DNA of 64,000 nucleotides from Arenicola marina. Its lineage: Eukaryota > Annelida > Polychaeta > Arenicolidae. Below the pieces are notes generated by a model, which saw nothing but the letters and a program-made list of their open reading frames with translations, made no database searches and was not told the DNA's origin. Positions within the stretch are counted from its first letter, which is position 1; each line of letters begins with the position of its first letter. Position numbers and translations under genes: made by a program. Where the stretch lies: positions 1,054,001 to 1,118,000 of the forward strand of contig OZ025249.1 of assembly GCA_964019135.1 (NCBI GenBank), in the 5' to 3' direction. Positions 1 through 64,000 of this stretch are shown here, one piece after another.

Positions 1-3000
1 TAAACCAGACAGACATCTCTGTAGAGAGAGGGAGGGAGGCAGGTCTGTACCCGCAGTAAACCAGACAGACATCTCTCTATAGGGAGTAAGAGCGGCAGGT
101 CTGTACCCGCAGTAAACCAGACAGACTTCTCTCTAGAGAGTTAGGGAGGCAGGTCTGTACCCGCAGTCAACCAGACAGACATCTCTCTAGAGAGTTAGGG
201 AGGCAGGTCTGTACCCGCAGTAAGCCAGACAAACTTCTCTAGAGAGGGAGAGAGGCAGGTCCGTACCCGCAGTAAACCAGACAGACTTCTCTAGAGAGGG
301 AGGGAGGCAGGTCTGTACCCGCAGTAAACCAGACGAACATCTCTGTAGAGAGAGGGAGGGAGGCAGGTTTGTACCCGCAGTAAACCAGACAGACATCTCT
401 GTGGAGAGGGAGGGAGGCAGGTCGGTACCCGCAGTATACCAGACAGACATCTCTCTAGAGAGTTAGGGAAGCAGGTCTGTACCCGCAGTAAACCAGACAG
501 ACATCTCTGTAGAGAGAGGGAGGGAGGCAGGTCTGTACCCGCAGTAAACCAGACAGACATCTCTCTAGAGGGAGGAAGAGCGGCAGGTCTGTACCCGCAG
601 TAAACCAGACAGACTTCTCTCTAGAGAGTTAGGGAGGCAGGTCTGTACCCGCAGTCAACCAGACAGACATCTCTCTAGAGAGTTAGGGAGGCAGGTCTGT
701 ACCCGCAGTAAGCCAGACAGACTTCTCTAGAGAGGGAGAGAGGCAGGTCCGTACCCGCAGTAAACCAGACAGACTTCTCTAGAGAGGGAGGGAGGCAGGT
801 CTGTACCCGCAGTAAACCAGACGAACATCTCTGTAGAGAGAGGGAGGGAGGCAGGTCTGTACCCGCAGTAAACCAGACAGACTTCTCTCTAGAGAGTTAG
901 GGAGGCAGGTCTGTACCCGCAGTAAACCAGACATACATTTCTGTAGAGAGTTAGGGAGGCAGGTTTGTACCCGCAGTAAACCAGACAGACATCTCTCTAG
1001 AGAGTTAGGGAGGCAGGTCTGTACCCGCAGTAAACCAGACAGACATATCTGTAGAGAGGGAGAGAGGCAGGTCTGTACCCGCAGTAAACCAGACAGACAT
1101 ATCTTTATAGAGAGGGAGGGAGGCTGGTCTGTACCCGCAGTAAACCAGACAGACATCTCTCTAGGGAGTTAGGGAGGCAGGTCTGTACCCGCAGTAAACC
1201 AGACAGACATTTCTGTAGAGAGTTAGGGAGGCAGGTTTGTACCCGCAGTAAACCAGACAGACATCTATGTAGAGAGGGAGAGAGGCAGGTCGGTACCCGC
1301 ACTATACCAGACAGACATCTCTCTAGAGAGTTAGGGAGGCAGGTCTGTACCCGCAGTAAACCAGACAGACATCTCTGTAGAGAGAGGGAGGGAGGCAGGT
1401 CTGTACCCGCAGTAAACCAGACAGACATCTCTCTAGAGGGAGGAAGAGCGGCAGGTCTGTACCCGCAGTAAACCAGACAGACTTTTCTCTAGAGAGTTAG
1501 GGAGGCAGGTCTGTACCCGCAGTCAACCAGACAGACATCTCTCTAGAGAGTTAGGGAGGCAGGTCTGTACCCGCAGTAAGCCAGACAGACTTCTCTAGAG
1601 AGGGAGAGAGGCAGGTCCGTACCCGCAGTAAACCAGACAGACTTCTCTAGAGAGGGAGGGAGGCAGGTCTGTACCCGCAGTAAACCAGACGAACATCTCT
1701 GTAGAGAGAGGGAGGGAGGCAGGTCTGTACCCGCAGTAAACCAGACAGACTTCTCTCTAGAGAGTTAGGGAGGCAGGTCTGTACCCGCAGTAAACCAGAC
1801 ATACATTTCTGTAGAGAGTTAGGGAGGCAGGTTTGTACCCGCAGTAAACCAGACAGACATCTCTCTAGAGAGTTAGGGAGGCAGGTCTGTACCCGCAGTA
1901 AACCAGACAGACATATCTGTAGAGAGGGAGAGAGGCAGGTCTGTACCCGCAGTAAACCAGACAGACATCTCTCTAGAGAGTTAGGGAGGCAGGTCTGTAC
2001 CCGCAGTAAACCAGACAGACATATCTGTAGAGAGGGAGAGAGGCAGGTCTGTACCCGCAGTAAACCAGACAGACATCTCTTTATAGAGAGGGAGGGAGGC
2101 TGGTCTGTACCCGCAGTAAACCAGACAGACATCTCTCTAGGGAGTTAGGGAGGCAGGTCTGTACCCGCAGTAAACCAGACAGACATTTCTGTAGAGAGTT
2201 AGGGAGGCAGGTTTGTACCCGCAGTAAACCAGACAGACATCTTTGTAGAGAGTTAGGGAGGCAGGTCTGTACCCGCAGTAAACCAGACAGACATTTCTGT
2301 AGAGAGTTAGGGAGGCAGGTCTGTACCCGCAGTAAACCAGACAGACATATCTGTAGAGAGGGAGAGAGGCAGGTCTGTACCCGCAGTAAACCAGACAGAC
2401 ATCTCTTTATAGAGAGGGAGGGAGGCTGGTCTGTACCCGCAGTAAACCAGACAGACATCTCTCTAGGGAGTTAGGGAGGCAGGTCTGTACCCGCAGTAAA
2501 CCAGACATACATTTCTGTAGAGAGTTAGGGAGGCAGGTCGGTACCCGCAGTATACCAGACAGACATCTCTCTAGAGAGTTAGGGAGGCAGGTCTGTACCC
2601 GCAGTAAACCAGACAGACATATCTGTAGAGAGGGAGAGAGGCAGGTCTGTACCCGCAGTAAACCAGACAGACATCTCTTTATAGAGAGGGAGGGAGGCAG
2701 GTCTGTACCCGCAGTAAACCAGACAGACATCTCTCTAGGGAGTTAGGGAGGCAGGTCTGTACCCGCAGTAAACCAGACAGACATTTCTGTAGAGAGTTAG
2801 GGAGGCAGGTTTGTACCCGCAGTAAACCAGACAGACATCTCTGTAGAGAGGGAGGGAGGCGGGTCGGTACCCGCAGTATACCAGACAGACATCTCTCTAG
2901 AGAGTTAGGGAGGCCGGCCTGTACCCGCAGTAAACCAGACAAACATTTCTCTAGAGAGAGAGGGAGGCAGGTCTGTACCCGCAGTAAACCAGACATTCAT

Positions 3001-4442
3001 CTCTCTAGAGAGTTAGGGAGGCAGGTCTGTACCCGCAGTAAACCAGACAGACATCTCTCTAGGGAGTTAGGGAGGCAGGTCGGTACCCGCAGTATACCAG
3101 ACAGACATCTCTCTAGAGGGTTAGGGAGGCAGGTCTGTACCCGCAGTAAACCAGACAGACATATCTGTAGAGAGGGAGAGAGGCAGGTCTGTACCCGCAG
3201 TAAACCAGACAGACATCTCTTTATAGAGAGGGAGGGAGGCAGGTCTGTACCCGCAGTAAACCAGACAGACATCTCTCTAGGGAGTTAGGGAGGCAGGTCT
3301 GTACCCGCAGTAAACCAGACAGACATTTCTGTAGAGAGTTAGGGAGGCAGGTTTGTACCCGCAGTAAACCAGACAGACATCTCTGTAGAGAGGGAGGGAG
3401 GCGGGTCGGTACCCGCAGTATACCAGACAGACATCTCTCTAGAGAGTTAGGGAGGCCGGCCTGTACCCGCAGTAAACCAGACAGACATTTCTCTAGAGAG
3501 AGAGGGAGGCAGGTCTGTACCCGCAGTAAACCTGACATTCATCTCTCTAGAGAGTTAGGGAGGCAGGTCTGTACCCGCAGTAAACCAGACAGACATCTCT
3601 CTAGGGAGTTAGGGAGGCAGGTCTGTACCCGCAGTAAACCAGACAGACATTTCTCTAGAGAGTTAGGGAGGCAGGTCTGTACCCGCAGTAAACCAGACAG
3701 ACAACTCTCTAGAGAGTTAGAGAGGCAGGTCTGTACCCGCAGTAAACCAGACAGACATCTCTCTAGAGAGTTAGGGAGGCAGGTCTGTACCCGCAGTAAA
3801 CCTGACATTCATCTCTCTAGAGAGTTAGGGAGGCAGGTCTGTACCCGCAGTAAACCAGACAGACAACTCTCTAGAGAGTTAGGGAGGCAGGTCTGTACCC
3901 GCAGTAAACCAGACAGACATCTCTCTAGAGAGTTAGGGAGGCAGGTCTGTACCCGCAGAAAACCAGACAGACATCTCTCTAGAGAGTTAGGGAGGCAGGT
4001 CTGTACCCGCAGTAAACCAGACAGACATCTCTAAAGAGGGAGAGAGGCAGGTCTGTACCCGCAGTAAACCAGACAGACATCTCTCTAGAGAGTTAGGGAG
4101 GCAGGTCTGTACCCGCAGTAAACCAGACAGACATCTCTCTAGAGAGTTAGGGAGGCAGGTCTGTACCCGCAGTAAACCAGACAGACATCTCTCTAGAGAG
4201 TTAGGGAGGCAGGTCTGTACCCGCAGTAAACCAGACAGACATCTCTCTAGAGAGTTATGGAAGCAGGTCTGTACCCGCAGTAAGCCAGACAGACATCTTT
4301 GTAGACAATTAGGGAGGCAGGTCTGTACCCGCAGTAAACCAGACAGACATCTCTCTAGAGAGTTATGGAAGCAGGTCTGTACCCGCAGTAAACCAGACAG
4401 ACATCTTTGTAGACAGTTAGGGAGGCAGGTCTGTACCCGCAG
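1..4442. repeat. 54-bp minisatellite
   Basis: About 82 units of roughly 54 bp (core GGAGGCAGGTCTGTACCCGC), cut by the window start. Units vary at the CTCTCTAGAGAG palindrome and at GTTAGG/GGGAGG. The period is a multiple of three, so 18-residue repeats appear on the minus strand, but stops and frame changes break them every few units; no coding role is inferred. It lies upstream of the first collagen exon seen. Confidence 0.95.
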
Positions 4443-4605
4443 TGAATTCAGTGTGGACAGGATTTTCTTGTAGTCTTGACGTATTGTATGTGGTATATTT
4501 ATCAATAACATTAAATACTTAATCTGTCGTTCCATCGTTTTGCCCAAGTACATGGTCCATTGACATACCTACAGATTATGGTGACATATCATGGCGGGGC
4601 ACCTT
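4443..4605. other. Short unique spacer
   Basis: Unique AT-rich sequence between two arrays; no exon recognised on either strand. Confidence 0.6.
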
Positions 4606-4848
4606 TCCCTGCCTGTCCCTGCCTGCCCCTGTACCACCGCCTGTGCCTGCCTGCCCCTGTCCCACCGTCTGTCCCTGCCTGTCCCTGTCCCACCGCCTGT
4701 CCCTGCCTGCCCCTGTCCCACCGCCTGTCCCTGCCTGCCCCTGTCCCACCGCCTGCCCCCTGCCTGTCCCTGCCTGCCCCTGTCCTACCGCCTGTCCCTG
4801 TCCCACCGCCTGCCCCATGCCTGTCCCCCCGCCTGCCCCTGCCTGTTA
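4606..4848. repeat. 28-bp C-rich minisatellite
   Basis: About eight or nine imperfect copies of a 28-bp pyrimidine-rich unit (CTGTCCCACCGCCTGTCCCT plus GCCTGCCC). Read on the minus strand it is Gly-rich but lacks splice borders and Gly-X-Y periodicity, so it is not a collagen exon. Confidence 0.85.
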
Positions 4849-5065
4849 CGACAGCCCAGTAATCCGTCGTTGGCTCAGAACCGCTGCTTGGTAAATGCAC
4901 GGATAATGGCTTCCCTAACATGTTAGCCTTTTCTCTGGTAACTGCTGCTTCGACACTGACGACAAACTACATGTCTCTGCCGAACTATTAATCGCGCTAT
5001 AGTTGTTGAATAACACTGCATTATGCGATATTCATGTTGACGAACAGGGCATGCTGATATTAGTC

Positions 5066-6829
5066 TTACTGTTCCGTTCAGACGTTAGATAAACTATAGC
5101 ATATCTTACTGTTCCAATCAGACGTTAGGATAGCTATAGCATATCTTACTGTTCCATGCAGACGTTAGGAAGCCTATAGCATATAATAATTAATGTTCCA
5201 TGCAGACGTTAGGAAGCCTATAGCATATAATAATTAATGTTCCATGCAGACGTTAGGAAGCCTATAGCATATAATAATTAATGTTCCATGCAGACGTTAG
5301 GAAAGCTAGAGCATATCTTACTGTTCCGTTCAGACGTTAGGAAAGCTATAGCATATCTTACTGTACTGTGCAGACGTTAGATAAACTATAGCATATCTTT
5401 CTGTTCCGTGCAGACGTTAGGAAGCCTATACCATATAATAATTAATGTTCCATGCAGACGTTAGGAAGCCTATAGCATATAATAATTAATGATCCATGCA
5501 GACGTTAGGAAAGCTATAGCATATCTTACTGTACTGTGCAGACATTAGGAAAGTTATAGCATATCTTACTGTACTGTGCAGACGTTAGATAAACTATAGC
5601 ATATCTTACTGTTCCGTGCAGACGTTAGATAAGCTATAGCATATCTTACTGTACTGTGCAGACATTAGGAAAGTTATAGCATATCTTACTGTTCCGTGCA
5701 GACGTTAGATAAACTATAGCATATCTTACTGTACTGTGCAGACATTAGGAAAGTTATAGCATATCTTACTGTTCCGTGCAGACGTTAGGAAGCCTATAGC
5801 ATATCTTACTGTACTGAGCAGACATTAGGAAAGTTATAGCATATCTTACTGTACTGAGCAGACATTAGGAAAGCTATAGCATATCTTACTGTACTGAGCA
5901 GACATTAGGAAAGTTATAGCATATATTACTGTACTGTGCAGACATTAGGAAAGTTATAGCATATAATAATTAATGTTCCGTGTAGGGGTTAGAAAAGCTA
6001 TAGCATTTATTACTGTTCTGTGCTGACGTTAGGAAAGCTATAGCATATATTACGGTTCTGTGCTGACGTTAGGAAAGCTATAGCATATCTTACTGTTCCA
6101 ATCAGACGTTAGGAGAGCTATAGCATATCTTACTGTTCCAATCAGACGTTAGGAGAGCTATAGCATATCTTACTGTTCCAATCAGACGTTAGGAGAGCTA
6201 TAGCATATCTTACTGTTCCAATCAGACGTTAGGAGAGCTATAGCATATCTTACTGTTCCAATCAGACGTTAGGAGAGCTATAGCATATCTTACTGTTCCA
6301 ATCAGACGTTAGGAGAGCTATAGCATATCTTACTGTTCCAATCAGACGTTAGGATAGCTATAGCATATCTTACTGTTCCAATCAGACGTTAGGAGAGCTA
6401 TAGCATATCTTACTGTTCCAATCAGACGTTAGGAGAGCTATAGCATATCTTACTGTTCCAATCAGACGTTAGGAGAGCTATAGCATATCTTACTGTTCCA
6501 ATCAGACGTTAGGAGAGCTATAGCATATCTTACTGTTCCAATCAGACGTTAGGAGAGCTATAGCATATCTTACTGTTCCAATCAGACGTTAGGATAGCTA
6601 TAGCATATCTTACTGTTCCAATCAGACGTTAGGATAGCTATAGCATATCTTACTGTTCCAATCAGACGTTAGGAGAGCTATAGCATATCTTACTGTTCCA
6701 ATCAGACGTTAGGAGAGCTATAGCATATCTTACTGTTCCAATCAGACGTTAGGAGAGCTATAGCATATCTTACTGTTCCAATCAGACGTTAGGAGAGCTA
6801 TAGCATATCTTACGGTTGCGTGCAGACGG
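5066..6829. repeat. 40-bp minisatellite
   Basis: About 43 copies of a 40-bp unit (core AGCTATAGCATATCTTACTG). The first kilobase mixes several variants, including a TAATAATTAATG type. From about 6080 to 6820 the units are almost identical, suggesting recent expansion. AT-rich and non-coding. Confidence 0.95.
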
Positions 6830-7220
6830 AATAGGTGACTCTTTCATCTTTGAAAATGTGATATTTAGTGGACGGAGCGGGTGACTCGATCTATCAAATT
6901 AAAGGGCGATTTACCAAATAGTACATCAATAACGACCCTATACATGTCTACATGTCTACATGTCTACATGTCTACATGTCTACATGTCTACATGTCTACC
7001 GTTAGGTGGTTGTGGAAAGCTCCAGCGCAGGGCGTCTCGCCCGAGTGTCCCTGGCTGATGGCTGTATTGTCACCGTAGCATGTCACTGGCCCTAGCTGGG
7101 TCAGACCCATCGCCACGATAAAGTAGCAGACACGCACTATGCCTTTAAAGTACCGTGCTATCCCTCAAGCCAGAGACACATACCACGGCTGTTGATAACA
7201 GGTTTGTGTTTTCATTTCAG
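6830..7220 (+). other. Sequence upstream of the first collagen exon seen
   Basis: Unique sequence apart from a small 8-bp array at 6941-6999. No Gly-X-Y exon is visible. It ends in a good pyrimidine tract and acceptor for the exon at 7221, so it is taken as intron. Confidence 0.6.
6941..6999. repeat. 8-bp microsatellite (CATGTCTA)n
   Basis: Seven perfect head-to-tail copies of CATGTCTA. Confidence 0.95.
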
Positions 7221-7275
7221 GGGAGGAGTGCGCTGGTCTCTGAAATAAGAGAAATATGTGGTCAGGTCCTCAGAG
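7221..7275 (+). CDS. Collagen exon, non-collagenous segment
   Basis: A 55-nt exon following a strong acceptor (TTTTCATTTCAG) and ending at AGAG|GTCTGT. It starts in phase 0 and ends in phase 1. It encodes [18 protein letters not shown] plus the first base of the next codon, which joins to AG of the next exon to give Glu. The single Cys and the amphipathic look match the short non-collagenous stretches preceding COL domains in FACIT-type collagens, where such segments help chain trimerisation (family knowledge; inferred here). The donor GTCTGT is weaker than the others. The exon is short and supported mainly by the exact frame and sense junction with the next exon. Confidence 0.7.
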
Positions 7276-10200
7276 GTCTGTTACTTGTCACGTCGCGTGT
7301 AGCAATCCCTCACTGCGTGTTGAGGAATGTCAATAATAACTAAAGTCTAGTGGTTGTGAACCTTCAATGTTTAATGGTCATTTAATTGGCAATTAATGTT
7401 TAATTGTCAACATTTCAACTATAGTTTTTTTGGAAACACGAACAGTCTCAATGCCCGATGGCATCCCTTTCAGGAGAACCTCAGAAAAGGAATGATGTTT
7501 AAATAAAAAATAAAAAAAGTAAAAAAAAGTCTCAATGAGTTTATAGTCTATGTTTGACCTCCTCATGACATGTTCACCACTATATGAGGAGGTCATTGAG
7601 CAGATCTCATGATTCGCCGAACAGTTGATGTCATGTTTGGCTGTAATTACTTTTATTTGTCAGAGCGCATGGAGGACATTGTGGCGGGCCTGATGGGCCC
7701 CCCTGGACCGCCGGGAGAGGGGAGACCCGGCCACCAGGGCGCACGCGGACCCCAGGGTATCCCAGGTAAGGTGGCCGCAGGGTATCCCAGGTAAGGCGGC
7801 ACGGGGCATCCCAGGTAAGGCGGCCCCAAGGCATCCTAGGTAAGGCGGCCCCAGGGTATCCTAGGTAAGGCGGACCCAGGCCATCCCAGGTAAGGTGGCC
7901 GCAGGGTATCCCAGGTAAGGCGGCCCCAGGGCATCCTAGGTAAGGCGGCCCCAAGGCATCCCAGGTAAGGCGGCCCCAGGGTATCCTAGGTAAGGCGGAC
8001 CCAGGCCACCCCAGGTAAGGCGGCCCCAGGGTATCCTAGGTAAGGCGGACCCAGGCCATCCCAGGTAAGGTGGCCGCAGGGTATCCCAGGTAAGGCGGCC
8101 CCAGGGCATCCTAGGTAAGGCGGCCCCAAGGCATCCCAGGTAAGGCGGCCCCAGGGTATCCTAGGTAAGGCGGACCCAGGCCATCCCAGGTAAGGCAGCC
8201 CCAGGGTATCCCAGGTAAGGCAGCCCCAGGGCATCCCAGGTAAGGCGGCCCCAGGGCATCCCAGGTAAGGCGGCCCCAAGGCATCCTAGGTAAGGCGGCC
8301 CCAGGGTATCCTAGATAAGGCGGACCCAGGCCATCCCAGGTAAGGCGGACCCAGGCCATCCCAGGTAAGGTGGCCGCAGGCTATCCCATGTAAGGTGGCC
8401 GCAGGGTATCCCAGGTAAGGCGGCCCCAGGGCATTCGAGGTAAGGCGGCCCCAGGGTATCCTAGGTAAGGCGGACCCAGACCATCCCAGGTAAGGTGGCC
8501 GCACGGTATCCCAGGTAAGGCGGCCCCAGGGCATCCCAGGTAAGGCGGCCCCAAGGCATCCCAGGTAAGGCGGCCCAGGGTATCCCAGATAAGGCGGCCC
8601 CAGGGTATCCCAGGTAAGGCGGCCCCAGGGCATCCCAGGTAAGGCGGCCCCAGGGCATCCCAGATAAGGCGGCCCCAGGTATCCTAGATAAGGCGGCCCC
8701 AAACTATCTCAGATAAGGCGGCCCCAGGGCATCCCAGGTAAGGCGGCCCCAGGTATCCTAGATAAGGCGGCCCCAGGTAAATCAGATAAGGCGGCCCCAG
8801 GGTATCCAAGGTAAGGCGGCCCCAGGCTATCCAAGGTAAGGCGGCCCCAGGGTATCCAAGGTAAGGCGGCCCCAGGTATTCTAGATAAGGCGACCCCAGG
8901 TAAATCAGGTAAGGCGGCCCCAGGGTATCCCAGGTAAGGCGGCCCCAGGTATTCTAGATAAGGCGACCCCAGGTAAATCAGTTAAGGCGGCCCCAGGTAT
9001 TCTAGATAAGGCGACCCCAGGTAAATCAGGTAAGGCGGCCCCAGGGTATCCAAGGTAAGGCGGCCCCAGGGTGTCCCAGGAAAGGCGGCCCCAGGGTATC
9101 CAAGGTAAGGCGGCTCTAGGGTATCCCAGGTAAGGCGGCCCCAGCGTATCCAAGGTAAGGCGGCCCCTAGGTATCCTAGATAAGGCGGCCCCAGGGTATC
9201 CTAGGTAAGGCGGACCCAGGCCATCCCAGGTAAGGTGGCCGCAGGGTATCCCAGGTAAGGCGGCCCCAGGGTATCCCAGGTAAGGCGGCCCCAGGGCATC
9301 CCAGGTAAGGCGGCCCCAGGTATTCTAGATAAGGCGGCCCCAAGCCATCTCAGATAAGGCGGCCCCAGGGCATCCCAGGTAAGGCGGCCCCAGGTATCCT
9401 AGATAAGGCGGCCCCAGGTAAATCAGATAAGGCGGCCCCAGGGTATCCCAGATAAGGCGGCCCCAGGTTATCCCAGGTAAGGCGGTCTCAGGGTATCCAA
9501 GGTAAGACGGTCCCAGGTAAATCAGGTAAAGCGGCCCCAGGCTGTCCCAGGAAAGGCGGCCCCAGAGTATCCAAGGTAAGGCGGCCCTAGGGTATCCCAG
9601 GTAAGGCGGCCCCAGCGTATCCAAGGTAAGGCGGCCCCCAGGTATCCTAGATAAGGCGGCCCCAGGTAAATCAGGTAAGGCGGCCCCAGGGTATCCCAGG
9701 AAAGGCGGCCCCAGGGTATCCAAGGTAAGGCGGCCCCAGGTATCCTAGATAAGGCGGCCCCAAGGTATCCCAGGTAAGGCGGCCCCAGGGTATCCCAGGT
9801 AAGGCGGCCCCAGGGTATCCCAGGAAAGGCTGCCCCAGGGTATCCAAGGTAAGGCGGCCCCAGGTAAATCAGGTGAGGCGGCCCCAGCGTATCCCAGGAA
9901 AGGCGGCCCCAGGGTATCCAAGGTAAGGCGGCCCCAGGTAAATCAGGTAAGGCGGCCCCAGGGTATCCCAGGAAAGGCGGCCCCAGGGTATCCAAGGTAA
10001 GGCGGCCCCAGGTATCCTAGATAAGGCGGCCCCAAGGTATCCCAGGTAAGGCGGCCCCAAGGTATCCCAGGTAAGGCGGCCCCAGGGTATCCCAGGTAAG
10101 GCGGCCCCAGGGTATCCCAGGAAAGGCTGCCCCAGGGTATCCAAGGTAAGGCGGCCCCAGGTAAATCAGGTAAGGCGGCCCCAGGGTATCCCAGGAAAGG

Positions 10201-13200
10201 CGGCCCCAGGGTATCCAAGGTAAGGCGGCCCCAGGTATCCTAGATAAGGCGGCCCCAAGGTATCCCAGGTAAGGCGGCCCCAAGGTATCCCAGGTAAGGC
10301 GGCCCCAGGGTATCCCAGGTAAGGCGGCCCCAGGGTATCCCAGGTAAGGCTGCCCCAGGGTATCCAAGGTAAGGCGGCCCCAGGTAAATCAGGTGAGGCG
10401 GCCCCAGCGTATCCCAGGTAAAGCGGCCCCAGGGTATCCAAGAAAAGGCGGCCCCAGGGTATCCAAGGCAAGGCGGCCCCAGTGTATCCCAGGAAAAGCG
10501 GCCCCAGGGTATCCAAGGTAAGGCGGCCCCAGGGTATCCAAGGTAAGGCGGCCCTAGGGTATCCAAGGTAAGGCGGCCCCAGCGTATCCAAGGTAAGGCG
10601 GCCCCAGGTAAATCAGGTAAGGCTGCCCCAGGGTATCACAGGTAAGGCGGCCCCAGGGTATCCCAGGAAAGGCGGCCCCAGGGTATCCAAGGTAATGCGG
10701 CCCCAGGTATCTTAGATAAGGCGGTCCCAGGTAAATCAGGTAAGGCGGCCCCAGGGTATCCCAGGTAAGCCGGCCCCAGGGTATCCCAGGTAAGGCGGCC
10801 CCATGTATCCTAGGTAAGGCCGCCCCAGGTATCCTAGGTAAGGCGGCCCCAGGTTTCCTAGATAAGGCGGTCCTAGGGTATCCCAGGTAAGGCAGACCCA
10901 GGGCATCCCAGGTAAGGCAAACCCAGGGTATCCCAGGTAAGGCGGCCCCATGTATCCTAGGTAAGGCCGCCCCAGGTATCCTAGGTAAGGCGGCCCCAGG
11001 TTTCCTAGATAAGGCGGTCCTAGGGTATCCCAGGTAAGGCAGACCCAGGGCATCCCAGGTAAGGCAAACCCAGGGTATCCCAGGTAAGGCGGCCCCAGGC
11101 CATCTTATGTAAGGCGGCCCCAGGGCATCCCAGGTAAGGCAGACCCAGGGTATCCCAGGTAAGGCAGACCCAGGGTATCCCAGGTAAGGCGGCCCAGGCC
11201 ATCTTATGTAAGGCGGCCCCAGGGCATCCCAGGTAAGGCAGACCCAGGGTATCCCAGGTAAGGCGGCCCAGGCCATCTTATGTAAGGCGGCCCCAGGGCA
11301 TCCCAGGTAAGGCAGACCCAGGGTATCCCAGGTAAGGCAAACCCAGGGTATCCCAGGTAAGGCAGACCCAGGGTATCCCAGGTAAGGCGGCCCAGGCCAT
11401 CTTATGTAAGGCGGCCCCAGGGCATCCCAGGTAAGGCAGACCCAGGGTATCCCAGGTAAGGCGGCCCAGGCCATCTTATGTAAGGCGGCCCCAGGGCATC
11501 CCAGGTAAGGCAGACCCAGGGTATCCCAGGTAAGGCGGCCCAGGCCATCTTATGTAAGGCGGCCCCAGGGCATCCCAGGTAAGGCAGACCCAGGGTATCC
11601 CAGGTAAGGCGGCCCAGGCCATCTTATGTAAGGCGGCCCCAGGACATCCCAGGTAAGGGAGAACTAGGGCATCCCAGGGAAGACCCAGGCCAGGTAAAAG
11701 AGTAAAATCCATTGGTGACGTCACTCCATTCTTCCCTCAAGACATTATTTTTCTGTAATGTAGTGTCTTTCAGTCATAAAAGACGTGGATTTTACATAAT
11801 TTAAAGTCCTCGGAAAGTGACATTACCAGATAACAATTGGTCCTTGGGCTTCGCCTTCGATTTTTTATCCCGTAGTGTCGTGTACACTTAAAGAAATGTG
11901 TGACGTCACGCCTTTGTGACGTCACAAAGTCACAAGACGGGGGGACCGTCATGCTGTTTCTACTCAAGGTGTCACATGTGTTTAATGGTGCATGATATAT
12001 GACATTGGCGGTGCCTTAGTTGATCGGTCATTCTTTCATTTTAAAGCCAACGCTTTATTTCCCTATTTCTCACTCACTTATTAGTCTCGCAGTGCAATTA
12101 GTACAATAGTCGATTCGCTGTTATCGCTCTGTTGCTGAACCGTCGACAAATTGAGATTGCCTTGTAGTCGGCTGGATGTAGGGCTGAGTGCACGTCACGC
12201 ATTGGGCTGTCTGTAGCCGGCTGGATGTAGGGCTGAGTGCATGTCACGCATTGGGCTCTCTGTAGCCGGCTGGATGTAGGGCTGAGTGCACGTCACGCAT
12301 TGGGCTGTCTGTAGCCGACTGGATGTAGGGCTGAGTGCACGTCACGCATTGGGCTGTCTGTTAACGGCTGGATGTAGGGCTGACTGCACGTCACGCAGTG
12401 GGCTGTCTGTAGCCGTCTGGATGTAGGGCTGAGTGCACGTCACGCATTGGGCTGTCTGTAGCCGGCTGGATGTAGGGCTGAGTGCACGTCACGCATTGGG
12501 CTGTCTGTAGCCGGCTGGATGTAGGGCTGAGTGCACGTCACGCATTGGGCTGTCTGTAGCCGGCTGGATGTAGGGCTGAGTGCACGTCACGCATTGGGCT
12601 GTCTGTAGCCGGCTGGATGTAGGGCTGAGTGCACGTCACGCATTGGGCTGTCTGTAGCCGGCTGGATTTAGGGCCGAGTGCACGTCACGCATTGGGCTGT
12701 CTGTAGCCGGCTGGATGTTGGGCTGAGTGCGCGTCACGCATTGGGCTGTCTGTAGCCGGCTGGATGTAGGGCTGAGTGCGCGTCACGCATTGGGCTGTCT
12801 GTAGCCGGCTGGATGTAGGGCTGAGTGCACGTCACGCATTGGGCTGTCTGTAGCTGGCTGGATGTATGGCTGAGTGCATGTCACGCATTGGGCTGTCTGT
12901 AGCCTGCTTGATGTTGGGCTGAGTGCACGTCACGCATTGGGCTGTCTGTAGCCGGCTGGATGTAGGGCTGAGTGCACGTCACGCATTGGGTTGTCTGTAG
13001 CCGGCTGGATGTAGGGCTGAGTGCGCGTCACGCATTGGGCTGTCTGTAGCCGGCTGGATGTAGGGCTGAGTGCACGTCACGCATTGGGCTGTCTGTAGCC
13101 GGCTGGTTGTAGGGCTGAGTGCGCGTCACGCATTGGGCTGTCTGTAGCCGGCTGGATGTAGGGCTAAGCGCACGTCACGCATTGGGCTGTCTTTAGCCGG

Positions 13201-16200
13201 CTGGATGTAGGGCTGAGTGCACGTCACGCATTGGGCTGTCTGTAGCCGGCTGGATGTAGGGCTGAGTGCACGTCACGCATTGGGCTGTCTGTAGCCGGCT
13301 GGATGTAGGGCTGAGTGCACGTCACGCATTGGGCTGTCTGTAGCCGGCTGGATGTAGGGCTGAGTGCACGTCACGCATTGGGCTGTCTGTAGCCGGCTGG
13401 ATGTAGGGCTGAGTGCACGTCACGCATTGGGCTGTCTGTAGCCGGCTGGATGTAGGGCTGAGTGCACGTCACGCATTGGGCTGTCTGTAGCCGGCTGGAT
13501 GTAGGGCTGAGTGCACGTCACGCATTGGGCTGTCTGTAGCCGGCTGGATGTAGGGCTGAGTGCACGTCACGCATTGGGCTGTCTGTAGCCGGCTGGATTT
13601 AGGGCCGAGTGCACGTCACGCATTGGGCTGTCTGTAGCCGGCTGGATGTTGGGCTGAGTGCGCGTCACGCATTGGGCTGTCTGTAGCCGGCTGGATGTAG
13701 GGCTGAGTGCGCGTCACGCATTGGGCTGTTTGTAGCCGGCTGGATGTAGGGCTGAGTGCACGTCACGCTTTGGGCTGTCTGTAGCCGGCTGTCTGTAGGG
13801 CTGAGTGCACGTCACGCATTGGGCTGTCTGTAGCCGGCTGGATGTAGGGCTGAGTGCACGTCACGCATTGGGCTGTCTGTAGCTGGCTGGATGTATGGCT
13901 GAGTGCATGTCACGCATTGGGCTGTCTGTAGCCTGCTTGATGTTGGGCTGAGTGCACGTCACGCATTGGGCTGTCTGTAGCCGGCTGGATGTAGGGCTGA
14001 GTGCACGTCACGCATTGGGCTGTCTGTAGCCGGCTGGATGTAGGGCTGAGTGCACGTCACGCATTGGGCTGTCTGTAGCCGGCTGGATGTAGGGCTGAGT
14101 GCACGTCACGCATTGGGCTGTCTGTAGCCGGCTGGATGTAGGGCTGAGTGCACGTCACGCATTGGGCTGTCTGTAGCCGGCTGGATGTAGGGCTGAGTGC
14201 ACGTCACGCATTGGGCTGTCTGTAGCCGGCTGGATTTAGGGCCGAGTGCACGTCACGCATTAGGCTGTCTGTAGCCGGCTGGATGTTGGGCTGAGTGCGC
14301 GTCACGCATTGGGCTGTCTGTAGCCGGCTGGATGTAGGGCTGAGTGCGCGTCACGCATTGGGCTGTTTGTAGCCGGCTGGATGTAGGGCTGAGTGCACGT
14401 CACGCTTTGGGCTGTCTGTAGCCGGCTGTCTGTAGGGCTGAGTGCACGTCACGCATTGGGCTGTCTGTAGCCGGCTGGATGTAGGGCTGAGTGCACGTCA
14501 CGCATTGGGCTGTCTGTAGCCGGCTGGATGTAGGGCTGAGTGCACGTCACGCATTGGGCTGTCTGTAGCCGGCTGGATGTAGGGCTGAGTGCACGTCACG
14601 CATTGGGCTGTCTGTAGCCGGCTGGATGTAGGGCTGAGTGCACGTCACGCATTGGGCTGTCTGTAGCCGGCTGGATGTAGGGCTGAGTGCACGTCACGCA
14701 TTGGGCTGTCTGTAGCCGGCTGGATGTAGGGCTGAGTGCACGTCACGCATTGGGCTGTCTGTAGCCGGCTGGATGTAGGGCTGAGTGCACGTCACGCATT
14801 GGGCTGTCTGTAGCCGGCTGGATTTAGGGCCGCGTGCACGTCACGCATTGGGCTGTCTGTAGCCGGCTGGATGTTGGGCTGAGTGCGCGTCACGCATTGG
14901 GCTGTCTGTAGCCGGCTGGATGTAGGGCTGAGTGCGCGTCACGCATTGGGCTGTTTGTAGCCGGCTGGATGTAGGGCTGAGTGCACGTCACGCTTTGGGC
15001 TGTCTGTAGCCGGCTGTCTGTAGGGCTGAGTGCACGTCACGCATTGGGCTGTCTGTAGCCGGCTGGATGTAGGGCTGAGTGCACGTCACGCATTGGGCTG
15101 TCTGTAGCTGGCTGGATGTATGGCTGAGTGCATGTCACGCATTGGGCTGTCTGTAGCCTGCTTGATGTTGGGCTGAGTGCACGTCACGCATTGGGCTGTC
15201 TGTAGCCGGCTGGATGTAGGGCTGAGTGCACGTCACGCATTGGGTTGTCTGTAGCCGGCTGGATGTAGGGCTGAGTGCGCGTCACGCATTGGGCTGTCTG
15301 TAGCCGGCTGGATGTAGGGCTGAGTGCACGTCACGCATTGGGCTGTCTGTAGCCGGCTGGATGTAGGGCTGAGTGCGCGTCACGCATTGGGCTGTCTGTA
15401 GCCGGCTGGATGTAGGGCTAAGCGCACGTCACGCATTGGGCTGTCTTTAGCCGGCTGGATGTAGGGCTGAGTGCACGTCACGCAATGGGCTGTCTGTAGC
15501 CGGCTGGATGTAGGGCTGAGTGCACGTCACGCATTGGGCTGTCTGTAGCCGGCTGTCTGTAGGGCTGAGTGCACGTCACGCATTGGGCTGTCTGTAGCCG
15601 GCTGGATGTAGGGCTGAGTGCACGTCACGCATTGGGCTGTCTGTAGCCGGCTGGATGTAGGGCTGAGTGCACGTCACGCATTGGGCTGTCTGTAGCCGGC
15701 TGGATGTAGGGCTGAGTGCACGTCACGCATTGGGCTGTCTGTAGCCGGCTGGATGTAGGGCTGAGTGCACGTCACGCATTGGGCTGTCTGTAGCCGGCTG
15801 GATTTAGGGCTGAGTGCACGTCACGCATTGGGCTGTCTGTAGCCGGCTGGATGTAGGGCTGAGTGCGCGTCACGCATTGGGCTGTCTGTAGCCGGCTGGA
15901 TGTAGGGCTGAGTGCACGTCACGCATTGGGCTGTCTGTAGCCGGCTGGATGTAGGGCTGAGTGCACGTCACGCATTGGGCTGTCTGTAGCCGGCTGGATG
16001 TAGGGCTGAGTGCACGTCACGCATTGGGCTGTCTGTAGCCGGCTGGATGTAGGGTTGAGTGCACGTCACACATTGGGCTGTCTGTAGCCGGCTGGATGTA
16101 GGGCTGAGTGCACGTCACGCATTGGGCTGTCTGTAGCCGGCTGGATGTAGGGCTGAGTGCACGTCACGCATTGGGCTGTCTGTAGCCGGCTGGATGTAGG

Positions 16201-18510
16201 GCTGAGTGCACGTCACACATTGGGCTGTCTGTAGCCGGCTGGATGTTGGGCTGAGTGCACGTCACACATTGGGCTGTCTGTAGCCGGCTGGATGAAGGGT
16301 TGAGTGCACGTCACACATTGGGCTGTCTGTAGCCGCTTGTCCTTATGAGTGTTGTATGTTACAGGTGACCAGGGCCCCGCCGGCCTGCCTGGAGACCGGG
16401 GATACGTGGGACTGCCCGGTATGCCGGGACCCTCCGGACCGCCAGGCAGGCAAGGTAACCCACCTCTAGCCTCCAGCAAGTCATGTATACCACGTTTTAA
16501 CAGAAATACCGTTAGCGTCACGTGACGAAGACCCTGTCTGTTACGGACCGTGTTCACACACAAGAACCCCAAGCGCCCGAGGAGAGCGGAGGGGGTTCCC
16601 CTTTCTTTTCTTTTTTTACGTTCAAATAGATTCTTAACCAATGTATTAAACTGACTAATGTGAAGACACTATGCTAAGAACGATCTGTACTTGAACTGCA
16701 TTAGTGACATAGAGCGGAGCACAGACAGACGAGTACTAGAATTTCCTTTTTCTAAAAAAACATAGATTGACACGTAACGCGAAGATTTAAACCTTTCAGT
16801 TCAAAACTGTACACAGAATAATCCCATACAATACCCATTGAGAGAAATGGCGCCCTCTCTCCTTGTTCCGTGTTATAGTAAAATTGGAAATAGTGGAAGT
16901 GTTAATCGGAGTCTCCGAGAAAAGAAAACCCACATGTGGACTGTCAATTTTGCCATACTGATCGTTAAATGGTACTTTTAAAAACACAACATTTCAAACG
17001 GCAAGATCCTAAATCCTGAATTTTGCGCACAATATATTGCAAACAATTATTTATCGAACACTATACTGATCACATCGCTGGCAGTTAGTCGAAATATGAT
17101 GTAATATTTTGCATACGATGTACCGACTGAGCAATTATTACCTATCTCCAGTCTAGTGTGAAGAAATTATCTATATGGAGACTTTTATATTAATGTTACG
17201 TATGCTGTATTGTTCTGTCTCATTGCTGAAGTGTCTGAGTGTCGATGTGATGTCGTTGCCAGGTGAGGTGGGCGAGAAGGGAGACCGTGGCCCGCCTGGA
17301 GTGGGAGCAGAGGGCCCGCGAGGCATCGTGGGACAAGCAGGTACGGTAATCAGCGCCAAGATCTCGTATAGTCTCACACAGATCACGTCGTCCGTGTTCT
17401 GCTAAAGTCCAGCTCCCACGTGCGAAGGGACTTTCATTATATTAATCTCAATATATTAAGATCAGGGGCGGATCTAGGGGGGGGTGTTACCGGGGTTGTA
17501 ACCCCCTCCCCCCTTCCCCCCCCCCCTTTGGGTACCTGAACATACACTGTTAAAAGTCGGCTTCTCCGAGCATCCCCCCTCCTCCGGTCGCAAGTTTTTC
17601 AGAGAGCACACTCCATACCCCCTGTCGGAAGTTTTCAGAAAGCAACCCCCCCCCCCCCTTGGCAAATTCCGAGATTCGCCCCTGAAGATATAATAAAAAT
17701 TAAAATATAATACCCGTTGATTTTATTAGGGAACACTAGTAGACATATTGGCCATGATTCCATATGACACGTTTCGCGACGTGTAGCTCGGTTCCCTGTT
17801 GAAGAGGTCGTGCGCTGTATGCATGAGACAGACGTACTACTTCTCTTGACGTGTATCTCCGTTACAAAACATCGCGGATTAAAACGCTATTCCAGATATT
17901 ATGAACTCAACACATCAACACATACTGGTTGCCTCCTTTCTCAAAAATTCCTCTGAATATTGGCATAAGCCATTCACCTGCCTATATTTAGCAAGTACAC
18001 CGGAACCTACATCTACGTCACTTGACGCGAAAATTACGACTTTGGTCGTTCAAAGCTGATGCCCGAGTCTCACCTGTTTCGTGACTAAAACGTGCCACAT
18101 GCACTCTATGAGCCACATAATTTGCGCAACTACCCAGATTGCTTCAATATTCAATATTTCTCTTCTGTGGGTATATAAGGTTAAGTTTACGAATTAATTT
18201 ACCCAGAAGCTGGCCTTTAATTCCCAGAATAAGACTAAGATAAATAAATAAGGTCACTGCTTCAGAGAACCTTAACCCTGCTGGATATCGCAACATGTCT
18301 GGTGTGTTTTCAGGTCCGGCAGGGCCCCCGGGGGAGGGTCGCCCTGGGCGGCCGGGCGAACGCGGGCCCCTGGGCCGCCCAGGCAACGTAGGACCCCCGG
18401 GCGCACGCGGGCCCCCTGGCCCGACAGGGGACTGCTGCAGTCCAGGAAATAATGTGATAGACTACTTGTCTCGACTGCAGAGAGCCAGGGGTGACGTCAA
18501 GGGGCCTTGA
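7221..18510 (+). CDS. FACIT-like collagen gene, 3' part (joined exons 7221-7275, 7664-7765, 16365-16454, 17263-17340, 18314-18510)
   Basis: Extracellular-matrix collagen chain; only its C-terminal 173 residues are in the window. The five exons have consensus GT-AG borders and all internal junctions are phase 1 (a glycine or glutamate codon split after its first base), so the frame is unbroken to TGA at 18508-18510. In order: a short non-collagenous segment ([20 protein letters not shown]...), then Gly-X-Y repeats, then a 25-residue tail with a Cys pair after the last Gly triplet. There is no fibrillar C-propeptide, no NC1 of the type IV kind and no other C-terminal globular domain, so a non-fibrillar, FACIT-like collagen fits best; the exact type is not assignable. 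Exons upstream of 7221 were not found and may lie before the window. The gene converges on the FAAH-like gene. Confidence 0.85.
7276..7663 (+). other. Collagen intron, 388 nt
   Basis: Unique intron with an A-rich stretch at about 7499-7531 and a terminal TTTTATTTGTCAG. No other feature seen. Confidence 0.65.
7664..7765 (+). CDS. Collagen exon, start of the Gly-X-Y domain
   Basis: A 102-nt exon after TTATTTGTCAG, ending CCCAG|GTAAGG, phase 1 to phase 1. It encodes [11 protein letters not shown] and then [18 protein letters not shown] followed by PQGIPG. The triplets are interrupted once (G-E-G). Its last 15 bases and its donor are the template of the 25-bp array that follows immediately: the array repeats the exon end and the 5' splice site. 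Reading through the first donor meets TAA at 7792-7794, so retention truncates the protein. Confidence 0.9.
7751..11697 (+). repeat. 25-bp array: tandem copies of the collagen exon-2 5' splice site
   Basis: About 155 copies of a 25-bp unit whose core GGTATCCCAG|GTAAGGCGG is the last ten bases of exon 7664-7765 plus its donor. Most copies keep CAG|GTAAGG. Variants include CCTAGATAAGG and CCCAGGAAAGG (donor GT lost), CCAAGGTAAGG, and a 24-bp form. The second donor is at 7791, exactly 25 bases after the first. The array occupies the first 3.9 kb of an 8.6-kb intron. Minus-strand frames through it are an artefact of the period (three units = 25 codons). Confidence 0.95.
11698..12163. other. Unique intron segment between two arrays
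   Basis: Collagen intron sequence separating the 25-bp and 49-bp arrays. It contains three TGACGTCA palindromes (11716, 11901, 11917) and no recognisable exon. Confidence 0.6.
11912..11929. promoter_or_regulatory. Perfect 18-bp palindrome with a CRE core
   Basis: CTTTGTGACGTCACAAAG is its own reverse complement and contains TGACGTCA, the CREB/ATF consensus. Two more TGACGTCA copies lie at 11716-11723 and 11901-11908. Function as an intronic enhancer is only inferred from motif clustering. Confidence 0.3.
12164..16336. repeat. 49-bp minisatellite
   Basis: About 85 copies of a 49-bp unit (core GTAGCCGGCTGGATGTAGGG). Marker variants (GGATTTAGGGCCGAGTG; CCGGCTGTCTGTAGGG; TAGCCTGCTTGATGTTGGG) recur in the same order, showing higher-order blocks. 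The array ends about 28 nt before the collagen acceptor at 16364. Confidence 0.95.
16365..16454 (+). CDS. Collagen exon, Gly-X-Y
   Basis: A 90-nt exon between GTATGTTACAG and CAAG|GTAACC, phase 1 to phase 1, with uninterrupted triplets ([19 protein letters not shown], then [11 protein letters not shown]). The 49-bp minisatellite stops only about 28 bases before the acceptor. The preceding intron is 8.6 kb and almost wholly made of two arrays. Confidence 0.92.
16455..17262 (+). other. Collagen intron, 808 nt
   Basis: Unique intron between two Gly-X-Y exons, with no repeat array and no further exon recognised. Confidence 0.65.
17263..17340 (+). CDS. Collagen exon, Gly-X-Y with one imperfection
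   Basis: A 78-nt exon, GTTGCCAG| to GCAG|GTACGG, phase 1 to phase 1. It encodes [18 protein letters not shown], then PRGIVGQA. The G-V-G step is a one-residue (G1G) triplet interruption. The acceptor's pyrimidine tract is poor, but frame, phase and Gly periodicity leave little doubt. Confidence 0.9.
17341..18313 (+). other. Collagen intron, 973 nt
   Basis: Unique intron carrying one MITE-like insertion (17463-17684); otherwise nothing recognised. Confidence 0.65.
17463..17684. mobile_element. MITE-like DNA transposon remnant, 222 bp
   Basis: Starts CAGGGGCGGATCT and ends AGATTCGCCCCTG, imperfect terminal inverted repeats flanked by AAGAT on both sides (17458-17462 and 17685-17689). No coding capacity; the inside is C-rich with short internal duplications (GTCGCAAGTTTTTCAGA / GTCGGAAGTTTTCAGAA). 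CAGGGGCGGA-type termini are common in hAT-like MITEs, but those usually have 8-bp target duplications, so the superfamily is left open. Confidence 0.7.
18314..18510 (+). CDS. Collagen terminal exon with Cys pair and RGD tail
   Basis: A 197-nt exon after TGTGTTTTCAG, from phase 1 to the TGA stop. Triplets run [17 protein letters not shown], then [18 protein letters not shown] and PTG, followed by the non-collagenous tail [26 protein letters not shown]. The adjacent cysteines directly after the last triplet suggest interchain disulfides at the end of the helix, as in several FACIT collagens (which usually have spaced cysteines, so the match is loose). The tail holds an Arg-Gly-Asp. The exon shares PPGEGRPG with exon 7664-7765. 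A donor before the stop cannot be wholly excluded, but no downstream exon was seen. Confidence 0.88.
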
Positions 18511-19500
18511 GAAGTCGCCTCCCCCACCCCATCCCCACCACCACCACTACCACCCCCACCAGCACCACCACCACCCGTATCCTGGCACGCAACTCTTCTT
18601 GTTCCACTGCCAGCACTTGGCCTAACACTGCCACCCCCCTCACCGCCCCCCCCCCGACCCCACAATGCCACCCTCCTCACCGGCCCACCACCGCACACTG
18701 CTACCCCCTCACTGCCCCCCCCCCCGACCCCACACTGCCACCCCCCCCTCATCCCCCCCCCGACCCCACACTGCCACCCCCCTCACCCCCCCCCCCCGAC
18801 CCTACAATGCCACCCTCCTCACCGGCCCACCACCCCACACTGCCCCCCCACTCACTGGCGCCCACCCCACAATGCCACTCCCCTTACCTGCCACCCACAC
18901 CTCACTGCCAAGCCCTCACCGGCCCACCACCACAAACTGCCGCCCTCTCACCGGTCCACCACCCCACACTGCCACCCTCTCACCGGCCCCCCATCCCACA
19001 CTGCCACCCCCTCACTGACCCGCCCACCCCACACTGCTACCCCTCTAGTGACCCCCCTCCCACCCCACACTGCCCTCACCATCGTGTACAGCCAGTGCTA
19101 GGTGAAGCCGTTGAGTTGCGGGCCTTAACCCATGTCGCGCCGCACGCTGTACCTGGCATGTCAATGACCACTCACCGCGTCTGGCATGTCCCCGGCGTGT
19201 CCCCGGCGTGTCCCCGGCATGTCCCGGCATGTAACCAGAGTATTTGATTCCGACCCTAATAATGTAAGTTTGTTGAGTATCTACATCCGTACAATTGATG
19301 CACGCTGCTATACCACGTGACGACAGGTCGGCAATGACCAGTGCGAGGCATGTGACGTGCGGCGGTCTGGGAGGGTAACCAGGAGGGGGCGGAGGGAGTG
19401 TCACACTAAAGCCTCCTTCAACACAAAGTAACTAGGGAGATCTGTCATCCGACAAACCCTGGTTAGGGTTCTGCTCGCCTTCTAATTCAGCGCATCACTC
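18511..19500 (+). other. Collagen 3' UTR/downstream region, C-rich irregular repeats
   Basis: After the stop, 18512-19080 is an irregular C-rich tandem region (CACCCCACACTGCCACCCCC-like, no fixed period). A short GTGTCCCCGGC repeat follows around 19186-19232. No AATAAA is present. Long frames here follow from composition and are not genes. Confidence 0.7.
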
Positions 19501-19506
19501 ATTAAA
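19501..19506 (+). promoter_or_regulatory. Possible collagen poly(A) signal (ATTAAA)
   Basis: First poly(A)-signal-like hexamer noticed after the collagen stop, about 1 kb downstream. Weak evidence, motif only. Confidence 0.25.
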
Positions 19507-19510
19507 GTTT

Positions 19511-19845
19511 GTTGGTGGTGTTAGAGCTTTGCATGTTGATGGTGTTATCTGGGCAAGTTAATGGTGTTAAAGCTTTGCATGTTAATGGTGTTATCTGGGC
19601 AAGTTAATGGTGTTAAAGCTTGCATGTTAATGGTGTTATCTGGGCAAGTTAATGGTGTTAAACCTTTGCATGTTAATGGTGTTATCTGGGCAAGTTAATG
19701 GTGTTAAAGCTTTGCATGTTAATGGTGTTATCTGGGCAAGTTAATGGTGTTAAAGCTTTGCATGTTAATGGTGTTATCTGGGCAAGTTAATGGTGTTAAA
19801 GCTTTGCATGTTAATGGTGTTATCTGGGCAAGTTAATGGTGTTAA
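19511..19845. repeat. 46-bp minisatellite
   Basis: About seven copies of a 46-bp unit that itself contains two related halves, each with GTTAATGGTGTTA. Confidence 0.93.
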
Positions 19846-19920
19846 CTTCATCTGGTCGGGTAGTCCAGCAAATCCAGTGGAAGATCTATTTCTCATTTGT
19901 GTCTGGATACGAGAAGTGGA

Positions 19921-22900
19921 AAAGTCTTCAGATGACACCGTGGTGATAAGGTGCGTGTCTGTATGAGATAAGATCAGTGGAGAAGTCTTCAGATGACACC
20001 GTGGTGATAAGGTACGTGTCTGTATGAGATAAGATCAGTGGAGAAGTCTTAAGATTACACCGTGGTGATAAGGTGCGTGTCTGTATGAGATAAGATCAGT
20101 GGAGAAGTCTTCAGATGACACCGTGGTGATAAGGTACGTGTCTGTATGAGATAAGATCAGTGGAGAAGTCTTCAGGTGACACCGTGGTGATAAGGTACGT
20201 GTCTGTATGAGATAAGATCAGTGGAGAAGTTTTCAGATGACACCGTGGTGATAAGGTGCGTGTCTGTATGAGATAAGATCAGTGGAGATCGAAGTCTTCA
20301 GATGACACCGTGGTGATAAGGTGCGTGTCTGTATGAGATAAGATCAGTGGAGAAGTCTTCAGATGACACCGTGGTGATAAGGTGCGTGTCTGTATGAGAT
20401 AAGATCAGTGGAGAAGTTTTCAGATGACACCGTGGTGATAAGGTGCGTGTCTGTATGAGATAAGATCAGTGGAGAAGTCTTCAGATGACACCGTGGTGAT
20501 AAGGTGCGTGTCTGTATGAGATAAGATCAGTGGAGAAGTCTTCAGATGACACCGTGGTGATAAGGTGCGTGTCTGTATGAGATAAGATCAGTGGAGATCG
20601 AAGTCTTCAGATGACACCGTGGTGATAAGGTACGTGTCTGTATGAGATAAGATCAGTGGAGAAGTCTTCAGATGACACCGTGGTGATAAGGTGCGTGTCT
20701 GTATGAGATAAGATCAGTGGAGATCGAAGTCTTCAGATGACACCGTGGTGATAAGGTGCGTGTCTGTATGAGATAAGATCAGTGGAGAAGTCTTCAGATG
20801 ACACCGTGGTGATAAGGTGCGTGTCTGTATGAGATAAGATCAGTGGAGATCGAAGTCTTCAGATGACACCGTGGTGATAAGGTACGTGTCTGTATGAGAT
20901 AAGATCAGTGGAGAAGTCTTCAGATGACACCGTGGTGATAAGGTGCGTGTCTGTATGAGATAAGATCAGTGGAGAAGTCTTCAGATGACACCGTGGTGAT
21001 AAGGTACGTGTCTGTATGAGATAAGATCAGTGGAGATCGAAGTCTTCAGATGACACCGTGGTGATAAGGTACGTGTCTGTATGAGATAAGATCAGTGGAG
21101 ATCGAAGTCTTCAGATGACACCGTGGTGATAAGGTACGTGTCTGTATGAGATAAGATCAGTGGAGATCGAAGTCTTCAGATGACACCGTGGTGATAAGGT
21201 GCGTGTCTGTATGAGATAAGATCAGTGGAGATCGAAGTCTTCAGATGACACCGTGGTGATAAGGTGCGTGTCTGTATGAGATAAGATCAGTGGAGATCGA
21301 AGTCTTCAGATGACACCGTGGTAATAAGGTGCGTGTCTGTATGAGATAAGATCAGTGGAGAAGTCTTCAGATGACACCGTGGTGATAAGGTGCGTGTCTG
21401 TATGAGATAAGATCAGTGGAGATCGAAGTCTTCAGATGACACCGTGGTGATAAGGTACGTGTCTGTATGAGATAAGATCAGTGGAGAAGTCTTCAGATGA
21501 CACCGTGGTGATAAGGTGCGTGTCTGTATGAGATAAGATCAGTGGAGAAGTCTTCAGATGACACCGTGGTGATAAGGTGCGTGTCTGTATGAGATAAGAT
21601 CAGTGGAGAAGTCTTCAGGTGACACCGTGATGATAAGGTACGTGTCTGTATGAGATAAGATCAGTGGAGAAGTCTTCAGATGATACCGTGGTGATAAGGT
21701 GCGTGTCTGTATGAGATAATATCAGTGGAGATCGAAGTCTTAAGATTACACCGTGGTGATAAGGTACGTGTCTGTATGAGATAAGATCAGTGGAGATCGA
21801 AGTCTTCAGATGACACCGTGGTGATAAGGTGCGTGTCTGTATGAGATAAGATCAGTGGAGAAGTCTTCAGATGACACCGTGGTGATAAGGTGCGTGTCTG
21901 TATGAGATAAGATCAGTGGAGATCGAAGTCTTCAGATGACACCGTGGTGATAAGGTACGTGTCTGTATGAGATAAGATCAGTGGAGATCGAAGTTACCAG
22001 ATGACACCGTGGTGATAAGGTGCGTGTCTGTATGAGATAAGATCAGTGGAGAAGTCTTCAGATGACACCGTGGTGATAAGGTACGTGTCTGTATGAGATA
22101 AGATCAGTGGAGAAGTCTTCAGATGACACCGTGGTGATAAGGTACGTGTCTGTATGAGATAAGATCAGTGGAGAAGTCTTCAGATGACACCGTGGTGATA
22201 AGGTACGTGTCTGTATGAGATAAGATCAGTGGAGAAGTCTTAAGATTACACCGTGGTGATAAGGTACGTGTCTGTATGAGATAAGATCAGTGGAGAAATC
22301 TTCAGATGACACCGTGGTGATAAGGTACGTGTCTGTATGAGATAAGATCAGTGGAGAAGTCTTCAGATGACACCGTGGTGATAAGGTACGTGTCAGTATG
22401 AGATAAGATCAGTGGAGAAGTCTTCAGATGACACCGTGGTGATAAGGTACGTGTCTGTATGAGATAAGATCAGTGGAGAAGTCTTAAGATTACACCGTGG
22501 TGATAAGGTGCGTGTCTGTATGAGATAAGATCAGTGGAGAAGTCTTCAGATGACAACATGGTGATAAGGTACGTGTCTGTATGAGATAAGATCAGTGGAG
22601 ATCGAAGTTACCAGATGACACCGTGGTGATAAGGTGCGTGTCTGTATGAGATAAGATCAGTGGAGAAGTCTTCAGATGACACCGTGGTGATAAGGTACGT
22701 GTCTGTATGAGATAAGATCAGTGGAGAAGTCTTAAGATTACACCGTGGTGATAAGGTACGTGTCTGTATGAGATAAGATCAGTGGAGAAGTCTTCAGATT
22801 ACACCGTGGTGATAAGGTGCATGTCTGTATGAGATAAGATCAGTGTGGAAGTCTTAAGATTACACCGTGGTGATAAGGTACGTGTCTGTATGAGATAAGA

Positions 22901-23191
22901 TCAGTGGAGAAGTCTTCAGATTACACCGTGGTGATAAGGTACGTGTCTGTATGAGATAAGATCAGTGGAGAAGTCTTCAGATGACACCGTGGTGATAAGG
23001 TGCGTGTCTGTATGAGATAACATCAGTGGAGAAGTCTTCAGATGACACCGTGGTGATAAGGTGCGTGTCTGTATGAGATAAGATCAGTGGAGAAGTCTTC
23101 AGATTACACCGTGGTGATAAGGTACGTGTCTGTATGAGATAAGATCAGTGGAGTAGTCTTAAGATTACACCGTGGTGATAAGGTACGTGTC
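19921..23191. repeat. 61/65-bp minisatellite
   Basis: About 53 copies of a unit in two lengths: 61 bp, and 65 bp with an extra ATCG (GGAGATCGAAGTCTTC versus GGAGAAGTCTTC). The core is AAGGTACGTGTCTGTATGAG. Each unit carries an AAG|GTACGT or AAG|GTGCGT 5'-splice-site-like string on the plus strand. Confidence 0.95.
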
Positions 23192-23607
23192 TCAGTGCTA
23201 CGGCCAGTAGTTAAGGCTGCTTTGCCCTTTCTCTCAGTGCTGCGGCCAGAAGTTAAGGTTGCTTTGCCCTTTCTCTCAGTGCTGCGGCCAGTAGTTAAGG
23301 CTGCTTTGCCCTTTCTCTCAGTGCTGCGGCTAGTAGTTAAGGCTGCTTTGCCCTTTCTCTCAGTGCTGCGGCCAGAAGTTAAGGCTGCTTTGCCCTGTCT
23401 CTCAGTGCTGCGGCCAGAAGTTAAGGCTGCTTTGCCCTTTCTCTCAGTGCTGCGGCCAGTAGTTAAGGCTGCTTTGCCCTTTCTCTCAGTGCTGCGGCCA
23501 GAAGTTAAGGCTGCTTTGCCCTTTCTCTCAGTGCTACGGCCAGTAGATAAAGGGATTTGCCCTTTATCTTGATGCTGCGGCCAGTAGTTAAAGCTGCTCT
23601 GTCTTAT
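23192..23607. repeat. 42-bp minisatellite
   Basis: About ten copies of a 42-bp unit (core GTGCTGCGGCCAGTAGTTAA), the last two degenerate. The period is a multiple of three and one plus-strand frame stays open (14-residue repeats), but there is no start context or domain; treated as non-coding. Confidence 0.93.
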
Positions 23608-24371
23608 TACAGATCATTTTGGGCATGGAAGGCATGCGCACGTGCATGTGATGTTGGTGTACTTGTCCTTCGATGTGTACAGCTCCCTGGGGGTTTACAT
23701 GTGTGTACCGGTGTGTACAGGTGTGTACAAAAGTGTACAGGTGTGTACAGGTGTGTACTTGGCGTACACGACCCCGGCCCCATCCCGTTGGTGGTGTGGA
23801 GGAAGGCGTTCTTCTCCAGTTCCCTTTTGATCTCACTTCCGGCTCCTGTTTTGTCGAGTTACGTGGTCCCTAAGTTTCCCTGGATTTGGTTGTCCTCGCC
23901 GGCCGATTGGGCTGATCAGCGCATACAGGAAGGCGCCACCCCTTGGTGATTCCACGTACTTCAGATCCTGTTCTGCCTGAGCGGCCCGTGTCTGAGGTTG
24001 GCCTTGCCAGGCATGGCCTCAGGCTCAGATGAAGACAGTTCGTACGGTGACTCCTCATCCCTACCGCTGCCAGCCTTCCTTATCATATTTCAGTGGTTAT
24101 TTAATGGTGCCTTTCTTTCGCTGTTTTAATATTAATATTTTACATGAAGCTTGTGCACATAACCTGGTGTTTTTCTGTATGCCCCGCACAATATCACTTT
24201 TTGTTTCATGAAGTTTGTTCACACTGGATTATTCACTTGTGGAATAACACCGCTTGTGGTATGGAGGGTGGTTTATAACCAAGTAACGCGCCAATAGTTC
24301 ACATTGTATGACTTTAACAGCTTAAAATCACATGCGGATCAGGCTTATTGGCTCACCATACTATGCATTGT
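23608..24371. other. Unique intergenic segment
   Basis: No recognisable gene. Contains a GTGTGTACAG-type 10-bp microsatellite (about 23701-23758). Confidence 0.6.
23701..23758. repeat. 10-bp microsatellite (GTGTGTACAG-like)
   Basis: About six imperfect copies of GTGTGTACAG. Confidence 0.85.
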
Positions 24372-25529
24372 CGACACAACCCCTTTGTACACCGACACAA
24401 CCCCTTTGTACACCGACACAACCCCTTCACCACCGACACAACCCCTTCACCGCCGACACAACCCCTTTGTACACCGACACAACCCCTTCACCGCCGACAC
24501 AACCCCTTCACCGCCGACACAACCCCTTCACCGCCGACACAACCCCTTTACCACCGAGACAACCCCTTTACCACCGACACAACCCCTTTACCACCGACAC
24601 AACCCCTTTACCACCGACACAACCCCTTTACCACCGACACAACCCCTTCACCGCCGACACAACCCCTTTACCACCGAGACAACCCCTTTACCACCGACAC
24701 AACCCCTTCACCGCCGACACAACCCCTTTACTACCGACACAACCCCTTTACCACCGACACAACCCCTTTACCACCGACACAACCCCTTTACCACCGACAC
24801 AACCCCTTTACCACCGATACAACCCCTTCACCGCCGACACAACCCCTTCACCGCCGACAGAACCCCTTCACCGCCGACCCAACCCCTTTACCACCGACAC
24901 AACCCCTTCACCGCCGACACAACCCCTTCACCGCCGACACAACCCCTTCACCGCCGACACAACCCCTTCACCGCCGACACAACCCCTTTACCACCGACAC
25001 AACCCCTTCACCGCCGACACAACCCCTTCACCGCCGACACAACCCCTTCACCGCCGACCCACCCCTTTACCACCGACACAACCCCTTCACCGCCGACACA
25101 ACCCCTTCACCGCCGAGACAACCCCTTCACCGCCGACACAACCCCTTCACCGCCGACACAACCCCTTTACCACCGATGCAACCCCGTCACCGCCGACACA
25201 ACCCCTTTACTACCGACACAACCCCTTTACCACCGACACAACCCCTTTACCACCGACACAACCCCTTTACCACCGATACAACCCCTTCACCGCCGACACA
25301 ACCCCTTCACCGCCGACAGAACCCCTACACCGCCGACCCAACCCCTTTACCACCGACACAACCCCTTCACCGCCGACACAACCCCTTCACCGCCGACACA
25401 ACCCCTTCACCGCCGACACAACCCCTTTACCACCGACACAACCCCTTCACCGCCGACACAACCCCTTCACCGCCGACACAACCCCTTTACCACCGACACA
25501 ACCCCTTTACCACCGACACAGCAACCCCG
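24372..25529. repeat. 20-bp minisatellite
   Basis: About 58 copies of CGACACAACCCCTTCACCGC, with CTTTACCAC and TTTGTACAC variants. All three plus-strand frames stay open because the unit lacks stops in every register; the resulting Thr/Pro-rich frames of over 400 codons are not taken as genes. Confidence 0.95.
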
Positions 25530-25551
25530 TGTCTGTACGTCTTTTGGCAGG

Positions 25552-25877
25552 GGTTATTATCGCTAGGGGCGCCATCTAGGGACAGTTACTGCCACTGGGG
25601 GCGCCACCTTGGGACGGTTATGGCCGCTAGGGGCGCCACCTTGGGACGATTACTGCCGCTAAGGGCGCCACCTTGGGACGGTTATGGCCGCTAGGGGCGC
25701 CACATTGGGCCGATTACTGCCGCTAGGGGCGCCACCATGGGACGGTTACTGCCACTAGGGGCGCCACCTTGGGACGGTTACTGCCGCTAGGGGCTCCATA
25801 GTGGGACGGTTACTGCCGCTAGGGGCGCCACCATGGGACGGTTGCTGCCGCTAGGGGCGCCACCTTAGGACGGTTAC
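25552..25877. repeat. 32-bp minisatellite
   Basis: About ten copies of a 32-bp unit (core CTGCCGCTAGGGGCGCCACC). Confidence 0.93.
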
Positions 25878-26292
25878 TTGATCGTTGTCGCCAAGCACAA
25901 CATATTGAAAAACTTGATATTGACATGTCCATACATGTCAAATCCTGTAAGATACCAGTAGTAAACAAATTAGATAGGTGGCAGTAAGCGAGTGTAACTG
26001 TAACGTCTGTATCACAGGGTGTCTGCAGTTATCAGGAGATCCATACATCGCTAGACGGCTGTCGACATCGTTTTGGGTGATACTTGCTGTATCGAGAGGC
26101 ACTTGTAGCCAAGCGGCCTGTACATAATGAAGCGGGTGAAAGATGCTTTAGGTGTGGGTATAGAGTAGAGTATATAGGGTAGGGGTGTTCCAGTGAATAG
26201 AGTGACACCCATGGTTAGCAGAATTCGTTGTTGGTTCTTAGAGATGGATGTGTGAGAGACCACACAGTCTCTAGACCACACAGCGGATCGAT
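25878..26292. other. Unique intergenic segment
   Basis: No exon, RNA gene or mobile element recognised. Confidence 0.6.
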
Positions 26293-26440
26293 AACCCAGC
26301 AGTAGACGCCGTCCTGGCTAGGCCCCCTCAGGCCGTGCGCCGTCCTGGCTAGGCCCCCTCAGGCCGTGCGCCGTCCTGGCTAGGCCCCCTCAGGCCGTGC
26401 GCCGTCCTGGCTAGGCCCCCTCAGGCCGTGCTGCTGGGTT
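26293..26440. repeat. 31-bp x4 array enclosed by a 10-bp inverted repeat
   Basis: Four near-perfect 31-bp copies (26308-26431; core CCGTCCTGGCTAGGCCCCCT) flanked by AACCCAGCAG (26293-26302) and its exact complement CTGCTGGGTT (26431-26440). Confidence 0.85.
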
Positions 26441-27512
26441 GCAAACTTGTCAAATGTATATAGTTGGCTTTTTAAGATGTGTCTGGTTAATTAATATCTT
26501 CGCTGATGAATATATTTGTAAACATTATCGATCCTAGGTTATATAGCTGTCACCGAGTGGTGGTTTACTGATAAATAAATATTGTACTTTTTCACGAGTT
26601 TTTCAACTTTCTTTTGGGACACGATAGGGGCGGTATATTTAGGGCGTTTCAAGCAGTTGAAGTGAGCAGGTGAGCAAAGCTAGCAGACGACTTGGCGCAA
26701 GTGCCCCCAGGCAAGCCCACCTGGGGTCACTTGCGCCAAGCAGACGACCAGCCATTTTGTTAAGCGGAGACGTTCATAGTTTACGAGGCCGGTAGGTGGC
26801 GTTCCGTCTACGGGGGCCACTGTGGACGCGAAGCAGTGAGTGAAAACGGAAACAGTCAGTTGCAGGCTTGCACCATTATGACTAGTAGAACACAGTCCGA
26901 GCGCCCTCTACTGATCGATAAACTCATAAATGTATGGTAATTGAAAGCAACCTACTTACATGCGCCATCTTGTGTTTTTTTTACATTTTAGCGTAAATGA
27001 AGTGTTAGCGTTTAAATAGCCGTTACCTTGTTAGGGTAGATAATTTAATTTATTAAAGACTTGACATAACACATTTCGACCAGTGTTTAGGGGATAATGG
27101 TTTGGTGCCGCTGAAATGTGCTCCGAACTAAAACTATGCTTGAAATGGACCTCGAATATGCATGCATGTTACCCTAAGAGCTCGCTTGCGCTCGCTGGTA
27201 TGTATAGGTGCTGCTTAAACTGAATGCGAGCGTATATATATATTAAATCTGCTATTCCGATACATCGAGATCATTATTCAAAATAAATCCCTCATCGGCT
27301 AGCCATAATTTGGCGGGATGACGTAAACCGAGCACGTGTTTCATGAGAATTGCGAGTCCTTGAAAGGCTTTGGACTTTCACGTGAGTCCATCCAAGTTTA
27401 CTGCGTTAAAAACGTGAAAAAAGCGAGTACTGGGTGCCGACTCGCTGTTTCCACGGGCTTCATTTTTTCACCCGAGTTTCTCACGTGAAAATCAGAAGCT
27501 TCATCTGTTATC
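26441..27512. other. Unique intergenic segment
   Basis: No gene recognised; contains the foldback at 26682-26748. Confidence 0.6.
26682..26748. mobile_element. Tiny foldback insertion with a 10-bp target-site-like duplication
   Basis: Arms cttggcgcaagtgccccca (26691-26709) and its near-complement (26722-26740, one mismatch) enclose a 12-nt loop. AGCAGACGAC occurs directly on both sides (26682-26691 and 26739-26748). The structure suits a miniature foldback/TIR element, or a hairpin made by another event. Confidence 0.5.
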
Positions 27513-28454
27513 TTGTTAAGGTCAAGATCATTGTAGTGGGCCGAAGACATAATCCGGATTTTACATTTTACGTCATTTTCACCCTACGGGTGCGCCGACT
27601 GTCACGGTGCCGGCTGTCACGGCTCCGGCTGCGGCTGTCACGGCTCCGGGTGTCACGGCTCCTGCTCCGGCGCTCACGGCTCCGGAGCCGCGGCTCCTGC
27701 GCCTAGCGCGAGGGCTCACGGAGCGGGTACGATGACGGCCAACTGGGCCAATAGTGTTTTGCGCGACACGGCACTCCATAGCAGGCAAACGCAGGGGGGG
27801 GGGGGGAAGCTATGCCCCGGAGGCCTGCAGTTGATACAGGCAAGGGGCCACCCTCACTCGCAGCCCGGCCCCGCGGCCTAGCGGGATCCATAGCGATGGC
27901 AGACAGGCGGGAAGAAAGCTGACACCGCCCGCCCGAAGGGGTGATGACAGCACGACGAGGGGAGGGGGTGAGTGGGGTGGGGGCGCGAGTCCGGCCCCGC
28001 GTCTCCTGCGGTACCTCCGATGGAAAACACCACAAAACAATACCGGAATTCGAGGAAAGAGTCCATGGAAGGAGGAATCCAGTCGACAAAAAGAGAAGAC
28101 GTGGTCTGTGGGAAGAAAAATGGAGCGGCAGGGCCGTCCGGTGGGTAGTCCAGAAGAAAAAAGGGAAGAGAAAAGTGGTAGCACGTCCGCTTAGCTTAGT
28201 CGGACGCCAACTCAGAAAAGAGGTTGACCGCTAGCGCGCATGCGCTGAGGTGGGGTGACAGCAGCGAGGGGGGAATGTTTTTTCCTTTTTGGAATGTTGG
28301 TAGTATGGCAAGCCAACCATGTTATGGCAAATTGTGCCGGAGGTAAGTATGTTCAGCGCTATGAACCAAGTCAATTGTTAAGGTCAAGATCATTGTAGTG
28401 GGCCGAAGACATAATCCGGATTTTACATTTTACGTCATTTTCACCCTACGGGTG
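27513..28454. repeat. 80-bp perfect direct repeats flanking a GC-rich 782-bp segment
   Basis: 27513-27592 and 28375-28454 are identical over 80 bases (both contain GACATAATCCGGATTTTACA). The enclosed segment starts with imperfect CGGCTGTCACGGCTC repeats, then GC-rich sequence with a 14-G run, with no recognisable protein. It could be a small TRIM-like element (no tRNA-primer site identified), a tandem duplication with later insertion, or an array remnant. Confidence 0.7.
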
Positions 28455-28729
28455 ACGCAATCTAGTTCTATGTATGTGTTATCTAAAGAGACATTACGGT
28501 TGCGCACTTTTACATCAAGCGGATTAAATAACACTTAAGATCCTTTTATATAACCAATTTATTACTGATATGTATGAATTTACTTCAGACGGAGTTAAGA
28601 ACAACTCTTTATTACTGACATGGACACTTGAATTAAGACTATTCCACTTAATTGGATGAAACACGTTTACGAGGAGTCTCCCATCCGTCTGTCGTGGTCG
28701 TGGTACCATCTTCTGGCATACCAGTAGCA
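28455..28729. other. Unique segment before the 35-bp satellite
   Basis: No gene recognised. Contains TTTATT at 28558-28563 and 28608-28613, i.e. AATAAA on the minus strand. Confidence 0.55.
28608..28613 (-). promoter_or_regulatory. Possible minus-strand poly(A) signal beyond the satellite
   Basis: AATAAA on the minus strand, with a second at 28563-28558. The array units lack one, so FAAH transcripts without another signal would need to cross about 20 kb to reach it. Speculative. Confidence 0.15.
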
Positions 28730-31700
28730 CTCCCTGTGGTCAGTCCGTCGTGGGGGAGGGCCATCTCCCTGTGGTCAGTCCGTCGTGGGGGAGGGCCATC
28801 TCCCTGTGGTCAGTCCGTCGTGGGGGAGGGCCATCTCCCTGTGGTCAGTCCGTCGTGGGGGAGGGCCATCTCCCTGTGGTCAGTCCGTCGTGGGGGAGGG
28901 CCATCTCCCTGTGGTCAGTCCGTCGTGGGGGAGGGCCATCTCCCTGTGGTCAGTCTGTGGCGGGGAAGGGCCATCTCCCTGTGGTGAGTCCGTCGTGGGG
29001 GAGGGCCATCTCCCTGTGGTCAGTCTGTGGCGGGGAAGGCCCATCTCCCTGTGGTCAGTCCGTCGTGGGGGAGGGCCATCTCCCTGTGGTGAGTCCGTCG
29101 TGGGGGAGGGCCATCTCCCTGTGGTCAGTCCGTCGTGGGGGAGGGCCATCTCCCTGTGGTGAGTCCGTCGTGGGGGAGGGCCATCTCCCTGTGGTCAGTC
29201 TGTGGCGGGGAAGGGCCATCTCCCTGTGGTCAGTCCGTCGTGGGGGAGGGCCATCTCCCTGTGGTCAGTCTGTGGCGGGGAAGGGCCATCTCCCTGTGGT
29301 CAGTCTGTGGCGGGGAAGGGCCATCTCCCTGTGGTCAGTCTGTGGCGGGGGAGGGCCATCTCCCTGTGGTCAGTCTGTGGCGGGGAAGGGCCATCTCCCT
29401 GTGGTCAGTCTGTGGCGGGGGAGGGCCATCTCCCTGTGGTCAGTCTGTGGCGGGGAAGGGCCATCTCCCTGTGGTCAGTCTGTGGCGGGGAAGGGCCATC
29501 TCCCTGTGGTCAGTCTGTGGCGGGGGAGGGCCATCTCCCTGTGGTGAGTCCGTCGTGGGGGAGGGCCATCTCCCTGTGGTGAGTCCGTCGTGGGGGAGGG
29601 CCATCTCCCTGTGGTCAGTCTGTGGCGGGGAAGGGCCATCTCCCTGTGGTCAGTCCGTCGTGGGGGAGGGCCATCTCCCTGTGGTCAGTCTGTGGCGGGG
29701 AAGGGCCATCTCCCTGTGGTCAGTCTGTGGCGGGGGAGGGCCATCTCCCTGTGGTGAGTCCGTCGTGGGGGAGGGCCATCTCCCTGTGGTCAGTCTGTGG
29801 CGGGGAAGGGCCATCTTCCTGTGGTCAGTCTGTGGCGGGGAAGGGCCATCTCCCTGTGGTCAGTCTGTGGCGGGGAAGGGCCATCTCCCTGTGGTCAGTC
29901 TGTGGCGGGGAAGGGCCATCTTCCTGTGGTCAGTCTGTGGCGGGGAAGGGCCATCTTCCTGTGGTCAGTCTGTGGCGGGGAAGGGCCATCTCCCTGTGGT
30001 CAGTCTGTGGCGGGGAAGGGCCATCTCCCTGTGGTCAGTCTGTGGCGGGGAAGGGCCATCTTCCTGTGGTCAGTCTGTGGCGGGGAAGGGCCATCTCCCT
30101 GTGGTCAGTCTGTGGCGGGGAAGGGCCATCTCCCTGTGGTCAGTCCGTCGTGGGGGAGGGCCATCTCCCTGTGGTGAGTCCGTCGTGGGGGAGGGCCATC
30201 TCCCTGTGGTGAGTCCGTCGTGGGGGAGGGCCATCTCCCTGTGGTCAGTCTGTGGCGGGGAAGGGCCATCTTCCTGTGGTCAGTCTGTGGCGGGGAAGGG
30301 CCATCTCCCTGTGGTCAGTCTGTGGCGGGGAAGGGCCATCTCCCTGTGGTCAGTCTGTGGCGGGGAAGGGCCATCTTCCTGTGGTCAGTCTGTGGCGGGG
30401 AAGGGCCATCTTCCTGTGGTCAGTCTGTGGCGGGGAAGGGCCATCTCCCTGTGGTCAGTCTGTGGCGGGGAAGGGCCATCTCCCTGTGGTCAGTCTGTGG
30501 CGGGGAAGGGCCATCTTCCTGTGGTCAGTCTGTGGCGGGGAAGGGCCATCTCCCTGTGGTCAGTCTGTGGCGGGGAAGGGCCATCTCCCTGTGGTGAGTC
30601 CGTCGTGGGGGAGGGCCATCTCCCTGTGGTCAGTCTGTGGCGGGGAAGGGCCATCTTCCTGTGGTCAGTCTGTGGCGGGGAAGGGCCATCTCCCTGTGGT
30701 CAGTCTGTGGCGGGGAAGGGCCATCTCCCTGTGGTCAGTCCGTCGTGGGGGAGGCCCATCTCCCTGTGGTCAGTCCGTCGTGGGGGAGGGCCATCTCCCT
30801 GTGGTCAGTCCGTCGTGGGGGAGGGCCATCTCCCTGTGGTCAGTCTGTGGCGGGGAAGGGCCATCTCCCTGTGGTCAGTCCGTCATGGGGGAGGGCCATC
30901 TCCCTGTGGTCAGTCTGTGGCGGGGAAGAGCCATCTCCCTGTGGTCAGTCCGTCGTGGGGGAGGCCCATCTCCCTGTGGTCAGTCCGTCGTGGGGGAGGG
31001 CCATCTCCCTGTGGTCAGTCCGTCGTGGGGGAGGGCCATCTCCCTGTGGTCAGTCTGTGGCGGGGAAGGGCCATCTCCCTGTGGTCAGTCCGTCGTGGGG
31101 GAGGGCCATCTCCCTGTGGTCAGTCTGTGGCGGGGAAGGGCCATCTCCCTGTGGTCAGTCTGTGGCGGGGGAGGGCCATCTCCCTCCGGTCAGTCTGTGG
31201 CGGGGAAGGGCCATCTCCCTGTGGTCAGTCTGTGGCGGGGAGGGCCATCTCCATGTGGTCAGTCTGTGGCGGGGAAGGGCCATCTCCCTGTGGTCAGTCT
31301 GTGGCGGGGGAGGGCCATCTCCCTGTGGTCAGTCTGTGGCGGGAAAGGGCCATCTCCCTCCGGTCAGTCTGTGGCGGGGAAGGGCCATCTCCCTGTGGTC
31401 AGTCTGTGGCGGGGAAGGGCCATCTCCCTGTGGTCAGTCTGTGGCGGGGAAGGGCCATCTCCCTGTGGTCAGTCTGTGACGGGGAAGGGCCATCTCCCTG
31501 TGGTCAGTCTGTGGCGGGGAAGGGCCATCTCCCTGTGGTGAGTCCGTCGTGGGGGAGGGCCATCTCCCTGTGGTCAGTCTGTGGCGGGGAAGGGCCATCT
31601 TCCTGTGGTCCGTCTGTGGCGGGGAAGGGCCATCTCCCTGTGGTCAGTCTGTGGCGGGGAAGGGCCATCTCCCTGTGGTCAGTCCGTCGTGGGGGAGGGC

Positions 31701-34700
31701 CATCTCCCTGTGGTCAGTCCGTCGTGGGGGAGGGCCATCTCCCTGTGGTCAGTCCGTCGTGGGGGAGGGCCATCTCCCTGTGGTCAGTCTGTGGCGGGGA
31801 AGGGCCATCTCCCTGTGGTCAGTCCGTCGTGGGGGAGGGCCATCTCCCTGTGGTCAGTCTGTGGCGGGGAAGGGCCATCTCCCTGTGGTCAGTCCGTCGT
31901 GGGGGAGGCCCATCTCCCTGTGGTCAGTCCGTCGTGGGGGAGGGCCATCTCCCTGTGGTCAGTCCGTCGTGGGGGATGGCCATCTCCCTGTGGTCAGTCT
32001 GTGGCGGGGAAGGGCCATCTCCCTGTGGTCAGTCCGTCGTGGGGGAGGGCCATCTCCCTGTGGTCAGTCTGTGGCGGGGAAGGGCCATCTCCCTGTGGTC
32101 AGTCTGTGGCGGGGGAGGGCCATCTCCCTCCGGTCAGTCTGTGGCGGGGAAGGGCCATCTCCCTGTGGTCAGTCTGTGGCGGGGAGGGCCATCTCCATGT
32201 GGTCAGTCTGTGGCGGGGAAGGGCCATCTCCCTGTGGTCAGTCTGTGGCGGGGGAGGGCCATCTCCCTCCGGTCAGTCTGTGGCGGGGAAGGGCCATCTC
32301 CCTGTGGTCAGTCTGTGGCGGGGAAGGGCCATCTCCCTGTGGTCAGTCTGTGGCGGGGAAGGGCCATCTCCCTGTGGTCAGTCTGTGACGGGGAAGGGCC
32401 ATCTCCCTGTGGTCAGTCTGTGGCGGGGAAGGGCCATCTCCCTGTGGTCAGTCTGTGGCGGGGAAGGGCCATCTCCCTCCGGTCAGTCTGTGGCGGGGAA
32501 GGGCCATCTCCCTGTGGTCAGTCTGTGGCGGGGAAGGGCCATCTTCCTGTGGTCAGTCTGTGGCGGGGAAGGGCCATCTCCCTGTGGTCAGTCTGTGGCG
32601 GGGAAGGGCCATCTCCCTGTGGTCAGTCTGTCACGGGGAAGGGCCATCTCCCTGTGGTCAGTCTGTGGCGGGAAAGGGCCATCTCCCTGTGGTCAGTCTG
32701 TGGCGGGGGAGGGCCATCTCCCTGTGATCAGTCTGTGGCGGGGAAGGGCCATCTCCCTGTGGTCAGTCTGTCACGGGGAAGGGCCATCTCCCTGTGGTCA
32801 GTCTGTGGCGGGGAGGGCCATCTCCCTGTGGTCGGTCTGTGGCGGGGAGGGGCCATCTCCCTGTGGTCAGTCTGTGGCGGGGAAGGGCCATCTCCCTGTG
32901 GTCAGTCTGTGGCGGGGAGGGCCATCTCCCTGCGGTCAGTCTGTGGCGGGGAGGGCCATCTCCCTGTGGTCAGTCTGTCACGGGGAAGGGCCATCTCCCT
33001 GTGGTCAGTCTGTGGCGGGGAAGGGCCATCTCCCTCCGGTCAGTCTGTGGCGGGGAAGGGCCATCTCCCTGTGGTCAGTCTGTGGCGGGGAAGGGCCATC
33101 TCCCTGTGGTCAGTCTGTGGCGGGGAAGGGCCATCTCCCTGTGGTCAGTCTGTGGCGGGGAAGGGCCATCTCCCTCCGGTCAGTCTGTGGCGGGGAAGGG
33201 CCATCTCCCTGTGGTCAGTCTGTGGCGGGGAAGGGCCATCTCCCTGTGGTCAGTCTGTGGCGGGGGAGGGCCATCTCCCTGTGGTCAGTCTGTGGCGGGG
33301 AAGGGCCATCTCCCTGTGGTCAGTCTGTGGCGGGGGAGGGCCATCTCCCTGTGGTCAGTCTGTGGCGGGGAAGGGCCATCTCCCTGTGGTCAGTCTGTGG
33401 CGGGGAAGGGCCATCTCCCTGTGGTCAGTCTGTGGCGGGGAAGGGCCATCTCTCTGTGGTCAGTCTGTCAGAGGGAAGGGCCATCTCCCTGTGGTCAGTC
33501 TGTGGCGGGAAAGGGCCATCTCCCTGTGGTCAGTCTGTGGCGGGGAAGGGCCATCTCCCTGTGGTCAGTCTGTGGCGGGGAAGGGCCATCTCCCTGTGGT
33601 CGGTCTGTGGCGGGGAGGGCCATCTCCCTGTGGTCAGTCTGTGGCGGGGAGGGCCATCTCCCTGTGGTCAGTCTGTGGCGGGGAAGGGCCATCTCCCTGT
33701 GGTCAGTCTGTGGCGGGGAGGGCCATCTCCCTGTGGTCAGTCTGTGGCGGGGAAGGGCCATCTCCCTGTGGTCAGTCTGTGGCGGGGAAGGGCCATCTCC
33801 CTCCGGTCAGTCTGTGGCGGGGAAGGGCCATCTCCCTGTGGTCAGTCTGTGGCGGGGAAGGGCCATCTCCCTGTGGTCAGTCTGTGGCGGGGAGGGCCAT
33901 CTCCCTCCGGTCAGTCTGTGGCGGGGAAGGGCCATCTCCCTGTGGTCAGTCTGTGACGGGGAAGGGCCATCTCCCTCCGGTCAGTCTGTGGCGGGGAAGG
34001 GCCATCTCCCTGTGGTCAGTCTGTGGCGGGGAAGGGCCATCTCCCTGTGGTCAGTCTGTGGCGGGGAAGGGCCATCTCCCTGTGGTCAGTCTGTGGCGGG
34101 GAGGGCCATCTCCCTGTGGTCAGTCTGTGGCGGGGAAGGGCCATCTCCCTGTGGTCAGTCTGTGGCGGGGAGGGCCATCTCCCTGTGGTCGGTCTGTCGC
34201 GGGGAGGGCCATCTCCCTGTGGTCAGTCTGTGGCGGGGAGGGCCATCTCCCTGTGGTCAGTTTGTGGCGGGGAGAGCCATCTCCCTGTGGTCAGTCTGTG
34301 GCGGGGAGGGGCCATCTCCCTGTGGTCAGTCTGTGGCGGGGAGGGCCATCTCCCTGTGGTCAGTCTGTGGCGGGGAAGGGCCATCTCCCTGTGGTCAGTC
34401 TGTGGCGGGGAAGGGCCATCTCCCTGTGGTCGGTCTGTGGCGGGGAGTGCCATCTCCCTGTGGTCGGTCTGTGGCGGGGAGGGCCATCTCCCTGTGGTCG
34501 GTCTGTGGCGGGGAGGGCCATCTCCCTGTGGTCGGTCTGTGGCGGGGAGGGCCATCTCCCTGTGGTCAGTCTGTGGCGGGGAGGGCCATCTCCCTGTGGT
34601 CAGTCTGTGGCGGGGAAGGGCCATCTCCCTGTGGTCGGTCTGTGGCGGGGAGGGCCATCTCCCTGTGGTCGGTCTGTGGCGGGGAGGGCCATCTCCCTGT

Positions 34701-37700
34701 GGTCGGTCTGTGGCGGGGAGGGCCATCTCCCTGTGGTCGGTCTGTGGCGGGGAGGGCCATCTCCCTGTGGTCGGTCTGTGGCGGGGAGGGCCATCTCCCT
34801 GTGGTCAGTCTGTGGCGGGGAAGGGCCATCTCCCTGTGGTCGGTCTGTGGCGGGGAGGGCCATCTGCCTGTGGTCGGTCTGTGGCGGGGAGGGCCATCTC
34901 CCTGTGGTCGGTCTGTGGCGGGGAGGGCCATCTCCCTGTGGTCGGTCTGTGGCGGGGAGGGCCATCTCCCTGTGGTCAGTCTGTGGCGGGGAGGGCCATC
35001 TCCCTGTGGTCAGTCTGTGGCGGGGAAGGGCCATCTCCCTGTGGTCAGTCTGTGGCGGGGAAGGGCCATCTCCCTGTGGTCGGTCTGTGGCGGGGAGGGC
35101 CATCTCCCTGTGGTCGGTCTGTGGCGGGGAGGGCCATCTCCCTGCGGTCGGTCTGTGGCGGGGAGGGCCATCTCCCTGTGGTCAGTCTGTGGCGGGGAGG
35201 GCCATCTCCCTGTGGTCAGTCTGTGGCGGGGAAGGGCCATCTCCCTGTGGCGGGGAGGGCCATCTCCCTGTGGTCAGTCTGTGGCGGGGAAGGCCCATCT
35301 CCCTGTGGTCAGTCTGTCACGGGGAAGGGCCATCTCCCTGTGATCAGTCTGTGGCGGGGAAGGGCCATCTCCCTGTGGTCAGTCTGTGGCGGGGAAGGGC
35401 CATCTCCCTGTGGTCAGTCTGTGGCGGGGAAGGGCCATCTCCCTGTGGTCAGTCTGTGGCGGGGAGGGCCATCTCCCTGTGGTCAGTCTGTGGCGGGGAG
35501 GGCCATCTCCCTGTGGTCAGTCTGTGGCGGGGAAGGGCCATCTCCCTGTGGTCAGTCTGTGACGGGGAAGGGCCATCTCCCTGTGGTTAGTCTGTGGCGG
35601 GGAAGGGCCATCTCCCTGTGGTCAGTCTGTGGCGGGGAAGGGCCATCTCCCTGTGGTCAGTCTGTGGCGGGGAAGGGCCATCTCCCTGTGGTCGGTCTGT
35701 GGCGGGGAGGGCCATCTCCCTGTGGTCAGTCTGTGGCGGGGAGGGCCATCTCCCTGTGGTCAGTCTGTGGCGGGGAAGGGCCATCTCCCTGTGGTCAGTC
35801 TGTGGCGGGGAGGGCCATCTCCCTGTGGTCAGTCTGTGGCGGGGAAGGGCCATCTCCCTGTGGTCAGTCTGTGGCGGGGAAGGGCCATCTCCCTCCGGTC
35901 AGTCTGTGGCGGGGAAGGGCCATCTCCCTGTGGTCGGTCTGTCGCGGGGAGGGCCATCTCCCTGTGGTCAGTCTGTGGCGGGGAAGGGCCATCTCCCTGT
36001 GGTCGGTCTGTGGCGGGGAGGGCCATCTGCCTGTGGTCGGTCTGTGGCGGGGAGGGCCATCTCCCTGTGGTCGGTCTGTGGCGGGGAGGGCCATCTCCCT
36101 GTGGTCGGTCTGTGGCGGGGAGGGCCATCTCCCTGTGGTCAGTCTGTGGCGGGGAGGGCCATCTCCCTGTGGTCAGTCTGTGGCGGGGAAGGGCCATCTC
36201 CCTGTGGTCGGTCTGTGGCGGGGAGGGCCATCTCCCTGTTGTCGGTCTGTGGCGGGGAGGGCCATCTCCCTGTGGTCGGTCTGTGGCGGGGAGGGCCATC
36301 TTCCTGTGGTCGGTCTGTGGCGGGGAGGGCCATCTCCCTGTGGTCGGTCTGTGGCGGGGAGGGCCATCTCCCTGTGGTCAGTCTGTGGCGGGGAAGGGCC
36401 ATCTCCGTGTGGTCGGTCTGTGGCGGGGAGGGCCATCTGCCTGTGGTCGGTCTGTGGCGGGGAGGGCCATTTCCCTGTGGTCGGTCTGTGGCGGGGAGGG
36501 CCATCTCCCTGTGGTCGGTCTGTGGCGGGGAGGGCCATCTCCCTGTGGTCAGTCTGTGGCGGGGAGGGCCATCTCCCTGTGGTCAGTCTGTGGCGGGGAA
36601 GGGCCATCTCCCTGTGGTCAGTCTGTGGCGGGGAAGGGCCATCTCCCTGTGGTCGGTCTGTGGCGGGGAGGGCCATCTCCCTGTGGTCAGTCTGTGGCGG
36701 GGAGGGCCATCTCCCTGCGGTCGGTCTGTGGCGGGGAGGGCCATCTCCCTGTGGTCAGTCTGTGGCGGGGAGGGCCATCTCCCTGTGGTCAGTCTGTGGC
36801 GGGGAAGGGCCATCTCCCTGTGGCGGGGAGGGCCATCTCCCTGTGGTCAGTCTGTGGCGGGGAAGGCCCATCTCCCTGTGGTCAGTCTGTCACTGGGAAG
36901 GGCCATCTCCCTGTGATCAGTCTGTGGCGGGGAAGGGCCATCTCCCTGTGGTCAGTCTGTGGCGGGGAAGGGCCATCTCCCTGTGGTCAGTCTGTGGCGG
37001 GGAAGGGCCATCTCCCTGTGGTCAGTCTGTGGCGGGGAGGGCCATCTCCCTGTGGTCAGTCTGTGGCGGGGAGGGCCATCTCCCTGTGGTCAGTCTGTGG
37101 CGGGGAAGGGCCATCTCCCTGTGGTCAGTCTGTGACGGGGAAGGGCCATCTCCCTGTGGTTAGTCTGTGGCGGGGAGGGCCATCTCCCTGTGGTCAGTCT
37201 GTGGCGGGGAAGGGCCATCTCCCTGTGGTCGGTCTGTGGCGGGGAGGGCCATCTCCCTGTGGTCGGTCTGTGGCGGGGAGGGCCATCTCCCTGTGGTCAG
37301 TCTGTGGCGGGGAAGGGCCATCTCCCTGTGGTCGGTCTGTGGCGGGGAGGGCCATCTGCCTGTGGTCGGTCTGTGGCGGGGAGGGCCGTCTCCCTGTGGT
37401 CGGTCTGTGGCGGGGAGGGCCATCTCCCTGTGGTCGGTCTGTGGCGGGGAGGGCCATCTCCCTGTGGTCAGTCTGTGGCGGGGAGGGCCATCTCCCTGTG
37501 GTCAGTCTGTGGCGGGGAAGGGCCATCTCCCTGTGGTCAGTCTGTGGCGGGGAAGGGCCATCTCCCTGTGGTCGGTCTGTGGCGGGGAGGGCCATCTCCC
37601 TGTGGTCGGTCTGTGGCGGGGAGGGCCATCTCCCTGCGGTCGGTCTGTGGCGGGGAGGGCCATCTCCCTGTGGTCAGTCTGTGGCGGGGACGGGCCATCT

Positions 37701-40700
37701 CCCTGTGGCGGGGAGGGCCATCTCCCTGTGGTCAGTCTGTGGCGGGGAAGGCCCGTCTCCCTGTGGTCAGTCTGTCACGGGGAAGGGCCATCTCCCTGTG
37801 ATCAGTCTGTGGCGGGGAAGGGCCATCTCCCTGTGGTCAGTCTGTGGCGGGGAAGGGCCATCTCCCTGTGGTCAGTCTGTGGCGGGGAAGGGCCATCTCC
37901 CTGCGGTCAGTCTGTGGCGGGGAGGGCCATCTCCCTGTGGTCAGTCTGTGGCGGGGAGGGCCATCTCCCTGTGGTCAGTCTGTGGCGGGGAAGGGCCATC
38001 TCCCTGTGGTCAGTCTGTGACGGGGAAGGGCCATCTCCCTGTGGTTAGTCTGTGGCGGGGAAGGGCCATCTCCCTGTGGTCAGTCTGTGGCGGGGAGGGC
38101 CATCTCCCTGTGGTCAGTCTGTGGCGGGGAAGGGCCATCTCCTTGTGGTCAGTCTGTGGCGGGGAAGGGCCATCTCCCTGTGGTCAAGTCTGTGGCGGGG
38201 AAGGGCCATCTCCCTGTGGTCAGTCTGTCGCGGGGAAGGGCCATCTCCCTGTGGTCAGTCCGTCGTGGGGGAGGGCCATCTCCCTGTGGTCGGTCTGTGG
38301 CGGGGAGGGCCATCTCCCTGTGGTCAGTCTGTGGCGGGGAAGGGCCATCTCCCTGTGGTCAGTCTGTGGCGGGGAAGGGCCATCTCCCTGTGGTCGGTCT
38401 GTGGCGGGGAGGGCCATCTCCCTGTGGTCGGTCTGTGGCGGGGAGGGCCATCTCCCTGTGGTCGGTCTGTGGCGGGGAGGGCCATCTGCCTGTGGTCGGT
38501 CTGTGGCGGGGAGGGCCATCTTCCTGTGGTCAGTCTGTGGCGGGGAAGAGCCACCTCCCTGTGGTCAGTCTGTGGCGGGGAAGGGCCATCTCCCTGTGGT
38601 CAGTCTGTGGCGAGGAAGGGCCATCTCCCTCCGGTCAGTCTGTGGCGGGGAAGGGCCATCTCCCTGTGGTCAGTCTGTGGCGGGGGAGGGCCATCTCCCT
38701 GTGGTCAGTCTGTGGCGGGGAAGGGCCATCTTCCTGTGGTCAGTCTGTGGCGGGGAAGGGCCATCTCCCTGTGGTCAGTCTGTGGCGGGGAGGGCCATCT
38801 CCCTGTGGTCAGTCTGTGGTGGGGATGGCCATCTCCCTGTGGTCAGTCTGTGGCGGGGGAGGGCCATCTCCCTCCGGTCAGTCTGTGGCGGGGAAGGGCC
38901 ATCTCCCTGTGGTCAGTCTGTGGCGGGGAAGGGCCATCTCCCTGTGGTCAGTCTGTGGCGGGGAGGGCCATCTCCCTGTGGTCAGTCTGTGGCGGGGAGG
39001 GCCATCTCCCTGTGGTCAGTCTGTGGCGGGGAAGGGCCATCTCCCTGTGGTCAGTCTGTGACGGGGAAGGGCCATCTTCCTGTGGTCAGTCTGTGGCGGG
39101 GGAGGGCCATCTCCCTGTGGTCAGTCTGTGGCGGGGAGGGCCATCTCCCTGTGGTCAGTCTGTGGCGGGGAAGGGCCATCTCCCTGTGGTCAGTCTGTGG
39201 CGAGGAAGGGCCATCTCCCTCCGGTCAGTCTGTGGCGGGGAAGGGCCATCTCCCTGTGGTCAGTCTGTGGCGGGGGAGGGCCATCTCCCTGTGGTCAGTC
39301 TGTGGCGGGGAAGGGCCATCTCCCTGTGGTCAGTCTGTGGCGGGGAAGGGCCATCTCCCTGTGGTCAGTCTGTGGCGGGGAGGGCCATCTCCCTGTGGTC
39401 AGTCTGTGGTGGGGATGGCCATCTCCCTGTGGTCAGTCTGTGGCGGGGGAGGGCCATCTCCCTCCGGTCAGTCTGTGGCGGGGAAGGGCCATCTCCCTGT
39501 GGTCAGTCTGTGGCGGGGAAGGGCCATCTCCCTGTGGTCAGTCTGTGGCGGGGAGGGCCATCTCCCTGTGGTCAGTCTGTGGCGGGGAGGGCCATCTCCC
39601 TGTGGTCAGTCTGTGGCGGGGAAGGGCCATCTCCCTGTGGTCAGTCTGTGACGGGGAAGGGCCATCTTCCTGTGGTCAGTCTGTGGCGGGGGAGGGCCAT
39701 CTCCCTGTGGTCAGTCTGTGGCGGGGAGGGCCATCTCCCTGTGGTCAGTCTGTGGCGGGGAAGGGCCATCTCCCTGTGGTCAGTCTGTGACGGGGAAGGG
39801 CCATCTCCCTGTGGTCAGTCTGTGGCGGGGAAGGGCCATCTCCCTGTGGTCAGTCTGTGGCGGGGAAGGGCCATCGCCCTGTGGTCAGTCTGTGGCGGGG
39901 AAGGGCCATCTCCCTCCGGTCAGTCTGTGGCGGGGAAGGGCCATCTCCTTGTGGTCAGTCTGTGGCGGGGAAGGGCCATCTCCCTGTGGTCAGTCTGTGG
40001 CGGGGAGGGCCATCGCCCTCCGGTCAGTCTGTGGCGGGGAAGGGCCATCTCCCTGTGGTCAGTCTGTGGCGGGGAAGGGCCATCTCCCTGTGGTCAGTCT
40101 GTGGCGGGGAAGGGCCATCTCCCTCCGGTCAGTCTGTGGCGGGGAAGGGCCATCTCCCTGTGGTCAGTCTGTGGCGGGGAAGGGCCATCTCCCTGTGGTC
40201 AGTCTGTGGCGGGGAAGGGCCATCTCCCTGTGGTCAGTCTGTGGCGGGGAGGGCCATCTCCCTCCGGTCAGTCTTTGGCGGGGAAGGGCCATCTCCCTGT
40301 GGTCAGTCTGTGGCGGGGAAGGGCCATCTCCCTGTGGTCAGTCTGTGGCGGGGAGGGCCATCACCCTGTGGTCTGTCTGTGGCGGGGAGGGCCATCTCCC
40401 TGTGGTCAGTCTGTGGCGGGGAGGGCCATCTCCCTGTGGTCAGTCTGTGGCGGGGGAGGGCCATCTCCCTGTGGTCAGTCTGTGGCGGGGAGGGCCATCT
40501 CCCTGTGGTCAGTCTGTGGCGGGGAAGGGCCATCTCCCTGTGGTCAGTCTGTGACGGGGAAGGGCCATCTCCCTGTGGTCAGTCTGTGGCGGGGAAGGGC
40601 CATCTCTCTCCGGTCAGTCTGTGGCGGGGAAGGGCCATCTCCCTGTGGTCAGTCTGTGGCGGGGAAGGGCCATCTCCTTGTGGTCAGTCTGTGGCGGGGA

Positions 40701-43700
40701 AGGGCCATCTCCCTCCGGTCAGTCTGTGGCGGGGAAGGGCCATCTCCTTGTGGTCAGTCTGTGGCGGGGAAGGGCCATCTCCCTGTGGTCAGTCTGTGGC
40801 GGGGAGGGCCATCGCCCTCCGGTCAGTCTGTGGCGGGGAAGGGCCATCTCCCTCCGGTCAGTCTGTGGCGGGGAAGGGCCATCTCCCTGTGGTCAGTCTG
40901 TGGCGGGGAAGGGCCATCTCCCTGTGGTCAGTCTGTGGCGGGGAAGGGCCATCTCCCTGTGGTCAGTCTGTGGCGGGGAGGGCCATCTCCCTCCGGTCAG
41001 TCTGTGGCGGGGAAGGGCCATCTCCCTGTGGTCAGTCTGTGGCGGGGAAGGGCCATCTTCCTGTGGTCAGTCTGTGGCGGGGAAGGGCCATCTCCCTGTG
41101 GTCAGTCTGTGGCGGGGAAGGGCCATCTCCCTGTGGTCAGTCTGTCACGGGGAAGGGCCATCTCCCTGTGGTCAGTCTGTGGCGGGAAAGGGCCATCTCC
41201 CTGTGGTCAGTCTGTGGCGGGGGAGGGCCATCTCCCTGTGATCAGTCTGTGGCGGGGAAGGGCCATCTCCCTGTGGTCAGTCTGTCACGGGGAAGGGCCA
41301 TCTCCCTGTGGTCAGTCTGTGGCGGGGAGGGCCATCTCCCTGTGGTCGGTCTGTGGCGGGGAGGGGCCATCTCCCTGTGGTCAGTCTGTGGCGGGGAAGG
41401 GCCATCTCCCTGTGGTCGGTCTGTGGCGGGGAGGGCCATCTCCCTGTGGTCAGTCTGTGGCGGGGAGGGCCATCTCCCTGTGGTCAGTCTGTGGCGGGGA
41501 AGGGCCATCTCCCTGTGGTCAGTCTGTGGCGGGGAAGGGCCATCTCCCTCCGGTCAGTCTGTGGCGGGGAAGGGCCATCTCCCTGTGGTCAGTCTGTGGC
41601 GGGGAAGGGCCATCTCCCTGTGGTCAGTCTGTGGCGGGGAAGGGCCATCTCCCTGTGGTCAGTCTGTGGCGGGGAAGGGCCATCTCCCTCCGGTCAGTCT
41701 GTGGCGGGGAAGGGCCATCTCCCTGTGGTCAGTCTGTGGCGGGGAAGGGCCATCTCCCTGTGGTCAGTCTGTGGCGGGGGAGGGCCATCTCCCTGTGGTC
41801 AGTCTGTGGCGGGGAAGGGCCATCTCCCTGTGGTCAGTCTGTGGCGGGGGAGGGCCATCTCCCTGTGGTCAGTCTGTGGCGGGGAAGGGCCATCTCCCTG
41901 TGGTCAGTCTGTGGCGGGGAAGGGCCATCTCCCTGTGGTCAGTCTGTGGCGGGGAAGGGCCATCTCCCTGTGGTCAGTCTGTCACGGGGAAGGGCCATCT
42001 CCCTGTGGTCAGTCTGTGGCGGGAAAGGGCCATCTCCCTGTGGTCAGTCTGTGGCGGGGAAGGGCCATCTCCCTGTGGTCAGTCTGTGGCGGGGAAGGGC
42101 CATCTCCCTGTGGTCGGTCTGTGGCGGGGAGGGCCATCTCCCTGTGGTCAGTCTGTGGCGGGGAGGGCCATCTCCCTGTGGTCAGTCTGTGGCGGGGAAG
42201 GGCCATCTCCCTGTGGTCAGTCTGTGGCGGGGAGGGCCATCTCCCTGTGGTCAGTCTGTGGCGGGGAAGGGCCATCTCCCTGTGGTCAGTCTGTGGCGGG
42301 GAAGGGCCATCTCCCTCCGGTCAGTCTGTGGCGGGGAAGGGCCATCTCCCTGTGGTCGGTCTGTCGCGGGGAGGGCCATCTCCCTGTGGTCAGTCTGTGG
42401 CGGGGGGGGGCCATCTCCCTGTGGTCAGTTTGTGGCGGGGAAGGGCCATCTCCCTGTGGTCGGTCTGTCGCGGGGAGGGCCATCTCCCTGTGGTCAGTCT
42501 GTGGCGGGGGGGGCCATCTCCCTGTGGTCAGTCTGTGGCGGGGAAGGGCCATCTCCCTGTGGTCAGTCTGTGGCGGGGAGGGCCATCTCCCTGTGGTCAG
42601 TCTGTGGCGGGGAGGGCCATCTCCCTGTGGTCAGTCTGTGGCGGGGAAGGGCCATCTCCCTGTGGTCAGTCTGTGGCGGGGAGGGCCATCTCCCTGTGGT
42701 CAGTCTGTGGCGGGGAGGGCCATCTCCCTGTGGTCAGTCTGTGGCGGGGAAGGGCCATCTCCCTGTGGTCAGTCTGTGGCGGGGAGGGGCCATCTCCCTG
42801 TGGTCAGTCTGTGGCGGGGAGGGGCCATCTCCCTGTGGTCAGTCTGTGGCGGGGAAGGGCCATCTCCCTGTGGTCAGTCTGTGGCGGGGAGGGCCATCTC
42901 CCTGTGGTCAGTCTGTGGCGGGGAGGGCCATCTCCCTGTGGTCAGTCTGTGGCGGGGAAGGGCCATCTCCCTGTGGTCAGTCTGTGGCGGGGAAGGGCCA
43001 TCTCTCTGTGGTCAGTCTGTGGCGGGGAGGGGCCATCTCCCTGTGGTCAGTCTGTGGCGGGGAAGGGCCATCTCCCTGTGGTCAGTCTGTGGCGGGGAAG
43101 GGCCATCTCCCTCCGGTCAGTCTGTGGCGGGGAGGGCCATCTCCCTGTGGTCAGTCTGTGGCGGGGAGGGCCATCTCCCTGTGGTCAGTCTGTGGCGGGG
43201 AGGGCCATCTCCCTGTGGTCAGTCTGTGGCGGGGAAGGGCCATCTCCCTGTGGTCAGTCTGTGGCGGGGAAGGGCCATCTCCCTGTGGTCGGTCTGTGGC
43301 GGGGAGGGCCATCTCCCTGTGGTCGGTCTGTGGCGGGGAGGGCCATCTCCCTGTGGTCGGTCTGTGGCGGGGAGGGCCATCTCCCTGTGGTCGGTCTGTG
43401 GCGGGGAGGGCCATCTCCCTGTGGTCGGTCTGTGGCGGGGAGGGCCATCTCCCTGTGGTCAGTCTGTGGCGGGGAAGGGCCATCTCCCTGTGGTCGGTCT
43501 GTGGCGGGGAGGGCCATCTCCCTGTGGTCGGTCTGTGGCGGGGAGGGCCATCTCCCTGTGGTCGGTCTGTGGCGGGGAGGGCCATCTCCCTGTGGTCGGT
43601 CTGTGGCGGGGAGGGCCATCTCCCTGTGGTCGGTCTGTGGCGGGGAGGGCCATCTCCCTGTGGTCAGTCTGTGGCGGGGAAGGGCCATCTCCCTGTGGTC

Positions 43701-46700
43701 GGTCTGTGGCGGGGAGGGTCATCTCCCTGTGGTCAGTCTGTGGCGGGGAGGGCCATCTCCCTGTGGTCAGTCTGTGGCGGGGAAGGGCCATCTCCCTGTG
43801 GTCGGTCTGTGGCGGGGAGGGCCATCTCCCTGTGGTCAGTCTGTGGCGGGGAGGGCCATCTCCCTGTGGTCAGTCTGTGGCGGGGAAGGGCCATCTCCCT
43901 GTGGTCAGTCTGTGGCGGGGAAGGGCCATCTCCCTGTGGTCGGTCTGTGGCGGGGAGGGCCATCTCCCTGTGGTCGGTCTGTGGCGGGGAGGGCCATCTC
44001 CCTGCGGTCGGTCTGTGGCGGGGAGGGCCATCTCCCTGTGGTCAGTCTGTGGCGGGGAGGGCCATCTCCCTGTGGTCAGTCTGTGGCGGGGAAGGGCCAT
44101 CTCCCTGTGGCGGGGAGGGCCATCTCCCTGTGGTCAGTCTGTGGCGGGGAAGGCCCATCTCCCTGTGGTCAGTCTGTCACGGGGAAGGGCCATCTCCCTG
44201 TGATCAGTCTGTGGCGGGGAAGGGCCATCTCCCTGTGGTCAGTCTGTGGCGGGGAAGGGCCATCTCCCTGTGGTCAGTCTGTGGCGGGGAAGGGCCATCT
44301 CCCTGTGGTCAGTCTGTGGCGGGGAGGGCCATCTCCCTGTGGTCAGTCTGTGGCGGGGAGGGCCATCTCCCTGTGGTCAGTCTGTGGCGGGGAAGGGCCA
44401 TCTCCCTGTGGTCAGTCTGTGACGGGGAAGGGCCATCTCCCTGTGGTTAGTCTGTGGCGGGGAAGGGCCATCTCCCTGTGGTCAGTCTGTGGCGGGGAAG
44501 GGCCATCTCCCTGTGGTCAGTCTGTGGCGGGGAAGGGCCATCTCCCTGTGGTCGGTCTGTGGCGGGGAGGGCCATCTCCCTGTGGTCAGTCTGTGGCGGG
44601 GAGGGCCATCTCCCTGTGGTCAGTCTGTGGCGGGGAAGGGCCATCTCCCCGTGGTCAGTCTGTGGCGGGGAGGGCCATCTCCCTGTGGTCAGTCTGTGGC
44701 GGGGAAGGGCCATCTCCCTGTGGTCAGTCTGTGGCGGGGAAGGGCCATCTCCCTCCGGTCAGTCTGTGGCGGGGAAGGGCCATCTCCCTGTGGTCGGTCT
44801 GTCGCGGGGAGGGCCATCTCCCTGTGGTCAGTCTGTGGCGGGGAAGGGCCATCTCCCTGTGGTCGGTCTGTGGCGGGGAGGGCCATCTGCCTGTGGTCGG
44901 TCTGTGGTGGGGAGGGCCATCTCCCTGTGGTCGGTCTGTGGCGGGGAGGGCCATCTCCCTGTGGTCGGTCTGTGGCGGGGAGGGCCATCTCCCTGTGGTC
45001 AGTCTGTGGCGGGGAGGGCCATCTCCCTCCGGTCAGTCTGTGGCGGGGAAGGGCCATCTCCCTGTGGTCAGTCTGTGGCGGGGAAGGGCCATCTCCCTGT
45101 GGTCAGTCTGTGGCGGGGAGGGCCATCTCCCTGTGGTCAGTCTGTGGCGGGGAGGGCCATCTCCCTGTGGTCAGTCTGTGGCGGGGGAGGGCCATCTCCC
45201 TCCGGTCAGTCTGTGGCGGGGAAGGGCCATCTCCCTGTGGTCAGTCTGTGGCGGGGAAGGGCCATCTCCCTGTGGTCAGTCCGTGGCGGGGAGGGCCATC
45301 TCCCTGTGGTCAGTCTGTGGCGGGGAGGGCCATCTCCCTGTGGTCAGTCTGTGGCGGGGGAGGGCCATCTCCCTGTGGTCAGTCTGTGGCGGGGAGGGCC
45401 ATCTCCCTGTGGTCAGTCTGTGGCGGGGAAGGGCCATCTCCCTGTGGTCAGTCTGTGACGGGGAAGGGCCATCTCCCTGTGGTCAGTCTGTGGCGGGGAA
45501 GGGCCATCTCCCTCCGGTCAGTCTGTGGCGGGGAAGGGCCATCTCCCTGTGGTCAGTCTGTGGCGGGGAAGGGCCATCTCCCTGTGGTCAGTCTGTGGCG
45601 GGGAGGGCCATCGCCCTCTGGTCAGTCTGTGGCGGGGAAGGGCCATCTCCCTGTGGTCAGTCTGTGGCGGGGAAGGGCCATCTCCTTGTGGTCAGTCTGT
45701 GGCGGGGAAGGGCCATCTCCCTCCGGTCAGTCTGTGGCGGGGAAGGGCCATCTCCCTGTGGTCAGTCTGTGGCGGGGAGGGCCATCTCCCTGTGGTCAGT
45801 CTGTGGCGGGGAGGGCCATTTCCCTGTGGTCAGTCTGTGGCGGGGAAGGGCCATCTCCCTGTGGTCAGTCTGTGACGGGGAAGGGCCATCTCCCTGTGGT
45901 TAGTCTGTGGCGGGGAAGGGCCATCTCCCTGTGGTCAGTCTGTGGCGGGGAAGGGCCATCTCCCTGTGGTCAGTCTGTGGCGGGGAAGGGCCATCTCCCT
46001 GTGGTCGGTCTGTGGCGGGGAGGGCCATCTCCCTGTGGTCAGTCTGTGGCGGGGAGGGCCATCTCCCTGTGGTCAGTCTGTGGCGGGGAAGGGCCATCTC
46101 CCTGTGGTCAGTCTGTGGCGGGGAGGGCCATCTCCCTGTGGTCAGTCTGTGGCGGGGAAGGGCCATCTCCCTGTGGTCAGTCTGTGGCGGGGAAGGGCCA
46201 TCTCCCTCCGGTCAGTCTGTGGCGGGGAAGGGCCATCTCCCTGTGGTCGGTCTGTCGCGGGGAGGGCCATCTCCCTGTGGTCAGTCTGTGGCGGGGAAGG
46301 GCCATCTCCCTGTGGTCGGTCTGTGGCGGGGAGGGCCATCTGCCTGTGGTCGGTCTGTGGTGGGGAGGGCCATCTCCCTGTGGTCGGTCTGTGGCGGGGA
46401 GGGCCATCTCCCTGTGGTCGGTCTGTGGCGGGGAGGGCCATCTCCCTGTGGTCAGTCTGTGGCGGGGAGGGCCATCTCCCTCCGGTCAGTCTGTGGCGGG
46501 GAAGGGCCATCTCCCTGTGGTCAGTCTGTGGCGGGGAAGGGCCATCTCCCTGTGGTCAGTCTGTGGCGGGGAGGGCCATCTCCCTGTGGTCAGTCTGTGG
46601 CGGGGAGGGCCATCTCCCTGTGGTCAGTCTGTGGCGGGGGAGGGCCATCTCCCTCCGGTCAGTCTGTGGCGGGGAAGGGCCATCTCCCTGTGGTCAGTCT

Positions 46701-48989
46701 GTGGCGGGGAAGGGCCATCTCCCTGTGGTCAGTCTGTGGCGGGGAGGGCCATCTCCCTGTGGTCAGTCTGTGGCGGGGAGGGCCATCTCCCTGTGGTCAG
46801 TCTGTGGCGGGGGAGGGCCATCTCCCTGTGGTCAGTCTGTGGCGGGGAGGGCCATCTCCCTGTGGTCAGTCTGTGGCGGGGAAGGGCCATCTCCCTGTGG
46901 TCAGTCTGTGACGGGGAAGGGCCATCTCCCTGTGGTCAGTCTGTGGCGGGGAAGGGCCATCTCCCTCCGGTCAGTCTGTGGCGGGGAAGGGCCATCTCCC
47001 TGTGGTCAGTCTGTGGCGGGGAAGGGCCATCTCCCTGTGGTCAGTCTGTGGCGGGGAGGGCCATCGCCCTCTGGTCAGTCTGTGGCGGGGAAGGGCCATC
47101 TCCCTGTGGTCAGTCTGTGGCGGGGAAGGGCCATCTCCCTGTGGTCAGTCTGTGGCGGGGAAGGGCCATCTCCCTCCGGTCAGTCTGTGGCGGGGAAGGG
47201 CCATCTCCCTGTGGTCAGTCTGTGGCGGGGAAGGGCCATCTCCCTGTGGTCAGTCTGTGGCGGGGAAGGGCCATCTCCCTGTGGTCAGTCTGTGGCGGGG
47301 AGGGCCATCTCCCTGTGGTCAGTCTGTGGCGGGGAGGGCCATCTCCCTGTGGTCAGTCTGTGGCGGGGAAGGGCCATCTCCCTGTGGTCAGTCTGTGACG
47401 GGGAAGGGCCATCTCCCTGTGGTCAGTCTGTGGCGGGGAAGGGCCATCTCCCTGTGGTCAGTCTGTGCCGGGGAGGGCCATCTCCCTGTGGTCAGTCTGT
47501 GGCGGGGAAGGGCCATCTCCCTGTGGTCAGTCTGTGGCGGGGAAGGGCCATCTCCCTGTGGTCAGTCTGTGGCGGAGAAGGGCCATCTCCCTGTGGTCAG
47601 TCTGTCGCGGGGAAGGGCCATCTCCCTGTGGTCAGTCCGTCGTGGGGGAGGGCCATCTCCCTGTGGTCAGTCTGTGGCGGGGAAGGGCCATCTCCCTGTG
47701 GTCAGTCTGTGGCGGGGAAGGGCCATCTCCCTGTGGTCAGTCTGTGGCGGGGAAGGGCCATCTCCCTCCGGTCAGTCTGTGGCGGGGAAGGGCCATCTCC
47801 CTGTGGTCAGTCTGTCACGGGGAAGGGCCATCTCCCTGTGGTCAGTCTGTGGCGGGATGGGGCCATCTCCCTGTGGTCGGTCTGTGGCGGGGAAGGGCCA
47901 TCTCCCTGTGATCAGTCTGTGGCGGGGAAGGGCCATCTCCCTGTGGTCAGTCTGTGGCGGGGAGGGCCATCTCCCTGTGGTCAGTCCGTCGTGGGGGAGG
48001 GCCATCTCCCTGTGGTCAGTCTGTGGCGGGGAGGGCCATCTCCCTGTGGTCAGTCTGTGGCGGGGAAGGGCCATTTCCCTGTGGTCAGTCTGTGGCGGGG
48101 AAGGCCCATCTCCCTGTGGTCAGTCTGTCACGGGGAAGGGCCATCTCCCTGTGGTCAGTCTGTGGCGGGGAAGGGCCATCTCCCTGTGGCGGGGAGGGCC
48201 ATCTCCCTGTGGTCAGTCTGTGGCGGGGAAGGCCCATCTCCCTGTGGTCAGTCTGTCACGGGGAAGGGCCATCTTCCTGTGGTCAGTCTGTGGCGGGGAA
48301 GGGCCATCTCCCTGTGGCGGGGAGGGCCATCTCCCTGTGGTCAGTCTGTGGCGGGGAAGGGCCATCTCCCTGTGGCGGGGAGGGCCATCTCCCTGTGGTC
48401 AGTCTGTGGCGGGGAAGGGCCATCTCCCCGTGGTCAGTCTGTGGCGGGGAAGGGCCATCTCCCTGTGGCGGGGAGGGCCATCTCCCTGTGGTCAGTCTGT
48501 GGCGGGGAAGGGCCATCTCCCTGTGGTCAGTCTGTCACGGGGAAGGGCCATCTCCCTCCGGTCAGTCTGTGGCGGGGAAGGGCCATCTCCCTCCGGTCAG
48601 TCTGTGGCGGGGAAGGGCCATCTCCCTGTGGTCAGTCTGTCACGGGGAAGGGCCATCTCCCTGTGGTCGGTCTGTGGCGGGGAAGGGCCATCTCCCTGTG
48701 ATCAGTCTGTGGCGGGGAAGGGCCATCTCCCTGTGGTCAGTCTGTCACGGGGAAGGGCCATCTCCCTGTGGTCAGTCTGTGGCGGGGAAGGGCCATCTCC
48801 CTGTGGCGGGGAGGGCCATCTCCCTGTGGTCAGTTTGTGGCGGGGAGAGCCATCTCCCTGTGGTCAGTCTGTGGCGGGGAAGGGCCATCTCCCTGTGGTC
48901 AGTCTGTGGCGGGGGAGAGCCATCTCCCTGTGGTCAGTCTGTGGCGGGGAAGGGCCATCTCCCTGTGGTCAGTCTGTGGCGGGGAGGGC
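28730..48989. repeat. 20-kb satellite of a 35-bp unit
   Basis: About 580 units of 35 bp (core CAGTCTGTGGCGGGGAAGGG plus CCATCTCCCT), with a 34-bp variant (GGGGAGGGCC), a CAGTCCGTCGTGGGGG variant concentrated at 28.7-32 kb, and a CTCCCTCCGG variant. The unit has no stop in any plus-strand register, giving frames of up to 2151 codons. The minus strand shows short MALP...-type frames. Larger blocks are duplicated inside it. Its right edge is five bases from the FAAH stop codon. Confidence 0.97.
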
Positions 48990-48993
48990 AATC

Positions 48994-49131
48994 CTATCCC
49001 TGCGAGGCGGTGTCCGGAGACGCCTGCAGTCCCCGCTCCACGTCGGCCATCACTCGGAGGCAGATCTTCTCCCGCCAGGGCAGTGCTGCCACCTGCAGGG
49101 AGAGCGGTAAGCCCTCACCCCCCTCCAGCTT
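48994..49131 (-). CDS. FAAH: FAAH terminal exon
   Basis: A 138-nt exon, acceptor TTGTCCTACAG|AAGCTGG, phase 0, to stop TAG (complement of 48994-48996). It encodes KLEGGEGLPLSLQVAALPWR, then EKICLRVMADVERGLQAS and PDTASQG. It aligns with the FAAH C terminus (GLP-x-x-x-Q, ALPW, CLR-x-M-x-x-VER). The sequence after TAG runs straight into the 35-bp satellite, and the last coding bases CAGGGA also begin the corresponding part of the satellite unit. Confidence 0.93.
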   Translation of the reverse strand, partial: KLEGGEGLPLSLQVAALPWREKICLRVMADVERGLQASPDTASQG

Positions 49132-52100
49132 CTGTAGGACAACGGCGGGTATACAAGGGGGAACATGTTAAGAAGGGGTGCAATCCAAACAATGACGGAA
49201 CACAGTGTTAACCAATGGACACAATGCAAACAGTGATGGAATACAGTGTTAACCAATGGACACAATGCAAACAGTGATGGGATACAGTGTTAACCAACAG
49301 ACACTATGCAAACAGTGATGGGATACAGTGTTAACCAATGGATACAATGCAAACAGTGATGGGATACAGTGTCAACCAATGGACACAATGCAAACAGTGA
49401 TGGGATACAGTGTTAACCAACAGACACAATGCAAACAGTGATGGGATACAGTGTTGACCAATGGACACAATGCAAACAGTGATGGGATACAGTGTCAACC
49501 AATGGACACAATGCAAACAGTGATGGGATACAGTGTTAACCAATGGACACAATGCAAACAGTGATGGGATACAGTGTTAACCAATGGACACAATGCACAC
49601 AGTGATGGGATACAGTGTTAACCAACAGACACTATGCAAACAATGATGGGATACAGTGTTAACCAATGGACACAATGCAAACAGTGATGGGATACAGTGT
49701 TAACCAATGAACACAATGCAAACAGTGATGGGATACAGTGTTAACCAACAGACACTATGCAAACAGTGATGGGATACAGTGTTAACCAACAGACACAATG
49801 CAAACAGTGATGGGATACAGTGTTAACCAACAGACACAATGCAAAGAGTGATGGGACAAAGTGCTCAACCAATGGGCACAATGCAAACAATGATGGGACA
49901 AAGTGTTCAACCAATGGACGCAATGCAAACAGTGATGGGATACAGTGTTAACCAATGGACACAATGCAAACAGTGATGGGATACAGTGTTAACCAATGGA
50001 CACAATGCACACAGTGATGGGATACAGTGTTAACCAACAGACACTATGCAAACAATGATGGGATATAGTGTTAACCAATGGACACAATGCAAACAGTGAT
50101 GGGATACAGTGTTAACCAATGGACACAATGCAAACAGTGATGGGATACAGTGTTAACCAACAGACACTATGCAAACAGTGATGGGATACAGTGTTAACCA
50201 ACAGACACAATGCAAACAGTGATGGGATACAGTGTTAACCAACAGACACAATGCAAAGAGTGATGGGACAAAGTGCTCAACCAATGGGCACAATGCAAAC
50301 AATGATGGGACAAAGTGTTCAACCAATGGACGCAATGCAAACAGTGATGGGACAAAGTGCTCAACCAATGGACGCAATGCAAACAGTGATGGGACAAAGT
50401 GCTCAACCAATGGGCACAATGCAAACAGTGATGGGATACAGTGTTAACCAAGGGACACAATGCAAACAGTGATGGGATACAGTGTTAACCAATGGACACA
50501 ATGCAAACAGTGATGGGATACAGTGTTAACCAATGGACACAATGCACACAGTGATGGGATACAGTGTTAACCAACAGACACTATGCAAACAATGATGGGA
50601 TACAGTGTTAACCAATGGACACAATGCAAACAGTGATGGGATACAGTGTTAACCAACAGACACAATGCAAACAGTGATGGGATAGTGTTAGCCAATGGAC
50701 ACAATGCAAACAGTGATGGGATACAGTGTTAGCCAATGGACACAATGCAAACAGTGATGGGATACAGTGTTAGCCAATGGACACAATGCAAACAGTGATG
50801 GGATACAGTGTTAACCAATGGACACTATGCAAACAGTGATGGGATACAGTGTTAGCCAATGGAAACAATGCAAACAATGATGGGATACAGTGTTAGCCAA
50901 TGGACACAATGCAAACAGTGATGGGATACAGTGTTAACCAACAGACACAATGCAAACAGTGATGGGATACAGTGTTAGCCAATGGAAACAATGCAAACAA
51001 TGATGGGATACAGTGTTAGCCAATGGACACAATGCAACCATCGATGAGACAAAGTGGTAGCCAATAGACAGAATGCTGGTTGTGACAGTATCTTTACTCA
51101 ATTAATTACTTTTTGTTGTGAAGGTCCTACCTCCGATATTAGAAAATCTGTCGCACTCCTCGTTACTTAATTACCGAGGTATTTACTAGGGTGAATGAGG
51201 CAAATAATTCTTCGTGAACTGGGAATGTGATATTAGCCGATTGTCGTGGCCAATGATTTTCATTAATCCTGACCTGAGAATTTTAATATTAAATAACCGT
51301 GAATTGGGAAATCGCCAATTTCTATCCTGTATCCGCCCCTTCCATTATATGCGGGAAGTGTTCTTATTCATCGTGACCTGGGAATAAAAAAAATGGTTTT
51401 TCGTTACTTGAGAACACAACCCCCCCTTTGCCCCCCCCCCCCCCCTCATCATAAGTGACTGAACCTACTGACCTTGGCAATGGAGCGGTAGAGCGATCCA
51501 CTCTCTGCGTTGTGTTCGTTCATGATAGCAATGTCCTGTGCAGTCAATGTTCCCATGGGAACGACACCGGCTGGGAAGTCTAGGACGTTGAACAACATGG
51601 CGTAACTGCCACATGCTTCACCCGCAAAGAAACAGGAACATAAAACAACAGTGATCAAACCAGAATAAAACAAAGCCATTCGTAACATAAAAAACAAATG
51701 ATTAAAAGTACTTGTTCGTCATCGATTGTTGACCTGCTGTACATGATCTGAAGGGTGGGGGGGGGCAGCCTCAGGTTACATGAGTAATACCTACATATAC
51801 ATAGTATGCTGAAAATAACTTGATCTGAAGGGGGGGGGGCAGCCTCAGGTTACATGAGTAATACCTACATACACATAGTATGCTGCAAATCACTTGATCT
51901 GAAGGGGGGGGGGCAGCCTCAGGTTACATGAGTAATACCTACATACACATAGTATGCTGCAAATCGACTATTCCCGAATCCAATAGTCAGCATGGTTACA
52001 AACCAATATTTAAATCTGACGTGCTTTTAAGGTTTGTTCCGCGAGATTAAATTCATAAAATAAGTTAAATATGTAGATACCGAAATAAAATAAGTAAAGT

Positions 52101-55100
52101 GTGTAGATCGCCTAAACAAAATAAGTAAAATAAGTAGATTGCCCAAATAAACTAAGTAAAATATGTGATTTTATATATATAATTAGTAGAATATGCAGAA
52201 TGTATATTTTGAATGAGAAGAATATGTAGATCAAATATGTAAAATCAATTCAATATTGTTTTCGGTCATTCAGATGGACAGATGTCGGCGATATAAATGT
52301 TTATGTCAAGAGTTACCAATCATAATTGTACAAACCAGGCAGTACGTGCTGAGGTATAAAACCATTCACCATGCAGTACGTGCTGAGGTATAAAGCCATT
52401 CACCAGGCAGTACGTGCTGAGGTAGAAAGCAATTCACCGGGCAGTACGTGCTGAGGTATAAAGCCATTCACCAGGCAGTACGTGCTGAGGTATAAAGCCA
52501 TTCACCAGGCAGTACGTGCTGAGGTATAAAGCCATTCACCAGGCAGTACGTGCTGAGGTATAAAGCCATTCACCAGGCAGTACGTGCTGAGGTATAAAGC
52601 CATTCACCAGGCAGTACGTGCTGAGGTATAAAGCCATTCACCATGCAGTACGTGCTGAGGTAGAAAGCCATTCACCAGGCAGTACGTGCTGAGGTATAAA
52701 GCCATTCACCAGGCAGTACGTGCTGAGGTATAAAGCCATTCACCAGGCAGTACGTGCTGAGGTATAAAGCCATTCACCATGCAGTACGTGCTGAGGTATA
52801 AAGCCATTCACCATGCAGTACGTGCTGAGGTATAAAGCCATTCACCAGGCAGTACGTGTTGAGGTATAGAGCCATTCACCAGGCAGTACGTGTTGAGGTA
52901 TAAAGCCATTCACCATGCAGTACGTGCTGAGGTAGAAAGCCATTCACCAGGCAGTACGTGCTGAGGTATAAAGCCATTCACCATGCAGTACGTGCTGAGG
53001 TATAAAGCCATTCACCAGGCAGTACGTGCTGAGGTATAAAGCCATTCACCAGGCAGTACGTGCTGAGGTAGAAAGCCATTCACTAGGCAGTACGTGCTGA
53101 GGTATAAAGCCATTCACCAGGCAGTACGTGCTGAGGTATAAAGCCATTCACCAGGCAGTACGTGCTGAGGTATGAAGCCATTCACCAGGCAGTACGTGCT
53201 GAGGTAGAAAGATATTCACCAGGCAGTACGTGCTGAGGTATAAAGCCATTCACCAGGCAGTACATGCTGAGGTATAAAGCCATTCACCAGGCAGTACATG
53301 CTGAGGTATGAAGCCATTCACCAGGCAGTACGTGCTGAGGTATAAAGCCATTCGCCAGGCAGTACGTGCTGAGGTGTAAAGCCATTCACCACGCAGTACA
53401 TGCTGAGGTATAAAGCCATTCACCAGGCAGTACGTGCTGAGGTATAAAGCCATTCGCCAGTCAGTACGTGCTGAGGTGTAAAGCCATTCACCAGGCAGTA
53501 CGTGCTAAGGTATAAAGCCATTCGCCAGGCAGTACGTGCTGAGGTGTAAAGCCATTCACCACGCAGTACATGCTGAGGTATAAAGCCATTCACCAGGCAG
53601 TACGTGCTGAGGTATAAAGCCATTCACCATGCAGTACGTGCTGAGGTAGAAAGCCATTCACCAGGCAGTACATGCTGAGGTATAAAGCCATTCACCAGGC
53701 AGTACGTGCTGAGGTATAAAGCCATTCGCCAGTCAGTACGTGCTGAGGTGTAAAGCCATTCACCAGGCAGTACGTGCTAAGGTATAAAGCCATTCACCAG
53801 GCAGTACGTGCTGAGGTATAAAGCCATTCACCAGGCAGTACGTGTTGAGGTATAAAGCCATTCACCAGGCAGTACGTGCTGAGGTATAAAGCCATTCACC
53901 ATGCAGTACGTGCTGAGGTATAAAGCCATTCACCAGGCAGTACGTGCTGAGGTATAAAGCCATTCACCAGGCAGTACGTGCTGAGGTATAAAGCCATTTG
54001 CCAGGCAGTACGTGCTGAGGTAGAAAGCCATTCACCAGGCAGTACGTGCTGAGGTATAAAGCCATTCACCAGGCAGTACGTGCTGAGGTATGAAGCCATT
54101 CACCAGGCAGTACGTGCTGAGGCATAAAGCCATTCACCAGGCAGTACGTGCTGAGGTGTAAAGCCATTCACCAGGCAGTACGTGCTAAGGTATAAAGCCA
54201 TTCACCAGGCAGTACGTGCTGAGGTATAAAGCCATTCACCAGGCAGTACGTGCTGAGGTATAAAGCCATTCACCAGGCAGTACGTGCTGAGGTGTAAAGC
54301 CATTCACCAGGCAGTACGTGCTAAGGTATAAAGCCATTCACCAGGCAGTACGTGCTGAGGTAGAAAGCCATTCACCAGGCAGTACGTGCTGAGGTATAAA
54401 GCCATTCACCAGGCAGTACGTGCTGAGGTATGAAGCCATTCACCAGGCAGTACATGCTGAGGTATAAAGCCATTCACCAGGCAGTACGTGCTGAGGTATA
54501 AAGCCATTCACCAGGCAGTACGTGCTGAGGTGTAAAGCCATTCACCAGGCAGTACGTGCTAAGGTATAAAGCCATTCACCAGGCAGTACGTGCTGAGGTA
54601 TAAAGCCTTTCACCAGGCAGTACGTGCTGAGGTGTAAAGCCATTCACCAGGCAGTACGTGCTAAGGTATAAAGCCATTCACCAGGCAGTACGTGCTAAGG
54701 TATAAAGCCATTCACCAGGCAGTACGTGCTGAGGTATAAAGCCATTCACCAGGCAGTACGTGCTGAGGTATAAAGCCATTCGCCAGGCATTACGTGCTGA
54801 GGTAGAAAGCCATTCACCAGGCAGTACGTGCTGAGGTATAAAGCCATTCACCAGGCAGTACGTGCTGAGGTATGAAGCCATTCACCAGGCAGTACATGCT
54901 GAGGTATAAAGCCATTCACCAGGCAGTACGTGCTGAGGTATAAAGCCATTCACCAGGCAGTACGTGCTGAGGTGTAAAGCCATTCACCAGGCAGTACGTG
55001 CTAAGGTATAAAGCCATTCACCAGGCAGTACGTGCTGAGGTATAAAGCCTTTCACCAGGCAGTACGTGCTGAGGTGTAAAGCCATTCACCAGGCAGTACG

Positions 55101-58100
55101 TGCTGAGGTATAAAGCCATTCACCAGGCAGTACGTGCTGAGGTAGAAAGCCATTCACCAGGCAGTACGTGCTGAGGTATAAAGCCATTCACCAGGCAGTA
55201 CGTGCTGAGGTATAAAGCCATTCACCAGGCAGTACGTGCTGAGGTATAAAGCCATTCGCCAGGCAGTACGTGCTGAGGTATAAAGCCATTCACCAGGCAG
55301 TACGTGCTGAGGTATAAAGCCATTCACCAGGCAGTACGTGCTGAGGTATGAAGCCATTCACCAGGCAGTACGTGCTGAGGTATAAAGCCATTCACCAGGC
55401 AGTACGTGCTGATGTATAAAGCCATTCACCAGGCAGTACGTGCTGAGGTATAAAGCCATTCGCCAGGCAGTACGTGCTGAGGTATAAAGCCATTCACCAG
55501 GCAGTACGTGCTGAGGTATGAAGCCATTCACCAGGCAGTACGTGCTGAGGCATAAAGCCAGTCACCAGGCAGTACATGCTGAAGTATAAAGCCATTCACC
55601 AGGCAGTACGTGCTGAGGTATAAAGCCATTCACCAGGCAGTACGTGCTAAGGTATAAAGCCATTCACCAGGCAGTACGTGCTGAGGTATAAAGCCATTCA
55701 CCAGGCAGTACGTGCTGAGGTATAAAGCCATTCACCAGGCAGTACGTGCTGAGGTATAAAGCCATTCACCAGGCAGTACGTGCTGAGGTATAAAGCCATT
55801 CGCCAGGCAGTACATGCTGAGGTATAAAGCCATTCACCAGGCAGTACGTGCTGAGGTATAAAGCCATTCACCAGGCAGTACGTGCTTAGGTATAATAGCC
55901 ATTCACCAGGCAGTACGTGCTGAGGTGTAAAGCCATTCACCGGGCAGTACGTTCTGAGGTGTAAAGCCATTCACCAGGCAGTACGTGCTGAGGTATAAAG
56001 CCATTCACCAGGCAGTACGTGCTGAGGTAGAAAGCCATTCACCAGGCAGTACGTGCTGAGGTGTAAAGCCATTCACCAGGCAGTACGTGGTGAGGTATGT
56101 AGCCATTCACCAGACAGTACGTGCTGAGGTATAAAGCCATTTGCCAGGCAGTACGTGCTGAGGTAGAAAGCAATTCACCGGGCAGTACGTGCTGAGGTAT
56201 AAAGCCATTCACCAGGCAGTACGTGCTGAGGTATAAAGCCATTCACCATGGAAGGACGTGCTGAGGTATAAAGCCATTCACCAGGCAGTACGTGCTGAGG
56301 TATAAAGCCATTCACCATGGAAGGACGTGCTGAGGTATAGGGCCATTCACCAGGCAGTACGTGCTGAGGTATAAAGCCATTCACCATGGAAGGACGTGCT
56401 GAGGTATAAAGCCATTCACCAGGCAGTACGTGCTGAGGTATAAAGCCATTCACCAGGCAGTACGTGCTGAGGTATAAAGCCATTCACCAGGCAGTACGTG
56501 CTGAGGTATAAAGCCATTCACCAGGCAGTACGTGCTGAGGTATAAAGCCATTCGCCAGTCAGTACGTGCTGAGGTGTAAAGCCATTCACCAGGCAGTACG
56601 TGCTAAGGTATAAAGCCATTCACCAGGCAGTACGTGCTGAGGTATAAAGCCATTCACCAGGCAGTACGTGCTGAGGTAGAAAGCCATTCACCAGGCAGTA
56701 CGTGCTGAGGTATAAAGCCATTCACCAGGCAGTACGTGCTGAGGTATGAAGCCATTCACCAGGCAGTACGTGCTGAGGTGTAACGCCATTCACCAGGCAG
56801 TACGTGCTGAGGTAGAAAGCCATTCACCAGGCAGTACGTGCTGAGGTATAAAGCCATTCACTAGGCAGTACGTTCTGAGGTATAAAGCCATTCACCAGGC
56901 AGTACGTGCTGAGGTATAAAGCCATTCACCAGGCAGTACGTGCTGAGGTATGAAGCCATTCACCAGGCAGTACGTGCTGAGGTATAAAGTCATTCACCAG
57001 GCAGTACGTGCTGAGGTAGAAAGTCTTACATGTATGTGTGAGAAGCGTAAGCCTTACTGAGGTGGCAGTGACAGGAATCCTTACCCAGTAGTTCGTCAGC
57101 GCTGTGCAGCGGCAGGGCGGGACACCCGAAAGCTGGGCAGATGACAGCATGGAGACCTGCGGCCGCCCACGAGTCCATCACTCTCGCACGGAAGTCCTGC
57201 CAAACAAGGCTTCGACGAATGAACAGCAAGTAACAAGTGAACACCAGGGACCGATCAGAAGGTGGTCAGATCAACTACTATTATTCTTAAAATGTGTCCA
57301 GGCTGCTAAAAACACAATTCAGCGTTTGAGGCCTGCCTTCTAGCGCTCAGGGCCCTTCTACTACTTCCACACGGTACTATTTCTAATTGATAAACCATAA
57401 TTAGTGGTCCTTCCACTCCAGTTATCCAGGGCTAGGGGCCCTTCTACCATTTCTACTCGATAAACCATGGTTAGTGGTCCTTCTACTCCAGTTGTCCAGC
57501 GCTAGGGGCCCTTCTACTATTTCTACTCGATAAACCATGGTTAGAGGTTCTTCTACTCCAGTTATCCAGCGCTAGGGGCCCTTCTACTATTTCTACTCGA
57601 TAAACCATGGTTAGTGGTCCTTCTACTCCAGTTATCCAGCGCTAGGGGCCCTTCTACTATTTCTAATTGATAAACCATAATTAGTGGTCCTTCTACTCCA
57701 GTTATCCAGCGCTAGGGGCCCTTCTACTATTTCTACTCGATAAACCATGGTTAGTGGTCCTTCTACTCCAGTTATCCAGCGCTAGGGGCCCTTCTACTAT
57801 TTTACTCGATAAACCATGGTTAGAGGTTCTTCTACTCCAGTTATCCAGCGCTAGGGGCCCTTCTACTATTTCTACTCGATAAACCATGGTTAGTGGTCCT
57901 TCTACTCTAGTTATCCAGCGCTAGGGGCCCTTCTACTATTTCTACTCGATAAGCCATGGTTAGCGGTCCTTCTACTCCAGTTATCCAGCGCTAGGGGCCC
58001 TACCACTATTTCTACTCGATAAACCATGGTTGGTGTTCCTTCTACTCCAGTTATCTTGCGCTAAGGACCCTTCTACTATTTCTACTCGATAAACCATGGT

Positions 58101-61100
58101 TAATGGTCCTTCTACTCCAGTTATCAAGCGCTAAGGACCCTTCTACTATTTCTACTCGATAAACCATCGTTAGCGGTCCTTCTACTCCAGTAATCCAGCG
58201 CTAGGGGCCTTCTACTACTTATACTCGAAAACCATGATTAATGGTCCTTCTACTCCAGTTATCAAGCGCTAAGGACCCTTCTACTATTTCTACTCGATAA
58301 ACCATGGTTAGCGGTCCTTCTACTCCAGTAATCCAGCGCCAGGGGCCTTCTACTACTTATACTCGAAAACCATGGTTAATGGTCCTTCTACTCCAGTTAT
58401 CAAGCGCTAAGGACCCTTCTACTATTTCAACTCGATAAACCATTGTTGGTGGTCCTTCTACTCTAGTTATCCAGCGCTAGGGGCCCTACCACTATTTCTA
58501 CTCGATAAGCCATAGTTAGTGGTCCTTCTACTCCAGTTATCCAGGGCTAGGGGCCCTACTACTATTTCTACTCGATAAACCATGGTTGGTGGTCCTTCTA
58601 CTCCAGGTATCCAGCGCTAGGGGCCCTTCTACTATTTTAACTCGATAAACGATGGTTAGTGGTCCTTCTACTCTAGTTATCCAGCGCTAGGGGCCCTTCT
58701 ACTATTTCTACTCGATAAACCATGGTTAGTGGTCCTTCTACTCCAGTTATCCAGCGCTAGGGGCCCTACCACTATTTCTACTCGATAAACCATGGTTAGT
58801 GGTCCTTCTACTCCAGTTATCCAGCGCTAGGGGCCCTACCACTATTTCTACTCGATAAGCCATAGTTAGTGGTCCTTTTACTCCAGTTATCCAGGGCTAG
58901 GGGCCCTACTACTATTTCTGCTCGATAAACCATGGTTGGTGGTCCTTCTACTCCAGTTATCCAGCGCTAGGGACCCTACTACTGTTTCTACTCGATAAGC
59001 CATAGTTAGTGGTCCTTCTACTCCATTTATCCAGGGCTAGGGGCCCTACTACTATTTCTACTCGATCAACCATTTATCCAGGGCTAGGGGCCCTACTACT
59101 ATTTCTACTCGATCAACCATGGTTGGTGGTCCTTCTACTCCAGTTATCAAGCGCTAAGGACCCTTCTACTATTTCTATTCGATAAACCATGGTTATTGGT
59201 CCTTCTAGTTCAGTTATCCAGCGCTAGGGGTCCTTCTACATTTTCTACTCGATAAGCCAAGGTTAGCGGTCCTTCTACTCCAGTTATCCAGCGCTAGGGG
59301 CCCTACTACTATTTCTACTTGATAAGCCAAGGTTAGCGGTCCTTCTACTCCAGTTATCCAGCGCTAGGGGCCCTACTACTATTTCTACTTGATAAGCCAA
59401 GGTTAGCGGTCCTTCTACTCCAGTTATCCAGCGCTAGGGGCCCTACTACTATTTCTACTCGATAAGCCATGGTTAGCGGTCCTTCTACTCCAGTTATCCA
59501 GCGCTAGGGGCCTTCTACTACTTATACTCGATAAACCATCGTTTGTGGCCCTTCTGCTTCTCCTCGATAAAAGATTGTTAGTGGTCTTTCTACTCCAGTT
59601 ATCCAGTGTTAGGGGCCCTATTCCAGTTATCCAACGTTAGCCCTCCCCCCTAGTCAGGGCGACGTTACCTCTACCGCCACCGTGAGTCTCCACCAGGCGG
59701 CAACAGATCTGAAAAAGAAATTTAATTTAATTTTAATTTATACCGTGTAAATACCGTTCCAGAGAGAACAAAGGGATGCTCTGGTCTCGCTCTCGTCAAT
59801 AGTGTGGTAGTAGTTGCGTGCTTAGGTCAGCTAATCCATCAATTATTTAAATAAACCAATCGTGGTGCACATTGTCAAACACTGGTTTGCTGGCTTGACG
59901 CTAGGAGCGCATCGCGTCTTTCTACGCCAGCGTCAAGCAGGAGAGTGAGGTCTCAGCAATATCCTCACCTCACTCCGCATGTTAATCCAAGCATCCTCCC
60001 CAACCGAGCATCCTGCAAGAGAAACACGCATTAGAACGACCCTGGATGGTCAGGTCAGAGCGAAAACCACTGCCATGCTGGCTTCAGCAGACATACATGG
60101 GCAACACAAACTACACGCTATCGGGGCAGGCGGGGAAGACGTAGCTATAAGAGGCCCTACGAGATATTCCAATGTACTGAAGTCGCATGATAACACTGAA
60201 GTCCAATGATAGCACAGCTTGAGGTCGGGCACAGAGAGTATATGTGAGCGCCTACACGATCAGAGTAGGCTTGAGGCGCGTATTCGGGGTTCACTCAGAG
60301 TGTAATATAACACATTGTTATCCTACACTCTTCGGTTCACTCACCACGTGTCTGGAGATGATGGCGGACAAACAGCTGCGCAACTTCCGGGGAACCGCGT
60401 AGGCCAGCGCCGTCTGGCGGAGACTCTGGGACACATCGTCGTTCTCGCTGCATCCACATATCAGACCAAAGCGGGATAAAATGGCTGCACAGACACATGA
60501 ACATGGGGGACATGAAGGGGGGGGGGTGTGGGCGACACGTGAAGACGATACGTGTGGATGAAACCTGTGGGCGACACGTGTGGGGGTGGAAGACGAGATG
60601 TGCCGCTGACTTACCGCGAGAGCTATCGCACGTTGCATATATATTATAAGTGCCAAACTATAACTTGTCTCAATTATATATCCCAATAATAAAACAGCAT
60701 TAATCACACAGATTTTAATGATCCTCAGGGGGACAAAAAAGTTAAAAGTGTTCTTGGTTTGTCAGCTTTTACCAGACATAATTTGTTGTTACCGATTGCA
60801 ACACAAGTAAATGTTTGTTTGGGGGATGTAAGGTTGCATACCCCCACCCCCTGCCAAGGCTCTGCCAAGCCCTCTCACAGTCATGACAAACCAAGCATTC
60901 ACATTGTCTATCAAGTCCAGGCCACACACCGTCTGCCAAGCCCTCTCACAGTCATGACAAACCAAGCATTCACATTGTCTACCAAGTCCAGGCCACACAC
61001 CGTCTGCCAAGCCCTCTCACAGTCATGACAAACCAAGCATTCACATTGTCTATCAAGTCCAGGCCACACACCGTCTGCCAAGCCCTCTCACAGTCATGAC

Positions 61101-62311
61101 AAACCAAGCATTCACATTGTCTATCAAGTCCAGGCCACACACCGTCTGCCAAGCCCTCTCACAGTCATGACAAACCAAGCATTCACATTGTCTATCAAGT
61201 CCAGGCCACACACCGTCTGCCAAGCCCTCTCACAGTCATGACAAACCAAGCATTCACATTGTCTATCAAGTCCAGGCCACACACCGTCTGCCAAGCCCTC
61301 TCACAGTCATGACAAACCAAGCATTCACATTGTCTATCAAGTCCAGGCCACACACCGTCTGCCAAGCCCTCTCACAGTCATGACAAACCAAGCATTCACA
61401 TTGTCTACCAAGTCCAGGCCACACACCGTCTGCCAAGCCCTCTCAGACGTCATGACAAACCAAGCATTCACATTGTCTACCAAGTCCAGGCCACACACCG
61501 TCTGCCAAGCCCTCTCACAGTCATGACAAACCAAGCATTCACATTGTCTACCAAGTCCAGGCCACACACCGTCTGCCAAGCCCTCTCGCAGTCATGACAA
61601 ACCAAGCATTCACATTGTCTACCAAGTCCAGGCCACACACCGTCTGCCAAGCCCTCTCACAGTCATGACAAACCAAGCATTCACATTGTCTACCAAGTCC
61701 AGGCCACACACCGTCTGCCAAGCCCTCTCACAGTCATGACAAACCAAGCATTCACATTGTCTACCAAGTCCAGGCCACACACCGTCTGCCAAGCCCTCTC
61801 ACAGTCATGACAAACCAAGCATTCACATTGTCTACCAAGTCCAGGCCACACACCGTCTGCCAAGCCCTCTCACAGTCATGACAAACCAAGCATTCACATT
61901 GTCTACCAAGTCCAGGCCACACACCGTCTGCCAAGCCCTCTCACAGTCATGACAAACCAAGCATTCACATTGTCTACCAAGTCCAGGCCAGGACGCCACT
62001 GTTGCTTTTATTGGTCATATCACACTATTCAAAAATTGTTCCCATGCATTCGCCAGATGGTGTAATGCATTAATCGTGTACGTCACACCGTGGCGCCACT
62101 AGTCTCAACTCTCCCCTTATATTAATTGGCCGAGACGTCGACACACTGGCCGAATAATGAAGACACTCGGCATAGGAATTATGCCTTCAAGGTCATAACA
62201 CACGTCGCATACTTACATCTGTTGCAGAAAGTGTTCACCTCCGTCACCAGTCAAGGCCGCCATGCTGTACCAGAAAGCCTCTTCCGCCCCGGGGGGTGAC
62301 CAGGCCACAAC
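48994..62311 (-). CDS. FAAH: Fatty-acid amide hydrolase, C-terminal part (seven joined exons)
   Basis: FAAH is a membrane-bound serine hydrolase of the amidase signature family that cleaves fatty-acid amides such as anandamide and oleamide. Joining minus-strand exons 62311-62217, 60447-60345, 60012-59969, 59708-59669, 57196-57085, 51615-51473 and 49131-48994 gives 224 residues in frame. Intron phases agree at every junction (2, 0, 2, 0, 1, 0). The product aligns by eye along its length with the C-terminal third of vertebrate FAAH: AFWYSMAALTGDGGEHFLQQ, YAVPRKLRSCLSAIIS, VAVEDFRARVMDSWAAAGL, LFNVLDFPAGVVP and VAALPWREKICLR. The catalytic Lys-Ser-Ser triad and N-terminal membrane segment are encoded upstream, beyond 64000. 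Which FAAH paralogue it is cannot be decided. Confidence 0.9.
49184..51068. repeat. 41-bp minisatellite in the last FAAH intron
   Basis: About 46 copies of a 41-bp unit (core GTGATGGGATACAGTGTTAA), including GACAAAGTGCTCAACC variants that recur in blocks. It begins some 50 nt upstream (minus sense) of the terminal exon's acceptor. Confidence 0.95.
51069..51472 (-). other. FAAH intron, unique segment
   Basis: Unique intron sequence with a long C homopolymer run near 51421-51445 just inside the donor; nothing else recognised. Confidence 0.6.
51473..51615 (-). CDS. FAAH: FAAH exon 6 of 7 in the window
   Basis: A 143-nt exon ending AAG|GTCAGT, phase 1 to phase 0. It encodes ACGSYAMLFNVLDFPAGVVP, then MGTLTAQDIAIMNEHNAESG and SLYRSIAK. 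The core LDFPAGVVP is a hallmark of animal FAAH. I chose the acceptor GGTGAAG|CATG (51615) because the preceding exon ends in phase 1. The CAG ten bases further in (start 51605) would be out of phase, although its consensus is better. Confidence 0.92.
51744..51966. repeat. Three-copy 74-77-bp tandem repeat
   Basis: Three copies starting TGATCTGAAGG at 51744, 51821 and 51895, each with a G homopolymer and GCAGCCTCAGGTTACATGAG. Confidence 0.9.
51967..52333 (-). other. FAAH intron, AT-rich segment
   Basis: Contains degenerate AAATAAGTAAAATATGTAGA-like repeats at about 52050-52240; no exon. Confidence 0.55.
52334..57023. repeat. 34-bp minisatellite in a FAAH intron
   Basis: About 138 copies of a 34-bp unit (core GCAGTACGTGCTGAGGTATA). 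Variants include GGTGTAAAG, GGTAGAAAG and ATGGAAGGACG. It fills most of the 5.5-kb intron between exons 57085-57196 and 51473-51615. Confidence 0.96.
57085..57196 (-). CDS. FAAH: FAAH exon 5 of 7 in the window
   Basis: A 112-nt exon, acceptor CTTGTTTGGCAG|GACTTCC, donor CTACTGG|GTAAGG, phase 0 to phase 1. It encodes DFRARVMDSWAAAGLHAVIC, then PAFGCPALPLHSADELL. The Trp followed by a hydrophobic strand and a Pro-rich loop matches FAAH's conserved stretch with the vertebrate pattern W-x-x-x-x-L-D-V-V-x-x-P. Confidence 0.92.
57197..57338 (-). other. FAAH intron, unique segment
   Basis: Short unique stretch upstream (minus sense) of the acceptor at 57197. Confidence 0.5.
57339..59641. repeat. 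70-bp minisatellite in a FAAH intron
   Basis: About 33 copies of a 70-bp unit (core CAGTTATCCAGCGCTAGGGG). It fills the intron between exons 59669-59708 and 57085-57196. Confidence 0.95.
59669..59708 (-). CDS. FAAH: FAAH micro-exon, 4 of 7 in the window
   Basis: A 40-nt exon, acceptor TTTCTTTTTCAG|A, donor GTAGAG|GTAACG, phase 2 to phase 0, encoding SVAAWWRLTVAVE. It aligns without gaps to the vertebrate FAAH segment with a Trp-x-Leu core immediately before the VYR-like start of the next exon. The 70-bp array begins about 30 bases inside the following intron. Confidence 0.85.
59709..59968 (-). other. FAAH intron, 260 nt
   Basis: Unique. Contains a 10-bp inverted repeat GCTTGACGCT (59893-59902) / AGCGTCAAGC (59929-59938). 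Confidence 0.6.
59969..60012 (-). CDS. FAAH: FAAH micro-exon, 3 of 7 in the window
   Basis: A 44-nt exon, acceptor TTTCTCTTGCAG|GATGCTCGG, donor GTGAG|GTGAGG, phase 0 to phase 2, encoding DARLGRMLGLTCGV plus a split Arg codon. It was found because the flanking exons have incompatible phases (0 and 2) and lack the residues FAAH has here. It supplies exactly the missing phase and an ArgLeu-x-x-x-Leu pattern equivalent to the vertebrate segment. Confidence 0.82.
60013..60344 (-). other. FAAH intron, 332 nt
   Basis: Unique; no further exon or repeat recognised. Confidence 0.6.
60345..60447 (-). CDS. FAAH: FAAH exon 2 of 7 in the window
   Basis: A 103-nt exon, acceptor TGTGGATGCAG|CGAG, donor CACGTG|GTGAGT, phase 2 to phase 0. 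The split codon AT+C gives Ile. It encodes ENDDVSQSLRQTALAYAVPR, then KLRSCLSAIISRHV, aligning with the helix-rich FAAH region around a Leu-x-x-Pro-x-x-Leu-Lys pattern. Another acceptor 31 nt upstream (CTGTGCAG) keeps the ORF open but is out of phase with the previous exon, so it was not chosen. Confidence 0.88.
60448..60861 (-). other. FAAH intron, unique segment
   Basis: Unique apart from a short duplicated GGGCGACACGTG stretch near 60530-60590. No exon recognised. Confidence 0.6.
60862..61990. repeat. 71-bp minisatellite in a FAAH intron
   Basis: About 16 highly uniform copies of a 71-bp unit (core CACACACCGTCTGCCAAGCC), with TCTATC/TCTACC as the main variable site, switching mainly at about 61400. 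Confidence 0.96.
61991..62216 (-). other. FAAH intron, unique segment next to the exon-B donor
   Basis: Unique sequence; nothing recognised. Confidence 0.55.
62217..62311 (-). CDS. FAAH: FAAH exon 1 of 7 in the window (exon B)
   Basis: A 95-nt exon read 62311 to 62217: acceptor CTGTATTGTAG|GTTGTGG, donor CAGAT|GTAAGT, phase 0 to phase 2. It encodes VVAWSPPGAEEAF, then WYSMAALTGDGGEHFLQQ, corresponding to the FAAH stretch ending in a DGG-x-x-FLQ motif. Its first 45 nt and the acceptor are tandemly duplicated seven more times on the upstream side (62312-62801). Confidence 0.9.
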
Positions 62312-62801
62312 CTACAATACAGACAGCACCCTCACTGTACCAGAAAGCCTCTTCCGCCCCGGGGGGTGACCAGGCCACAACCTACAATTCAAACAACACC
62401 CTCACTGTACCAGAAAGCCTCTTCCGCCCCGGGGGGTGACCAGGCCACAACCTACAATTCAAACAACACCCTCACTGTACCAGAAAGCCTCTTCCGCCCC
62501 GGGGGGTGACCAGGCCACAACCTACAATACAGACAGCACCCTCACTGTACCAGAAAGCCTCTTCCGCCCCGGGGGGTGACCAGGCCACAACCTACAATTC
62601 AAACAACACCCTCACTGTACCAGAAAGCCTCTTCCGCCCCGGGGGGTGACCAGGCCACAACCTACAATTCAAACAACACCCTCACTGTACCAGAAAGCCT
62701 CTTCCGCCCCGGGGGGTGACCAGGCCACAACCTACAATTCAAACAACACCCTCACTGTACCAGAAAGCCTCTTCCGCCCCGGGGGGTGACTAGGCCACAA
62801 C
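62305..62801 (-). repeat. 70-bp array: tandem copies of the exon-B 3' splice site and exon start
   Basis: Seven 70-bp copies upstream (minus sense) of the functional exon at 62217-62311, with spacing exactly 70 when the block CTTCCGCCCCGGGGGGTGAC is tracked from 62281 to 62771. Each contains 25 nt of intron ending in TTGTAG and 45 nt of exon (15 codons, VVAWSPPGAEEAFWY). The copies fuse to the next intron piece at a shared TACAG. The furthest copy (about 62771-62801) has lost the acceptor (TTG for TAG) and carries TAG in place of TGG. Confidence 0.9.
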
Positions 62802-64000
62802 CAACAAAGCACTGGCCTCGTGACCTTGGCTCTCCAAAAGGTCCTTCGCTGCGCGAACCACTCTCACACAGGCCACAACCTACAAAGCACTGACCTCGTG
62901 ACCTTGGCTCTCCAAAGGGTCCTTGGCTGCGCGAACCACTCTCACACAGGCTAAAACCTACAAAGCACTGACCTCGTGACCTTGCCTCTCCAAAACGTCC
63001 TTGGCTGCGTGAACCACTCTCACACAGGCCACAACCTACAAAGCACTGACCTCGTGACCTTGGCTCTCCAAAAGGTCCTTCGCTGCGTGAACCACTCTCA
63101 CACAGGCCACAACCTACAAAGCACTGACCTCGTGACCTTGCCTCTGCAAAAAGGTCCTTGGCTGCGCGAACCACTCTCACACAGGCCACAACCTACAAAG
63201 CACTGACCTCGTGACCTTGGCTCTCCAAAAGGTCCTTGGCTGCGCGAAACCACTCTCACACAGGCCACAACCTACCAAGCACTGACCACGTGACCTTGGC
63301 TCTCCAAAAGGTCCTTGGCTGCGCGAACCACTCTCACACAGGCCACAACCTACAAATCACTGACCTCGTGACCTTGCCTCTCCAAAAGGTCCTTGGCTGC
63401 GCGAACCACTCTAACACAGGCCACAACCTACAAAGCACTGACCTCGTGACCTTGGCTCTCCAAAAGGTCCTTGGCTGCGCGAACCACTCTCACACAGGCC
63501 ACAACCTACAAAGCACTGACCTCGTGACCTTGGCTCTCCAAAAGGTCCTTGGCTGCGCGAACCACTCTCACACAGGCCACAACCTACAAAGCACTGGCCT
63601 CGTGACCTTGGCTCTCCAATAGGTCCTTGGCTGCGCGAACCACTCTCACACAGGCCACAAGCTACAAAGCACTGACCTCGTGACCTTGGCTCTCCAAAAG
63701 GTCCTTGGCTGCGCGAACCACTCTCACACAGGCCACAACCTACAAAGCACTGACCTCGTGACCTTGGCTCTCCAAAAGGTCCTTAGCTGTGCGAACCACT
63801 CTCACACAGGCTACAAGCTACAAAGCACTGACCTCGTGACCTTGGCTCTCCAAAAGTTCCTTGGCTGCGCGAACCACTCTCACACAGGCCACAACCTACA
63901 AAGCACTGACCTCGTGACCTTGGCTCTCCAAAAGGTCCTTGGCTGCGCGAACCACTCTCACACAGGCCACAACCTACAAAGCACTGACCTCGTGATCTTG
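62802..64000 (-). repeat. 78-bp array: tandem copies of a FAAH exon segment bounded by AG and GT
   Basis: About 15 copies of a 78-bp unit, running off the window. On the minus strand each unit is TTTGTAG|GTTGTGGCC, then codons for CVRVVRAAKDLLESQGHE, then GAG|GTCAGTG. That is 63 nt (21 codons, phase 0 to 0) bounded by AG and GT, plus a 15-nt GT...AG interval with an in-frame TAG. The peptide aligns with the FAAH segment directly upstream of exon B (ArgArg/Val-x-x-x-Lys-x-x-Leu-Glu-x-x-Gly-His). So the unit is a real coding exon end plus nine bases copied from the start of exon B. Which copy is expressed is unknown; the unique 5' part of the exon should lie beyond 64000. Confidence 0.85.

Follow-up and report, generated by a model that had tools for sequence, protein, structure and literature searches.

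The window analysed here (the whole stretch of 64,000 nucleotides from Arenicola marina) carries four collagen exons, named A to D (Table 1). Joined together, they matched the Pfam Collagen model PF01391 at 1.2e-17, with Gly-X-Y in phase across the introns. The collagen piece of the locus comprises 154 amino acids. Exon A starts in phase 1, which does not agree with phase 0 of the last upstream exon found (ending at C2:1044022); either the model misses an exon or A to D form a separate gene. Mitochondrial cox1 of the host was most similar to that of Pilargis wolfi (Annelida), at 91% identity, and not to a cephalochordate, by which amphioxus was ruled out as the host. The second array of intron A leaves exon B untouched.

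Table 1. Features of the collagen locus in the window (positions counted from the first nucleotide of the window)
Feature	Position	Strand	Details
Collagen exon A, 102 nt	7664..7765	+	Acceptor ...tttatttgtcag/AGCGC; end ATC CCA G, phase 1; Gly-X-Y frame
25-bp minisatellite, 158 units	7745..11658	+	TRF, alignment; unit 1 = exonic 7745-7765 + GTAAG
5' splice site GTAAGG (CAG/GTAAGG), first of the series	7766..7771	+	Sole donor of 129 giving the full collagen tail
Intron A, 8599 nt	7766..16364	+	Coordinates; ~94% arrays (25-bp + 49-bp)
TAA stop, reached when the first two donors are bypassed	7792..7794	+	Sequence
Second array of intron A, 49-bp unit	12163..16335	+	Stops 29 nt short of exon B
Collagen exon B, 90 nt	16365..16454	+	Phase 1 to 1
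Collagen exon C, 78 nt	17263..17340	+	Phase 1 to 1
Last collagen exon D, 197 nt	18314..18510	+	Stop TGA 18508-18510

The first array was reported by TRF as a single one with a period of 25, 158.0 copies and a score of 5159, and wraparound alignment likewise gave 158 usable units with the exonic copy counted in. The first unit consists of the final 21 nt of exon A (GCGGACCCCAGGGTATCCCAG) and GTAAG. Against the 25-bp consensus, these bases showed one 1-nt gap and 0 mismatches, and their local alignment score was 45, whereas none of 2000 single-base shuffles exceeded 27; the exonic part alone scored 35 (shuffle maximum 26). The extra A of the exon copy, which the unit consensus lacks, belongs to the Gly codon GGA. 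In the one assembly searched, all 17 exact matches of the 25-mer unit fall within this array. Exonic and intronic sequence from one boundary are thus combined in the unit, and the copies lie head-to-tail and contiguous with the real boundary. The preliminary description had rightly recognised the unit as the exon end plus its donor, but its exonic share of ~10-15 bases was too short. Its ~155 near-identical competing donors somewhat overstate the number: GT is kept in 122 units and lost in 36, strong donor-like sites (GT plus at least 7 of 9 positions matching CAGGTAAGT) number 129 in region 7741-11720, and exact CAGGTAAGG occurs there at 73 sites. With the exon copy excluded, GT was retained in 30/31, 19/31, 19/32, 22/31 and 31/32 units in successive fifths of the array, and the donors nearest exon A are therefore almost all intact.

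The first donor at 7766, the second at 7791 and the TAA codon all lie where they had been placed, and the claim that a correct product requires the first of a long donor series also holds: only with 7766 does the Gly-X-Y frame continue as far as the stop codon, and the other 128 of the 129 strong donors lead to an early stop. The second donor terminates at once because joining to the next exon yields AG/GTGA and hence TGA.

These features are probably explained by neutral tandem growth of a junction-spanning ("mirage") minisatellite, with donor 7766 most likely still in use through nearest-donor exon definition. A segment of ~25 bp, comprising the final 20-21 exonic and the first 5 intronic bases, would have been duplicated in tandem, after which slippage or unequal exchange would have added further copies on the intron side. 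The exon copy would be held fixed by coding constraint and so stay as unit 1, and later copies, presumably invisible to the mRNA, would be free to drift. The spliceosome most likely uses donor 7766, since an 8.6-kb intron next to a 102-nt exon should favour donor selection across the exon, where 7766 lies closest to the acceptor. Tolerance of the array would follow from exon definition, in which the acceptor is matched to whichever donor lies nearest. The rule applied here derives from other animals; in the results cited from Carranza 2022 (PMC9225289), large introns went with a preference for splice sites at the shortest distance across the exon.

The donor-spanning array of exon A is not unique, even within the collagen locus, where arrays span 5/18 donors (two of the 18 are known from no more than a Gly-X-Y block with GTN behind it). 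Spanned donors at this locus numbered 4/15 against 4.2% expected (p=0.003), and 3/14 when the window's own array was left out (p=0.019). Elsewhere in the genome, donor-spanning arrays were found in CCT, myosin, Prp18-like, CDC5L-like and ALDH1L1-like exons, and in the first 57 Mb of C1, 7 CAGGTAAG arrays were listed, 3 of which also span donors. The arrays at other donors differ in sequence, each carrying that of its own exon, and some with just 3 to 13 copies start inside ordinary coding exons. At C2:1015314, the true donor reads GTCAGT and the TRF consensus of its copies GTAAGT, which sets donor strength against proximity. In the ALDH1L1-like locus on C1, with a 39-bp unit, 11 later donors stay in frame ahead of the first stop. 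An array of 39-bp units preceding the C2:1038279 exon touches the acceptor and repeats zero exonic bases, and was not counted. Exon G+C did not differ between spanned and other donors (0.58 vs 0.56, p=0.32).

It is possible, though doubtful, that donors are not special and that in a minisatellite-rich genome some arrays inevitably land on exon ends. TRF repeats occupied 98,933 of 124,000 bases, consistent with this explanation. The number of triple CAGGTAAG patterns (3378 vs 1694 for the reversed motif) was discarded as proof of enrichment because long arrays inflate it; when each array was counted once, CAGGTAAG was just ~1.6 times denser than the reversed motif (7 arrays in 57 Mb vs 9 in ~120 Mb, in the places listed). 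This small excess was the reason for an exon-first survey of 100 exons picked blind to repeats, i.e., 46 of 49 listed Cpn60_TCP1 matches (the remaining three looked intronless and were excluded) and the first 54 of 77 myosin-head matches listed after scoring 65 of 168 candidates. Kinase matches were unsuitable because most of those listed sit in single open frames. An approximate weight table served to call the donors, and eight exons scoring <4 were left out; of these, L131 and the last exon L087 carry arrays too. Arrays spanned 15/92 donors under a rule that admits arrays beginning at GT, and 12 on hand check, since one (L055) begins exactly at GT and two (L141 and L146) have two copies. The donor call of L152 is unsure, and its junction was set one base off in the analysis of unit length and column identity. 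A separate acceptor rule required five exonic bases; under one rule with equal flank length, 11/74 donors and 4/74 acceptors were spanned, a difference that was not significant (p=0.10) and that also fits arrays landing by chance.

However, array starts cluster near donors. There were 28 starts within 100 nt of donors (-100 to +99) vs 6 at +100 to +249 (p=0.004; a degree of edge bias is present, and seven starts farther upstream were excluded). In eight introns read to ~+1.3 kb, 4 starts per 1198 unique bases occurred within 100 nt vs 2 per 7722 beyond (p=0.004); the count omits a start at -273 and the short final bin, and these introns belong to eight of the first ten survey exons (L057 and L061 were skipped), whose array status was known beforehand. 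Together with the excess in the collagen locus, this clustering argues against chance landing. It may tentatively be suggested that 5' splice sites are hot spots of minisatellite birth, with about one donor in six to eight arrayed and acceptors less often, the copies perhaps being weakly selected as U1 platforms.

The neutral reading was also considered against divergence among the copies, for which substitutions only were counted, homopolymers were masked and the copies' own consensus served as reference. No purging of donors was seen in the 12 comparable arrays: divergence of the 5' splice-site 9-mers did not exceed that of the remaining intronic part, being lower in 10 arrays and higher in one, with one tie (Wilcoxon p=0.011, uncorrected for the three tests made). 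Exonic and intronic parts did not differ significantly (6 lower, 3 higher, p=0.52), nor did the 5' site and the exonic part (p=0.29). A strong conservation of exonic parts and GT (0.97 and 0.98 vs 0.84 for intronic parts) had been obtained by a first column-identity test, which counted homopolymer gaps and used the first unit as reference; the exonic excess lost its significance on redoing the comparison. Frame-neutral unit lengths were not favoured either, the unit being divisible by 3 in 7 of 21 donor-spanning arrays, as expected by chance (the period varies in L065, L073 and the CDC5L-like array). The unpurged donors, the lack of a frame-neutral excess and the presence of arrays in CCT, myosin, Prp18-like, CDC5L-like and ALDH1L1-like exons speak against a serious splicing problem.

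Heterogeneous splicing is accordingly unlikely. In this case some transcripts would use donor 2, 3 or later ones, meet an early stop and be degraded, so that array length would lower or tune collagen output. The early stops behind nearly all strong donors and the intact donors close to the exon would suit such a process, and repeat donors are used in human IFI6 (PMC4526556), by analogy with which later donors of a repeat array can be active. However, heavy loss should be costly in the CCT, myosin, Prp18-like and CDC5L-like exons, and frame-neutral units would be expected in excess. It is very improbable that the copies aid the intron as a U1 snRNP platform, e.g., by preventing premature cleavage and polyadenylation within a very long repeat-filled intron; the slightly lower divergence of the donor 9-mers points that way, but the other two divergence tests do not and the GT is lost in 36 units of the exon A array. 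Although long arrays are difficult to assemble, an assembly artefact is scarcely credible given the ordered patterns in which the exon A units vary, the presence of the own exon's sequence in every array and the short arrays in ordinary coding exons.

If 5' splice sites are indeed hot spots, thousands of introns (extrapolated from the survey) would carry from several to >100 competing donors and would depend on strict choice of the acceptor-nearest one. The choice between identical 5' splice sites has been studied mostly in minigenes and databases of alternative sites. This genome appears to offer many natural constructs, with few to 158 donor copies at fixed spacing and some in essential genes, and the arrays are thus natural tests of how cells pick the correct splice site. 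Ordinary RNA-seq on them could reveal the fidelity of nearest-across-exon choice, the reach of the exon window and the cost of array length. Donor-spanning arrays may also provide material from which exons are extended and introns altered.

Among known systems, earthworm metallothionein resembles the annelid collagen in having large minisatellite blocks in an intron; in the account cited (PMC12783039) they are reported as intronic, with no boundary-spanning unit described there. A boundary-crossing duplication with splicing signals, cited from PMC4974935, is also similar, but there one duplication gave a new intron, whereas here many copies lie in an existing intron. Human IFI6 (6-16), with a minisatellite of multiple splice donor sites (Turri 1995, as cited in PMC4526556), shares an exon-end repeat whose units offer donors. 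However, two downstream units reportedly serve as donors for isoforms in IFI6, whereas later strong donors of the annelid array are all predicted to give an early stop, and several repeat donors yielding full-length in-frame isoforms were not found among the 129. The class of boundary-spanning ("mirage") minisatellites is already described in amphioxus genes, i.e., Adh3, the globins BflGb6 and BflGb9 and TnC (PMC3087553), with similar repeats in PGBD5 (PMC3902484). According to these reports, mirages occur on the donor or acceptor side and leave splicing undisturbed; as in the exon A array, a boundary-crossing segment is repeated in tandem, with AG/GT signals in many copies. The reported BflGb6 haplotypes have 3 and 6 repeats (PMC3087553), whereas the annelid array reaches 158 copies and 3.9 kb. 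Moreover, amphioxus is a cephalochordate, whereas the present host is an annelid with arrays at many donors within one genome, and mirage minisatellites, described in amphioxus, thereby gain an annelid representative and a measured rate.

The 25-bp repeat was resolved by TRF and unit alignment into 158 units (7745-11658), of the same order as the roughly 155 copies of the preliminary description. Its first unit lies within collagen exon A, where the last 21 exonic bases plus GTAAG differ from the unit by a single 1-nt gap. By this alignment the unit indeed consists of exon end and 5' splice site (donor), with an exonic share of 21 nt instead of the 10-15 proposed. When exons A to D were joined, an unbroken Gly-X-Y frame led to a cysteine-containing tail and TGA, and the protein matched Pfam Collagen at 1.2e-17. 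Among 129 strong donor-like sites, the full collagen product was obtained from 7766 only, which upholds the earlier claim that the first donor is required, and with each of the remaining 128 the translated stretch met a stop 42 codons in. The TAA noted before at 7792-7794 is met from donors after donor 2, while splicing at donor 2 forms a TGA at the junction itself.

Collagen exons A-D and arrays starting at or within exons of the collagen locus (contig C2; bare numbers are window positions)
Feature	Position	Unit	Remarks
Exon A	7664-7765		102 nt; followed by intron of 8.6 kb
Exon B	16365-16454		Gly-X-Y frame
Exon C	17263-17340		Gly-X-Y frame
Exon D	18314-18510		Gly-X-Y frame, TGA end
Array	C2:994031	46 bp	31 exonic nt
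Array	C2:1007956	27 bp	begins exactly at GT, intron base +1; GTAAG repeated, no exonic base
Array	C2:1015314	50 bp	7 exonic nt
Array	C2:1038677	50 bp	17 exonic nt
Array	donor 7766	25 bp	fifth of the five spanned donors

The competing donors have not been purged. GT was kept in 30 of the 31 copies closest to exon A, and in the 12 comparable arrays out of 16 analysed, the donor 9-mer had diverged less than the rest of the intronic part in ten and more in one (p = 0.011, one of three tests). Unit length was divisible by three in 7 of 21 arrays (the 27-bp and 46-bp collagen arrays excluded), as expected by chance. Donor retention and chance-level unit lengths are both compatible with copies that stay invisible to the mature mRNA. 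Exon definition, with pairing across the exon, would explain this most simply; where introns are large, the splice sites described as pairing are those nearest to each other across an exon (PMC9225289). Given the lengths of exon A and its intron, donor 7766 is predicted to win and should do so. At C2:1015314, proximity and strength are opposed: judged by eye, the TRF consensus of the copies, AAG|GTAAGT, is stronger than the true donor, AAG|GTCAGT.

Array starts at or within the exon were seen at 5 of 18 donors in the collagen locus. The chance seed rate, estimable for 15 of these donors (24 arrays, median unit 33.5 bp, 18,348 unique bases), was 4.2% of ancestral bases, and 4/15 donors were spanned (p = 0.003), or 3/14 without the window's own donor (p = 0.019). 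Upstream of exon A lie more collagen exons, in phase 0 and between 33 and 126 nt long, a number of them measuring 54 or 63 nt. Since their phase differs from that of exon A, A-D may be a separate collagen gene, or one undetected exon may lie between. The surroundings are rich in repeats, with TRF covering 53,316 of the 64,000 window bases and 98,933 of 124,000 in C2:994001-1118000. A 54-bp array of about 13 kb (~240 copies) extends from C2:1045433 (locus L046) to window 4443, and the 35-bp array at 28730-48993 (20 kb, ~575 copies) leaves open frames of up to 2165 codons, which are most likely not genes.

To avoid selection by repeat content, exons were also picked by protein family, with Cpn60_TCP1 supplying 46 (from 49 listed matches) and the myosin head 54 (from 77 listed matches). 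An array spanned the donor in 15 of the 92 exons (from 100) with an acceptable donor call, and 12 remained after hand reading (exonic bases in the unit, more than two copies), a recurrence rate based on two gene families. Their units measured 28 to 126 bp, of which 4 to 81 bases were exonic. Since every array draws these bases from its host exon, the 12 arrays, judged by sequence, have independent origins. Acceptors were spanned in 5/80, including one weak 15-bp match; at the same flank length and rule, the counts were 11/74 donors versus 4/74 acceptors (p = 0.10), and a donor bias is thus suggested, not proven. Array starts numbered 28 within 100 nt of donors versus 6 at +100 to +249 (p = 0.004; the outer bins are subject to an edge effect). 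In eight introns extended to about +1.3 kb, 4 starts fell in 1198 unique bases within 100 nt of the donor versus 2 in 7722 beyond (p = 0.004). One myosin exon (L131, C11:42554674-42555305, minus strand) has by appearance a GC-type donor, CCAG|GCAAGT, and an 85-bp array in which unit two carries GCGAGT.

Among the places listed in the first 57 Mb of contig C1, seven CAGGTAAG-type arrays were found. Three start exactly at a coding donor, in ALDH1L1-like, Prp18-like and CDC5L-like exons; two had no visible exon, one was viewed only inside the array and one was ambiguous. Against a reversed-motif control, CAGGTAAG arrays were only 1.6-fold in excess in the places listed, a result that speaks against donor arrays as such being strongly enriched across the genome. 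The ALDH1L1-like exon (L010, G000:C1:604515-607600) ends ..AGWCDKIQ, and its donor-spanning 39-bp unit reads in frame VSTARPLWCDKIQ. Before an in-frame stop is first reached come eleven later AGGTAAG donors, every one in frame, and a ladder of protein lengths would be possible. The other two exon-linked arrays (L042, C1:23815300-23817500, and L044, C1:54474500-54477000, both minus strand) sit in splicing-factor genes, Prp18-like and CDC5L-like, respectively.

The window corresponds to G000:C2:1054001-1118000 in an 867-Mb assembly. The mitochondrial cox1 of this assembly reads through under the invertebrate code, and its best match is the polychaete Pilargis wolfi (91% identity), with other annelids ranking next; the host is accordingly an annelid, probably of the Phyllodocida. 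Two further observations concern the assembly. On small contigs (C330, C443, C465, C504, C652 and others), kinase domains contain TAG and TAA codons in frame, suggesting a cobiont or contaminant with a ciliate code. The kinase matches listed include dozens of single-frame, kinase-like genes (about 280-380 codons) that are clustered on C3 at ~14-57 Mb.

The array belongs to a known kind, the mirage minisatellites. Searches of the open-licence literature for annelids or polychaetes brought up no paper on such boundary-spanning arrays, and the nearest annelid case is that of intronic minisatellites in earthworm metallothionein genes (PMC12783039). As far as the open-licence literature searched goes, the new elements are the taxon, the number of copies and the rate at which such arrays recur. 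Related published work on the theme concerns amphioxus, IFI6 and potato: amphioxus mirages were reported to leave splicing undisturbed (PMC3087553, PMC3902484), and in human IFI6 some of the repeat donors are used (PMC4526556).
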